Source of the DNA: Bacillota bacterium
Lineage (GTDB): Bacteria; Bacillota; Bacilli; Alicyclobacillales; SLC66
Assembly: GCA_026627345.1 (NCBI GenBank)
Contig: JAPNUP010000039.1
Coordinates: 1-45,027 of the forward strand
Length of the DNA stretch: 45,027 nucleotides
Direction: 5' to 3'
Both the position numbers and the translations under genes were made by a program. Shown in pieces: positions 1 through 45,027 of this stretch (the stretch's first letter is position 1; each line of letters begins with the position of its first letter). Under the pieces are notes generated by a model. The model was not told where the DNA came from, made no database searches, and was given only the letters and a program-made list of their open reading frames with translations.

Positions 1-158
1 TCTGCCACAGCCATATAGTGCTCATGCAAGACCAATTGCATATAGGCTAGTCGAAGGGTCAACAAAGCGACGCAGACAGCTAAACCACGCTGGATGAACT
101 TAAAGCGATCTTGTCGCTCCTGGACGATTTCATCTTCTTGATTGACAGGTTCGCGCAC
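1..158 (-). CDS. mrdA: Penicillin-binding protein 2 (transpeptidase), N-terminal part only
   Basis: Only the first 52 or so codons lie in the window; the gene runs off the left edge. The start is taken as GTG at 158, the first start codon after an in-frame TAA, with a weak AGGGCGAG ribosome site. The protein has a charged cytoplasmic N-terminus (Arg-Glu rich), then one membrane segment (about residues 24-42), then residues typical of the start of the periplasmic part (LHEHYMAVA). Class B PBPs of the PBP2 type cross-link lateral-wall peptidoglycan with the Mre proteins, and they commonly follow mreD. The family call rests on this N-terminal architecture and the mreBCD context, because no catalytic motif is visible. 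In B. subtilis minCD follows mreD instead. Confidence 0.7.
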   Translation of the reverse strand, partial: MREPVNQEDEIVQERQDRFKFIQRGLAVCVALLTLRLAYMQLVLHEHYMAVA

Positions 159-197
159 CGAGACTCGCCCTTACATGAGAAATTCCCGGTCTCCCAC

Positions 198-716
198 TCA
201 GGCTTCTGCAGATTCATCACCGTAACCAACACGCTTTTTGCGGACAAACATACGATAGAAAGGAATGTAGAGCAGTAAACACAAAACCATTGTCGACAGT
301 GCGCTTCTCGCAGACTCTTGCAGCGCAGGGTGCATCACGACGGTCACTTCTCCAAAAAAGCGACTCGTCGCATAGGTCACCCACGAAAACACCTCAGTCC
401 CAATGCCCGTTAGCAAGATGGCGAGCACGAGACTGTCGCGTAGCACCAGACTACGGACATAGCCAGCCATATAACCGGTTAGTGCGTAAGCAAGGGCCGT
501 CTCGCCCAGAAAGGTACCGTAGCTGGCGTCTTGAACGAGGCCAATGACGATGCCAGCTACTAGACCCGCCTTGGGGCCCCGCAAGATCCCGATCATGACG
601 AGACACCATACGACGATGTTCACTGCCCAATGACTCAGGCCGGGTAGTCGCAGCACACTCACTTCCAGCACAAGGCTGATGAAAAGGCTAACGTAGAGCC
701 AGATCGATTTCATCAT
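198..716 (-). CDS. mreD: Rod shape-determining protein MreD
   Basis: This 172-residue, very hydrophobic protein has about five membrane segments (for example residues 4-24, 29-48 and 50-66) and a basic C-terminal tail. MreD is an integral membrane partner of MreC in the elongasome that guides lateral wall synthesis. The size and the place directly after mreC fit the family. The ATG start lies inside the mreC stop (ATGA overlap), with AGGTG a few bases upstream, so the two are probably translationally coupled. There is a 39-bp gap to the following PBP2 gene. Confidence 0.93.
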   Translation of the reverse strand: MMKSIWLYVSLFISLVLEVSVLRLPGLSHWAVNIVVWCLVMIGILRGPKAGLVAGIVIGLVQDASYGTFLGETALAYALTGYMAGYVRSLVLRDSLVLAILLTGIGTEVFSWVTYATSRFFGEVTVVMHPALQESARSALSTMVLCLLLYIPFYRMFVRKKRVGYGDESAEA

Positions 717-1573
717 GGCAGCACCTGACCTGGTTTTGGAACCAATACAAACACATCGTCCACGTCATTAAAGTCTGCCGCTGGCTTAATGATGGCCGAT
801 CGCGTCAACCCCGAGCCATCTGAAACGAAGTTTTCTATCGTCCCAATCAAAATACCTTTGGGGAAAATGTCGCTCAGCCCTGACGTCACCACTTCATCCC
901 CCGGTTTGGCCCCTTGCGACAGCTCGGAAATAAAGGACATCGTCATCATCCCAGGGACAGTGGCTGAACCTGACACGATGCCAAAAGGTTGGCTCTTGCC
1001 TGTCAAAATTGCGGCCGACACCCCGTCAGCAGATTCCGTAGAAGTGAGTAGCGAAACGGCGCTACTGTACTCTGAAACGGCGATCACGCGACCTAGCAAG
1101 GCCCCGCTTTGGCTGAGCACTGGCATATTGACCTGCACGCCAGACGTGCTGCCTGCTGAAATCGTCAAAATCGAATTCCAGTTCAAAGGACTTCGCCCCG
1201 TCACCTGCGTGGAGATCAGCTTGAACTGTGGTACATGCGAGACAAAATGGAGCATGTTCTTCAGTTCGCGATTTTGAAATTCTTCCTCTTGCAATTGAAT
1301 CTTCAAAGACGCATCTTCGCCTGCCACCGTTTGCAAAGCCGCATTTTGCGCGTAAAGCGACTGCAAATCACCGACTCGATGGAAGAACGTGTCAATCTGG
1401 AAGGCAGGTTGATAAAGCACCCGACTCGCGAATGACGTCGTGTCCATCACGAATTTCTCTGGCCACGATAAAGCAGCACCTCGTGAACGCAAAGAAACTC
1501 CCGCTAGAATGACCAACACAATGATCCCTGCCAAAAACGCAAATAGTCTACCGCCCGTCCCCTTACGTCCCAC
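713..1573 (-). CDS. mreC: Rod shape-determining protein MreC
   Basis: MreC is a bitopic membrane protein that links cytoplasmic MreB filaments to extracellular wall synthases. The GTG at 1573 is preferred over the upstream TTG at 1591 because it has GAGGGAGAGG six bases upstream. The protein is then 286 residues: a short basic cytoplasmic tail, one membrane helix at about residues 12-29, a coiled coil at about 60-105, and the paired beta-barrel domain with motifs such as VTGRSPLNWNS, LLGRVI and GDEVVTSGLSDIFPKG. It sits 37 bp after mreB and overlaps mreD by 4 bp, so mreB-C-D form one operon. Confidence 0.96.
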   Translation of the reverse strand: MGRKGTGGRLFAFLAGIIVLVILAGVSLRSRGAALSWPEKFVMDTTSFASRVLYQPAFQIDTFFHRVGDLQSLYAQNAALQTVAGEDASLKIQLQEEEFQNRELKNMLHFVSHVPQFKLISTQVTGRSPLNWNSILTISAGSTSGVQVNMPVLSQSGALLGRVIAVSEYSSAVSLLTSTESADGVSAAILTGKSQPFGIVSGSATVPGMMTMSFISELSQGAKPGDEVVTSGLSDIFPKGILIGTIENFVSDGSGLTRSAIIKPAADFNDVDDVFVLVPKPGQVLP

Positions 1574-1609
1574 GTCTTGCCTCTCCCTCAACCGCCCGCG
1601 CCAAAAGAA

Positions 1610-2674
<1,065 letters not shown>

Positions 2675-2715
2675 TTAGTTGACGCATCCTTGAAAGCGCG
2701 CCTCCTCACTGTCTG

Positions 2716-3426
2716 TCAACTTCCAATATGCCCGCGTTCCCGCAGACTGACATATCGCCTGTCTCCAAATACGATATGATCGAGCACGTCTATGCCGAGA
2801 ATCCGACCTGCAGCCACGAGTCGTTCTGTGACTTGGATATCCTCTGCACTCGGAGCGGGATCGCCGCTCGGGTGATTATGCGCACATACGATCGCTGCCG
2901 CATTGCGTTTCAACGCTGTGCGAAATATTTCTCTTGGGTGCGCAATCGATGCGTTAAGCGAACCGATAGAAACAATCTCCTCACCGACAACCTGATGCTT
3001 CGTGTCAAGGTGCAAAGTGACAAAGTGCTCCTTACGCAAGAACCGCAATCGTTCCATCAAATACGCAGCGGCATCTTCAGGCGAGGTGATCTTCGTCGGC
3101 AGATCCGCACCGCTGGCGACAAGACGACGTCCGAGTTCTATAGCCGCTAAAATAGCGACTGCTTTGCTCGACCCCACCCCTGGTACCTGCATCAGTTCGA
3201 GCGTATCCACATCGAGTAACTCCCGCAATCCGCCGGCAAAGGAAAGCACACCCTCTGCTAGACTGACCGCAGACATACCCGGCCGCCCCGTTCCCATAAC
3301 CAACGCGATAAGCTCTGCAGTGGATAGTGAACTTGGACCCAGTCTTTGCATCCGTTCACGCGGACGTTCCACAACTGGCATGTCCGCGATAAGTGTACCA
3401 TGAACTTGTCCTGATTGCTCCCCCAC
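2716..3426 (-). CDS. radC: RadC family JAMM/MPN+ protein
   Basis: A 236-residue protein with an N-terminal helix-hairpin-helix-like part (residues 20-95, with LMQVPGVGSSKA) and a C-terminal JAMM metalloprotease-like domain. The JAMM signature HNHPSGDPAPSAED is visible near residue 175. RadC was named for DNA repair, but its true role is unsettled. Three starts are possible. GTG at 3426 has GTGAGG nine bases upstream and is preferred; ATG at 3435 and GTG at 3441 have no spaced ribosome site. It lies 30 bp after maf, as in B. subtilis (maf-radC-mreB). Confidence 0.93.
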   Translation of the reverse strand: MGEQSGQVHGTLIADMPVVERPRERMQRLGPSSLSTAELIALVMGTGRPGMSAVSLAEGVLSFAGGLRELLDVDTLELMQVPGVGSSKAVAILAAIELGRRLVASGADLPTKITSPEDAAAYLMERLRFLRKEHFVTLHLDTKHQVVGEEIVSIGSLNASIAHPREIFRTALKRNAAAIVCAHNHPSGDPAPSAEDIQVTERLVAAGRILGIDVLDHIVFGDRRYVSLRERGHIGS

Positions 3427-3455
3427 CCGGATCATCCTCACCCAATTGTCGATAT

Positions 3456-4031
3456 TCAGTCCCAGTGATGTAATAATTCAGCCGTCAACACGAGCGGCAA
3501 GCCAACGACTGCGTAGTAGTCTCCTTGAATACCGAGCACAAACAAGGCGCCGCGACCTTGAATGCTATACGCGCCTGCCTTGTCAAGCGGCTCACCTGTC
3601 CCAATATACGACTCGATCTCGTGATCAGTAAGTGGTCTAAAAGAGACATTGACTCGCCGATAACCTACGCGCTGCTCGCCACTTTGCGCATCCACGACAG
3701 CCACGCCCGAGTAGACCTCATGTTCGCGGCCCGAAAGCTCTCGCAACATGGCATGAGCGGCGGTCGCATCCTTAGGCTTGCCGATGATCCTCCCATCTAG
3801 ATAGACGATGGTGTCGGCTCCAATAATCAGTCCTTGCTGCACGCGCCTGCGTACACTATGCGCTTTTCTCAGAGCGAGCGTCTGAACCACCTCAAGAGGG
3901 CTCAGGCTTTCACTCACGCATTCGTCATCTTCAGGCTTTAATGCTATATGCGAAATGCCGGCTTGACTAAGGAGTTGCGTGCGCCGTGGGGAGGTGGATG
4001 CGAGAAATATCGGTTGACTTGCATCGATCAT
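3456..4031 (-). CDS. maf: Maf family nucleoside triphosphate pyrophosphatase
   Basis: Maf proteins hydrolyse nucleoside triphosphates such as dTTP or UTP, and modified nucleotides, to monophosphates, and are linked to septum inhibition in B. subtilis. The protein is 191 residues from ATG 4031, chosen because GGTGGAGG lies 7-9 bases upstream and the N-terminus then begins just before the ASTSPRR signature (residues 10-16). The catalytic acidic motif GADTIVYLDG is near residue 70, with IIGKPKD following. The gene order SPOR protein-maf-radC-mreB matches spoIIB-maf-radC-mreB of B. subtilis. Confidence 0.95.
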   Translation of the reverse strand: MIDASQPIFLASTSPRRTQLLSQAGISHIALKPEDDECVSESLSPLEVVQTLALRKAHSVRRRVQQGLIIGADTIVYLDGRIIGKPKDATAAHAMLRELSGREHEVYSGVAVVDAQSGEQRVGYRRVNVSFRPLTDHEIESYIGTGEPLDKAGAYSIQGRGALFVLGIQGDYYAVVGLPLVLTAELLHHWD

Positions 4032-4112
4032 ACGGTACACCTCCACCCAAAAATGACCAAGGACTTGTTCTTGGATATCATTCCCTATCATGATCTGGTC
4101 TATGACTTCCTC

Positions 4113-4140
4113 AGTATAGCATCTGCGCTAGAGATGAAAA
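4113..4140 (-). promoter_or_regulatory. Probable sigma-A promoter for maf-radC-mre genes
   Basis: On the minus strand TTTTCA (4140-4135) and TATACT (4118-4113) are separated by 16 bp. A transcript would start near 4106, about 75 bases before the maf start. The hexamers are imperfect and the assignment is by eye. Confidence 0.45.
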
Positions 4141-4184
4141 CTCCGATTGGAGAGTCTTTCTGCTATGCAATCTCTTTGCATAAA

Positions 4185-5354
4185 TTAATTTCGTCCGATT
4201 TGCAGATAGAGCGTGATGGCCTTGGTCAACGAGCGCATAGACTCGTCTGTCCCCGTCGTCTGCCCCTCGGGCATCGCTTGTTGCGCAGCCAGTACGGAGG
4301 CGTGAAAAGCGGCGATCTGGGTACCCATCTTTCCGAGTCTCGTGAGCAATGGAACCACAAGCTGGTCATCGTGAACACCTTGCGCGGCCCAAGAACTCAA
4401 TTCGGGAACTGCGTATCCGGCGCGCAATGCCAATAAGCCTTGTAGCACTTGAAGATCAGACGTAATCAGGCCTTCTAGATGGGCATCTGTCTGCGCCGGC
4501 AATCCAGGAACGGGAACTGTCCACTCAGGTGCGCTAAAAGACCGCACAAAGTAAGGCACCTGCGCCCGATCTAGAAAGGCGACAAACGCCTGATCCTTTT
4601 TGGGACTGAGCGTAGGTCCAAGCAGCAAAGTAGTCACCCCTGCGGTTTGCATCGGATAGGATGCCACCCCACTTCTGATATAGTCCTTGGCGGTCGCGAC
4701 GGCGTGTTGATAACTGTCAAAAACGCCGCCTTCATACATCAAGGATGTAAATCTCGGAAATACGAGCGCGTCAGCCTGCGCCGACTCATGCGTCAGCACT
4801 TGATCGTCAATGCCGAAGGACACTTTCGGTCCCGCATGATCAGCCTGCAGTAACCAAGCCGGAGGTGTCCGATCGAGAACCGGCGTATCCAGGACTTGCG
4901 TTCGAAAGTTGTGAACGAGAGCCAAGGCGATCGCCCCTACAGCCAGTCCTGCGGCCATACCAAAGACAGCGATGTCTCGCGTCCTCATCGCCTGAGGCGC
5001 GTGGCGTCGTCGCTGCGATACCCAGCGTCTGACGAAACTCAAAGACGGAGTCGTAAACCGTCTACGAAATCGCCGCTTATATCTGTAGCGATTCACTGGC
5101 AGGTCAGTAACAGGTGCTACGATCGCCCGGCTTTCAGCACTCCCTTTAGCGGGGGTACTTGGGGCAGATGCGCTCGTTGTAGACGGTAAACTTGCGTCTG
5201 GCCTTCTTTGCACTGGTGTCCGGGCGATCGAAGGCGATGCAGTTGCGAGGCGCCACTTTACACCATCTTGCACAGACTCCGCCCTTGGTCTAGGCCCGGG
5301 ACGCCACTGTCCATCGTGATCGATATGAAAAGTTCGCTTATTGGTCGGCTCCAT
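4185..5354 (-). CDS. SpoIIB-like SPOR-domain membrane protein
   Basis: This 389-residue protein has a long Arg/Ser/Pro-rich cytoplasmic region (1-125), one membrane helix (about 127-149) and an outer part holding a SPOR-like domain at about 195-275. The domain shows the pattern of a hydrophobic strand, GGVFDSYQHA (where families have GxFxxxxnA), LLLGPTLSPKKDQAFVAFLDR and YFVRSF. SPOR domains bind denuded septal peptidoglycan. B. subtilis SpoIIB is a single-pass SPOR protein encoded just before maf that helps septal wall thinning at the start of engulfment. Topology, domain and synteny all fit, although SpoIIB sequences diverge fast, so orthology is inferred. A ribosome site AGGGTG lies about five bases before the ATG. 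Confidence 0.7.
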   Translation of the reverse strand: MEPTNKRTFHIDHDGQWRPGPRPRAESVQDGVKWRLATASPSIARTPVQRRPDASLPSTTSASAPSTPAKGSAESRAIVAPVTDLPVNRYRYKRRFRRRFTTPSLSFVRRWVSQRRRHAPQAMRTRDIAVFGMAAGLAVGAIALALVHNFRTQVLDTPVLDRTPPAWLLQADHAGPKVSFGIDDQVLTHESAQADALVFPRFTSLMYEGGVFDSYQHAVATAKDYIRSGVASYPMQTAGVTTLLLGPTLSPKKDQAFVAFLDRAQVPYFVRSFSAPEWTVPVPGLPAQTDAHLEGLITSDLQVLQGLLALRAGYAVPELSSWAAQGVHDDQLVVPLLTRLGKMGTQIAAFHASVLAAQQAMPEGQTTGTDESMRSLTKAITLYLQIGRN

Positions 5355-5478
5355 CCCATCACCCTACTCTACTCTAGTTCGTCCACTGCTAGAATATATG
5401 AGCAAACGGGCAACTCTATGACAGCTATTAGACCTACTAGAGTTCTCTCCTTTCGATCGCAATCATAGTGCAAGGCAC

Positions 5479-5508
5479 TTGTACATAAACGTAAGACAAG
5501 CGTAAAAC
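5479..5508 (+). promoter_or_regulatory. Weak candidate promoter for the antiporter gene
   Basis: TTGTAC (5479-5484) and TAAAAC (5503-5508) are 18 bp apart on the plus strand, upstream of the antiporter start at 5545. Each hexamer matches the sigma-A consensus at about four of six positions, so this is only a candidate. Confidence 0.3.
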
Positions 5509-5544
5509 TGTGCCGTGCGCATACGAGAGAGAAGGGATCGCTTC

Positions 5545-6729
5545 GTGCTGACTTCGCCTTTTTTCACCTTCGCTTTCGTCTTTGTCATCGCCTTTCTCAT
5601 GCCATTTATCGCCCTGTCTGTTCCGGCCTTTCGCATGCCGACGGCGATTTTAGAGATTCTCTGCGGCGTTTTGGTGGGGCGAAGCGGATTGCATGTCATT
5701 TTGCCACCAGATTGGTTACACGTGATCACCAAATTGGGCCTTTTGTACCTGATGTTTCTCGCGGGTTTAGAGATTCGCACACAAAGCCCTGACGGGCAAG
5801 CAAACACCGGCAACAAACGTGAACAGGTGATTCTAGCGCTCGCGCACTTTGTCGCCACCATGGCCGTCGCCTTGGCAGCGGGACATTTATTACAGATGTT
5901 CGGGATGTCGACATCGCCCCTTTTTACCGCTTTAATGTTCGCCACGACCTCCCTTGGTGTGGTGGTCCCCATTCTCAAAGAGTCTGGCTGGATGGACCGT
6001 CCACTCGGTCAGACATTGCTACTGTCCGCTCTGTTTGCAGACTTTGGCACAGTGGCCTTGGTTCCCTTTACGCTGAACGTGCCTGGCTTGTCGACTGGAC
6101 ATCCGCTCTTCGCCATTGTCGCCTTGACAGTTCTTGGCATACTGCTTTACTTCGGAGGCAAAAAAGTTTTACAGGCGCCTGTCCTCGCGAAGCGTTCCGC
6201 GCGTACGCAGCAACTGGGTGTGCGGGGAGCCTTGGCTTTGATGGGAATCAGCGGCGCTATCTCTCAGGCCTTTGGTGGTGGGATGATCTTAGGCGGGTTC
6301 GTCTCGGGCTTCGTCTGTTCGTTACTCGCCAAAGCAGAGCATGAGGTGCTGCGTAAAAAGTTAGAGATACTAGGGTACTCCCTCTTTCTTCCCTTGTTTT
6401 TCATCACCGTAGGTATGGACCTCGATGTCTCCCACATCGCCTTTGGTCAACTTCTAAGCTGGCTCCCGGCCTATCTGCTGCTCGCGTTTCTCGTCAAAGG
6501 GGTGGCGTCGCTTACGCTTTGGCCGTGTTACAAAGGGCGCGAACTTTCTGCTGCCGGTGCGTTATTGTCGACACGTTTTACCTTGGTTATCGCTGTCGCC
6601 TTGACAGCGGCCAAGTCGCACATCATCTCTGGAACCGAGGAGGGCACGCTGATCGCCATGGCCCTCGGTACGGTTTTACTATCTCCCATGCTCTTTCTCG
6701 CCTTATTACCACAAAAACAAGACGCGTGA
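5545..6729 (+). CDS. Cation:proton antiporter, CPA2-type (Na+/H+ exchanger family)
   Basis: This is a 394-residue protein with about 11-12 membrane segments and few charged residues. It carries features of the monovalent cation:proton antiporter-2 fold: FRMPTAILEILCGVLVGRSG near the N-terminus, LGLLYLMFLAGLEI in the third or fourth helix (the acidic Glu is conserved in CPA2 members), and LFLPLFFITVGMDLD in the second half. No cytoplasmic TrkA-N domain follows, so it is a membrane-only form. GTG 5545 is chosen because GAGAAGGG lies eight bases upstream; an in-frame GTG at 5515 has no ribosome site. Substrate ion (Na+, K+ or drug) cannot be told from sequence. It is divergent from the SPOR gene and convergent with the bacilliredoxin. 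Confidence 0.85.
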   Translation: MLTSPFFTFAFVFVIAFLMPFIALSVPAFRMPTAILEILCGVLVGRSGLHVILPPDWLHVITKLGLLYLMFLAGLEIRTQSPDGQANTGNKREQVILALAHFVATMAVALAAGHLLQMFGMSTSPLFTALMFATTSLGVVVPILKESGWMDRPLGQTLLLSALFADFGTVALVPFTLNVPGLSTGHPLFAIVALTVLGILLYFGGKKVLQAPVLAKRSARTQQLGVRGALALMGISGAISQAFGGGMILGGFVSGFVCSLLAKAEHEVLRKKLEILGYSLFLPLFFITVGMDLDVSHIAFGQLLSWLPAYLLLAFLVKGVASLTLWPCYKGRELSAAGALLSTRFTLVIAVALTAAKSHIISGTEEGTLIAMALGTVLLSPMLFLALLPQKQDA

Positions 6730-6758
6730 CGATCGCCGCAAAAGGCTTCGTCACGCGT
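6722..6758. terminator. Hairpin between convergent antiporter and bacilliredoxin genes
   Basis: A perfect 10-bp inverted repeat (ACGCGTGACG at 6722-6731 and its complement at 6749-6758) encloses a smaller GCC/GGC pairing. It overlaps the antiporter stop codon and ends just before the bacilliredoxin stop. It lacks a clear U-tract, so termination is inferred from its position. Confidence 0.5.
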
Positions 6759-6765
6759 ATCTGTC

Positions 6766-7098
6766 CTACTCTGTGATGCGACTCTCTTCCTTAGAGAGGT
6801 TCTGCGCCGTGATGTCGTAATGAGAGGTGTGAAACACCACTTGGCCCTTTTTGACCAAAATCATCTGTGGCGACGCGTGACGAACCTTAAGCTTTTCGGC
6901 CAGAGACAATGACAGTGGCCGCGATTCGATCACGAGTACTTTGAGAATCGGCAACTTCGCCGTCTGTGCAAACCGGCTCACCTCCTGGTGAGCATGCGCG
7001 CTGACTGGTCAGGTCGAACTGTGTTTGAAGAGCCAGTACGTATCCTCTGCGTCCGTTACAGCCTGTTGCCACTGCTCCTGCGACGAAACATCAATCAT
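6766..7098 (-). CDS. ytxJ: YtxJ/BrxC-type bacilliredoxin with in-frame TGA at the catalytic Cys; predicted selenoprotein
   Basis: YtxJ (BrxC) is a small thioredoxin-fold monothiol bacilliredoxin thought to remove bacillithiol from protein cysteines, using the Cys of a T-C-P-[IV]-S motif. From ATG 7098 (AAAGGAG eight bases upstream) the frame reads WLFKHSST, then TGA (7011-7009, codon 30), then PVSAHAHQEVSRF. It continues in the same frame to TAG at 6766, giving 110 residues if TGA is decoded. The rest is intact family sequence: VLVIESRPLSLSLAEKL, VRHASPQMILVKKGQ, FHTSHYDIT. TGA thus stands exactly where the catalytic Cys belongs, and a hairpin fitting a bacterial SECIS follows. The alternative is a single nonsense mutation (TGC or TGT to TGA) or a base-call error. 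The nearest upstream gene is closed by a terminator, and no promoter is visible between that terminator and this start. Confidence 0.8.
6976..7011 (-). promoter_or_regulatory. Candidate bacterial SECIS element after the TGA codon
   Basis: In the mRNA the TGA (7011-7009) is followed by 15 bases and then a perfect 7-bp stem GCUCACC/GGUGAGC (6993-6987 with 6982-6976) closed by the loop AGGA (6986-6983). The apical loop begins 22 bases after UGA. Bacterial SECIS elements, as I know them, are stem-loops a few tens of bases or less downstream of UGA, with a small loop that has G in its first two positions; this hairpin fits. The loop and 3' arm also contain AGGAGG, a Shine-Dalgarno-like string, so SelB binding is a prediction only. 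Confidence 0.65.
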
Positions 7099-7119
7099 GA
7101 TAAACACTCCTTTCATGCC

Positions 7120-7143
7120 AAAAGGGGAGCGCTAAGGCTCCCC
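7120..7143 (-). terminator. Rho-independent terminator after the G5/3D-domain gene, just upstream of the bacilliredoxin start
   Basis: On the minus strand GGGGAGC-CTTAGC-GCTCCCC forms a 7-bp GC-rich stem followed by TTTT. It ends about 20 bases before the bacilliredoxin ATG and just before its ribosome site. Confidence 0.8.
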
Positions 7144-7205
7144 CGTCTTACGGCGCTGTCCATCTTCTGACTTCAATTCCACAGGACTTCGGATGCCGCG
7201 CTATG

Positions 7206-8189
7206 CTAGTTCTGCCCAAGTATGTAGACCTTTACTACTTGGCGTCCAAAACTGAGTGCCTGCGATACGGAATCAAAGCATAAGTCGATGCGGTACCCCT
7301 GAATTGCCCCTCCTGTATCGTCCGCGACCCCGTAGCCATATCCGGGAACGTATAATTTTGTCCCGAGCGGAATCACACTTGGATCGACGGCGATATCTCC
7401 ATAACCCGCCGGCGCGCCGGTCGCTGTAAAACCTCCCGGATTCGCATAGGCAGTGGCTACAGCAGTCAGGCTTTCATTGGTGACGAGTGAAGACGCACTT
7501 CTGGACGCAATGACGGGGGCTGGCTGAGCCGTTCCCACATCCACTAACTCGTCAACTGGCTTTCTGATGACTCGGCGCGATTCGCGCTTGGCCACCAGTT
7601 TGCCATTGCTATATTCTTTACGGATCACTTCGCGCATGAGGCCATCTCGCCCACTGCGAACAGTAGCGTCGGTCCCTGCATCGTAACGGCTGCTAGACTC
7701 GCGAACCGTCACATAAGGCAGTACGATCATGTCTGTCGACACGAGCGTCTCATGGCGGGTAACCACCACCCGCATCCCCTCTGTTATAGGATGTTCGAGT
7801 GGAACATTTACGGTATCCTGCTGGCGCAGGTGAATGCCCAGTCTGTGCAGCAATTTCCCAACCGTAGGAGCCAGCGTGTGTAAAGCGGCGACTGGCTTCG
7901 CGCCGTCTTTCACATACACAGTCTTGGCCCACTTCACGACGATCTTCATACCACTGTGAAGAAGCGTCGCTCTTGCCGGTTCTACCAAATCGTATCCATG
8001 AACGTGAAAGCCTCTATGGGCTAAAAATGTGCCGACCGATTCACTTGCGTAAGTGCCGGTCTGCACAGTCCGTGACCCAGCGACCACATCCACAGACTTG
8101 TACGGACTCATGCCAGTCGTCAGACCGAGCGCACAAAGCGCCGTCAACGTAATGGCCAAACCGTACCTGGTTCGGCGGAACTTCTGCAC
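7206..8189 (-). CDS. YabE-like G5 and 3D domain cell-wall protein (resuscitation-factor-like)
   Basis: This 327-residue exported protein has an N-terminal signal or anchor helix (residues 10-28, rich in Leu/Ala/Thr), two DUF348-type repeats (about 33-150), a G5 domain around YSNGKLVAKRESRRVIRKPV, and a C-terminal 3D domain (about 235-327). The 3D part shows GDIAVDPSVIPLGTKLYVP, ADDTGG and IDLCFDS, which contain the three conserved aspartates of the lytic-transglycosylase-like MltA/3D fold. B. subtilis YabE has the same order and is a Sps/Rpf-like wall-cleaving enzyme. GTG 8189 is chosen since AAAGAGGTGG lies four bases upstream and gives the usual short N-terminus. Much longer open frame upstream has no ribosome site and would cover the promoter. 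Confidence 0.88.
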   Translation of the reverse strand: MQKFRRTRYGLAITLTALCALGLTTGMSPYKSVDVVAGSRTVQTGTYASESVGTFLAHRGFHVHGYDLVEPARATLLHSGMKIVVKWAKTVYVKDGAKPVAALHTLAPTVGKLLHRLGIHLRQQDTVNVPLEHPITEGMRVVVTRHETLVSTDMIVLPYVTVRESSSRYDAGTDATVRSGRDGLMREVIRKEYSNGKLVAKRESRRVIRKPVDELVDVGTAQPAPVIASRSASSLVTNESLTAVATAYANPGGFTATGAPAGYGDIAVDPSVIPLGTKLYVPGYGYGVADDTGGAIQGYRIDLCFDSVSQALSFGRQVVKVYILGQN

Positions 8190-8270
8190 TAAACCACCTC
8201 TTTCCAAGTATGAAACCTTAGAAAAAGGGGTACTCATCGAGACAGCGCCTACTGCTCTCAAACAAGTGAT

Positions 8271-8299
8271 AGTATAGCGGGCGCGTGCCTCAGACACAA
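8271..8299 (-). promoter_or_regulatory. Sigma-A type promoter for the G5/3D-domain gene
   Basis: On the minus strand TTGTGT (8299-8294) and TATACT (8276-8271) are separated by exactly 17 bp. A start near 8264 would give a leader of about 75 bases to the GTG at 8189. Confidence 0.65.
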
Positions 8300-8438
8300 T
8301 GGATGCGGCTTCCAGTATGACTGTGCACACGACCCGCCTAACGAAAACACGACCGTACACGTGTACAATCCGCGTCTCTTTGCCCATATTATGCGAAGTT
8401 TTTCGGTGACAGAACACAACCCTGCCACAGATGCGACA

Positions 8439-9203
8439 CTAGACTGGCGACGCAGAGAAAAACGTGTGTAGATAGAACTGTAACCACCCCTGCCCATAGA
8501 GCGCGGTCAAGAGCGTGGATAAAGCGATCGGGGGGCCAAAGGGAAGCGGGCGCACGAGTGGCGTGCGCATGCTTGCGCGCCGGACAATAGCGGATATGAG
8601 TCCGATCAATGATGCGAGCCCGATCGCAAACCCCAGTAATGGCAGCCCCACTAAAAGGCCCACCAAAGTAAACAATTTGACATCACCGAAACCGAGGCCT
8701 CCACGACTCAGTACATAGACGGCATATAGTGCACCGTACCCGATCACAGCCCCTGCCCCATAAGACCACATCCCCAAAGGGTGAATAAAAAGGCGCAGCG
8801 CGGCGATCGTCCAGATAGCTGGCCACAAAATCTTATCGGGCAAACGAAGAGTCAGGGAATCTGCTGCCGACAAGGCACACAGCATCCCGAGTCCACACCA
8901 TAAGACGAGCGTTTCGCTACTGAAACCGGTGCTTCTAAAGATGAGTACAGCAAGCACCCCTGCCCCTCCTTCATAAAGGGGATAAAGGGCGGGGATCGCG
9001 TGTCCACAAGTACGGCACCTGCCTCTTAACAGACACCAAGAGAGCACAGGCAACAGCTCGAACCAGACAAGACGTGTATGGCAGTGATCACATCGAGAAG
9101 CTCCGCGAAAAAGGGGGCGCTGCGCAGCTATACGTATGCCAAGAGTTACGCAAAATGAACCAAAAACGAGCCCGTACACCCCGACCCAAAACCAGACTAT
9201 CAC
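8439..9203 (-). CDS. comC: Prepilin peptidase (type IV leader peptidase, PilD/ComC family)
   Basis: An aspartyl protease of the inner membrane that cleaves, and in some members methylates, type IV prepilins and competence pseudopilins. The protein is 254 residues with about seven or eight membrane helices. The N-terminal cytoplasmic domain has two CxxC pairs (CDHC, then CRTC 28 residues on) that usually bind zinc. The catalytic aspartates are in AADSLTLRLPD and in GLGFGDVKLF. GTG 9203 is chosen because AAGGAGG lies eight bases upstream. It follows pilT by about 30 bp, so the two are probably co-transcribed. In B. subtilis comC sits between folC and spoIIB, as here. Confidence 0.93.
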   Translation of the reverse strand: MIVWFWVGVYGLVFGSFCVTLGIRIAAQRPLFRGASRCDHCHTRLVWFELLPVLSWCLLRGRCRTCGHAIPALYPLYEGGAGVLAVLIFRSTGFSSETLVLWCGLGMLCALSAADSLTLRLPDKILWPAIWTIAALRLFIHPLGMWSYGAGAVIGYGALYAVYVLSRGGLGFGDVKLFTLVGLLVGLPLLGFAIGLASLIGLISAIVRRASMRTPLVRPLPFGPPIALSTLLTALYGQGWLQFYLHTFFSASPV

Positions 9204-9233
9204 ACGATCATCCTCCTTACGCAGGCCAGACAC

Positions 9234-10247
9234 TTATCCAGCAGTGGAGTCCCTAATACGTCCTGCCATGACAGCATCGCGATAAGCCATTTCCATCGTC
9301 TGCATGCCATAGCTCCGACCAGTCTGCATCGCGCTACGAATCTGCGATCCTTGGTCTAAGCGAATCAGATTGGCAATTGCCGAAGTGTTCACCAGCACCT
9401 CCGCAAGGAGCGTAAGCGTCTTGTCATCTGCACCTAAAACGAGGCTTTGCGCAATCACTGCTGTCAGAACACCGGCTAACTGGCTGCGTGTCGGCTGCCG
9501 ATCACTTGGCGCAAAAGCGTCTACGAGGCGATCGATAGCCTGGACGGCATCTCCCGTGTGCATCGTCGCCAAGACCAAGTGCCCAGTCTCCGCTGCCGTC
9601 AAGGCAGTGGCCATCGTCTCTTGATCCCTGAGTTCCCCAATCATCAGCACATCAGGATCTTGCCGCAAGGCCGCCCGCAAACCGAGTGCAAAAGAAGCGG
9701 TGTCCGTTCCGACTTCACGCTGATCGATCAAGCAGTGGACATGCTCATGAAGATATTCAATCGGGTCTTCGAGGGTAATAATGCGCCGTCGCGTATGCCG
9801 ATTCACATAGTCCAAGAGCGCCGCCAGCGTCGTAGACTTGCCGCTACCCGTCGGTCCAGTGATCACAATCAGACCGGATTCACGCAACACCAGAGTCGTC
9901 AACGCTGGCGGAAGCGACAACGCCTCAAGCGGAGGTGGCGTCTGCGACAAAACCCGTGCCGCGACACTGATGGCTCCTGCACGTTGCCGAAAGACACAAA
10001 TGCGAAACCGCCCGATCTCCGGCAGCGTGAGCGCAAAATCCACTTCGCCACGCTCATCGAGGTCGTGCTGCTGCCGCGGAGACAGGATCCCCTCGATCAT
10101 CCCATTGGTGTCGACCACCGAGACGGCAGACAGCAGTAGCGGATGTAGTTGCCCGGCGATGCGAAGGGTGGGCGGGGCACCGGCGGTGACATGCAAGTCC
10201 GATGCCCCCTTGGTAACCGCTAGCGCCAACAACTCTCTAAGCGTCAT
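9234..10247 (-). CDS. pilT: Type IV pilus retraction ATPase PilT
   Basis: This is a 337-residue secretion-type hexameric ATPase that powers pilus retraction. It has an N-terminal PAS-like domain (1-100), Walker A GPTGSGKST (131-139), an Asp box (LEDPIEY, 159-165), Walker B DPDVLMIGELRD (197-208) and a His box HLVLATMHT (223-231). AIANLIR near residue 300 corresponds to the AIRNLIR motif that separates PilT from the assembly ATPase PilB. AGGAAGG lies ten bases before the ATG. It is separated from murC by a strong terminator, so it starts a pilT-comC unit. No pilB, pilC or pilin gene is in the window. Confidence 0.93.
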   Translation of the reverse strand: MTLRELLALAVTKGASDLHVTAGAPPTLRIAGQLHPLLLSAVSVVDTNGMIEGILSPRQQHDLDERGEVDFALTLPEIGRFRICVFRQRAGAISVAARVLSQTPPPLEALSLPPALTTLVLRESGLIVITGPTGSGKSTTLAALLDYVNRHTRRRIITLEDPIEYLHEHVHCLIDQREVGTDTASFALGLRAALRQDPDVLMIGELRDQETMATALTAAETGHLVLATMHTGDAVQAIDRLVDAFAPSDRQPTRSQLAGVLTAVIAQSLVLGADDKTLTLLAEVLVNTSAIANLIRLDQGSQIRSAMQTGRSYGMQTMEMAYRDAVMAGRIRDSTAG

Positions 10248-10305
10248 GCAGACCCAGCCTTCCTGTACCGAATTTCCCCACTACCGCTGCTGTTCTGTAT
10301 AAAAC

Positions 10306-10339
10306 GCAAAAAACCTTCTCGCCGGAGAAGGTTTTTTGC
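10306..10339. terminator. Strong bidirectional terminator between murC and pilT
   Basis: A perfect 15-bp stem (GCAAAAAACCTTCTC, loop GCCG, and its complement) has A-runs in one arm and T-runs in the other, so it works in both directions. It closes the valS-folC-murC unit, whose last stop is at 10354. Confidence 0.93.
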
Positions 10340-10353
10340 CTTGCGCTTTTTAT

Positions 10354-11763
10354 TCAGCCCACCTGCGTTCGGTACCAATCCGCAAAGCCGCGGCCTGCCT
10401 TCCAAATGTCCCCGGCCCCCATCGTCAGCACGACATCGCCTGGCTCAACGATGACTTGAAGCTGCGCCTGCACGTCTTGAAGAGTCGAGCAAAAGTGCGC
10501 TTTGGCATTGCTCTGCTCACGCACACCTGCACACAGACTCTCGCCTGTCACCCCCGCAATCGGCTGTTCGCCGACAGGAGAATAGATCGAAGTGATAATC
10601 ACCTCATCCGCCTGTACAAACGCCTTTGTGAAATCTTCAAAAAGATGAAAGGTCCGCGTGTAGCGTTGCGGTTGAAAAACCGCAACGATGCGCCGGCCAT
10701 CTTCTTTGAGTGCAGCAATCGTTGCTTCGATCTCTGTGGGATGATGTGCATAGTCATCGATCACAGTCACGTTTCGCTCAGCATCCTCGTAGACGACTTG
10801 AAAGCGCCGTAGTGCACCGCGAAACTCTTCGAGCGCCAGTGCCGCAACAGGGAAAGAAACGCCTGCTTCCAGCGCGACAGCAAGGGCCGCCAGTGCGTTG
10901 GCAACATTATGGCGCCCTGGCACATGCAAGGTCAGCACCCCAAGGGGTTCTCCACGCAACTGGACCAGCGAGGACGAACCGTGGCTCGTCAGCTCGCGCA
11001 CGTCAGCGACGAGGTCTGCCTGCGCATCCTGTAAACTGTAGGTGCACACGCGCGCTGACACGGCTGTACTGAGCGTGCGGACATGCACATCGTCGAAGCA
11101 TCCCACCAACAGACCAGACGGTGGGACCAGGTTGGCGAAGCGTACATACGCCTCTTGTAGGCGCGCAAAGTCGCCTCCGTAATGTTCGAGATGGTCTGCC
11201 TCTATGTTTGTAATCACGGCTATCTGTGGGCGATAGTTCAGAAACGATCCATCGCTTTCATCCGCCTCTGCGACAATCAGATTCCCGGCTCCAGCGTGAG
11301 CGCCCGTTTGCAGATTAGCGACGACTCCGCCGACGAGAAAGGTGGGATCCAGTCCAGCCCGACTCAGTATATAAGCTACCATCGAAGTCGTGGTTGTTTT
11401 CCCGTGCGCACCGGCTATCGCAATACCTATGCCTTCTTGCATGAGCAAGGCAAGCATTTCGGAACGATGGAGAAGCGGAATGCGATTGGCTCGCGCCGCT
11501 TGCAGTTCCAAGTTGTCACTGCCAAGCGCCGTGGAGTAGACCACTCGGTCCGCGCCCTGCACATGTTTGGCGTCATGCCCAATATAGACCGTCGCACCGG
11601 CCTGCGTTAGCTTCCTTGTATACTCAGAAGCCACTGCATCAGACCCGCTGACGACCACACCTTTAGACAACAATACATGAGCGATCGCACTCATCCCCGC
11701 GCCGCCAATCCCTACGAAGTGTACGTGCTCGCCGCCTGTTGCCTCTCTACCTGTCAGGGTCAT
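10354..11763 (-). CDS. murC: UDP-N-acetylmuramate--L-alanine ligase
   Basis: MurC adds L-Ala to UDP-MurNAc, the first amino acid of the peptidoglycan stem peptide, with ATP. The product is 469 residues from ATG 11763, which overlaps the folC stop (ATGA) and has GGAGG about ten bases upstream. Visible motifs are the Rossmann-like HFVGIGGAGMS near the N-terminus, the P-loop GAHGKTTT (about 118-125), AEADESDGSFL, NIEADHLEHYG, PGRHNVANALAA and DDYAHHPTEI. The cytoplasmic enzyme has the normal family length. Overlap with folC implies coupled translation. Confidence 0.97.
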   Translation of the reverse strand: MTLTGREATGGEHVHFVGIGGAGMSAIAHVLLSKGVVVSGSDAVASEYTRKLTQAGATVYIGHDAKHVQGADRVVYSTALGSDNLELQAARANRIPLLHRSEMLALLMQEGIGIAIAGAHGKTTTTSMVAYILSRAGLDPTFLVGGVVANLQTGAHAGAGNLIVAEADESDGSFLNYRPQIAVITNIEADHLEHYGGDFARLQEAYVRFANLVPPSGLLVGCFDDVHVRTLSTAVSARVCTYSLQDAQADLVADVRELTSHGSSSLVQLRGEPLGVLTLHVPGRHNVANALAALAVALEAGVSFPVAALALEEFRGALRRFQVVYEDAERNVTVIDDYAHHPTEIEATIAALKEDGRRIVAVFQPQRYTRTFHLFEDFTKAFVQADEVIITSIYSPVGEQPIAGVTGESLCAGVREQSNAKAHFCSTLQDVQAQLQVIVEPGDVVLTMGAGDIWKAGRGFADWYRTQVG

Positions 11764-13103
11764 CCCATCCTCGCCTCCACATTCGCTTGCGGCCGGCCCA
11801 GCCACTCTTTTCGCGCTTCAGCAACCGTATACAACGTTCCCATCACCACGACACATACTCCCGTAGCGCGTGCAAGCTCGCTCGCTTGCCAGAGACAATG
11901 CGCCATCTCGGGAACAGCGCGCACGGGCGTGCCGGGACGGACAAGCGCGCGTGACGTTTGCGCGATGAACTCCGCAGGTGCCGCGCGCGACACGTGCGCC
12001 TGTGTCGCGAAGACAGCACGCGCTTTTTGGCAAAGCGGCGCCAGCACACCGGCCACGTCTTTGTCGGCCAGCACACCGGTCACAAGCACATACTCTTTAA
12101 CGGAAAGCGTATGCAGCGCTTGCGCCAGCGCTCGCGCCCCATGGGGATTGTGTGCACCATCCAAGATGACTGTGGGATCTCCGGAAAGGACCTCCATGCG
12201 CAAGGGCCATTGCGCCCGGGACAACCCTGCTCGCACCGCCGCATCTGAAAGCACAAATCCGCGTTCGCGCAGCGCTTCTATGACAGCGAGCACAATCGCA
12301 GCATTCGACCCTTGATGAGATCCGAGCAGTCGGATCGTCAGTCCGAACCAATCGCTGCGATAGCCGATATAAGACAAGCGCTGTCCGGAAAAGTCGCGTC
12401 CCGCCTCTATGACAATCCTAAACTCCCGCCCGAGTACGCGCAAAGGTGCCCCGACGGTTTGCGCAATACCTGCAATCACCTCAAGCGCCGCGCCAGTAGC
12501 ACCAGTGACCAGAACACGTCCGCATTTGGCGATACCTGCCTTATCAGCCGCAATCTGCTCTACGCGCCGTCCTAGGATCTGTGTGTGGTCCAAATCCACA
12601 TTGGTTATGGCCGTCACGTCTGGCATCACGACATTGGTCGCATCAAAACGCCCGCCAAGCCCTGTCTCCCACACTACGATATCTGCCTCTTGCGCCTGAA
12701 AGAAGAGCAGGGCAATCGCAGTCGTCACTTCAAACTCCGTTGGCGGATCCGCCTGCAAGAGCGTGTCATGATCGATCGCAGATTTGACGCGCGACGCATA
12801 CGCCAACAGTTCTCCATCGGTAATCTCTACGCCATTGACGCTCATGCGATCACCAAAAGCCTTCAGATATGGCGATGTGTACAAGCCAGTGCGATATCCG
12901 GCCGCCTGCATCACCGAGGCCAGCATCGCACATGTGGACCCTTTGCCATTGGTGCCAGCTACATGTGCAAACCGCAGTGCCTGCTCGGGCTGACCCAGGA
13001 GATCCAGCAGCCGCCGCGTGCGCGCAAGACCCGGTTTGACGCCAAAGCGCTGCCGCGACTCGATGTATGCGATCGCCTCCTGTGCGTGCGCCCAGAAACT
13101 CAT
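11760..13103 (-). CDS. folC: Folylpolyglutamate synthase / dihydrofolate synthase
   Basis: FolC adds glutamate to folates, which keeps them in the cell, and in some bacteria also makes dihydrofolate from dihydropteroate. The protein has 447 residues, a Mur-ligase fold, the P-loop GTNGKGSTCAM (about 50-60), YTSPYLKAFGDRMSVNG, ETGLGGRFDATNV and LDGAHNPHGA. It lies 12 bp after valS and overlaps murC by 4 bp. The valS-folC pair is the B. subtilis arrangement. Confidence 0.96.
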   Translation of the reverse strand: MSFWAHAQEAIAYIESRQRFGVKPGLARTRRLLDLLGQPEQALRFAHVAGTNGKGSTCAMLASVMQAAGYRTGLYTSPYLKAFGDRMSVNGVEITDGELLAYASRVKSAIDHDTLLQADPPTEFEVTTAIALLFFQAQEADIVVWETGLGGRFDATNVVMPDVTAITNVDLDHTQILGRRVEQIAADKAGIAKCGRVLVTGATGAALEVIAGIAQTVGAPLRVLGREFRIVIEAGRDFSGQRLSYIGYRSDWFGLTIRLLGSHQGSNAAIVLAVIEALRERGFVLSDAAVRAGLSRAQWPLRMEVLSGDPTVILDGAHNPHGARALAQALHTLSVKEYVLVTGVLADKDVAGVLAPLCQKARAVFATQAHVSRAAPAEFIAQTSRALVRPGTPVRAVPEMAHCLWQASELARATGVCVVVMGTLYTVAEARKEWLGRPQANVEARMG

Positions 13104-13115
13104 GATTCCATCATC

Positions 13116-15812
13116 CTATTCACTCTCTTGTCCTGATGTGCCGAGTGCCTCGAGCTGCGCGATCACCTTTGCCCGCATAGCCTCATAACCTTGCAACTTT
13201 TCGCGTTCTAAAGTGACGACGGCCGCTGGCGCCTTTGCCACAAAGGACGCATTGTTCAGTTTCTTCTCCAGTCTCTCTACTTCAAAGTCGAGGTCTTGTC
13301 GCTCTTTGACAAGCCGCGCCTGTTCTGCCTGAATATCCACCAACCCGGCCAGCGGGATAAAGATTTCTACCTCGTGTAACACACCAGTCACGCGTTCATC
13401 AGGAGGCGTTAGCGCGTGATCGATCACGATCTCGGACGGGTTGCAAAGCCGTACCAGCATCGCTTCATGCGCACGTAGAAGCGGCTCTCGCGCAATCGTC
13501 GGCCGCAGGAAAAGTCCCACTTTCTTGCCAGGTGTGACCCCGAGTTCATGGCGTAACCCTCGCACCGAGCGAATGACGTCCATGATCAGCGACATATCGT
13601 TTAGCGCCTGCGCATCTTCGAGCATCAGGTCACGTGGCCAAGCGGCTTGCATGATGGTGTCTCCATCATGCGCCAGTGACTGCCAGATCGCCTCGGTGAC
13701 AAACGGCATGAAAGGATGGAGCAAGCGCAAAGCCTGATCCATGACATAAAGAAGCGTTTGCCGAACCGAATTTTTGGCTTCATCGCCCTCACGGTACAAC
13801 CCGACTTTAGCTAGTTCAATGTACCAGTCACAAAAATCACTCCAGAAAAACTCGTAAATCGTCTTTCCTGCCTCGGGAAACTGATAGGCTTCGAGCTGCG
13901 CGGTCACTGTCTGTGCCGTTTCACCCAAACGATGCAAAATATAACGCTCTGCTAAACCGCGCTGTGCTTCTGGTATCAGGACACCGGATGCTTCCCCTGC
14001 GTTCATGGACACAAACCGCGCCGCGTTCCAAAGCTTCGTCACAAATCCTTGCGCCGCCTCAACCCGTTCCAAGTAAAAGCGCATATCCTGCCCCATGGCA
14101 GCACCTGTTAGGAGCATAAAACGCAGTGCATCCGCGCTGTACTGCGCGCAGATCTCCATCGGATCAATACCGTTGCCAAGGCTCTTGGAAAATTTGCGTC
14201 CTTGATCATCACGCACCAGTCCATGCATGAGAATGTCAGAAAAAGGGCGCTGATCTGTAAACTGCAAGGACATGAAAATCATGCGTGCTACCCAGAAATA
14301 GATAATATCAGGCCCTGTCACCAGCACCTGCGTAGGGAAGTAGCGGTTGAAGTCACTTGTCTGCTCTGGCCAACCCATCGTAGAAAATGGCCACAAGGCG
14401 GACGAAAACCAGGTGTCAAGCACGTCGTCTTCTTGGGAGATCTGCTCACTACCGCAGTGCGCGCAAGCTGTGGGATCGGTTCGTGCCACCGTCATCTCAC
14501 CGCAGTTGGCGCAAAACCAAGCGGGAATGCGATGCCCCCACCAAAGTTGCCGCGAGATGCACCAATCGTGCACATGATCTAGCCAGTGCGTGTAGATCTT
14601 GGCAAATCGATCCGGTACGAAACGTACGTCGCCACGATCTACAACCGCTTGCGCCGGAACAGCCAGCGGTTGCATCTTCACAAACCACTGTGTGCTCAGC
14701 CACGGCTCCACCACTGTCCCACAACGCTCACAGTGTCCCACAGCATGCTGATGTTTCTCAATGTGCACAATGCCCAATTTCTCCAGATCAGCCACCACTG
14801 CTTTGCGCGCATCAAAACGGTCGAGGCCCGCGTAGACGCCTGCTGCAGCGTTTAGGGACCCGTCTTTGGTCATGATGTTGATCGCAGAAAGCTGATGACG
14901 CCGTCCTACTTCAAAGTCATTCGGATCGTGCGCAGGCGTAATTTTGACGACGCCCGTGCCAAACGCCGGGTCTACATACTCATCTGCGATAATCGGAATC
15001 TCACGATCGGTCAGTGGCAACTTCAAAGAGCGTCCCACCAAAGTCCGATATCGTTCATCGTCCGGATGCACCGCTACTGCAACGTCCCCGAGCAGCGTTT
15101 CCGGCCGTGTCGTGGCCACCGTCAGATGCCCCTCACCTTGTGCAAACGGATACTGAATGTGATAGAGCGCGCCTTCCTGATCTTCGTGCTGTACTTCGAT
15201 GTCGGATAACGCTGTTGTACAGCGTGGACACCAGTTGATGATGTAGTCTCCGCGATAGATCAAACCCCGCTCGTACAAGGAGACGAACACTTCCCGAACA
15301 GCCTGCGATAGACCTGCGTCCATGGTGAAGCGCTCACGCGACCAGTCACAAGAAGCCCCTAGACGCCTGATCTGGGAACGGATGACCTGCGCGTACTGCT
15401 CTTTCCACTCCCACACTCGCAGGACAAACGCCTCGCGCCCCAGTTCATGGCGGGAAATGCCTTCGTCTTGGCGCAATTGCGCTTCCACCCGCGCTTGCGT
15501 GGCGATTCCGGCGTGGTCTGTCCCTGGCAACCACAAGACATCAAACCCTTGCATGCGCTTAAAGCGAATCAGCAGATCCTGAAGCGCGTTGTCGAGCGCG
15601 TGTCCGAGATGCAAAACGCCCGTCACATTCGGCGGTGGCATGACAATCGCGTAGGGCCGTTTATCCGGATCCTTGCCTGCCTGAAAAAAGCCACTTTCTA
15701 CCCACCAGTCATAAATAGCCACTTCCATCTCTTGCGGGTTGTAAGAAGTCAGTCCGAATGCGGGTCGCCCTTTGCGATCGCTAGCCTCATTCGTCATTGG
15801 CTGGGAAGTCAT
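13116..15812 (-). CDS. valS: Valyl-tRNA synthetase
   Basis: A class I aminoacyl-tRNA synthetase of 898 residues that charges tRNA-Val and edits misactivated Thr. The HIGH motif is HLGH (68-71) after PPPNVTG, the CP1 editing domain starts near TTRPETLLGD (about 234-243), and KMSKS is KFSKS (540-544). Two CxxC pairs (CERC; CANC/CAHC) fit zinc sites in bacterial ValRS. A C-terminal coiled coil of about 65 residues (AEQARLVKERQDLDFEVER) is the tRNA-binding arm. ATG 15812 is chosen because AAGGAG lies eight bases upstream; a GTG three codons earlier is too close to it. Expression is controlled by the T-box leader upstream. Confidence 0.98.
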   Translation of the reverse strand: MTSQPMTNEASDRKGRPAFGLTSYNPQEMEVAIYDWWVESGFFQAGKDPDKRPYAIVMPPPNVTGVLHLGHALDNALQDLLIRFKRMQGFDVLWLPGTDHAGIATQARVEAQLRQDEGISRHELGREAFVLRVWEWKEQYAQVIRSQIRRLGASCDWSRERFTMDAGLSQAVREVFVSLYERGLIYRGDYIINWCPRCTTALSDIEVQHEDQEGALYHIQYPFAQGEGHLTVATTRPETLLGDVAVAVHPDDERYRTLVGRSLKLPLTDREIPIIADEYVDPAFGTGVVKITPAHDPNDFEVGRRHQLSAINIMTKDGSLNAAAGVYAGLDRFDARKAVVADLEKLGIVHIEKHQHAVGHCERCGTVVEPWLSTQWFVKMQPLAVPAQAVVDRGDVRFVPDRFAKIYTHWLDHVHDWCISRQLWWGHRIPAWFCANCGEMTVARTDPTACAHCGSEQISQEDDVLDTWFSSALWPFSTMGWPEQTSDFNRYFPTQVLVTGPDIIYFWVARMIFMSLQFTDQRPFSDILMHGLVRDDQGRKFSKSLGNGIDPMEICAQYSADALRFMLLTGAAMGQDMRFYLERVEAAQGFVTKLWNAARFVSMNAGEASGVLIPEAQRGLAERYILHRLGETAQTVTAQLEAYQFPEAGKTIYEFFWSDFCDWYIELAKVGLYREGDEAKNSVRQTLLYVMDQALRLLHPFMPFVTEAIWQSLAHDGDTIMQAAWPRDLMLEDAQALNDMSLIMDVIRSVRGLRHELGVTPGKKVGLFLRPTIAREPLLRAHEAMLVRLCNPSEIVIDHALTPPDERVTGVLHEVEIFIPLAGLVDIQAEQARLVKERQDLDFEVERLEKKLNNASFVAKAPAAVVTLEREKLQGYEAMRAKVIAQLEALGTSGQESE

Positions 15813-15835
15813 CTCGCACACTCCTTTTTACAATC

Positions 15836-16090
15836 ATAAAAAGCCTTTCATCCCTCGCAGGACGAAAGGCCTCTGGCTTCCGCGGTACCACCTGTCATTT
15901 TACGCAGACATGCATCAAGCACGCACGCGTAACACTTATGTCGCTATATAGGGCCTACCCTTAAACGCCCCGTAGCACGGGTCAGAGACGACTTTCCACG
16001 GGGCCATACGAGGAACTTGCAGCATCCATCCCTCTCTCTGATGAACAGCCGATCGTGTACTCCTTCTCGCGTCATTGACTATGACTTTTG
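15836..16090 (-). promoter_or_regulatory. T-box riboswitch leader of valS
   Basis: The canonical T-box sequence AGGTGGTACCGCGG is at 15893-15880 on the minus strand. It is followed by a terminator hairpin (GCCTTTC...GAAAGGC, 15870-15843) with a TTTTT run. Upstream, the stem I signature AGAGAGAGGGATGG and TGCTGCAAGTTCCTCGT lie at about 16040-16005. Uncharged tRNA-Val is expected to pair with the specifier and the UGGU/G bulge, favour the antiterminator and turn on valS. A GTC (Val) triplet in the stretch AAAGTCGTC near 15993-15985 is the likely specifier but was not confirmed by folding. The leader fills the gap before the membrane-protein gene at 16167. Confidence 0.93.
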
Positions 16091-16096
16091 TCTGTC

Positions 16097-16126
16097 ATTA
16101 TACGCAGGCCCAACGCGCGGTGTCAA
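16097..16126 (-). promoter_or_regulatory. Consensus sigma-A promoter of the valS T-box transcript
   Basis: Perfect TTGACA (16126-16121) and TATAAT (16102-16097) hexamers are 18 bp apart on the minus strand, placing the transcript start near 16090, just before stem I of the T-box. Confidence 0.9.
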
Positions 16127-16166
16127 ACCAAGGAGCATATGGCTTGTCCGAGCATCCGACACTTGT

Positions 16167-16733
16167 TCACCGCTTCCCGGGCTTACGATTATAGCGATGG
16201 ATTCGCACTGGGTTGCCGTTCGCGTCGACTTTCACGCTGCTTCTTGCCTTTTCCTTGGCCTTCTCAGCTTCGCGTACTGCACGCTTCGCATCCTGCTCGG
16301 CTCGACGCTGCTCAGTCTTGCCAGTCAACCAGGTCATCATCCAAGACCAGGCGACAACCACGAGCAACAGTCCGACGAACGTCATCAAGAGCGCCCATTT
16401 GTACGGCCAATAGGTAGCGGGAGCCAAGATCATCAGCACGATGACATCGATAATGCCACCGAGCACGCCCGCCAAGACACCTTGCCACATCCGGTGCGTG
16501 ATCGTTCGTGGAATAGTAAAGTACGCAGGCATCAGCATCGCTAACCACAAGGTGTATGTGAAATTTCCGATCGGGTCTCCATGCAGGCGCCACCCTAGAA
16601 CACCGCCTGCGATACCGAAGACGACCCCGAGTGTACCAAACACCTTGTATCGCCAACCAGGTTCTGGCACTTTCGTCACCCAGACTGACGCTTTTTCTGT
16701 GTTTCGTTTCGTGCTTTTATCCACAGCATTCAC
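16167..16733 (-). CDS. Uncharacterised membrane protein with four helices and a basic C-terminal tail
   Basis: I do not recognise a specific family. From the likely GTG at 16733 (GAGGGTC about eight bases upstream) the protein is 188 residues. It has a basic N-terminus, four probable membrane helices (about 33-50, 58-75, 85-108 and 113-135), and a C-terminal tail of about 50 residues rich in Lys, Arg, Glu and Ala that should form a charged helix (EQRRAEQDAKRAVREAEKAK). An upstream in-frame ATG would add about 37 unlikely residues and has no ribosome site. It stands alone between the valS promoter and a divergent small membrane gene. Function unknown. Confidence 0.65.
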   Translation of the reverse strand: MNAVDKSTKRNTEKASVWVTKVPEPGWRYKVFGTLGVVFGIAGGVLGWRLHGDPIGNFTYTLWLAMLMPAYFTIPRTITHRMWQGVLAGVLGGIIDVIVLMILAPATYWPYKWALLMTFVGLLLVVVAWSWMMTWLTGKTEQRRAEQDAKRAVREAEKAKEKARSSVKVDANGNPVRIHRYNRKPGKR

Positions 16734-16910
16734 CCATTCTGACCCTCTGGTGTTCTCAACGCACCCTATCATAGCACGCACAGGGGTATGTACACTAGAA
16801 TTTTGCCGGGTATTCGTCAACTTATTGCAATGGCCGCATGGCACACGGTCTTTGTGCTAGGCATACACTGTCGCATGATCGCCTTGAACCGAGTAGGGGA
16901 GGGACAAAAC

Positions 16911-17072
16911 ATGCCGAATTTCTTTTATGCCCTTGCGCGTTTTGCCAAAGTCATTTTACTGGGATGTATCTTTTTGACGATGCTGCAAATGGTGTTTTTC
17001 CCCTCGTTCATCAACCTTTTGATTCTATGCGGTCTGATCATGGTGTTGGTCACGCTTTTTCTCGGCACTTGA
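16911..17072 (+). CDS. Small two-helix membrane protein, 53 residues
   Basis: ATG 16911 is preceded by GGGGAGGG about eight bases upstream. The product is MPNFFYALARFAKVILLGC and so on to a final Gly-Thr, with two hydrophobic helices (about 10-27 and 32-51). It runs divergently from the 188-residue membrane protein and ends at the base before the CotS-like gene that converges on it. Family unknown. The good ribosome site and membrane-like composition support a real gene. Confidence 0.6.
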   Translation: MPNFFYALARFAKVILLGCIFLTMLQMVFFPSFINLLILCGLIMVLVTLFLGT

Positions 17073-18257
17073 TCAAGGGTTGTGCAATCGTCGCCAAGAA
17101 CGCCAAAAACGGGTCAACCCCGGCACACGGTCGTCCTGAACGGCTTCTTCCGGCGATAGAGCGTCCGTGGACAAGACCGCCTCTGCTCGCGCTACATCGC
17201 TTCCCTGTCCATCTTTTGCTCCCCATAGCTTTGCAACTTGTTCACCATACAAATGCTCGATTGTGCTTTGACACGCCTCATGCCATGCCCATTCCCTTTC
17301 AAACGCGTCGAGAAACTCCTCTTCTGGCGCCTCACTATTGCCCTCGTAGTACCATTCCAAGACGCGCAACACGTTTTCCGGGTAAGACAACAAAACGGGC
17401 AAAATGGCAAACTCGGGCTCAGTGAGCGGGCGAATACGCTCATACTGGGCAATCCCTTGCGCAAGTACATCTGGAGACCAGTCGTATAAACGCACGTAGC
17501 GCCGTAAGAAAGCTGCCAAATCGAGGACTTGGGGACCGAGGTAGACGTGATCGTGATCGAGGACACTGAGCACTTCGTCATGACTGAGGAGATTTTGACG
17601 TACGAAACTGCCGTGGCAGACCGCACCTGCTGACCACGCAGTACGACAAAGCGAAGAGAAGTCAGCCTCACGCAAGCCCAGCAAAACATTTTGCACAGTG
17701 CTCGATAAGCCTTCTCGCACACTGAGAAACAGCTGGTCCATTTCCGCTGCATCGGCTGTGCGCAAGGCTTGTTGCCGACAAGCCTCCAGACGGGCCATGT
17801 CTTGCATCAACCGGGCAGGCAAATCCAAGCGTTCCATGGCCAAAAGCTCCCCTGGTTCCGTGATCGCGTTTTGATGCCACCGGGCCAGTAGCTCAAGTGC
17901 TGCGATAAACACGGTAATGCGCTCGAGCCGTGGTTGCCCGCCGACTCCTGCCCGCATCGCGTAAAACAAACCGTCAGGCCTAGCAACGAAAGGATCTCCG
18001 TATTTGGTTGGTATAAAGCGGGCAACGCGGACGCCAGACTGAGCCACGCGTTCGATGAGCTGATGGACCTGCTGCAACCGCGTGCTCGAACAGGTTGGTC
18101 GCTTCACGTAGAGCTCCTTGCGAACACCGCGAACGTGAAGGGCGCCTCCGCAGATGCGAGCGGCCTGAGGGCGTACGTCGTACTCGCGAAGCAGCTCCTC
18201 ATCTGCCCCGAATCGCGTGCAGACCTCGCGCCAGTCCTCCCACATACGTTCGAGCAC
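17073..18257 (-). CDS. CotS/YsxE-family spore coat kinase-fold protein
   Basis: A 394-residue protein of the aminoglycoside phosphotransferase/CotS fold. GTG 18257 has AAAGGAGG seven to eight bases upstream. The ligand-binding end includes LYVKRPT (lysine strand) and LARWHQNA. The catalytic loop reads CHGSFVRQNLL where active kinases have HGDxxxxN, so the catalytic Asp is Ser while the Asn remains. The metal loop is LDHDHVYLGPQVLDLAAFLRRY, where the DFD-type aspartates are kept. CotS-family proteins are inner coat components made in the mother cell. The gene is third in a spoVID-ysxE-like operon, which supports a coat role. The changed Asp suggests a non-catalytic or altered enzyme. Confidence 0.75.
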   Translation of the reverse strand: MLERMWEDWREVCTRFGADEELLREYDVRPQAARICGGALHVRGVRKELYVKRPTCSSTRLQQVHQLIERVAQSGVRVARFIPTKYGDPFVARPDGLFYAMRAGVGGQPRLERITVFIAALELLARWHQNAITEPGELLAMERLDLPARLMQDMARLEACRQQALRTADAAEMDQLFLSVREGLSSTVQNVLLGLREADFSSLCRTAWSAGAVCHGSFVRQNLLSHDEVLSVLDHDHVYLGPQVLDLAAFLRRYVRLYDWSPDVLAQGIAQYERIRPLTEPEFAILPVLLSYPENVLRVLEWYYEGNSEAPEEEFLDAFEREWAWHEACQSTIEHLYGEQVAKLWGAKDGQGSDVARAEAVLSTDALSPEEAVQDDRVPGLTRFWRSWRRLHNP

Positions 18258-18300
18258 CCGCGCCCCTCCTTTCTTGCTTGCTAACCCATCTCACGAACTA

Positions 18301-19266
18301 TCAACTAGGTTCTTTCCGTGCCGTTGAAAAATCGCGTTCGAATGCACGTGTCAGAGCTTGGACATGCGCCGGATCCGCTTTATCCTTGCTGTTGACGTAC
18401 TCGGCCGCCACGCGCGCGATGGCAAACGGAAATCCGACAAATCCTACCAGCCGTTGTAAACGATCTGGATCCGCACTCCCCAATCGCTGTTCATACCTTT
18501 GCACCAGATCGGTCAAACTTTGCACTTCTCCTTGCTCATAGAGCCACCGCCCAAACGCATATAGATCCCATTCCGGGTCTCCCCAGATCACGTGGTCAAA
18601 ATCAATGGTGGCGAGGTGTCCAAGATCGGTCCACGCCACCATACCGGGGTGATAGCCGCCTAGGGTGAGATGGCGACAGTCTCGCTGCTGATCCCGCGCT
18701 AGACCCCCTGCTTCGCGAAACGTCGTCTCGGCACGCGCTGCGCGCAAAAGCACGTCCCTCGCGTGCGCGCGAAATACCTGACCAAAGGGAGTCTCTTCTG
18801 ATCGCGCCGCGGTTGCCTGCAGAATCTGTTTAGCCTCCTGTAACCGCTGGATCAATGAAGGCGTTCCTTGGCGCCCTTGCGGCTGTAAGTGAGACACGCG
18901 CGCAAGACGGTTCATGGCGGCGTGCAAATCACCCAAATTCTCTGTGGCAACTACCAACTCCGCTGCCTCGTGGCTCACACTTCGATAAGCCCAGTCATCG
19001 GTGACGGTGCAAGCGACATCGCGCACCGTCACCACCGAGTCTCCGTACACCGTGCGCAACAGGCGCGGAGTCCGACGGAAACGCTGCGCCGCAAGCGCAT
19101 CGAGCAGTTCCCCTCGCCACACCACTGCAGTTGCGTCTCGTTCGATACGCAGCATCTTTCTCCCAGCATCCGTTTCCAAACGACAATAGTCAGACGCCAG
19201 CCAGCGCCATTCATACACGCGAAAAGGATACTGGGAGATGACCGCATGGACAATGCTCTCGTCCAT
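18301..19266 (-). CDS. ysxE: YsxE-like spore coat kinase-fold protein
   Basis: A 321-residue protein with the same CotS/phosphotransferase fold, placed directly after the spoVID-like gene as ysxE is in B. subtilis. ATG 19266 is chosen since GGGAGG lies seven bases upstream. The lysine strand is RKMLRIERD. The catalytic loop is HLTLGGYHPGMV, where HGDFHPGN is usual, so both the Asp and the Asn are lost. The metal motif IDFDHVIWGDPEWDLYAF is well kept. This looks like a pseudokinase-type coat protein. It shares the fold with the next gene, but the two are quite divergent. Confidence 0.75.
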   Translation of the reverse strand: MDESIVHAVISQYPFRVYEWRWLASDYCRLETDAGRKMLRIERDATAVVWRGELLDALAAQRFRRTPRLLRTVYGDSVVTVRDVACTVTDDWAYRSVSHEAAELVVATENLGDLHAAMNRLARVSHLQPQGRQGTPSLIQRLQEAKQILQATAARSEETPFGQVFRAHARDVLLRAARAETTFREAGGLARDQQRDCRHLTLGGYHPGMVAWTDLGHLATIDFDHVIWGDPEWDLYAFGRWLYEQGEVQSLTDLVQRYEQRLGSADPDRLQRLVGFVGFPFAIARVAAEYVNSKDKADPAHVQALTRAFERDFSTARKEPS

Positions 19267-19308
19267 GATCGCGCCTCCCATTGCCTCGAAAGGCCTTCTC
19301 AGGCTACA

Positions 19309-20793
19309 TTAGCGCGTGGGGATATAGAGCAACGAACCCGTCTCCAGTCCGGCTTCCGCGGCTGGATTAACCCGCAAAAGCTCCGTTGCACTGGTGGCGT
19401 AATGTGTCGCAATGTCTTCGAGCGTCTCCGCTTCTTGCACGATTCGAAACTTCATTTTGTAGGTGTTTTCACCGGCAGGAATGTTCAATGTATTCCAGAA
19501 CCACTGGGCTGCCGTCCACTCGTTGGTCTGTGCCTCGGGCACGGCCGTGTACGACATGGTGACTTCGCCTGACTTGAGCGACTGCGTCTCTGTCGTGGAT
19601 GCTGTCGCCACTAGCGCAGGATCCACCGTTTCATGCTTGACAGTCACTTTCTGCACGTTGACATCGACGTTCAAGTCCAGCACTGGCTGCGCCGGTGGCG
19701 GGGCCAGCGGAACGGGGATGACTGGTTCCGGAGCCGGTTGCAAAACAGCATCTTGCCACTCCGATCGAGCCGCTTCAAATTCGGCTTTCACTTCGTCTAC
19801 GTGTGTATTAGGCGTTTCCACAGGAGGCGCGGTTGCTTCGAGATCCACCGACTCGAAATGAAAATGGTGAGTGGGAGCCTCGTCGGCCATTGGTGACTCA
19901 GAAGGGGCAGGCTGCGCCGACTCTTCATCCGCTGCACGGCCTGTGCGATAAGGGTGATAGGTTCCACCGAATAAAGCGCGATCCGCCCCTGCCAACTGTG
20001 TTTTCCAGCCGTTTTCAGATAAGGAGCTTTCCGGTTCCATCGGGGACTTCTCATCCGCCTGTCCGAAGTGCTTGCTCGGGGAAAAAGGTGCCTCAGGTGC
20101 AGCATCTGCGCGCTGCCCAAGGGGTTGAAGAAGGTCATCTACGACCAGTGGTGAAGACTGCTTGGCAAAGTCGGGCGTTTGTTCGCTCCAGACATGTTCA
20201 TTTTGGACGACCGTTTCTTCGCCCTGCTCTGCTTGCTGCGCCGCTTGCAACTCAGCTTCCTGAGCGTACTGTTCCCAAGCGGTGTGATCTTCTGCAGGCT
20301 CTGCACTGTCCTCGGTCGCGAGGATGCCTGGCACTGCCGGCACGACCGCCTCTTGGGCGCCACAGTGAGCAGTGTAGCCACCGTCAGGGCTCAGCCCTTC
20401 CACTTGAACCAATGCCCTGATGTGAATCCAACCTGGTCCGAGAATATCGACCGTTGAATCTGGTACAGTCACCGCGACACTGAGCATACCAGCTATTTGC
20501 GCGTCCACCGGTACCGTCACATCAAAAGGCATGCGATGCGTGATATGCTGTACAGCCGCTTGCGCTTCACCCTCGTGCGCGCCGCTGCCGTCATCTGCGC
20601 TTGACACTTGTTGCAAGTAGGCAGTAAACAAAATATTGCCTTCTAGGTACAGATTTTCCCCTCGTTGTTCAAACGAGGTAACCTCCGTCAAGGCAGAAAA
20701 CTCATCTACCTGTTCGTTGCCATGTACGACATCCATGAATACTTGCTGGTCGACGAACAGTTCAATCGTCTGACGCAAGTGCAGATCCGCCAC
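19309..20793 (-). CDS. spoVID: SpoVID-like spore coat morphogenetic protein with C-terminal LysM
   Basis: A 494-residue protein with three parts. The N-terminal beta-rich domain (1-165, starting VADLHLRQTIELFVDQQ) resembles the SpoVID N-domain, which is needed for coat encasement. The middle (about 170-410) is low-complexity and acidic, rich in Glu, Ala, Pro and Gln. A C-terminal LysM-type domain (about 445-494: EAETLEDIATHYATSATELLR, then LYIPTR) binds peptidoglycan or its precursors. GTG 20793 is chosen for GGGAGGGG five bases upstream. Position between hemL and ysxE is the B. subtilis place of spoVID. SpoVID works in the mother cell with SpoIVA and SafA; its transcription there is sigma-E dependent, but no clear sigma-E promoter was identified here. 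Confidence 0.85.
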   Translation of the reverse strand: MADLHLRQTIELFVDQQVFMDVVHGNEQVDEFSALTEVTSFEQRGENLYLEGNILFTAYLQQVSSADDGSGAHEGEAQAAVQHITHRMPFDVTVPVDAQIAGMLSVAVTVPDSTVDILGPGWIHIRALVQVEGLSPDGGYTAHCGAQEAVVPAVPGILATEDSAEPAEDHTAWEQYAQEAELQAAQQAEQGEETVVQNEHVWSEQTPDFAKQSSPLVVDDLLQPLGQRADAAPEAPFSPSKHFGQADEKSPMEPESSLSENGWKTQLAGADRALFGGTYHPYRTGRAADEESAQPAPSESPMADEAPTHHFHFESVDLEATAPPVETPNTHVDEVKAEFEAARSEWQDAVLQPAPEPVIPVPLAPPPAQPVLDLNVDVNVQKVTVKHETVDPALVATASTTETQSLKSGEVTMSYTAVPEAQTNEWTAAQWFWNTLNIPAGENTYKMKFRIVQEAETLEDIATHYATSATELLRVNPAAEAGLETGSLLYIPTR

Positions 20794-20935
20794 GCGAACC
20801 CCTCCCAAACCTGCAGGCCGGTGGTCCGACCCAGAATCAAAGGCTTCTCCCAAACCATACGTAGACAACGGGTGGGATATGACTGTATTCTGGGTCTAAA
20901 CGGCTTGGCAAAAGGGGGGCACCTGTATCGACGCC

Positions 20936-22243
20936 CTACTGCACCGCCTTGCGCAGTGCCTCGCGCATCGCTTGCGCCGTGTGCGCAAGATCTTCATCAC
21001 TGTGTACAAGAGAGACAAAGCCAGCTTCCAGATGCGAAGGTGCCAAATACACGCCTTGCGCCAGCATCTCGTGAAAGTAACGGGCATACAGCTTTGCATC
21101 CGACTGTTTCGCCGTATCGTAATCCACTACCGTAGCAGACGTGAAAAACGCGCCGTACATGGCGCCAATCGCAGCAGTTTGGACGGGAATGCCAACTTCC
21201 TTCGCGGCTTGACTGAGCGCCGAGGTGACACTCTGTGCAACATGGGCCAAGCGTTCATAGGCGCCTTCTTGGCGAAGCAAACGCAGCGTCGCCAGCCCAG
21301 CTGCCATAGCCAGCGGATTGCCGGAAAGCGTTCCTGCCTGATAGACCGGGCCAAGAGGCGCCACCTGTTCCATGATCTCTTTGCGTCCACCGTAGGCACC
21401 CACCGGTAACCCACCACCGATCACCTTGCCGAGCGTTGTCAGATCAGGTGATATATTGAATTGCTTCTGTGCACCCCCATAACTCACCCGAAAACCAGTC
21501 ATGACTTCGTCAAAGATCAGCAAGGAACCATACTCATGGGTCACTGCCCGCAGGCCCTCAAGAAAACCAGGCTGCGGAAGCACCATACCCATGTTGCCAG
21601 CCACTGGCTCCACGATCACCGCAGCGATCTCTTCCCCATACCGTTCAAAAACGGCGCGCACCCCTTCTAGATCATTAAACGCCGCAGTCAAAGTGAGCTC
21701 CGCTACCTGCGTCGGAACCCCTGGCGAATCCGGAAGGCTGAGCGTGGCGACCCCAGAACCCGCACGAATGAGCAAGGCATCAGGATGTCCATGGTAGCAT
21801 CCGGCAAACTTCAAGATGCGCGAGCGACCTGTGAAGCCGCGTGCCACACGCAGCGCGCTCATCGTCGCCTCGGTCCCTGAGTTGACCATGCGAACTAAAT
21901 CCATCGATGGATACGCAGCCACGACTTCGCTCGCCAGTGCAGTTTCAAGCTCTGTAGGAGCACCGTAGCTGGTTCCTAGTGCGGCTTGCTCTACAATCGC
22001 TTGTACAACCTCTGGATGCGCATGTCCGGCAATTAAAGGCCCCCACGACAATACGTAATCGATATACGAGCGCCCATCGATATCGTATAAGCGAGACCCA
22101 TTAGCGTGACTGATAAAAAGCGGTTCGCCACCGACTGCGCGAAACGCGCGCACAGGGCTATTGACCCCACCTGGAATCACGCTGCGCGCCGCTGCAAAAG
22201 CCTGTGCAGAGCGCAGGCCCACCGGATGATCTTCTCGCATCAT
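20936..22243 (-). CDS. hemL: Glutamate-1-semialdehyde 2,1-aminomutase
   Basis: A PLP-dependent enzyme of class III aminotransferase fold, 435 residues, that converts glutamate-1-semialdehyde to 5-aminolevulinate in the C5 haem pathway. The PLP lysine is K273 in [18 protein letters not shown]. Other signatures are [23 protein letters not shown] and [21 protein letters not shown] precedes the ATG. It ends the hemA-C-D-B-L run, 30 bp after hemB. Confidence 0.98.
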
Positions 22244-22273
22244 GCAGCCCTCTCTCCTTGGATTAGTCGTGAC

Positions 22274-23251
22274 TCATCTGTCTTCGCGCAAGTAGCGAGC
22301 TACGTCTTTTGCGAAGTAGGTAATGAGAATATCCGCGCCTGCGCGCGTCAGTCCCGTCATCATCTCCATCACAATCGCACGCTCGTCGATCCAGCCGCGC
22401 TGTGCTGCCGCCTTGACCATCGCGTACTCACCACTGACGTTATAGGTCGCCAGTGGCACGTCAAAGCGGTCACGCAAAGCCCGTAGCACGTCCATATAGG
22501 CAAAGGCGGGCTTGACCATCAGCATGTCAGCCCCTTCGGCAAGATCTGATTCGGCCTCAAGGATCGCTTCGCGCACATTGGCCGGATCCATTTGATAGGT
22601 TTTACGGTCGCCAAACGCAGGAGCAGAATCAGCAGCCTCGCGAAATGGTCCGTAAAACGCAGACGCATATTTGACGGCGTAAGACAGGATCGGTGTTTGC
22701 GTATAGCCATTTTGATCCAAGGTGCTGCGAATCGCCGCAATCCGCCCATCCATCATGTCAGACGGGGCCACCAAGTCTGCACCTGCCTCTGCGTGCGACA
22801 GGGCGGTTTGGGCGATCAGTGCCAAGCTCTCGTCATTGACAATTTGATCACCGTGTACGATACCGCAGTGACCAGCAGGATTGTATTGGCACAGACAGAC
22901 GTCCGTTGCAATCAGCAGATCAGGATTTTCTTGCTTGGCGATTCGAATCGCCTGTTGCACAATTCCTTCTTTGGCATAAGCCTCAGAGCTGAGGTCGTCT
23001 TTCGATGCAGGCAACCCGAATAAAATCACAGCCGGGACCCCGAGTTCACTGAGTTCCACGATTTCACGCCGCCACTCATCCAGCCCGAGATGATCCACAC
23101 CTGGCATCGAAGATACGGGATGACGCCCGGGCGCATGTGTGACAAATAAAGGGTACATCAGTTGACTTACCGAAACGCGTGTTTCTCGCACCATGGCACG
23201 CAGTCCAGCGTGATTGCGCAAACGTCGATGACGATCAAAAGTCAGATCCAT
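22274..23251 (-). CDS. hemB: Delta-aminolevulinic acid dehydratase (porphobilinogen synthase)
   Basis: HemB condenses two 5-aminolevulinates to porphobilinogen. From ATG 23251 (AGGAGGG about eight bases upstream) it is 325 residues. Schiff-base lysines are K194 (SYAVKYASAFYGP) and K247 (MLMVKPA). The catalytic zinc cysteines C119, C121 and C129 are in DVCLCQYNPAGHCG, so this is a zinc-type enzyme. It lies 13 bp after hemD. Confidence 0.98.
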   Translation of the reverse strand: MDLTFDRHRRLRNHAGLRAMVRETRVSVSQLMYPLFVTHAPGRHPVSSMPGVDHLGLDEWRREIVELSELGVPAVILFGLPASKDDLSSEAYAKEGIVQQAIRIAKQENPDLLIATDVCLCQYNPAGHCGIVHGDQIVNDESLALIAQTALSHAEAGADLVAPSDMMDGRIAAIRSTLDQNGYTQTPILSYAVKYASAFYGPFREAADSAPAFGDRKTYQMDPANVREAILEAESDLAEGADMLMVKPAFAYMDVLRALRDRFDVPLATYNVSGEYAMVKAAAQRGWIDERAIVMEMMTGLTRAGADILITYFAKDVARYLREDR

Positions 23252-23264
23252 TTCCCTTTCCCTC

Positions 23265-24044
23265 CTACACAGTAAAAGGCGTATCTTTCGCCGCCCAGTA
23301 TGCAAATAACGCTTCGATCAAAGCGTGACCAGACGCCGTCACAGACGTCACTTGCGGCTCGATCCCCAATCGCCGCAACACTTCGGTTGTTTTCGGGCCA
23401 ATCGACGCGACAAGAACCGACTCCTGAAGCATGCAAGACGGCTGCGCTTGCCCGTGTATCCAAGCGCGATAAAAAGCCCGAACTGCTGATCCGCTGGCAA
23501 ACGTCAGGGCGTCGATCTCACCGCGACGTACCGCCAAGACGCACGCGTGTGCCTGCGGCGTCGCTTGCGTCTCATAGCCGATCGCCGCCACTACCTGCCA
23601 GCCATGGGCGGACAGATCATCTTGCAGTGCTGTGCCTGCTTCACGTCCTTGCACCAGCAACACCCGGCCTGGACTGCCATACTCTTTCTCAAGCACACCT
23701 CGCATGTGCGAAGCCGCAGCCACCCCCGGAATCGCTCGTACGGTCAAACCGGCACGCACGGCCGCTTGCCCCGTCGCCGCTCCCACGCAGTACGCGGGGG
23801 GCGGCGGACTTACCATACCGGCTTCCTGCCGTCCTGCGATAAAAGACTCGACGCCATTGACACTTGTAAACACAAGCGCGTCTACGGGCTCGCGCAGTGC
23901 GGCCAAGAAGTCCTGTGTCCGCGCCGGTACAATCTGTATCAGCGGATAACACAGCGGCACACCACCGAGCCTCCGGACCATGTCGACCATCTCTTGGGCT
24001 TGTACGAGCGGGCGCGTGATCGCAACCCGTGGCTTCCCTGTCAC
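23265..24044 (-). CDS. hemD: Uroporphyrinogen-III synthase
   Basis: HemD cyclises hydroxymethylbilane with inversion of ring D to uroporphyrinogen III. It is a 259-residue protein with two HemD-fold lobes. The family diverges strongly, but VAITRP near the start, DALVFTSVNGVESF, GAATGQAAVRAG, ALTFASGSAVRAFY and SIGPKTTEVLRRLG are clear. The GTG start overlaps the hemC stop (GTGA), so translation is coupled. Confidence 0.94.
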   Translation of the reverse strand: MTGKPRVAITRPLVQAQEMVDMVRRLGGVPLCYPLIQIVPARTQDFLAALREPVDALVFTSVNGVESFIAGRQEAGMVSPPPPAYCVGAATGQAAVRAGLTVRAIPGVAAASHMRGVLEKEYGSPGRVLLVQGREAGTALQDDLSAHGWQVVAAIGYETQATPQAHACVLAVRRGEIDALTFASGSAVRAFYRAWIHGQAQPSCMLQESVLVASIGPKTTEVLRRLGIEPQVTSVTASGHALIEALFAYWAAKDTPFTV

Positions 24045-25000
24045 GATAGGGCCGCGAGGATCTCACGCCCGCCTGCCTTCAAGAGCTGTTCGCCGACAGA
24101 GACACCGAGCGCTTGTGGGTCGGTGCCAGTGGCACTAAAGGCCGTAACCTGCGACCCATCTGGCGCCCCGATCAGCGCGCGCAACCTCATTTGCCGCACG
24201 GCCCCATCGCGCCCCACCACCTCTGCTAACCCGGCGACTGGCACTTGGCAACTACCTCCCACAGCGGCCAGAAAAGCCCGTTCTGCGCGTGCGCAGTCAG
24301 CCGTATCAGGATCGTGAAGGGGCGAAAGTAACTGCAACAGCGTCTCATCGTCAGCTCGGCACTCTACACACAGGGCGCCTTGTCCAACAGCTGGCAATAC
24401 TTCATCGAATGATAGTGCACGCCCAATCAGCTCATGGTGAGCAACTTGTCCAGTCTGTGCATCCCACCATCCCATTCGCACCAACCCTGCTGCGGCAAGG
24501 ACGATCGCAGAGAAAGCTGACGGCGCCTGCAACTTGCGCAGACGCGTATCAATGTTGCCGCGTAGCGGTTCGATACGCAGGTCAGGACGCAACTTTTGCA
24601 GTTGCGCGCTACGCCGTAGGGAACTCGTGCCGACGACCGCACCCTCCGGAAGGGTTGCGAGTGTGTAGCCTGCGGATGAAAGGAGGACATCACGCGGGTC
24701 CTCGCGTTTAGGGACTGCACCAATCACAAGCCCGTGCGCGAGGACGGCAGGGACATCTTTCATGCTATGGACTGCCAAATCGACCTTCGCACCCCGAAGC
24801 GCATCTTCGATCTCGGTAATAAAGAGGCCCTTGCCCCCGACTTTAGACAATGCGACATCTTGAATGCGATCGCCTTTCGTGAGGATTTCGCAAGTGCTCA
24901 CCGACAAGTCGGGATGCGCACGCCTAAGCGCCTCTACGATATGTCCGGTCTGCGTGGTTGCCAGTGCACTCCGGCGCGTACCTACTACAACGTTCCTCAT
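24041..25000 (-). CDS. hemC: Hydroxymethylbilane synthase (porphobilinogen deaminase)
   Basis: HemC joins four porphobilinogens head to tail. It has 319 residues with VVGTRRSALATTQT at the start, GGKGLFITEIEDAL, AVHSMKDVP, and C251 in GGSCQVPVAG, which carries the dipyrromethane cofactor. GAGGTGG precedes the ATG. The start overlaps the TGA of a 38-codon reading frame that separates it from hemA. Confidence 0.98.
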   Translation of the reverse strand: MRNVVVGTRRSALATTQTGHIVEALRRAHPDLSVSTCEILTKGDRIQDVALSKVGGKGLFITEIEDALRGAKVDLAVHSMKDVPAVLAHGLVIGAVPKREDPRDVLLSSAGYTLATLPEGAVVGTSSLRRSAQLQKLRPDLRIEPLRGNIDTRLRKLQAPSAFSAIVLAAAGLVRMGWWDAQTGQVAHHELIGRALSFDEVLPAVGQGALCVECRADDETLLQLLSPLHDPDTADCARAERAFLAAVGGSCQVPVAGLAEVVGRDGAVRQMRLRALIGAPDGSQVTAFSATGTDPQALGVSVGEQLLKAGGREILAALS

Positions 25001-25113
25001 TCGATCACCACCTCATGGAACTTGCTTGTCAGTACAGCGTACCACACAGTGCCCAAAATCATGGTAATCAGTAAGAGCGGCCCGCCCACAGGGACGGACC
25101 GAAAGACATACAT
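24997..25113 (-). CDS. Possible 38-residue single-helix membrane protein between hemA and hemC
   Basis: The reading frame starts at ATG 25113 with MYVFRSVPVGGPLLLITM and ends in TGA that overlaps the hemC ATG (ATGA). Residues 8-29 are a good membrane helix. No clear ribosome site precedes the ATG, and there is no earlier in-frame start. B. subtilis has hemX, a much larger multi-helix protein that limits HemA level, at this position. This frame could be a small functional analogue, a remnant or chance. The stop-start overlap with hemC is the main support. Confidence 0.4.
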   Translation of the reverse strand: MYVFRSVPVGGPLLLITMILGTVWYAVLTSKFHEVVIE

Positions 25114-25177
25114 GATCGAGACACCGCGAGGCGCGCATCAGCGTTCTATATAGCCACAAAGAACAAGCTGTCTGCGC

Positions 25178-26629
25178 TCATGTGCTACTGACAGCCGCAA
25201 GCCCCTGGCTGAGTGAGCGTGCCACACGTTCGGCTGCACGCCGCGCTTCACCGCTTCCATCCACTTCGCGGACGCCACTTGCCCCTTCGACCGACAAGCC
25301 ACGCTTCCAAAACACCGGCATCTCTTCCAATGGGTTGGCAACCTGCACAGACTCGTCAGACTCTACCGTGCTGAGATTGAAGATGCGCGCAAACGCTTGT
25401 ACCAGTTCTTGACTCCCCGGTTCGTTGACGCTGTCTTTAAGCGTAGCAATCGGATCGCGCAGTAGCTGATTGACGATACTGCCAACGTGTTTTTGGATGA
25501 CTTTCCACTCACGTTCATCCAGTTCCGGCAGCTTATTGGCCAGACTGTCCAATACAGACGACTGGATCTGGCCTGTCCGCTCTCGCAACTGAGTAATCAG
25601 CGGCGTCACATTTTGCTGTGTCACCCAACGTGCAAAAGCCGCCACCTCTTCATCGATCATCTCTTGCACAAGTTGCGCTTCCTTCTGGCGCATCGCCACA
25701 CCTGAGGATACGACATCCTGTAGATCGTCGATGTCGTACACGTACACTTCATCGAGACTAGCCAGTGCTGGATCAACATCTCTCGGCACCGCTATATCGA
25801 CGCAAAATAACGGCCGGCGCTTGCGCTTTCGATGCGTCACAGAAAGCACTTCAGGCGTTAACACGTAACCCCGCGCACCAGTGGAGCTAATCACGATGTC
25901 TGCTCTCGCCAACGCGTCTGGCAGGTTCTCCAGCGGATAGGCCTCTCCCTCAAAGCGAGCGGCGACCTCCATGGCACGGCTAAACGTACGATTCACAACC
26001 AAAACGCGATCGATCCCTTGCGATCGAAGGTGCGTTAACGTGAGCTCTGCCATCTTGCCGGCACCAATAATGAGGGCCGTCTTGTCTGCGAGTGTGGAGA
26101 ACACCTTCTTCGCGAGCGACGCTGCCGCATAACTCACAGATACCGCACTCTGACCAATGCCTGTTTCCGTCTGCGCACGTTTGGCAAACGCTACAGCATT
26201 TCTAAACAGATGATTGAACACAGGTCCCGTGGCTCCAAATGATTGCGCCGCCAAAAAAGCACTGCGCACCTGTCCCAGAATCTGCGTTTCCCCAACCACC
26301 ATGCTATCCATCCCAACCACTACTCGCAGCAAGTGGCCCACTGCATCGTACTCTGTAAGTCGATACAAATAAGAGCCAAAGGAATACCGAGATAGACCAG
26401 ATAGATCTGCATAAAAAGACTCAATGTCATGGGTGGCAGCTGCTACATCCGCAGTCACTGCGTATACTTCAGTCCGATTGCAAGTAGATACCAACACAGC
26501 TTCTTCAATACTCGGCAGAGCCATCAGATCGCTCAGTGCCGTTTGTAGAGACGCTGCCGACACACTAAATGGCTCGCGTATGTCGACCGTAGCCGAGCGA
26601 TAATTAATGCCTATCGCCACAATGTGCAT
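25178..26629 (-). CDS. hemA: Glutamyl-tRNA reductase
   Basis: HemA reduces glutamyl-tRNA(Glu) to glutamate-1-semialdehyde, the first committed step of the C5 haem pathway. ATG 26629 is chosen because GGAG lies nine bases upstream and it puts the catalytic cysteine at position 50 (STCNRTEVY), as in the family. The product is 483 residues: catalytic domain, NADPH domain with LIIGAGKMAELTLTHL, and a helical dimerisation domain, with a C-terminal tail somewhat longer than usual. It is the first gene of the haem operon, with an extended -10 promoter upstream. Confidence 0.97.
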   Translation of the reverse strand: MHIVAIGINYRSATVDIREPFSVSAASLQTALSDLMALPSIEEAVLVSTCNRTEVYAVTADVAAATHDIESFYADLSGLSRYSFGSYLYRLTEYDAVGHLLRVVVGMDSMVVGETQILGQVRSAFLAAQSFGATGPVFNHLFRNAVAFAKRAQTETGIGQSAVSVSYAAASLAKKVFSTLADKTALIIGAGKMAELTLTHLRSQGIDRVLVVNRTFSRAMEVAARFEGEAYPLENLPDALARADIVISSTGARGYVLTPEVLSVTHRKRKRRPLFCVDIAVPRDVDPALASLDEVYVYDIDDLQDVVSSGVAMRQKEAQLVQEMIDEEVAAFARWVTQQNVTPLITQLRERTGQIQSSVLDSLANKLPELDEREWKVIQKHVGSIVNQLLRDPIATLKDSVNEPGSQELVQAFARIFNLSTVESDESVQVANPLEEMPVFWKRGLSVEGASGVREVDGSGEARRAAERVARSLSQGLAAVSST

Positions 26630-26692
26630 CGCTCTCAACTCCAGTCCCCGCCGACTTCCATCGTGGGTATATCGATCCTAAACGACATGTAC

Positions 26693-26701
26693 AGTATAAC
26701 A
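26693..26701 (-). promoter_or_regulatory. Extended -10 promoter of the haem operon
   Basis: On the minus strand TGTTATACT is an extended -10 element (TGnTATAAT type); the -35 region is poor. A start near 26686 would leave a leader of about 57 bases to hemA. Confidence 0.5.
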
Positions 26702-26826
26702 CTCCATGCCAGAAGCGCACAGCATGAGCTTGACGGCGGTGTGACACATTGCGATCAAATTAGACACAAACAAATTTGACCACAGATCGTCTCCCGTGCC
26801 AAAATAGGTGCGAGGTGAATTTGATT

Positions 26827-27732
26827 TTGCATAAACGCTATCTGGCTGACGTCGCGCTGCTTGCCGTGACATTTGTATGGGGAACCACGTTTGTCATCGT
26901 CCAAGACGCGATTCAAGTCTTGCCGGTGTTCGCTTTCCTGGCGCTCCGCTTTTGTATAGGGGGCCTCATCCTACTGACCCCTGTCGTATCCGTCCCAGCG
27001 CTGCGCGCACAACTCAGACAGCGCTCACTCTGGCTTTCTGGAGGTTTTCTTGGCCTCTGGTTATTTGCAGGCTACGCCTTGCAAACGATCGGGCTCCTGT
27101 ACACCACACCTGCCAAATCAGGCTTTATTACCGGACTCTCCGTTGTACTAGTCCCACTTTTCGCACTGCTCATTCTGAAAAAACGCACTTCGAGAGCGGC
27201 TTGGCTTGGCGTCGCCATCGCCACCGGCGGGTTGTTTCTTCTGTCACAAAGCAAAACCGGCGGCATCAACCTCGGTGATGTGCTGACATTACTCTGTGCG
27301 ATCACCTTTGCGGTGCAGATCGTCTATGTAGGGGAGTACGCGCCTAAGTATGCGGCTTTACCACTTGCCGCTGTACAGATCTTGACAGTCGGCGTCCTTT
27401 CGATCCTGGTCACTGCGTTCACGAGAACTCCTGTCGGTGCCTTGCAGCGAGAACTGCTGACACCCACCGTACTTTTCGCCCTCGCGATTACCTCACTGCT
27501 CGCCACATCTGTCGCTTACTTTGCCCAGATGGCCTTTCAAAAATTTACAACCCCCACGCGAACTGCGCTTATTTTTGCTACAGAGCCCGTTTTTGCAGCG
27601 CTGGCCTCTTATCTTTGGACAAGTGACAGACTGACAATGTCTGCGTGGGTAGGTTGCGCGCTAATCTTATCCGGAATGCTGGTGGCAGAATTAGGGGGTG
27701 CCGCTCATAGTGATGAGTCGGTCCCCTCATGA
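26827..27732 (+). CDS. EamA-family (DMT) transporter
   Basis: About 301 residues with ten membrane helices in two EamA repeats. The first begins ALLAVTFVWGTTFVIVQDAI and contains FLALRFCIGGLIL, the second begins around GDVLTLLCAITFAVQIVYV. The family exports amino acids, nucleosides or other metabolites; the substrate is unknown. The start is uncertain: TTG 26827 has GAGGTG nine bases upstream, and TTG 26821 or GTG 26815 are alternatives. It is divergent from hemA, and its last 28 bases overlap the end of ysxC on the other strand. Confidence 0.85.
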   Translation: MHKRYLADVALLAVTFVWGTTFVIVQDAIQVLPVFAFLALRFCIGGLILLTPVVSVPALRAQLRQRSLWLSGGFLGLWLFAGYALQTIGLLYTTPAKSGFITGLSVVLVPLFALLILKKRTSRAAWLGVAIATGGLFLLSQSKTGGINLGDVLTLLCAITFAVQIVYVGEYAPKYAALPLAAVQILTVGVLSILVTAFTRTPVGALQRELLTPTVLFALAITSLLATSVAYFAQMAFQKFTTPTRTALIFATEPVFAALASYLWTSDRLTMSAWVGCALILSGMLVAELGGAAHSDESVPS

Positions 27733-28310
27733 ACCACTTGTTCAATATGTCCCCATAGCTCGTCCATCCCATAGCCGGTCCCTGAAGAGGTAATGACCAT
27801 AGGGGCATCCCCTGGCAGGTCCATCACTTGACGGATCACGCGTGCATTCTTGCTTTGTGCAGCTCGCGAAAGTTTATCCGCTTTAGTCGCCACAATGAGT
27901 GGTGGACGACCAAAATGAGAGAGCCAAGTATACATCTGACGATCATTTAACGTAGGTTCATGACGCAGATCGACCAGCTGAATGACAAGACGTAGCGTCT
28001 CTCGCCTCTGTAAATAGGCCTCGGCCATGGGTGCCCATGTTGCTTGTAGGTCTTTTGAGACTTTGGCATATCCATAGCCAGGCAGATCAACGAGGTAAAA
28101 CGCCTCGTTGATGGCAAAAAAATTGATCAACTGCGTTTTTCCAGGCTGCCCGGAAGTGCGGGCCATATGCCGGCGATTGACCAATTTATTTAACAGCGAA
28201 GACTTCCCTACATTCGAGCGACCGACAAACGCCACTTCTGGAATCCCAGTATCAGGATACTGAGCCGGCCGCACGGCGGAAGTAATAAATTCAACAGAAC
28301 GAATCAACAA
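27705..28310 (-). CDS. ysxC: Ribosome biogenesis GTPase YsxC/EngB
   Basis: An essential TRAFAC-class GTPase needed for 50S subunit assembly. With TTG 28310 it is 201 residues, with AAAGGG about 11 bases upstream and an N-terminus of normal length (LIRSVEFITSAVRPAQYP). A GTG at 28322 is the other option but sits directly against the ribosome site. The G motifs are G1 GRSNVGKSS (30-38), G2 around PGKTQ, G3 DLPGYGYAKV and G4 TKADKLS. It lies 25 bp after lonA, as in B. subtilis. Confidence 0.95.
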   Translation of the reverse strand: MLIRSVEFITSAVRPAQYPDTGIPEVAFVGRSNVGKSSLLNKLVNRRHMARTSGQPGKTQLINFFAINEAFYLVDLPGYGYAKVSKDLQATWAPMAEAYLQRRETLRLVIQLVDLRHEPTLNDRQMYTWLSHFGRPPLIVATKADKLSRAAQSKNARVIRQVMDLPGDAPMVITSSGTGYGMDELWGHIEQVVHEGTDSSL

Positions 28311-28334
28311 CGCGATGCACACCCTTTATCGTCT

Positions 28335-30698
28335 TTACGCATTTTCCGGGGGCACAAGAGCTTGAGCGAGTACCTGATCCATATTTTCTACGAAGACCAA
28401 TTGCAAATCATTGCGAATACTAGCCGGAATCTCATCGATGTCTTTCGCATTTTCCTTTGGCAATAGCACTTTACGAATGCCTGCTCGATGTGCGCTAAGG
28501 CACTTTTCCTTAACGCCACCGATTGGTAGCACACGACCTCGCAAGGTGATCTCACCGGTCATGGCGACCGTTTTATTCACCGGTCTGCCCGTGAGGGCGG
28601 ACGCTAGTGCAGTGGCGATCGTGATGCCCGCAGACGGTCCGTCTTTGGGAATCGCACCCTCCGGCACATGAATGTGAATGTCGTGCTTTTCTGTGAAATC
28701 CCCCGCGATCGACAATTCCTCTGCACGCGATCGTACGTAGGACAATGCGGCTTGCGCCGACTCTTTCATCACATCGCCGAGTTGCCCGGTCAGCGTAAGT
28801 TTGCCGGTGCCATCGATCGAGGCGACTTCAATCGCCAATGTATCGCCGCCCGCCTCTGTCCACGCCAGCCCCATAGCCACACCGACTTGGTCATGCGCCT
28901 CTGCAGTACCGTAGTGGTACCGTGGCGTGCCAAGAAACTTCTCGAGATTCTTTACGGTGACGGCCACGCGCTTTCGCTCTTCGCCGACAATTTGTTTGGC
29001 AGCTTTGCGACACAGCGTGCCGATCTGCCTTTCTAGATTGCGCACGCCCGCTTCACGCGTGTATTCACGGACGAGTTTCGTCATGGTCTCTTCGTTGATC
29101 GTCAGTTGGTCTCTCGCTAGGCCATGTGCTTGGCGCTGTTTCAAAAGCAAGTAGTCCATCGCAATGCGCAGCTTCTCCACTTCCGTATAGCCGGAGATGT
29201 AGATCATCTCCATGCGATCGAATAACGGCTGTGGAATGCCATGAACAGAGTTGGCTGTCGTGATGAACATGACTTTCGACAAGTCATATGGCAGTTCAAT
29301 ATAATGATCGCTAAATGTCGCATTCTGTTCAGGGTCCAGAACTTCTAGCATCGCTGAGGCTGGATCGCCGCGAAAGTCGCTCGCCATCTTATCAATTTCA
29401 TCAAGCAACATGACAGGTGTAAGCGAGCCTGCGGACTTCATGCCTTGAATGATACGCCCCGGCATGGCGCCAACATAGGTTCGCCGATGACCGCGAATCT
29501 CTGCTTCATCGCGCACACCCCCAAGGGACAAGCGGACAAATTTGCGATTTAGCGCGCGCGCAATCGACTTGGCCAAAGAGGTCTTGCCTACACCGGGAGG
29601 CCCTACTAAGCAAAGAATCGGACCTTTAGGCTCGCGCACAAGTTTTTGTACCGCAAGGTATTCAAGAATTCGCTCTTTCACTTTCTCAAGCCCATAATGA
29701 TCCTCATCAAGCACTGCCTGCGCTCGCTTAATATCGATGTTGACCTCTTCTTGCAGTTCCCACGGCAAGGCCAATAGCCATTCGACATAAGTACGAATGA
29801 CGGACCCTTCCGCTGACGACACCGGAACTTTTTCCAAGCGATCGATTTCTTTCAATACGCGCTCGCGCACCACATCTGTGAGCCCTGCTTTATCGGCCCA
29901 ATCTCTCAGTTCGTCCGCTTCCGCCTGGCGCCCTTCTTTGTCACCTAACTCCTTTTGAATCGCTTTCATCTGCTCGCGCAGGTAATATTCCTTTTGCGTT
30001 CTTTCCATTTGCTTACGAACGCGTTGATTGATCTTCTTCTCGAGCTCCAAAATTTCCCGCTCGTCAGAGAGAATTTGCAACAGCAGTTCGAGACGTTCTC
30101 CGACTTCTATCGCTTCTAGAATACGTTGCTTATCCTGAAGCTTGATACCTAAGTTGGCTGCGATGGCGTCAGCCAGACGCCCACCGTCATCCAAATCCTC
30201 AATCGCCGTTTGCGCGTCTGATCCCTGTTTCTTCGAAAGCTTCAAATAGTGTTCAAACTGCTCAGTGACAGCGCGCATGAGTGCATCTACCTGCGTATCA
30301 CTACGCTCTGGCGCCTCGAGTACCATCGCCTTGACTTCAAACGCATCGCCCTCGCGCACATACTCCACGACCTGAGCCCGTTGCAATCCTTCTACAAGCA
30401 CCCGAATTGTACCGTTTGGCAACTTCATCATCTGTTTCACGCGTGCGATCGTTCCGACCGTGTAAATGTCCGAGGAGGATGGATCGTCCTCTTGTGAATC
30501 CATTTGCATGGCGAGGATGATCATATGGTCATCGACCATGGCCTTGTCGAGTGCACGGACCGATTTCTCACGGCCTACATCGAGCTTCAGTACCATCGCG
30601 GGGAAGACGAGCAGACCGCGCAATGGGACGAGCGGTAACGTCCGCAAGTGAGACTGACTTTCATTAGCCAAAACCTGCACCCCCACATCGTTCGTCAT
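28335..30698 (-). CDS. lon: ATP-dependent protease LonA
   Basis: A 787-residue cytoplasmic serine protease that degrades misfolded and regulatory proteins. It shows the N-terminal substrate domain ([17 protein letters not shown]), a long coiled coil (about 190-270), an AAA+ module with [12 protein letters not shown] and [10 protein letters not shown], and the Lon protease domain with catalytic Ser in PKDGPSAG and Lys in [14 protein letters not shown]. No good ribosome site is visible before ATG 30698. It lies between lonB and ysxC, the B. subtilis order. Confidence 0.98.
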
Positions 30699-30760
30699 GG
30701 AGCATTTTAACGAACTTGCGACGGAAAGTCTAACGAGCCGTCAAGCTGACTTCAGTCCAC

Positions 30761-32464
30761 TCAGGAGCCAGAGGCCACAATCGGGCGATTTTCTAGGGCG
30801 AGCCCTTGTCCAAGGCCTGTCGCTACACTGATCACGGGCATTTCACCGGCTAAAGCGAGTTGCAGTGCCTGAGCCAGTGAATCAATGCAGATCACTTCGA
30901 CGCCAGTGAGTTCTTGCAGACGTTCTTGCGCGTTACCTCGCGGTATTAACACTCTGCGCGCTCCAGCCAATTTGGCCGCTTCGATCTTCGGAATGATGCC
31001 TCCGACTGGACGCACATCGCCGTTAATCGTGATTTCACCCGTCATCGCAGTCGTGTTGTCCACTGGAATCTGCGTCAGCGCCGAGTAGATCGCCACGGCC
31101 ATGCTGACACCCGCAGACGGGCCATCTACTGGTGTGCCGCCCGGAAAGTTAACATGAATATCATAGTCGCCAAGACGCACGGGCACGATGCCGCGCAGCG
31201 CCGTCATCACGTTGTCTGCGGAACTGCGCGCCATGCTTTGACGCCGTACCACGCGACCACCACCGCCGCCGAGTTCTTCTTGTTCGATGACGCCCGTGAT
31301 GGATAATTTGCCACGCCCTTCGATCTGGGCCGGGACTGCGATCGCTTCCACTTCAAGCAGCATCCCAGCCATCGCACCGGCGACCGCCAGTCCATTAACG
31401 ACACCAATACGCGGCGCCGCCGGGATCTTACCTTCATACCGCGGCGTGAGTTGGCTGCTTTCGACGACCCATTCCATATCCGCTTTCACAATGATGGAAC
31501 GACCTTCCGTGATGGCAATGCCACCAGCGAGTTGTACCATATTGACAGCTTCACGCCCATTGCCTGCATGACGCGTTGCGACAGACACCGCTGCATCTTC
31601 GATTGTCAGGCGAATTTTGTCGGCCGCGCCACGTACGATTACAGCGATCTCAGCGGCTGTGAGGCCACGAAAGAATACTTCCAGACACCGCGACCGAATG
31701 GCTGGCGGAATCTCCTGCGGGCTACGGGTCGTCGCACCCACCAGTCGAAAATCAGCCGGTAACCCTTTTTGAAAGATATCATGAATATGCGCCGGTATCG
31801 TTTCATCATCCTGATGGTAATAAGCACTTTCCAAAAAGACCTTGCGATCCTCGAGCACCTTCAGTAGCTTATTCATCTGTATCGAGTGCAACTCACCGAT
31901 TTCGTCAATGAATAGGACGCCGCCGTGCGCCTTCGTTACAGCTCCCGGTTTGGGTTGCGGAATTCCGGCAACGCCCATGGCCCCTGCACCCTGATAGATG
32001 GGGTCATGCACAGAACCGATCAGCGGATCCGCAATTCCACGCTCATCGAATCGCGCTGTATTGGCATCAATCTCACAAAAGACAGCGTCTGTTGCAAAGG
32101 GGGATGCGGAGATCCGCCTCGCTTCATCGAGGACGACCCGTGCAGCTGCCGTTTTTCCTACACCCGGAGGCCCATAAATAATCACATGCTGCGGATGTGG
32201 ACCACAGAGCGCTGCGCGCAAAGCGCGAACGCCATCTTCTTGACCAACGATATCACGCAAAGAGCTAGGTCGCGTCTTCTCCGACAAGGGCTCAGTGAGA
32301 GAGATGGCACGTAGACGCCGCAACCGCTCGAGCTCCCGCACCGACTCGCGATCGATCGATGAACGGTGACTATGCTGGTTTCGCATCAAATTGAGAAAGT
32401 AAAGCCCGACTATACCGGCAAACAAAACTTGAATCAAAGCTAGTACGAGCAATCCAGAATTCAT
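30761..32464 (-). CDS. lonB: ATP-dependent protease LonB (sporulation-associated, membrane-anchored)
   Basis: A 567-residue protein with an N-terminal membrane helix (about 5-26), an AAA+ domain with [12 protein letters not shown] (about 96-107) and GVLFIDEIGEL, and a C-terminal Lon protease domain with Ser in PVDGPSAGVS and Lys in GGIIPKIEAAKLAG. It lacks the LonA N-domain and coiled coil. In B. subtilis lonB is expressed in the forespore. The place between lonA and clpX is conserved. ATG 32464 follows GGGGGAA. Confidence 0.95.
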   Translation of the reverse strand: MNSGLLVLALIQVLFAGIVGLYFLNLMRNQHSHRSSIDRESVRELERLRRLRAISLTEPLSEKTRPSSLRDIVGQEDGVRALRAALCGPHPQHVIIYGPPGVGKTAAARVVLDEARRISASPFATDAVFCEIDANTARFDERGIADPLIGSVHDPIYQGAGAMGVAGIPQPKPGAVTKAHGGVLFIDEIGELHSIQMNKLLKVLEDRKVFLESAYYHQDDETIPAHIHDIFQKGLPADFRLVGATTRSPQEIPPAIRSRCLEVFFRGLTAAEIAVIVRGAADKIRLTIEDAAVSVATRHAGNGREAVNMVQLAGGIAITEGRSIIVKADMEWVVESSQLTPRYEGKIPAAPRIGVVNGLAVAGAMAGMLLEVEAIAVPAQIEGRGKLSITGVIEQEELGGGGGRVVRRQSMARSSADNVMTALRGIVPVRLGDYDIHVNFPGGTPVDGPSAGVSMAVAIYSALTQIPVDNTTAMTGEITINGDVRPVGGIIPKIEAAKLAGARRVLIPRGNAQERLQELTGVEVICIDSLAQALQLALAGEMPVISVATGLGQGLALENRPIVASGS

Positions 32465-32531
32465 GTGGTCATTCCCCCAGTTTCAGTGACTATGATTAGC
32501 AAGTATGGCCACGCTTGACTAGGCTTAAACG

Positions 32532-32571
32532 CCAAAAAGGCAGTGCGCCAACTCGCGCACTGCCTTTTTGG
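32532..32571. terminator. Strong terminator between clpX and lonB
   Basis: A perfect 17-bp stem (CCAAAAAGGCAGTGCGC and its complement) with a 6-base loop CAACTC has A/T runs at the base on both strands. It closes the clpX transcript, whose stop is at 32592. Confidence 0.92.
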
Positions 32572-32591
32572 TCCTAGTCAAACTGAAAAGA

Positions 32592-33872
32592 TCAAGCGGT
32601 CTCTTCCTTCTTCTTCTTCTTGCGACCATCTGTAACCGGCCCTGAATCCACGACCAACTTCGGATCTTCCACTCGCAACACGGCTTCGCGCGTCACCACA
32701 CAACGCGCCACGTCCGTGCGAGTCGGCAAATCATACATCACATCAAGCATGATCCCCTCGATGATCGCACGCAGCCCACGCGCCCCAGTGTTGCGCTTAA
32801 TCGCCTCTTTCGCGATCTCAGACAGCGCGTCATCAGAAAATTCAAGCTCCACATTGTCCATGTCAAGAAGTCGTTGATATTGCTTGACCAACGCATTCTT
32901 TGGTTCTGTCAGAATCTGTTTCAAGGCTGATTCATCCAGCGCATCGAGCGTCGTAATCACGGGTAAGCGCCCAACAAATTCCGGAATCAGTCCATAGCGC
33001 AACAGATCTTCTGGCAGTACTTTCGCCAGAATGTCCGTATCCTCTACGGCTTGACGCGCTTCATCTGTCGTGCCAAAGCCGATCACTTTTTTACCCAGAC
33101 GACGTTTGATGATCGGATCCATGCCATCAAATGCACCGCCGCAAATGAACAGCACGTTGCTGGTGTCAATCTGGATGAACTCCTGATGCGGATGCTTACG
33201 TCCGCCTTGCGGAGGCACACTGGCAACCGTACCTTCGAGTATCTTCAACAGGGCCTGCTGAACCCCTTCACCCGAAACGTCCCGCGTGATCGACGGATTC
33301 TCAGATTTACGTGCGATCTTGTCAATCTCATCGATGTAAATGATGCCGCGCTCCGCTTTCTCGACATCGTAGTCAGCCGACTGAATAAGCTTAAGCAAGA
33401 TGTTCTCGACATCTTCCCCGACGTACCCAGCTTCTGTCAACGAAGTGGCATCAGCAATCGCAAACGGCACATTCAAGATACGAGCCAGCGTCTGCGCAAG
33501 TAACGTCTTCCCGGAGCCCGTCGGACCAATCAGCAAGATATTACTTTTCGACAGTTCCACTTCTTCATTCTTGTTGCCAGAGTTGATGCGCTTGTAATGG
33601 TTGTAAACCGCAACAGCCAAGGACTTCTTGGCCCGCTCCTGACCGATCACGTAAGAATCAAGAATCGACTTGATCTCCGTCGGTTTCGGAACGTCCTTGA
33701 GCTCGAACTCTTCTTCGTCCCCGAGTTCCTCCTCGACGATCTCGTTGCAAAGTTCGATGCACTCATCGCAGATGTAGACGCCTGGACCGGCTACCAGTTT
33801 ACGCACCTGATCTTGGGTCTTACCACAAAATGAACACTTCAGTTGTCCTTTGTCATCATTAAATTTTAGCAT
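32592..33872 (-). CDS. clpX: ATP-dependent Clp protease ATP-binding subunit ClpX
   Basis: A 426-residue AAA+ unfoldase that feeds substrates to ClpP. The N-terminal zinc domain has CSFC and CDECIELC; Walker A is [12 protein letters not shown], Walker B is [10 protein letters not shown], and the pore and substrate loops YVGED and GGRKHPHQE are present. The C-terminus ends in a lysine run (RKKKKKEE). A strong GGGAGGG lies before the ATG. It starts 12 bp after the clpP stop, so tig-clpP-clpX may be one unit. Confidence 0.98.
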
Positions 33873-33884
33873 GGGGCTCCCTCC

Positions 33885-34475
33885 CTATCGCTGATCCGGG
33901 CGCAAAATCACCTCGTCAATGAGGCCATATGTTTTGGCTTCTTCCGCGCTCATCCAGTTATCCCGGTCGGTATCTACTTCGATCCGCTCCAGAGGTTGCC
34001 CTGTACGTTCTGCATAAATGTGATTGAGTTTGGCCCGCGTTTTCAAGATCCACTCTGCATGAATCTTGATATCGGAGGCTTGCCCACGAACACCGCCTAG
34101 CGGTTGGTGAATCATGATTTCGCTGTTCGGCAAGGCGAAACGCTTACCCTTGGCGCCTGCAGTCAACAGCATCGAACCCATGCTCGCCGCAAGGCCGACA
34201 CAGATCGTGGAAACCGCAGGCTTGATGTACTGCATGGTATCAAAAATAGCCATACCTGCCGTGACAGATCCGCCAGGACTGTTGATGTACAGGCTGATAT
34301 CTTTTTCCGCATCCTCAGACGCCAAGAACAGAAGCTGGGCCACTACTGAGTTGGCAACATAGTCGTCGATGGGTGTTCCGATGAAAATAATCCGATCCTT
34401 TAACAGCCGCGAATAAATATCATACGCACGTTCTCCCCGGCTGGATTGCTCAATGACCATAGGCACAAGATTCAT
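33885..34475 (-). CDS. clpP: ATP-dependent Clp protease proteolytic subunit ClpP
   Basis: A 196-residue serine peptidase forming the tetradecameric chamber used by ClpX and ClpC. The catalytic triad is S98 (GLAASMGS), H123 (MIHQPLGG) and D172 (DTDRDNWM). It has normal length, and AAGGGGG precedes ATG 34475. In B. subtilis clpP is elsewhere in the genome, so its place between tig and clpX is a local difference that is common in other Firmicutes. Confidence 0.98.
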
Positions 34476-34559
34476 GCGCCAACCCCCTTGTCTACTCGGA
34501 GTGTGTCGGCGGCCAACACGGATGCCACTCGCACCTGTTATGTTTCATTGTACACAATG

Positions 34560-35852
34560 TCACGCCTTGACGCCATTCGAGACGAGGAAGTCGACCGTCT
34601 TGCGCGACAAAATTTCATCGCGCAGGCCTGTGAAGCCGGGATCGCGAGCGCTCATCAAAGCCTTGACACGATCAAAGTCGAGCCGCGCTGAATCGGCGAC
34701 CTTCTGTAACTCGAGGTCGACTTCTTCATCGGTAACCGCCAAGCCTTCGGCAGCGGCCACTGCTTCGAGCACTAGACTAGTGCGAACCCGACGCTCGGCG
34801 TCAGCGCGAAACTGATCACGCAGTTCGGCCGTCGTAGTACCTGTGAACTCCTGGTACGCATCGAGCGGAATCCCTTGTTGCGAGAGTCGATCTTCAAACT
34901 GCTTCACTTCTCCGTCAATCTCCGATTCCACCATCACAGGAGGCAGATCGATGGTGGCATTGTCCACCACTTGATTCAAAACAGCCTCTTGTACGTAATG
35001 CTCATGCTCGTGTACAGCGCGGTGCTTAAGTCCCTCTAACACATTCTGTCGGTATGCTTCGAATGTCTCGAATTCACTGATATCCTTCGCGAACTCGTCA
35101 TCCATCTCTGGCAGACGCTTGCGTTTGATATCGTGCACGTGAACTTGAAAGTGCGCTTCTTGGTTGGCCAGCGACTTGACATGGTAAGTCTCAGGGAAGG
35201 TAATCACCACTTCGCGATCTTCTCCTGCTGCCACACCTACTAACTGATCCTCAAAACCGCCCACAAAGGTGCCGGAGCCGAGTTCGATCTGATAGTTCTC
35301 GGCCTCTCCACCTTCAAAAACCTCGCCATCGACAGACCCAACAAAATCGATGACGAGCAAGTCGCCGATTTCTGCTGTGCCTTCCTCGAGCACATGAAGT
35401 TCTGCATGACTCTTGCGAATCCGGTCAAGCTCTTCTTCGAGATCGGCATCGCTGACTTCGAACGACTTGTCCTCATAGGTGACACCTTTGTACTCACCGA
35501 GCTGCACTTCGGGTTTCACTGTGACCGTCGCCTTAAACACCAACGGTTTGCCAACTTCCATCTGGACAATATCTATATTCGGGCGATCGACCGGATCCAG
35601 TTCCGCTTCTATAACGGCACCTGAATACGCCTCCGGAAGAAGAATGTCGAGTGCATCTTGGTACAAGGACTCCACCCCAAAACGCGCTTCAAAAATTCTT
35701 CTCGGCACCTTACCCTTACGAAAGCCAGGCACATTGATCTTCGTCACAACTTTGCGAAAAGCCTGATCCAGGGCGCTTGCGACCCTGTCTTCACCCACTT
35801 CAATTTCTAGCACTCCGACGTTAGCCTCTGTCTTTTCCCACTTGTATGCCAT
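34560..35852 (-). CDS. tig: Trigger factor (ribosome-associated chaperone)
   Basis: A 430-residue chaperone that binds ribosomal protein L23 and nascent chains. It has the N-terminal ribosome-binding domain with the signature VPGFRKGKVPRRIFEARFG, an FKBP-like PPIase domain (about 150-245, GDLLVIDFVGSVDGEVFEGG) and a helical C-terminal domain. GGAGG lies six bases before ATG 35852. It is first of the tig-clpP-clpX group. Confidence 0.98.
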   Translation of the reverse strand: MAYKWEKTEANVGVLEIEVGEDRVASALDQAFRKVVTKINVPGFRKGKVPRRIFEARFGVESLYQDALDILLPEAYSGAVIEAELDPVDRPNIDIVQMEVGKPLVFKATVTVKPEVQLGEYKGVTYEDKSFEVSDADLEEELDRIRKSHAELHVLEEGTAEIGDLLVIDFVGSVDGEVFEGGEAENYQIELGSGTFVGGFEDQLVGVAAGEDREVVITFPETYHVKSLANQEAHFQVHVHDIKRKRLPEMDDEFAKDISEFETFEAYRQNVLEGLKHRAVHEHEHYVQEAVLNQVVDNATIDLPPVMVESEIDGEVKQFEDRLSQQGIPLDAYQEFTGTTTAELRDQFRADAERRVRTSLVLEAVAAAEGLAVTDEEVDLELQKVADSARLDFDRVKALMSARDPGFTGLRDEILSRKTVDFLVSNGVKA

Positions 35853-35992
35853 CTACATCCTCCACTTTCAACGATCAAGTCATTTCCAGCCGCCGCATCG
35901 CGACAGACTATGTATACATGCCCGCGCCACTATGCAAGACATGCAGATGATATCTTAACCCAAATCGATGGGAAAGTAAAACGCCCGTGTCC

Positions 35993-36021
35993 TTTACACG
36001 GACAAGGCTGACCAGTATAAT
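35993..36021 (+). promoter_or_regulatory. Promoter of the tRNA-Arg gene
   Basis: TTTACA (35993-35998) and a perfect TATAAT (36016-36021) are separated by 17 bp, ending 27 bases before the mature tRNA start. Confidence 0.8.
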
Positions 36022-36048
36022 GACGTTGACCTATGGACGCACACACTT

Positions 36049-36125
36049 GTCTCAGTAGCTCAGTCGGATAGAGCAACAGCCTTCTAAGCTGTGGGTCGGG
36101 GGTTCGAATCCCTCCTGAGACGCCA
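36049..36125 (+). tRNA. tRNA-Arg (anticodon TCT), CCA encoded
   Basis: The 77-base gene folds as a standard cloverleaf. The acceptor stem pairs GTCTCAG with CTGAGAC, the D arm contains AGCTCAGTCGGATAGAGC, the anticodon stem ACAGC/GCTGT encloses the loop CTTCTAA (anticodon TCT, reading AGA), and the T arm has GGTTCGAATC. The 3' end is discriminator G plus an encoded CCA. It has its own promoter and terminator and stands alone between tig and rdgB on the opposite strand. Confidence 0.97.
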
Positions 36126-36137
36126 GATACACGCAGC

Positions 36138-36173
36138 CCAAGCCCCTCTCAATGCGAGAGGGGCTTGGCTTTT
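36138..36173 (+). terminator. Terminator after tRNA-Arg
   Basis: A 13-bp GC-rich stem (CCAAGCCCCTCTC, loop AATGC, complement) is followed by CTTTT on the plus strand. It also lies just beyond the rdgB stop and may insulate both genes. Confidence 0.85.
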
Positions 36174-36182
36174 GCGGTGGTG

Positions 36183-36779
36183 CTATTTCCGTGCGCGCCA
36201 TACTTCGCGGAGCAATACAAGCGCCTGGGCTCGGTGGCTGACGAGATTTTTTTGGGAAGGCGATAACTGTGCAAATGTCGCACGCAAAGGCTCATAGTAA
36301 AAGACCGGGTCGTAACCGAAACCGGCGGTCCCGACTGGCGAGTGCGTAATTTCACCCACACATTGCCCTTGTACTTCGAGACATACCGAGTCATCTGGCG
36401 TCACGAACGCGAGCGCGCATACGAACCGCGCTTGTCGCCCCTTGCCGGTCACTCCGTGAAGCGCCTGCAAAAGTTTCGTGATATTTTGTCCATCTGTCGC
36501 CTGTGCGCCGGCATATCTGGCCGAATACACGCCGGGAGCGCCTTGCAAAGCGGCGACCTCTAGCCCAGAGTCGTCCGCGAGCGCTGGTAATCCGGTTTGC
36601 GCGCAGACACTGCGTGCCTTTAACAGCGCGTTCTCTTGAAAAGTCGCGCCCGTCTCTTCTGGCATCTGGACATGTTCCGGCAAAGTAATCAATTCATATC
36701 CCGTCTCGGATAGTGCGTGCGCAAACTCTGAGCGCTTGCCTTCATTACTGGTCGCTAGGACGATCACTCGTTTGTCCAC
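36183..36779 (-). CDS. rdgB: XTP/dITP diphosphatase (RdgB/HAM1 family)
   Basis: A housecleaning enzyme that hydrolyses XTP, ITP and dITP to monophosphates. It has 198 residues with the signature VLATSNEGKRSEF at the N-terminus, EETGATFQENALLKAR, LADDSGLEV and GFGYDPVF. GTG 36779 has AGGAGAG about ten bases upstream. It follows rph by 25 bp, as ysnA does in B. subtilis. Confidence 0.96.
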   Translation of the reverse strand: MDKRVIVLATSNEGKRSEFAHALSETGYELITLPEHVQMPEETGATFQENALLKARSVCAQTGLPALADDSGLEVAALQGAPGVYSARYAGAQATDGQNITKLLQALHGVTGKGRQARFVCALAFVTPDDSVCLEVQGQCVGEITHSPVGTAGFGYDPVFYYEPLRATFAQLSPSQKNLVSHRAQALVLLREVWRARK

Positions 36780-36804
36780 TGCACATTCTCTCCTGCCTTA
36801 CGCC

Positions 36805-37548
36805 CTAGTTGTCCTTCCCGATCCGCTCACACAGCGCGCCTAACGCTTCTTTTTGTACATGAATGAGTCTATCCACACCGATTTGCGCCAAATCGAGCAA
36901 GTCATTCATTTGCTGGCGCGTAAATGACGCCTCTTCGCCTGTCCCTTGCACCTCGACGAGTTCCCCTTTACCTGTCATCACCACATTCATGTCGACTGCT
37001 GCAGAGGAGTCCTCTTCGTACGCCAGATCGAGTAGTAACGCCTCACCGACGATGCCTACACTGGTGGCCGCCAGGTAGTCACGCACTGCAAACGGCTTAC
37101 TTGGGCCGCGCGTCTGCATACCTGCGATCGCTTCGACAACCGCAACATAGGCACCCGTGATAGCGGCCGTCCGCGTCCCGCCATCCGCCTGAATCACGTC
37201 GCAATCCACCCACAGGGTACGCTCACCTAAATATTTTAAAGAAATGACGGAGCGCAGCGCACGACCGATCAGGCGCTGAATCTCCATCGTGCGCCCTGAA
37301 AGTTTGCCACGCGTTGCCTCACGCTGCGTCCGTTCCGCCGTGGCCCGAGGCAGCATAGAGTACTCCGCGGTAATCCACCCTTGACCACTATTGCGCAAAA
37401 AAGGTGGCACCTTGTCTTCTACAGACGCGGTGCAAATCACCTTGGTATCGCCTACTGTAATCAGTACAGAACCCTCTGCGTGCTTGATATATCCACGTTC
37501 AATCGTTACCGGACGCAACTCTGCCGGCATCCTGCCTTCTTTGCGCAC
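36805..37548 (-). CDS. rph: Ribonuclease PH
   Basis: A phosphorolytic 3'-5' exoribonuclease that trims tRNA 3' ends. GTG 37548 is chosen because AAAGGGG lies about seven bases upstream and the N-terminus then matches the family pattern ([19 protein letters not shown]). The product is 247 residues. Signatures are [46 protein letters not shown] and VDMNVVMTG. It lies directly after racE. gerM, which separates racE and rph in B. subtilis, is absent. Confidence 0.97.
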
Positions 37549-37573
37549 ACTGACTGGCCCCTTTATATTCGCT

Positions 37574-38392
37574 TCAAAGCGCCTTTTCCTCACTCGCCCA
37601 GACATCGGCGTGATGAACACTGATCGCTTTACCTAACCAACGCTCACCCATGTACCCGAAACGCTCTGCACTGCCACTCGTATAGAAAAGGTGCGCCGGA
37701 TCTTGCCATTCGATGCGCGTCATATGATGCTCTGTCAGCCACAGGCTCACATCGCGAGCTGTCTCCTCGGCAGAACTGATCAACTTCACACTAGAGCCGA
37801 CCGCTTCTGCGATTACGGAAGCAAGAAGCGGATAATGCGTACAACCTAAAATTAAAGTGTCAATGCCTTCATTAGTCAATGGCGCGAGTGATTCAAAGAC
37901 GATCGGCCATGCCTGTTCCCGATCCACCCGGTCACTTTCCACCAAGGAAACAAAGTGGGGACAAGCCAAGCTTCGAATATGAAGTCCGCCATGCGTTTGT
38001 TTCAGTGCGCGTGGGTAACTGTCTGATTCTACTGTAGCCTTGGTACCGATGACCCCAATGCGCTTATTCATCGTCGCAGCGATCGCCGCTCGCGCCCCTG
38101 GCGCAATGACGCCAATCACAGGTACATCATAGCGTATGCGCGCTTCCTCCAGGCACACAGCCGTTGCCGTATTGCAAGCGATGACGAGCATTTTCACCCC
38201 TTGCGCCACGAGAAAATCCAAGGCTTGAAACGTGAAAGCCGCAATTTCTTCACGAGGGCGGTCACCGTACGGACAACGCAACGAGTCGCCGTAAAATAGA
38301 ACCTGTTCGCGTGGCAACTGTCTCCAAATCTCTGCAACGACCGTCAAACCACCTACGCCTGAATCCATGACTCCGATGGGCGCGTTTCTCAT
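37574..38392 (-). CDS. racE: Glutamate racemase
   Basis: The enzyme makes D-glutamate for the peptidoglycan stem peptide. It has 272 residues and the two-cysteine mechanism: C73 in ACNTAT and C184 in LGCTHYPLL. The N-terminal [12 protein letters not shown] and GDSLRCPYG motifs are typical. AGGAG lies about 11 bases before the ATG. It follows the MarR-type gene, as racE follows ysmB in B. subtilis. The leader between them contains two hairpins. Confidence 0.97.
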
Positions 38393-38453
38393 CGCTATGC
38401 CTTCTCCTCACATCTCTCTATGGCGATCAATCAGTCGCCTCTCTAATACGCTC

Positions 38454-38519
38454 AGAATAACGGCGTAGCCGCTTATTCTTCCCGTAGACGGTGGTGCGAC
38501 AGCACCATGTATACCGTCT
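38454..38519 (-). repeat. Two adjacent imperfect hairpins in the racE leader
   Basis: On the minus strand the segment 38519-38486 pairs AGACGGT with ACCGTCT and GGTGC with GCACC, with a 6-base bulge. The segment 38479-38454 pairs AGAATAA and CGGC with GCCG and TTATTCT, with one bulged base. Neither has a U-tract. They could be RNA leader structures or degenerate terminators of the upstream gene. Confidence 0.4.
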
Positions 38520-38559
38520 TTACCCACTTATACGTACCGTGTACGATTTCGCCACTTGA

Positions 38560-39000
38560 TCAACTCACCACCAAATGCTTAGCCAGTACGGTTAGAGCCC
38601 GCAGTAGCGCCTCTTGTTCAGGAGCACCCACCTGCTCGAGTACGCGCGCCAGATACGCTCTTCGCGCAGTCATCAAGCGATCGATCAGCTCTTCCCCTGC
38701 CGGTAGCATCCGCACGCGTACGACTCGCTTGTCCTCTTCGTCCCGTACCCGCAATACAAAGCCGCGGCGCTCCAAACGGTCGACCAGATCAGTCGTGGTA
38801 CTATAGGCCAACCCCAGTCGGCCGCTGAGATCGCCAATGGCCAGCTTGTCAGTGAGACTTATCACAACCAATGCGTCGAACTGTGGTGGCGTGATGTCAA
38901 AATCCACTAGAATAGCTCGTCCATTCTTGCGCACGCTCGAAGACACAGCGCGCAACAAACTCTCAATCTCCCAAACAACATCATCCGACTCGGTCATCAC
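38560..39000 (-). CDS. MarR-family transcriptional regulator (YsmB position)
   Basis: A 146-residue winged-helix dimer regulator. The DNA-binding part runs from about residue 30 to 100 with FDITPPQFDALVVIS, LSGRLGLAYSTTTDLVDRLERRGFVLR and the wing RDEEDKRVVRVRM. GTG 39000 (or the adjacent ATG 38997) has GGGGAG seven to ten bases upstream. The gene lies next to racE as ysmB does in B. subtilis. Its target and ligand are unknown. Confidence 0.9.
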   Translation of the reverse strand: MMTESDDVVWEIESLLRAVSSSVRKNGRAILVDFDITPPQFDALVVISLTDKLAIGDLSGRLGLAYSTTTDLVDRLERRGFVLRVRDEEDKRVVRVRMLPAGEELIDRLMTARRAYLARVLEQVGAPEQEALLRALTVLAKHLVVS

Positions 39001-39144
39001 TGCAAAACTCCCCGGTTCCGTGATGCCGATAATTCTACACGTCCGCACAAACAGCGTCAATTCATCACCTTCTGCCCCCTAGGGTATCCTGCACTCGGTA
39101 TTTTCCTGTATAGTTACTGGCAAAGACAAAGGAGTGGAAAATCA

Positions 39145-39987
39145 TTGTCACGAAGTGGCCACTTACTGATCGCTTGTCCAGATCAACCGGGGATCGTTGC
39201 TCGCGTGACAGGCGCGCTGTTTTCGTGTGGCGCCAATATCACTGAGTCGGCGCAACACAGCACAGATCCCACAGGGGGACTCTTTTTCATGCGCGTCGCC
39301 TTTCACATGCCCGCTCTGCAGATCGAGGCGCTTACCACCTCGCTAAATGAGTTAGCAGCTGTGTGGCAGATGCAGGTGCGGCTGTCATGGCCAGACCGGC
39401 CGAAGCGAGCGGCTATCTTTTTATCACGCGAATCCCACTGCCTATTAGAACTTCTTTGGCAACACCAGACGGGCGAGATTGGCGCACAGATTCCAATAGT
39501 CATTAGCAATCATGCCGATCACGGTGAAACCGTTCGCCGTATGGGTTATGCATTCACACATGTACCAGTGTCCAAGGATCGCAAGCAAGACGCCGAACAA
39601 CAGCAACTCGCACTTTTACAGGATGTCGATTTCATCGTATTAGCACGCTATATGCAGATTTTGTCCCCATATTTCATCGCCGCCTTCGGCAAACCCATTA
39701 TCAACATTCATCACTCCTTTTTACCTGCGTTTGTAGGAGCGCGGCCGTATGAACGCGCTTATGAGCGAGGCGTGAAAATTATCGGCGCCACGGCACACTA
39801 CGTCACTGCCGACCTCGATGCCGGTCCCATTATCGAGCAGGACATAGCGCGCGTCGCGCATAGCAACAGCGTAACGGACTTAAAGGCGATCGGGCGGCAG
39901 ATCGAGCGCTCGGTGTTGGCGAGAGCTGTCCGCTGGCACATCGAAGACCGTGTGATTGTGCACGACAACCGCACCATTGTGTTTTAG
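39145..39987 (+). CDS. purU: Formyltetrahydrofolate deformylase
   Basis: PurU hydrolyses 10-formyl-THF to formate and THF and so balances one-carbon pools. The protein has 280 residues: an N-terminal ACT domain (4-78, LLIACPDQPGIVARVTGAL) and a C-terminal formyltransferase-like domain (88-280) with NIHHSFLP (187-194), GATAHYVTADLDAGPIIEQ and the catalytic Asp 225. The start is TTG 39145 with AAAGGAGTGG about seven bases upstream. It is the first gene of an insert relative to B. subtilis and is divergent from the MarR gene, which might regulate it. Confidence 0.95.
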   Translation: MSRSGHLLIACPDQPGIVARVTGALFSCGANITESAQHSTDPTGGLFFMRVAFHMPALQIEALTTSLNELAAVWQMQVRLSWPDRPKRAAIFLSRESHCLLELLWQHQTGEIGAQIPIVISNHADHGETVRRMGYAFTHVPVSKDRKQDAEQQQLALLQDVDFIVLARYMQILSPYFIAAFGKPIINIHHSFLPAFVGARPYERAYERGVKIIGATAHYVTADLDAGPIIEQDIARVAHSNSVTDLKAIGRQIERSVLARAVRWHIEDRVIVHDNRTIVF

Positions 39988-40004
39988 AGGATGAGCTCGA
40001 TGAC

Positions 40005-40043
40005 GCAAACGAAGCATGACCATCTAGGCCGTGCTTCGTTTGC
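40005..40043. terminator. Hairpin between convergent purU and GGDEF genes
   Basis: A perfect 12-bp stem (GCAAACGAAGCA at 40005-40016 and its complement at 40032-40043) with a 15-base loop spans the 3' end of the GGDEF gene. No U-tract is seen; its place between convergent genes suggests termination in both directions. Confidence 0.55.
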
Positions 40044-41397
40044 AATCGTACATCCTCTCATCCGATACCTTCATGAGTCCCCGAAGGTTCGTGCCATCTT
40101 CCGGACAACTCGCTTGTCCGATGCTGACAGATAAGGTGATCTCGCGACCATCATCGAGAACGATCTTATGGTTTGCGATCAGGCGAGCCAGTGTTGCAGC
40201 CCGAAGCAATCCTTCAGCTTTGGCCACATCAGGGAGGAAGATGACAAACTCGTCGCCCCCAATGCGACCGGCCCACTCACCCGTGTGAAGCGTATCACGA
40301 ATCATCGTGGCAACATGCGTGAGCGCGATGTCCCCGATAGCGTGGCCATAAACGTCATTGACCTGTTTAAATCGATCGATGTCGAGAAGCAGTAGACTGG
40401 CCTGTCGTTTCTCAGCCACTAAGACATCGAGCGCCAGGCTCGTCTGCTCTTCGAAAGAACCTACGCGAAGCAGTTTCGTCAAGTCATCGTGCATCGAAGA
40501 TTCGTGCAAGCTCGCGAGCAAATGAACGTTTTCCAGCGCGAGAACAATTTGGCCGCCGAGGTCAATCATAGCTTCCAGCGCCCCGCTTGGTACACGCTCG
40601 TCGGAGAACAAGTTATCAACGACGACCGCCGCTACCCGAATACCTTGCCGATAAAAGGGTACCCATACGATAGGCCTATCTAAAACTTGCATAGGCTCGC
40701 TGGCATCGAATGGAGGGTGCGGGCTTGGGATAAGTAGCCCCGGCGAACATCCGAGTGCAGCATACCAAACCTGCGTAACCTTGCGCCCGTCAGAGGCATA
40801 CAAAAAGAAGGTTGCACGGTCAAAGCCAAGCAATTCGACGCTCATCTGTACATAACCGCAAAGCAGAACATCCAAATCCTGCGACTCACCGATCAGACGG
40901 CTCAATCTTGTGACACCACGCAACAGCCGAAGGCTTTGTTCACGAGCCGCAGTCTCCCTGTGTTGCCAAAAGCCGAGTGCCAAGATCGGCGCACAAGACA
41001 CCCAAAGTGCATCGCCCATGTGCGTATCTTCGGCGACCCGGCTTAGCACCAGATACCCGATGACCTGCTCCGCTATGGGTAAAGGGATCCATGTCTCCCA
41101 TTGGCCGGTGAAAAGCGTCAGAGGCGTCGAGCGCAGGCCTATGCTATCCGGCATTTGATAGGATGGAAGAATATCACTTCCCATCATCCTTTGGTCGTGG
41201 TCAATGATCGCCACCTCGCGCAAAGGACCATCTTGCGTCGTCCTTATATATACACTCATCTCGCGATATGATCGATATAATTCGAAGGATTCCCATATAT
41301 GACCAGCAGCCTCAACCAACGAGTCTTCCGATAGATCGGCCAACACTCGCGCGGCAACCTCGGTTGCTATCCGCACGTGGTCATATCGCTTGCTCAT
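40024..41397 (-). CDS. GAF-GGDEF diguanylate cyclase
   Basis: A 457-residue soluble protein without membrane helices. A poorly defined N-terminal sensor region (1-150) is followed by a GAF-like domain (about 164-294) and a GGDEF domain (about 303-457). The active-site GGDEF (380-384) and Mg-binding LLDIDRFKQVND are intact, so cyclic di-GMP synthesis is likely. The RxxD inhibitory site that usually precedes GGDEF reads HTGE here, so product inhibition is probably lost. ATG 41397 overlaps the stop of the preceding solute-binding gene (ATGA), with GGGAGG upstream. It is last of a three-gene operon. Confidence 0.92.
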   Translation of the reverse strand: MSKRYDHVRIATEVAARVLADLSEDSLVEAAGHIWESFELYRSYREMSVYIRTTQDGPLREVAIIDHDQRMMGSDILPSYQMPDSIGLRSTPLTLFTGQWETWIPLPIAEQVIGYLVLSRVAEDTHMGDALWVSCAPILALGFWQHRETAAREQSLRLLRGVTRLSRLIGESQDLDVLLCGYVQMSVELLGFDRATFFLYASDGRKVTQVWYAALGCSPGLLIPSPHPPFDASEPMQVLDRPIVWVPFYRQGIRVAAVVVDNLFSDERVPSGALEAMIDLGGQIVLALENVHLLASLHESSMHDDLTKLLRVGSFEEQTSLALDVLVAEKRQASLLLLDIDRFKQVNDVYGHAIGDIALTHVATMIRDTLHTGEWAGRIGGDEFVIFLPDVAKAEGLLRAATLARLIANHKIVLDDGREITLSVSIGQASCPEDGTNLRGLMKVSDERMYDCKRSTA

Positions 41398-42647
41398 GAC
41401 CCTTCGCCTCCCCAATAAAGTTGAAGCAATTGGCCGATGTCCACGTCAGCCTGACGACCGATGTCTGTGACCTGATCCGACAACCCATGTTGCATGAGGC
41501 TCCATAGCATATCACCAACGCCTTCTGCCAAGCGCGCCTCCACGGACCGCCAAAGTGGATGAATCGCATAGGGCTTCGCATCTTGCAAAGTGGCGAGAAG
41601 TACGCCGACCGAAGGCACATCCGCGTAACGCTCCCAAAAAGCCCCCATGCGCGCAGGTGGTGCACCCGTTTGCACGGACCAAGACAGCATAAAATGCGGA
41701 TCCAGCAAAGCCTCTACCAATTCCCAGGCTAAGTCTTGCTGCTTGGAAAAAGCGGACACGCACAGCAACGAACCTCCTGCAAACGGGACGCTGCCATGGG
41801 GACCGAGTGGAAAGGGAGCAGCGACAATCGGGTAGCGTAAACTTTGTATCTGCGGTGCCAAAGCCCGTATCAAATCCGACCAACTCGTCACCATGAACGC
41901 ATGACGCCCTTCGGAAAAAAAGTCTGCTTGCATGCGATAAGGATGAATCCGCGACGCTTCCAAATCGAGTTTGGAAATGCTGATCAACTGGCTGATAAAC
42001 TGCAGCCCAGTCTGCATGTCAGGACTGCCCAAAATAGACGGGGCGCCCTGGCCATCGAGGTTGGGAATGCTCCACCCCCCGGCTCGTAGCCAAGGGGCGA
42101 TGCGATGCAAAGTCAATGGTTCTGGGCGGGGAGGCAGGGCTGTGACGGATGTGCAGCCAAGAGATTGAAGCACACCTCGTTCAAGTCCATTGCTTAACCT
42201 GTCTGCTGCAACCAAGAGATCCTCCCACGTACGAAGTCCCAACGGGTCCATAGACAGCACTGAAAACACGTCCTCGCGAACGGCAAAGCAAGTGGTGTCG
42301 AGCATCCACGCTGCCCCCCGCGACACGCCTTTGTACCGCACGACGTCATCAACCCACGGCGCGACGGCACGGTTACTGGCGAAACCGGACGGCAACTCGG
42401 CCAACATGCCAAGATGCGCCATCGGAGCGAGCCAGGTCGTCCCAACTTGCAGGACATCCGGTCCCACACCCGCTTTAAAAGCGCGCATCAACTCTTGCCA
42501 CGCCACGTTCCACTGTATCAGTCGCCACTCAATTTCAACACCCGGATGCCGAGCCAAAAATGGTGCCGTGCCAGCCTCTAAATGGGTGAGTGTTGCCATC
42601 CGCTCATGCGTCGGCATGACCCAAACGCGCAACCGTACTCGTGTCAT
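41394..42647 (-). CDS. Sugar-type extracellular solute-binding protein homologue without a signal peptide
   Basis: A 417-residue protein with the family 1 solute-binding fold: the N-terminal strand VRLRVWVMP, then FLARHPGVEIEWRLIQWN, GVGPDVLQVGTTWLAPMAHLG, and in the second lobe FAGGSLLCVSAFSKQQDLAWELV. Such proteins are normally exported lipoproteins with a lipobox, but this one begins directly at the mature first strand with no signal sequence or cysteine. The ATG overlaps the stop of the oxidoreductase gene (ATGA), so there is no room for a missed leader unless the frame starts much earlier. No ABC permease is nearby. It is therefore probably cytoplasmic, perhaps a sugar sensor for the GAF-GGDEF protein encoded next; that is inference. 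Confidence 0.82.
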   Translation of the reverse strand: MTRVRLRVWVMPTHERMATLTHLEAGTAPFLARHPGVEIEWRLIQWNVAWQELMRAFKAGVGPDVLQVGTTWLAPMAHLGMLAELPSGFASNRAVAPWVDDVVRYKGVSRGAAWMLDTTCFAVREDVFSVLSMDPLGLRTWEDLLVAADRLSNGLERGVLQSLGCTSVTALPPRPEPLTLHRIAPWLRAGGWSIPNLDGQGAPSILGSPDMQTGLQFISQLISISKLDLEASRIHPYRMQADFFSEGRHAFMVTSWSDLIRALAPQIQSLRYPIVAAPFPLGPHGSVPFAGGSLLCVSAFSKQQDLAWELVEALLDPHFMLSWSVQTGAPPARMGAFWERYADVPSVGVLLATLQDAKPYAIHPLWRSVEARLAEGVGDMLWSLMQHGLSDQVTDIGRQADVDIGQLLQLYWGGEGS

Positions 42648-43825
42648 AAGCGGGCCGGCGCTGCGAGTTCATCTTCTACATGGACCCATGATCGCGTATC
42701 GCAGGAGCGCTCGACAGCCTCCAAAACAGCCTGACACATGACTCCATCACCAAAATCAGGCACAGCTTGCCGGCCATCGCGGATAGCTTCCAGAAATTCA
42801 GCCACTGCGTGCACCACCGTGTGTTCATACCCGATCGTATGCCCTGCGGGCCACCATACATCGCTGTAAGCGTGTGCCGGGTCAGTGGCCAACACACGGC
42901 GAAACCCACGTACGTCATCATCATCGGACTCGAAGTACACCTCGAGCTCGTTTAAACGTTCAAAATCAAAACGGACCGAGCCTTTGCTACCGTTGATTTC
43001 AAAAGCATGTGTGCTGCGATGTCCAAGCGCGAAACGCGTGGCTTCAAATGATCCCAGGGCGCCGCCCTGGAAACGTGCAAGAAAGATCGTCGCGTCATCG
43101 ACCGTCACCTCTTTCATCGGAGCATCAGACCCTGCCTTGGCAGAGAGGCCGGTCATGGATTCGGACATCGGACGTTGCTTGACGAACGTTTCCTCCACCC
43201 CGATCACCTCTTTGAACTCTCCAACTAGGTAACGCGCCAAGTCGATAGTGTGCGCGCCGAGGTCACCGAGCGAACCTGATCCCGCAACCGATTTGTCCAA
43301 TCGCCAGACATGCGGAAACTGCGGATCGACAATCCAGTCCTGTAAAAAGACCGCACGCATGTGATAGATACGGCCAAGTCTGCCACTCTCGATAATCGAT
43401 TTGGCCAAGCGGACAGCAGGCGCAAACCTGTAGTTGAAACCAACCATGTGAACGATACCGGCTGTCTGCGCGGCTTGCCACATCGCCTTGGAATCTTCTA
43501 ACGTAAGCGCTAGCGGTTTTTCGCAAAAAATGTGCTTACCCTGTGCCGCAGCGGCGAGCGCAATGTCTCTATGTACATTGCTTGGCACGCTGATATCGAT
43601 CGCATCAATGTCCGCGCGCGCGACGACCTCCTGCCAGTCGGTCTGCGCCTCCTGCCACCCGTATCGACGTCTGGCCTCTTCCAATTCACCAGTGGTACGT
43701 CCACAGATCACCTGCTTGATAGGTGTAGGTAGGTGAGGGAAAAACATCGACATATCGTGGTAAGCATGACTGTGCGCTTTCCCCATAAACTTGTAGCCGA
43801 TCATGGCCATTCGAATATCTTTCAT
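42644..43825 (-). CDS. Gfo/Idh/MocA-family oxidoreductase
   Basis: A 393-residue NAD(P)-dependent dehydrogenase. The N-terminal Rossmann domain begins RMAMIGYKFMGKAHSHAY, the hallmark EKP is in HIFCEKPLALTLEDSK (about 94-109), and the C-terminal domain has GSGSLGDLGAHTIDLARYLVGE with the catalytic Asp/His pair. Relatives act on inositols and sugars, often in catabolic operons. ATG 43825 has GAGGAGG eight bases upstream; an earlier in-frame start lacks one. It is the first gene of the operon and overlaps the solute-binding gene by 4 bp. Substrate unknown, probably a sugar or cyclitol. Confidence 0.93.
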   Translation of the reverse strand: MKDIRMAMIGYKFMGKAHSHAYHDMSMFFPHLPTPIKQVICGRTTGELEEARRRYGWQEAQTDWQEVVARADIDAIDISVPSNVHRDIALAAAAQGKHIFCEKPLALTLEDSKAMWQAAQTAGIVHMVGFNYRFAPAVRLAKSIIESGRLGRIYHMRAVFLQDWIVDPQFPHVWRLDKSVAGSGSLGDLGAHTIDLARYLVGEFKEVIGVEETFVKQRPMSESMTGLSAKAGSDAPMKEVTVDDATIFLARFQGGALGSFEATRFALGHRSTHAFEINGSKGSVRFDFERLNELEVYFESDDDDVRGFRRVLATDPAHAYSDVWWPAGHTIGYEHTVVHAVAEFLEAIRDGRQAVPDFGDGVMCQAVLEAVERSCDTRSWVHVEDELAAPARL

Positions 43826-43856
43826 CTCATGTGCCTCCTCATGTATGCGCTCTCTC

Positions 43857-43865
43857 AGCATAACA
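43857..43865 (-). promoter_or_regulatory. Candidate extended -10 promoter of the oxidoreductase operon
   Basis: On the minus strand TGTTATGCT resembles an extended -10; a T-rich stretch lies at the -35 position. The start would fall about 25 bases before the oxidoreductase ATG, which is short but allows the ribosome site. Confidence 0.33.
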
Positions 43866-44003
43866 GCGCAGCCGGTGCGACAAAAACATATCGACTACGT
43901 ATTCGCGACGCTACATCAAATTCCTGCCTGACAAGACAACTTAGCTACGCCTGTGGTACGCTAACGAATGGCAAAATGCAGTTTCGCAGGAGGATGACGT
44001 CAG

Positions 44004-44546
44004 TTGTTAGAACAACTCATCGAGATCCGCTGTCTGACAGCGGACGATGCCCCTATCTACACAGACATGCTGCTACAAGCCGTGCGAGATACACCGCTTG
44101 CTTTCGGTACACCGTACGAAGATGTCGCCCGTAATCCCCATCTACTAGAGCATGCTAGACGTAGCTTGCCGCTTCACCATGTTCGTCCGGTTATAGGCGC
44201 TTTTCGGGGGCCTAACGAGATGGTTGGCATGGTAACACTCGAACGCGTGCAGCTCACCTTTATGGCCCATAAAGCGAGTGTGCTGGCTCTTTACGTCACC
44301 CCTGCAGCGCGCGGCCAAGGGGTCGCCATGAGCCTTCTTGAGGCGCTACTCCTTGCGGCTAGCGGCATGTCGGGTCTTGAACAGTTGGCCGTCTCTGTCC
44401 TGACAACGAATGCCGCCGCACTGCACTTGTACAAAAAGCTAGATTTTACGCCAGCTTATACAGAGCCGCACGGGTTGAAACACGGCGATCAGTACGAAGC
44501 AGTCACACACCTGACACGTACGCTACCACACACCAACACCCCTTGA
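44004..44546 (+). CDS. GNAT-family N-acetyltransferase
   Basis: A 180-residue acetyltransferase. It has an N-terminal strand IEIRCLTADDAPIYTDM, the acetyl-CoA pyrophosphate loop VTPAARGQGVAMSLLEALL (motif RGQGVA), and the C-terminal AALHLYKKLDFTPAY typical of GNATs acting on amino groups of small molecules or proteins. TTG 44004 has AGGAGG ten bases upstream. Substrate unknown. It ends before the gerE terminator that converges on it. Confidence 0.9.
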   Translation: MLEQLIEIRCLTADDAPIYTDMLLQAVRDTPLAFGTPYEDVARNPHLLEHARRSLPLHHVRPVIGAFRGPNEMVGMVTLERVQLTFMAHKASVLALYVTPAARGQGVAMSLLEALLLAASGMSGLEQLAVSVLTTNAAALHLYKKLDFTPAYTEPHGLKHGDQYEAVTHLTRTLPHTNTP

Positions 44547-44567
44547 CGAAGCGAAATATCGCCACCC

Positions 44568-44602
44568 CACAAAAACAAATCCCCGATGCATCCGCATCGG
44601 GG
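44568..44602 (-). terminator. Terminator downstream of gerE
   Basis: On the minus strand a 9-bp stem CCCCGATGC-GGAT-GCATCGGGG is followed by ATTTGTTTTTG. It lies 8 bases after the gerE TAG. Confidence 0.85.
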
Positions 44603-44609
44603 TCGCGCT

Positions 44610-44708
44610 CTAGATCTGAATTTCGCCCAACCTAACCAGCTCGACTACTGCCTGCGACCGACCTTTGACATTCAGCTTTTTCATCACATTGGAGATGTGC
44701 TCAGTAGT
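44610..44708 (-). pseudogene. gerE: gerE 3' fragment (LuxR-type HTH), interrupted by a recombinase element
   Basis: On the minus strand this encodes TTEHISNVMKKLNVKGRSQ followed by AVVELVRLGEIQI and a stop at 44610. It matches the C-terminus of B. subtilis GerE (HISNAMQKLGVKGRSQ, then AVVELLRMGELEL) to the last residue position. GerE is a small LuxR-type regulator active with sigma-K in the late mother cell. The remaining roughly 40 codons, including the KxxREREV start of the HTH domain, are missing. Upstream of about 44708 the sequence changes to the end of a serine recombinase gene. The place beyond racE and the MarR gene is where gerE is found in B. subtilis. The 5' part is expected at the far end of the element, outside the window. 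The break may be permanent or reversible. Confidence 0.85.
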
Positions 44709-44724
44709 GTAAAACCACAAACCT
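44695..44724. other. Probable attachment-site junction between gerE and the recombinase element
   Basis: GerE-like coding begins at ACT GAG CAC (44705-44697 on the minus strand), while the recombinase stop codon is at 44725-44727. The crossover point must lie between or just inside these. Large serine recombinases often have their att site right beside their gene. The exact core cannot be fixed without the other junction. Confidence 0.6.
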
Positions 44725-45027
44725 TTACGCGAGCCACGAATAACGAACCTCAATGTTCCCTTCACCGTCGAACTCAATGCGGTCAATCAGCTTCCGAACG
44801 GCTAGCCGCTGTGTCATTTCGTCATAATCCTCTAGGTGCTTGAAAATATTCAAGGATTGCTGTATTTGATCCAATTTGTGAGTAGCGTTCTGTTCCAGTT
44901 GTGCAGACGCCTCCAAGCGGGAAATTTCCTGACTAAGGTGTTCTGCTTCTTGCATCAAATGCCTTTGACGCCGTTCAACCAGTTCATGGGGAAACAGATC
45001 AGAACTAAATGCTTCTAGATTCTTCAT
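44709..45027. mobile_element. End of an integrated element carrying a large serine recombinase
   Basis: The sequence from the gerE break point to the right edge of the window is attributed to an integrated element because it contains only the recombinase C-terminus and interrupts a conserved gene. Its size and other genes are not visible. Confidence 0.65.
44725..45027 (-). CDS. Large serine recombinase, C-terminal part
   Basis: One hundred residues are in the window; the gene continues beyond the right edge, and the Met at the edge is probably internal. The segment starts with a basic region (LFPHELVERRQRHLM), then a coiled coil (about 18-60, EAEHLSQEISRLEASAQLEQ), then LAVRKLIDRIEFDGEGNIEVRYSWLA and stop. 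This is the usual end of large serine recombinases of the SpoIVCA/TnpX type, which follow the zinc ribbon with a coiled coil and a final (R)LI-x-I-x-(V/F) strand pair. The catalytic serine domain is not visible. The gene reads in the same direction as gerE and ends 17 bases from the gerE break. Confidence 0.78.
   Translation of the reverse strand: MKNLEAFSSDLFPHELVERRQRHLMQEAEHLSQEISRLEASAQLEQNATHKLDQIQQSLNIFKHLEDYDEMTQRLAVRKLIDRIEFDGEGNIEVRYSWLA

Follow-up and report, generated by a model that had tools for sequence, protein, structure and literature searches.

A predicted selenocysteine form of the monothiol bacilliredoxin BrxC (YtxJ) in Bacillota

We identified a gene in the window (the whole 45,027-nucleotide stretch of DNA analysed here, contig JAPNUP010000039.1 of the Bacillota assembly GCA_026627345.1) that very probably encodes a selenocysteine (Sec) form of the monothiol bacilliredoxin BrxC (YtxJ), a reading reached from sequence without protein, selenium or read data. 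Directly observed are an in-frame TGA and its position, the Sec machinery of the host, a hairpin whose stem covaries, purifying selection 3' of the TGA and orthology with Cys forms.

The predicted gene lies on the minus strand at 6766..7098 and encodes 110 amino acids between an ATG start and a TAG stop, with a ribosome-binding site, AAAGGAG, 5' of the ATG (7107..7113, minus strand; TTTTGGCATGAAAGGAGTGTTTATC-ATG). Its neighbours, both kept in the host family, are a convergent gene for a Na+/H+ exchanger family protein (PF00999; 5515..6729, plus strand) and, upstream, one for a G5/3D-domain cell-wall protein (PF06725, PF07501; 7206..8417, minus strand). The sole internal stop among the 110 codons is TGA at codon 30 (7009..7011, minus strand), predicted to be selenocysteine in the context S-T-U-P-V-S at the invariant catalytic Cys position. 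The initial annotation had placed a TGA at exactly this catalytic codon, and translation and the alignment column both bear it out: Cys or TGA occupies the column of residue 30 in 28 of 28 relatives. Where the family has TCPIS the window protein has T-U-P-V-S, so that position and context agree and Cys is replaced by predicted Sec; the family-defining residues KHS-T-C/U-P-x-S, SPQ and SH are retained in the alignment. Profile searches supported family membership, with 98 bits against TIGR04019 YtxJ (cut-off 77.25) and 98.1 bits against PF11009 BrxC (cut-off 24.2). None of 13 TGA proteins, the window protein included, has any Cys besides the residue-30 site. The AlphaFold model of the window protein (mean pLDDT 96.3) puts residue 30 immediately before helix 31-44 of the thioredoxin fold, and the attacking Cys of this fold usually lies just before that helix. 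By sequence search the nearest solved structure is the "putative oxidoreductase" 3iv4 (E 4.7e-14), of thioredoxin fold, which is also the best PDB fold match to the model (TM 0.85). A mechanical scan of the window returned about 20 open frames with one in-frame TGA. A lone in-frame TGA is not rare per se; what is non-random here is the catalytic position and the recurrence of TGA there in 14 genomes.

These 14 genomes, mostly MAGs, form three separated groups, namely eight genomes of the host family, Alicyclobacillus mengziensis and five Symbiobacteria-like genomes. BrxC is present in 32 of the 61 near genomes and missing from the other 29. Within the host family, which includes Ferroacidibacillus organovorans, the TGA form occurs in eight of 14 BrxC-bearing genomes (G000, G001, G003, G005, G007, G012, G013 and G016, of which G005 is strain SLC66, L093), and the other six carry Cys forms only. 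A. mengziensis S30H14, from the next family, has TGA at the brxC catalytic codon on a finished chromosome. Scanning 84,980 species genomes with a sequence pattern brought in four further TGA MAGs (L091, L094, L098, L102), and a search around one of the scan-derived MAGs led to a fifth TGA genome, G428. Other matches from the scan, in genomes (L092, L099, L101) and viral contigs (L103, L104), were dismissed as chance, having no BrxC in frame and, for the most part, multiple stops; no phage copy of a TGA brxC was found in the scan, viral contigs included. A sample of 399 genomes of the class yielded no internal stop among the matches listed, which extend to an E of about 1e-32 and are stronger than host-family scores. 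The initial annotation had proposed to look for TGA or TGC/TGT at this codon in relatives, which is what alignment and genome searches show, and had named decaying copies with further stops as a refutation; none was seen among the relatives, nor any copy with a frameshift. A brxC with an in-frame TGA in one other genome (L005, G057:C1:2439818-2440126) was rejected as a further Sec form, the TGA standing at a Trp-type position in a genome where searches found neither selA nor selB. Of two paralogues, one has probably undergone a true nonsense mutation there, judged from the sequence, and the case is a useful control, showing a stray TGA where both selA and selB are missing.

The host assembly (2.76 Mb) contains tRNA-Sec, selA, selB and selD, all four of the genes for which the initial annotation had proposed a search. 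The tRNA-Sec gene (selC), with a UCA anticodon, is at C98:1463-1555 (Infernal 53.2 bits against a gathering threshold of 47; also called by ARAGORN), selA is on the same contig at C98:28595-29950 (587.9 bits), and selB scored 388.8 bits in a profile search. The selD gene (G000:C152:29951-30877, minus strand; L061:1952-2881; 333 bits) is likewise interrupted by an in-frame TGA, within the motif SCAG-U-AAK, and is predicted to encode a Sec SelD, UxxK being a known Sec site of SelD whose motif is listed in PMC9312934. A short hairpin, GGTCC-GGG-GGACC, follows the selD TGA. Given the Sec machinery and the predicted Sec SelD, recoding of UGA is to be expected in this host independently of brxC. Across the TGA genomes selA was over cut-off in 13 of 13 tested and selB was found at E<=1e-80 in 11 of 13 (G428 was outside both tests); at that threshold selB was not found in G001, which is 88% complete, or in G420, though both have selA. 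Cys-form relatives also carry selA and selB, so the machinery is necessary for a Sec form and not diagnostic of one.

A SECIS-like hairpin, GCTCACC-AGGA-GGTGAGC, follows the brxC TGA (6976..6993, minus strand). The initial annotation had described a perfect hairpin of SECIS type beginning 15 nt past the TGA, and this held up in each respect: a stem of seven perfect pairs carries an AGGA loop, starts 15 nt after the TGA and leaves 22 nt between TGA and loop. The bSECIS model calls for a loop of 3-9 nt, a stem of 4-16 bp, a G in the first two loop positions, a distance of 16-37 nt from the UGA and an MFE <= -7.5 (PMC13188914), and the window hairpin meets it with -17.4 kcal/mol over 42 nt. It stands out against synonymous-codon shuffles (p=0.0015). 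Its 54-nt fold (-21.2 kcal/mol, z -1.95) is alone only modestly unusual; the SECIS evidence rests mainly on the comparative test. Stems at or below -4 kcal/mol in the bSECIS geometry were present in 13 of 13 distinct TGA genes as against 7 of 61 Cys genes (Fisher p=7e-10, a nominal value, as related genes are not independent), and all 13 distinct TGA genes tested had an MFE below -7.5 over 42 nt. To discount what the encoded protein itself dictates, each gene was given 2000 synonymous-codon redraws, with one gene per clade combined; the combined p was 4e-6 for the TGA genes, and for the Cys genes 0.97 in the host family and 0.86 in the Symbiobacteria-like group. For the Symbiobacteria-like TGA genes alone the redraw test is weak (p 0.10-0.28), the amino-acid sequence there nearly imposing the hairpin.

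Covariation was assessed in the host family on eight rows aligned by their loops, two of which are one gene with different ends. Six of seven stem pairs have double compensatory changes, 92.9% of cells are paired as against 28-55% when the partner is slid by 1-3 columns, and the score was reached by none of 500 shuffles. One example pairs a His to Tyr change in the left arm (CAC to TAC) with a synonymous change in the right arm (GTG to GTA). In G005 and G012 the hairpin lies 3 nt farther downstream, with a compensatory change of its own, GGTC..GACC versus GATC..GATC.

The coding sequence 3' of the TGA has dN/dS of 0.11-0.43 in five pairs of TGA genes, which argues that this part is translated and constrained. 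In most host-family genomes with readable flanks, the Sec and Cys forms of brxC lie between the same Na+/H+ exchanger and 3D-domain genes, and thus in this family the two forms are orthologues in which the residue has been exchanged in place. A tree of 75 proteins requires eight Sec/Cys changes, at least five of them forced by well-supported branches; it rests on few columns, was built without the C20 mixture, and the direction of change was not inferred from it.

BrxC is a small redox enzyme with which bacteria, by way of the thiol bacillithiol, repair oxidative damage. In its Cys form it carries the motif TCPIS and acts as a monothiol transferase, stripping bacillithiol from proteins in a cycle completed by BSH and Bdr (PMC8301015, PMC10950700). 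The host has bshC, for bacillithiol synthesis (399 bits, over cut-off); of 13 TGA genomes, 12 have a bshC match over cut-off, and the match in G419 is partial. The proposed bacillithiol link of Sec BrxC, made with no thiol measurement, rests on its membership of the BrxC family and on the presence of bshC in these genomes. Profile searches found no canonical Bdr/YpdA over cut-off in the host, in any host-family genome or in the Alicyclobacillus-type genomes searched; only G060, G419 and G420 had one. In two Symbiobacteria-like genomes with Sec BrxC, selA and bshC share a contig and are about 1.1 kb apart (G420:C67:16094-20192, G419:C212:14579-17449), which may point to a link between genes for selenium and for bacillithiol.

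If the Sec form works as Cys BrxC does, its most likely function would be de-bacillithiolation with Sec as the nucleophile. SelB with Sec-tRNA(Sec) would read the codon-30 UGA, aided by the downstream hairpin, to give a 110-residue thioredoxin-fold protein whose sole redox residue would be a selenol at the start of the first active-site helix. The selenolate would then attack the mixed disulfide of bacillithiol and client, releasing the client thiol, and the resulting selenenyl-sulfide with bacillithiol would be resolved by a second thiol or a reductase. The usual reasons for the use of selenium are a lower pKa and resistance to over-oxidation; here selenium might keep the residue ionised and nucleophilic in a mildly acidic cytoplasm, or help it to resist over-oxidation. 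Sec insertion, the de-bacillithiolation activity and any advantage of selenium are all inferred.

Could the gene simply be a pseudogene, in which a chance nonsense mutation has struck the catalytic Cys codon? It takes one base change to turn TGC or TGT into TGA, brxC is not carried by all relatives (missing from 29 of 61), and the Trp-position TGA of G057 shows that true stray TGAs do occur. Such a history is nevertheless very improbable, for TGA stands at the same codon in 14 genomes with no other internal stop, the sequence 3' of it is under purifying selection, selA is present in all 13 TGA genomes tested whereas G057 has neither selA nor selB, and the hairpin accompanies the TGA forms (13/13 against 7/61 Cys genes). 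Error in assembly or sequencing at codon 30 deserves almost no credence even in the absence of read evidence there, since 14 genomes assembled independently, one of them (A. mengziensis) to a finished chromosome, all share TGA at that codon. Sec machinery in a genome is, to be sure, no proof of its use at codon 30, and the UGA might be read through without Sec, by a suppressor tRNA inserting Trp or Cys or by a general reassignment. General reassignment is contradicted by the brxC genes of G007, G013, G016 and A. mengziensis, which use TGA as their normal stop, and read-through of either kind has to contend with a hairpin whose geometry agrees with the bSECIS model and with a codon that is catalytic and otherwise always Cys; we see only a very slight chance of it.

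A weightier question is whether the protein, while a selenoprotein, is mainly something other than a bacilliredoxin, namely a peroxidase or reductase paired with a different thiol. No Bdr/YpdA can be recognised in the host family, and selenium often favours peroxidase chemistry, which we count for this possibility. A BrxC relative, AbxC of Deinococcus, moreover acts as a BSH-dependent peroxidase (PMC8301015). Against this, KHS-T-C/U-P-x-S, SPQ and SH are all retained, TIGR04019 is matched over cut-off and bshC occurs in the same genomes; and because orthologues exchange Sec and Cys at the same locus, the same task can be argued for both forms. We consider another main function unlikely, without being able to set it aside, and retain the reading of a Sec bacilliredoxin.

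Set beside known proteins, Sec BrxC resembles Cys BrxC/YtxJ (TIGR04019, PF11009, formerly DUF2847) in length, in the thioredoxin fold, in the motifs KHSxT-C/U-PxS, SPQ and SH, in having one redox residue and in co-occurring with bacillithiol synthesis, as judged from bshC; it differs in the predicted Sec (UGA with a SECIS-like hairpin) in place of Cys, and in a host family without canonical Bdr. The B. subtilis BrxC is the subject of Gaballa et al. 2021, as cited in PMC8301015. Like the Sec glutaredoxins and thioredoxins (PF00462, PF00085; PMC13188914), Sec BrxC would be a thioredoxin-fold thiol transferase in which Sec attacks, but theirs is a UxxC motif with a second Cys, whereas Sec BrxC has UPxS, no Cys and membership of a bacillithiol family. 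It shares the UxxS spacing and the single Sec of the Sec peroxiredoxin-like protein (cd02970) and arsenate reductase (TIGR00014) in Table 1 of PMC13188914, and belongs to a different family from either. AbxC, the atypical bacilliredoxin of Deinococcus (NF053651, PMC8301015), is likewise bacillithiol-linked and has a BrxC domain, but carries a TCHKT motif, a C-terminal colicin-immunity-like extension and Cys; the window protein scored 43.2 bits against NF053651, below the cut-off of 340.

Sec forms of Cys oxidoreductases are a well-known kind of selenoprotein. Neither the 2022 catalogue of prokaryotic selenoproteins (87 families) nor that of 2026 (119 families) lists BrxC, however, and a search of NCBIfam release 20 returned no selenoprotein model for the BrxC family. 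We found no literature linking a selenoprotein with YtxJ or DUF2847, subscription papers and some preprints lying outside the search, and the literature on selenocysteine and bacilliredoxin together, as far as its text was available, gave no sign that a Sec bacilliredoxin has been described. The initial annotation had known of no described example, and neither this literature nor the two catalogues offered one. That Sec BrxC is a new selenoprotein family is, as far as we could find, well supported by the genomic evidence, again with no protein or selenium data. The fuller picture is also likely in our judgement: an unlisted selenoprotein family with at least five Sec/Cys exchanges, in place in the host family, which joins selenium to bacillithiol and, in a host family without a canonical Bdr, depends on another recycling reductase.

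If this is true, Sec BrxC has, as far as we could find, no predecessor among selenoproteins in the bacillithiol system. Having a single redox residue, BrxC in its Sec form offers a test of what selenium contributes to thiol transfer without a resolving Cys, and the closely related Sec and Cys orthologues at one locus, together with the Sec and Cys sister genes of Alicyclobacillus, are natural pairs for kinetic comparison. It is probable, judged from the sequence alone, that annotation treats Sec brxC genes as pseudogenes or truncated genes, and they add a marker of UGA recoding in use in these Bacillota. One host-family genome, G003, has two brxC copies, one with TGA (L054) and one with TGC (L025), which are about 95% identical and have the same neighbour; they may reflect a gene duplication or a MAG that mixes two strains. 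In the TGC copy the stem of the hairpin is retained and the loop G is lost (AGGT to ATGT).

Follow-up and report, generated by a model that had tools for sequence, protein, structure and literature searches.

A hairpin within the coding sequence of a bacilliredoxin gene from a member of the Bacilli is best explained overall as a bacterial SECIS element, which would direct the insertion of selenocysteine (Sec) at an in-frame TGA codon. From the genomic comparisons described below, we put the probability of this reading at roughly 0.93. The gene, brxC, lies on the minus strand of the window, i.e., the whole 45,027-nucleotide stretch of DNA that was analyzed.

A TGA-containing brxC gene and its hairpin

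The gene and the elements discussed here are as follows (window positions, all on the minus strand).

7107..7113, minus: likely brxC ribosome-binding site AAAGGAG, 8 nt upstream of the ATG, as read from the sequence
6766..7098, minus: brxC/ytxJ gene, 333 bases, with in-frame TGA and matches to PF11009 and TIGR04019
7009..7011, minus: TGA codon, putative selenocysteine, in the active site T-U-P-V-S and aligned with the family Cys
6987..6993, minus: 5' stem arm of the putative SECIS, GCTCACC (pairing, recoding test, covariation)
6983..6986, minus: apical loop of the putative SECIS, AGGA, with G at loop position 2
6976..6982, minus: 3' stem arm of the putative SECIS, GGTGAGC (pairing, recoding test, covariation)
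6962..7005, minus: possible extension at the base of the hairpin, interrupted by internal loops, from the minimum-energy fold of this sequence only
6981..6986, minus: AGGAGG string spanning loop and 3' arm, regarded as incidental, present in five of nine Sec genes

With the TGA read as Sec, the product has 110 residues; Sec is residue 30, and a residue count finds no Cys elsewhere. The protein matches PF11009 (Pfam BrxC) with 98.1 bits (cut-off 24.2, E 3e-28) and TIGR04019 (NCBIfam B_thiol_YtxJ) with 98 bits (curated cut-off 77.25). Compared with TCPIS, its active site, TUPVS, replaces C with U and I with V and keeps the other residues. In the only solved relative found via sequence, PDB 3iv4 (annotated as 'putative oxidoreductase'), the Cys of TCPIS aligns with the TGA codon. 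The neighboring frames at window positions 8439-10247, judged by eye from the motifs in their translations, look like those of a prepilin peptidase and of a PilT-type ATPase. BrxC is described as a monothiol bacilliredoxin that uses the active Cys of TCPIS to take bacillithiol off proteins (PMC8301015). Judged by its sequence, the window gene is a BrxC/YtxJ monothiol bacilliredoxin in which TGA stands at the position of the sole catalytic Cys. Its product shares with B. subtilis YtxJ the profile, the length, and the position of the active residue, and the genome has the bacillithiol pathway; the window protein differs in carrying a putative Sec in place of the active Cys and in having no other Cys.

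The original prediction had described a perfectly paired 7-bp stem closed by an AGGA loop, with the stem beginning 15 nt and the loop 22 nt downstream of the TGA, and these coordinates agree with the sequence, as does the reading of the stem-loop codons as A-H-A-H-Q-E-V-S. The predicted free energy is -11.4 kcal/mol for the bare hairpin and -18.2 kcal/mol with the lower extension. The bSECIS limits set out in PMC13188914 are an apical loop of 3-9 nt, an upper stem of 4-16 bp, a G among the first two loop nucleotides, a distance from UGA to loop of 16-37 nt, and a free energy of -7.5 kcal/mol or lower. The window hairpin lies within these limits for loop and stem (4 nt and 7 bp), for the loop G (AGGA), and for spacing and energy (22 nt and -11.4 kcal/mol bare). 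It is thus like the bSECIS consensus of that source in loop, stem, loop G (followed by a second G), spacing, and energy, and no feature falls outside the model; it differs in belonging to a gene family unlisted there (PMC13188914).

Hairpins of this kind are common by themselves, and therefore the case rests on comparison. The window contains five perfect hairpins with a 7-bp stem and a 4-nt loop, against 3.2 ± 1.5 in Markov shuffles, and for the 1531 TGAs of both strands a stem of 7 bp or more, placed as in a SECIS, is listed 25 times, with some TGAs listed twice. The fold z-score of the 76-nt stretch is only -0.75. In view of the five hairpins against about 3.2 expected and of this z-score, the significance of the hairpin by itself was dropped as evidence.

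Sec and Cys forms among relatives

BrxC was found in 14 of the 18 family genomes at 15 loci, eight with TGA and seven with Cys, and all eight TGAs stand at the Cys codon. Over the order, 34 loci were found in 30 of 59 genomes, with TGA at the Cys codon in nine of the 34; the ninth, in Alicyclobacillus mengziensis (G037), lies outside the family and is a separate Sec case. Three Cys copies from the order search were left out of the later comparison. Over the class, 267 of 398 genomes had BrxC, with no further TGA case among the matches listed. The Cys set is a sample, the class level having supplied its best 30 loci only, and four rows were dropped before counting: L083, L095, and L104, with no motif match, and L048, identical to L044.

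Contigs from 84,980 species were scanned for the TGA-containing peptide motif, with at least eight matches: A. mengziensis (a complete chromosome), Ferroacidibacillus organovorans SLC66, five Bacillota MAGs, and one Flavobacteriales MAG. This count is a lower bound because the pattern requires an AGY codon for one Ser and misses certain variants of the motif; the scan may also leave out records of the window's own genome. The Flavobacteriales match (L050) was discarded as a chance hit, its surroundings containing no BrxC frame. Another locus, L035 (G024:C1:2439818-2440126), was rejected as a Sec gene, as its TGA falls at a Trp codon and its Cys is intact. Genome G024 has a second, uninterrupted BrxC copy, and L035 is apparently a duplicate in decay.

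For covariation, the hairpins of the eight family Sec genes were aligned on the loop, ungapped. Paired bases fill 91.8% of the cells, and six of the seven pairs change on both sides, so that the stem arms are kept with compensatory changes in the TGA-containing relatives. The covariation score is 0.741, against 0.297 ± 0.070 for shuffled alignments, none of 500 of which scored as high, and slid versions reached at most 0.163. The loop reads AGG[A/T] in all eight genes; one outer pair is broken in three of the seven distinct rows. In G001 and G002, the hairpin lies 3 nt farther downstream of the TGA than in the others, so aligning on the loop puts these two genes out of step with an alignment by codons. 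In the same codon register, the C-G and U-A pairs of the window become U-A and C-G in G011, G012, G013, and G008, and one such compensatory pair arises via a synonymous Val change.

The protein sequence as a source of the stem was assessed with 3000 synonymous recodings per gene, using codon usage from 15 window genes. For the window gene, only 0.13% of the 3000 recodings match the energy of the natural hairpin (p 0.0013), in keeping with the earlier proposal that the stem is not dictated by conserved residues. The corresponding p values are 0.0007 in G014 and G002, 0.013 in G008, and 0.044 in G001. They range from 0.09 to 0.25 in G011, G012, G013, and G037; the null is therefore not rejected in four of nine Sec rows, where the encoded protein by itself could account for the hairpin.

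As anticipated, the stem is not equally kept in Cys relatives. With contiguous stems, a qualifying hairpin is present in 9/9 Sec versus 15/46 Cys rows, with median energies of -4.8 and 0 kcal/mol, respectively (rank test p 2.7e-7), and -7.5 kcal/mol is reached in three of the nine Sec and none of the 46 Cys rows. When internal loops are allowed, seven of nine Sec rows reach this energy versus seven of 46 Cys rows (p 0.0005), and a single one of the seven family Cys rows has any such hairpin, at -6.2 kcal/mol. The stem of G037 is short (-4.5 to -6.2 kcal/mol). The SECIS reading is thereby supported, in that the stem is conserved through compensatory change in TGA genes and not equally so in Cys genes; neither of the two outcomes that the original prediction named as refuting it was observed.

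The closest Sec/Cys pair, L077 and L078, comes from one bin (G008, contigs C19 and C43) and differs by TGA versus TGC and by loop AGGT versus ATGT; the stem of the Cys copy is still paired, and its loop G is lost. An interpretation of the two copies as paralogues was set aside, since their surroundings are homologous over about 5.7 kb at 83-88% identity; probably two related strains are present in one bin. Across the protein tree, computed from only 105 columns with the U/C column masked, a single origin of Sec was rejected (nine Sec rows as one clade, p-AU 5e-12). At least three changes between Sec and Cys, in either direction, are forced by starred branches and five by parsimony.

Sec machinery and rival readings

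The genome of the window (G000; 2.76 Mb, 99% complete) contains all of SelA, SelB, SelD, and tRNA-Sec, as expected for a selenoprotein gene. SelA scores 587.9 bits and SelB 388.8 bits; tRNA-Sec scores 53.2 bits, is called by ARAGORN as tRNA-SeC with anticodon tca, and lies on the same contig as SelA. SelD (333 bits; L079, G000:C152:29951-30877, minus strand) itself contains one in-frame TGA, in the context T-S-C-A-G-U-A-A-K, with an AGGTCC/GGACCT hairpin whose loop, GGG, starts 17 nt after the TGA. SelD thus counts as a second selenoprotein of this genome. Like brxC, it combines an in-frame TGA with a hairpin within bSECIS limits; unlike brxC, it belongs to a known selenoprotein family, and the two hairpin sequences are unrelated. 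Formate dehydrogenase alpha is described as the most widespread bacterial Sec protein. In the window genome, its gene (L110, G000:C114:2892-4904) reads without an in-frame stop over model positions 1-671 and so is no Sec client. Rfam at gathering thresholds found only a tRNA in the window.

SelB exceeds the cut-off in 16 of the 18 family genomes and is fragmentary in the remaining two; thus, Cys forms of BrxC live beside Sec machinery. Two genomes with Sec-BrxC show gaps: in G014, SelB is represented only by a fragment that covers model positions 1-124 and lies at the end of a contig, and tRNA-Sec falls below the cut-off, and the best tRNA-Sec match of G013 is doubtful (49.7 bits). These gaps are most simply explained by incomplete assemblies.

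Several other readings of the TGA and hairpin were weighed. Were the TGA a genuine stop, brxC would be a decaying pseudogene or encode a truncated 29-residue peptide, and the hairpin would be there by chance. TGA does serve as an ordinary stop elsewhere (the gene at 5515-6729 ends in it), and L035, with TGA at a Trp position and Cys kept, demonstrates that such decay exists in the order. This reading is nonetheless very improbable, as the same codon is TGA in nine loci of several genera, always at Cys, and the stem covaries. Moreover, all nine Sec frames end at the usual C terminus, and in three pairs of Sec genes from within a genus the 72 codons that follow the TGA give dN/dS values well below 1 (0.294/1.368, 0.139/1.214, and 0.080/0.763). 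Purifying selection together with intact C termini therefore speaks strongly against a plain stop.

Hairpins downstream of stop codons can also stimulate read-through. The UGA might accordingly be read as another amino acid or be inefficiently suppressed, with the hairpin acting as a read-through enhancer and not as a SelB-bound SECIS; the evidence bearing on this is genomic. The full SelA/B/C/D set with a Sec-type SelD, the position of the TGA exactly at the redox Cys, and the fit of the loop G at position 2 and the 22-nt spacing to the bSECIS model (PMC13188914) make it, too, a highly unlikely account. Less likely still is that the hairpin mainly hides a Shine-Dalgarno string and controls an internal start. 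The AGGAGG proposed for this masking does lie in the loop and 3' arm, and it recurs in G014, G011, G012, and G013 besides G000. The regulatory role drawn from it is unsupported, given that the string is missing from four of the nine Sec genes (G001, G002, G008, and G037) though the stem-loop stays, and that the only start codon at a usable spacing is an out-of-frame TTG followed by a stop after 13 codons.

Proposed function and implications

On the preferred reading of the hairpin as a SECIS, a ribosome reaching UGA 30 of the brxC mRNA would meet SelB carrying Sec-tRNA(Sec) and bound to the apical loop A-G-G-A and the stem, and selenocysteine would be inserted in place of termination. The resulting BrxC/YtxJ product would have a selenol as its single redox residue. 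Its selenolate would attack the mixed disulfide of an S-bacillithiolated protein to give an Se-S-bacillithiol intermediate, which free bacillithiol would then resolve. We infer SelB binding, Sec insertion, and this chemistry from genomic evidence. By analogy with BrxC (PMC8301015), the Sec enzyme probably serves to remove bacillithiol from S-bacillithiolated proteins. The bacillithiol substrate is likely available because BshC is present in 17 of the 18 family genomes, including that of the window. The Sec glutaredoxins and thioredoxins in PMC13188914 are likewise small thioredoxin-like redox proteins whose N-terminal active residue is Sec. They have a partner Cys (UxxC), whereas U-P-V-S of the window protein lacks one, and the expected thiol is bacillithiol.

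As a selenium protein, BrxC appears to be absent from earlier lists. Table 1 of PMC13188914, which catalogued 119 families of prokaryotic selenoproteins in 2026, contains no BrxC, YtxJ, or PF11009, and a term search of the deep-Sep paper (PMC12013277, main text) gave no match for these names either. In PMC12822559, selenocysteine serves as a toxic analogue that is added to cultures. No report of YtxJ, bacilliredoxin, or DUF2847 as a selenoprotein was found in the open literature searched; a database may already annotate BrxC in this way. Ordinary gene callers would end such genes at the TGA.

More tentatively, and at somewhat less than even odds, a mono-selenol bacilliredoxin, in which Sec is the only chalcogen redox residue, may be a leading selenium client in a lineage of Ferroacidibacillus-related Bacilli, with Sec and its SECIS repeatedly swapped with Cys and the RNA element coming and going with one codon. 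If this is true, close genomes that differ by TGA/AGGT versus TGC/ATGT would constitute a natural experiment. The preferred SECIS reading has implications of its own. It would add a selenium-dependent form to the bacillithiol system, in which only Cys enzymes were found described so far. A Sec redox protein without a resolving Cys would let the choice of Sec over Cys be tested cleanly. Close relatives that all retain SelB carry now the Sec form and now the Cys form, which permits a direct test of the rise and decay of a SECIS within a coding sequence.
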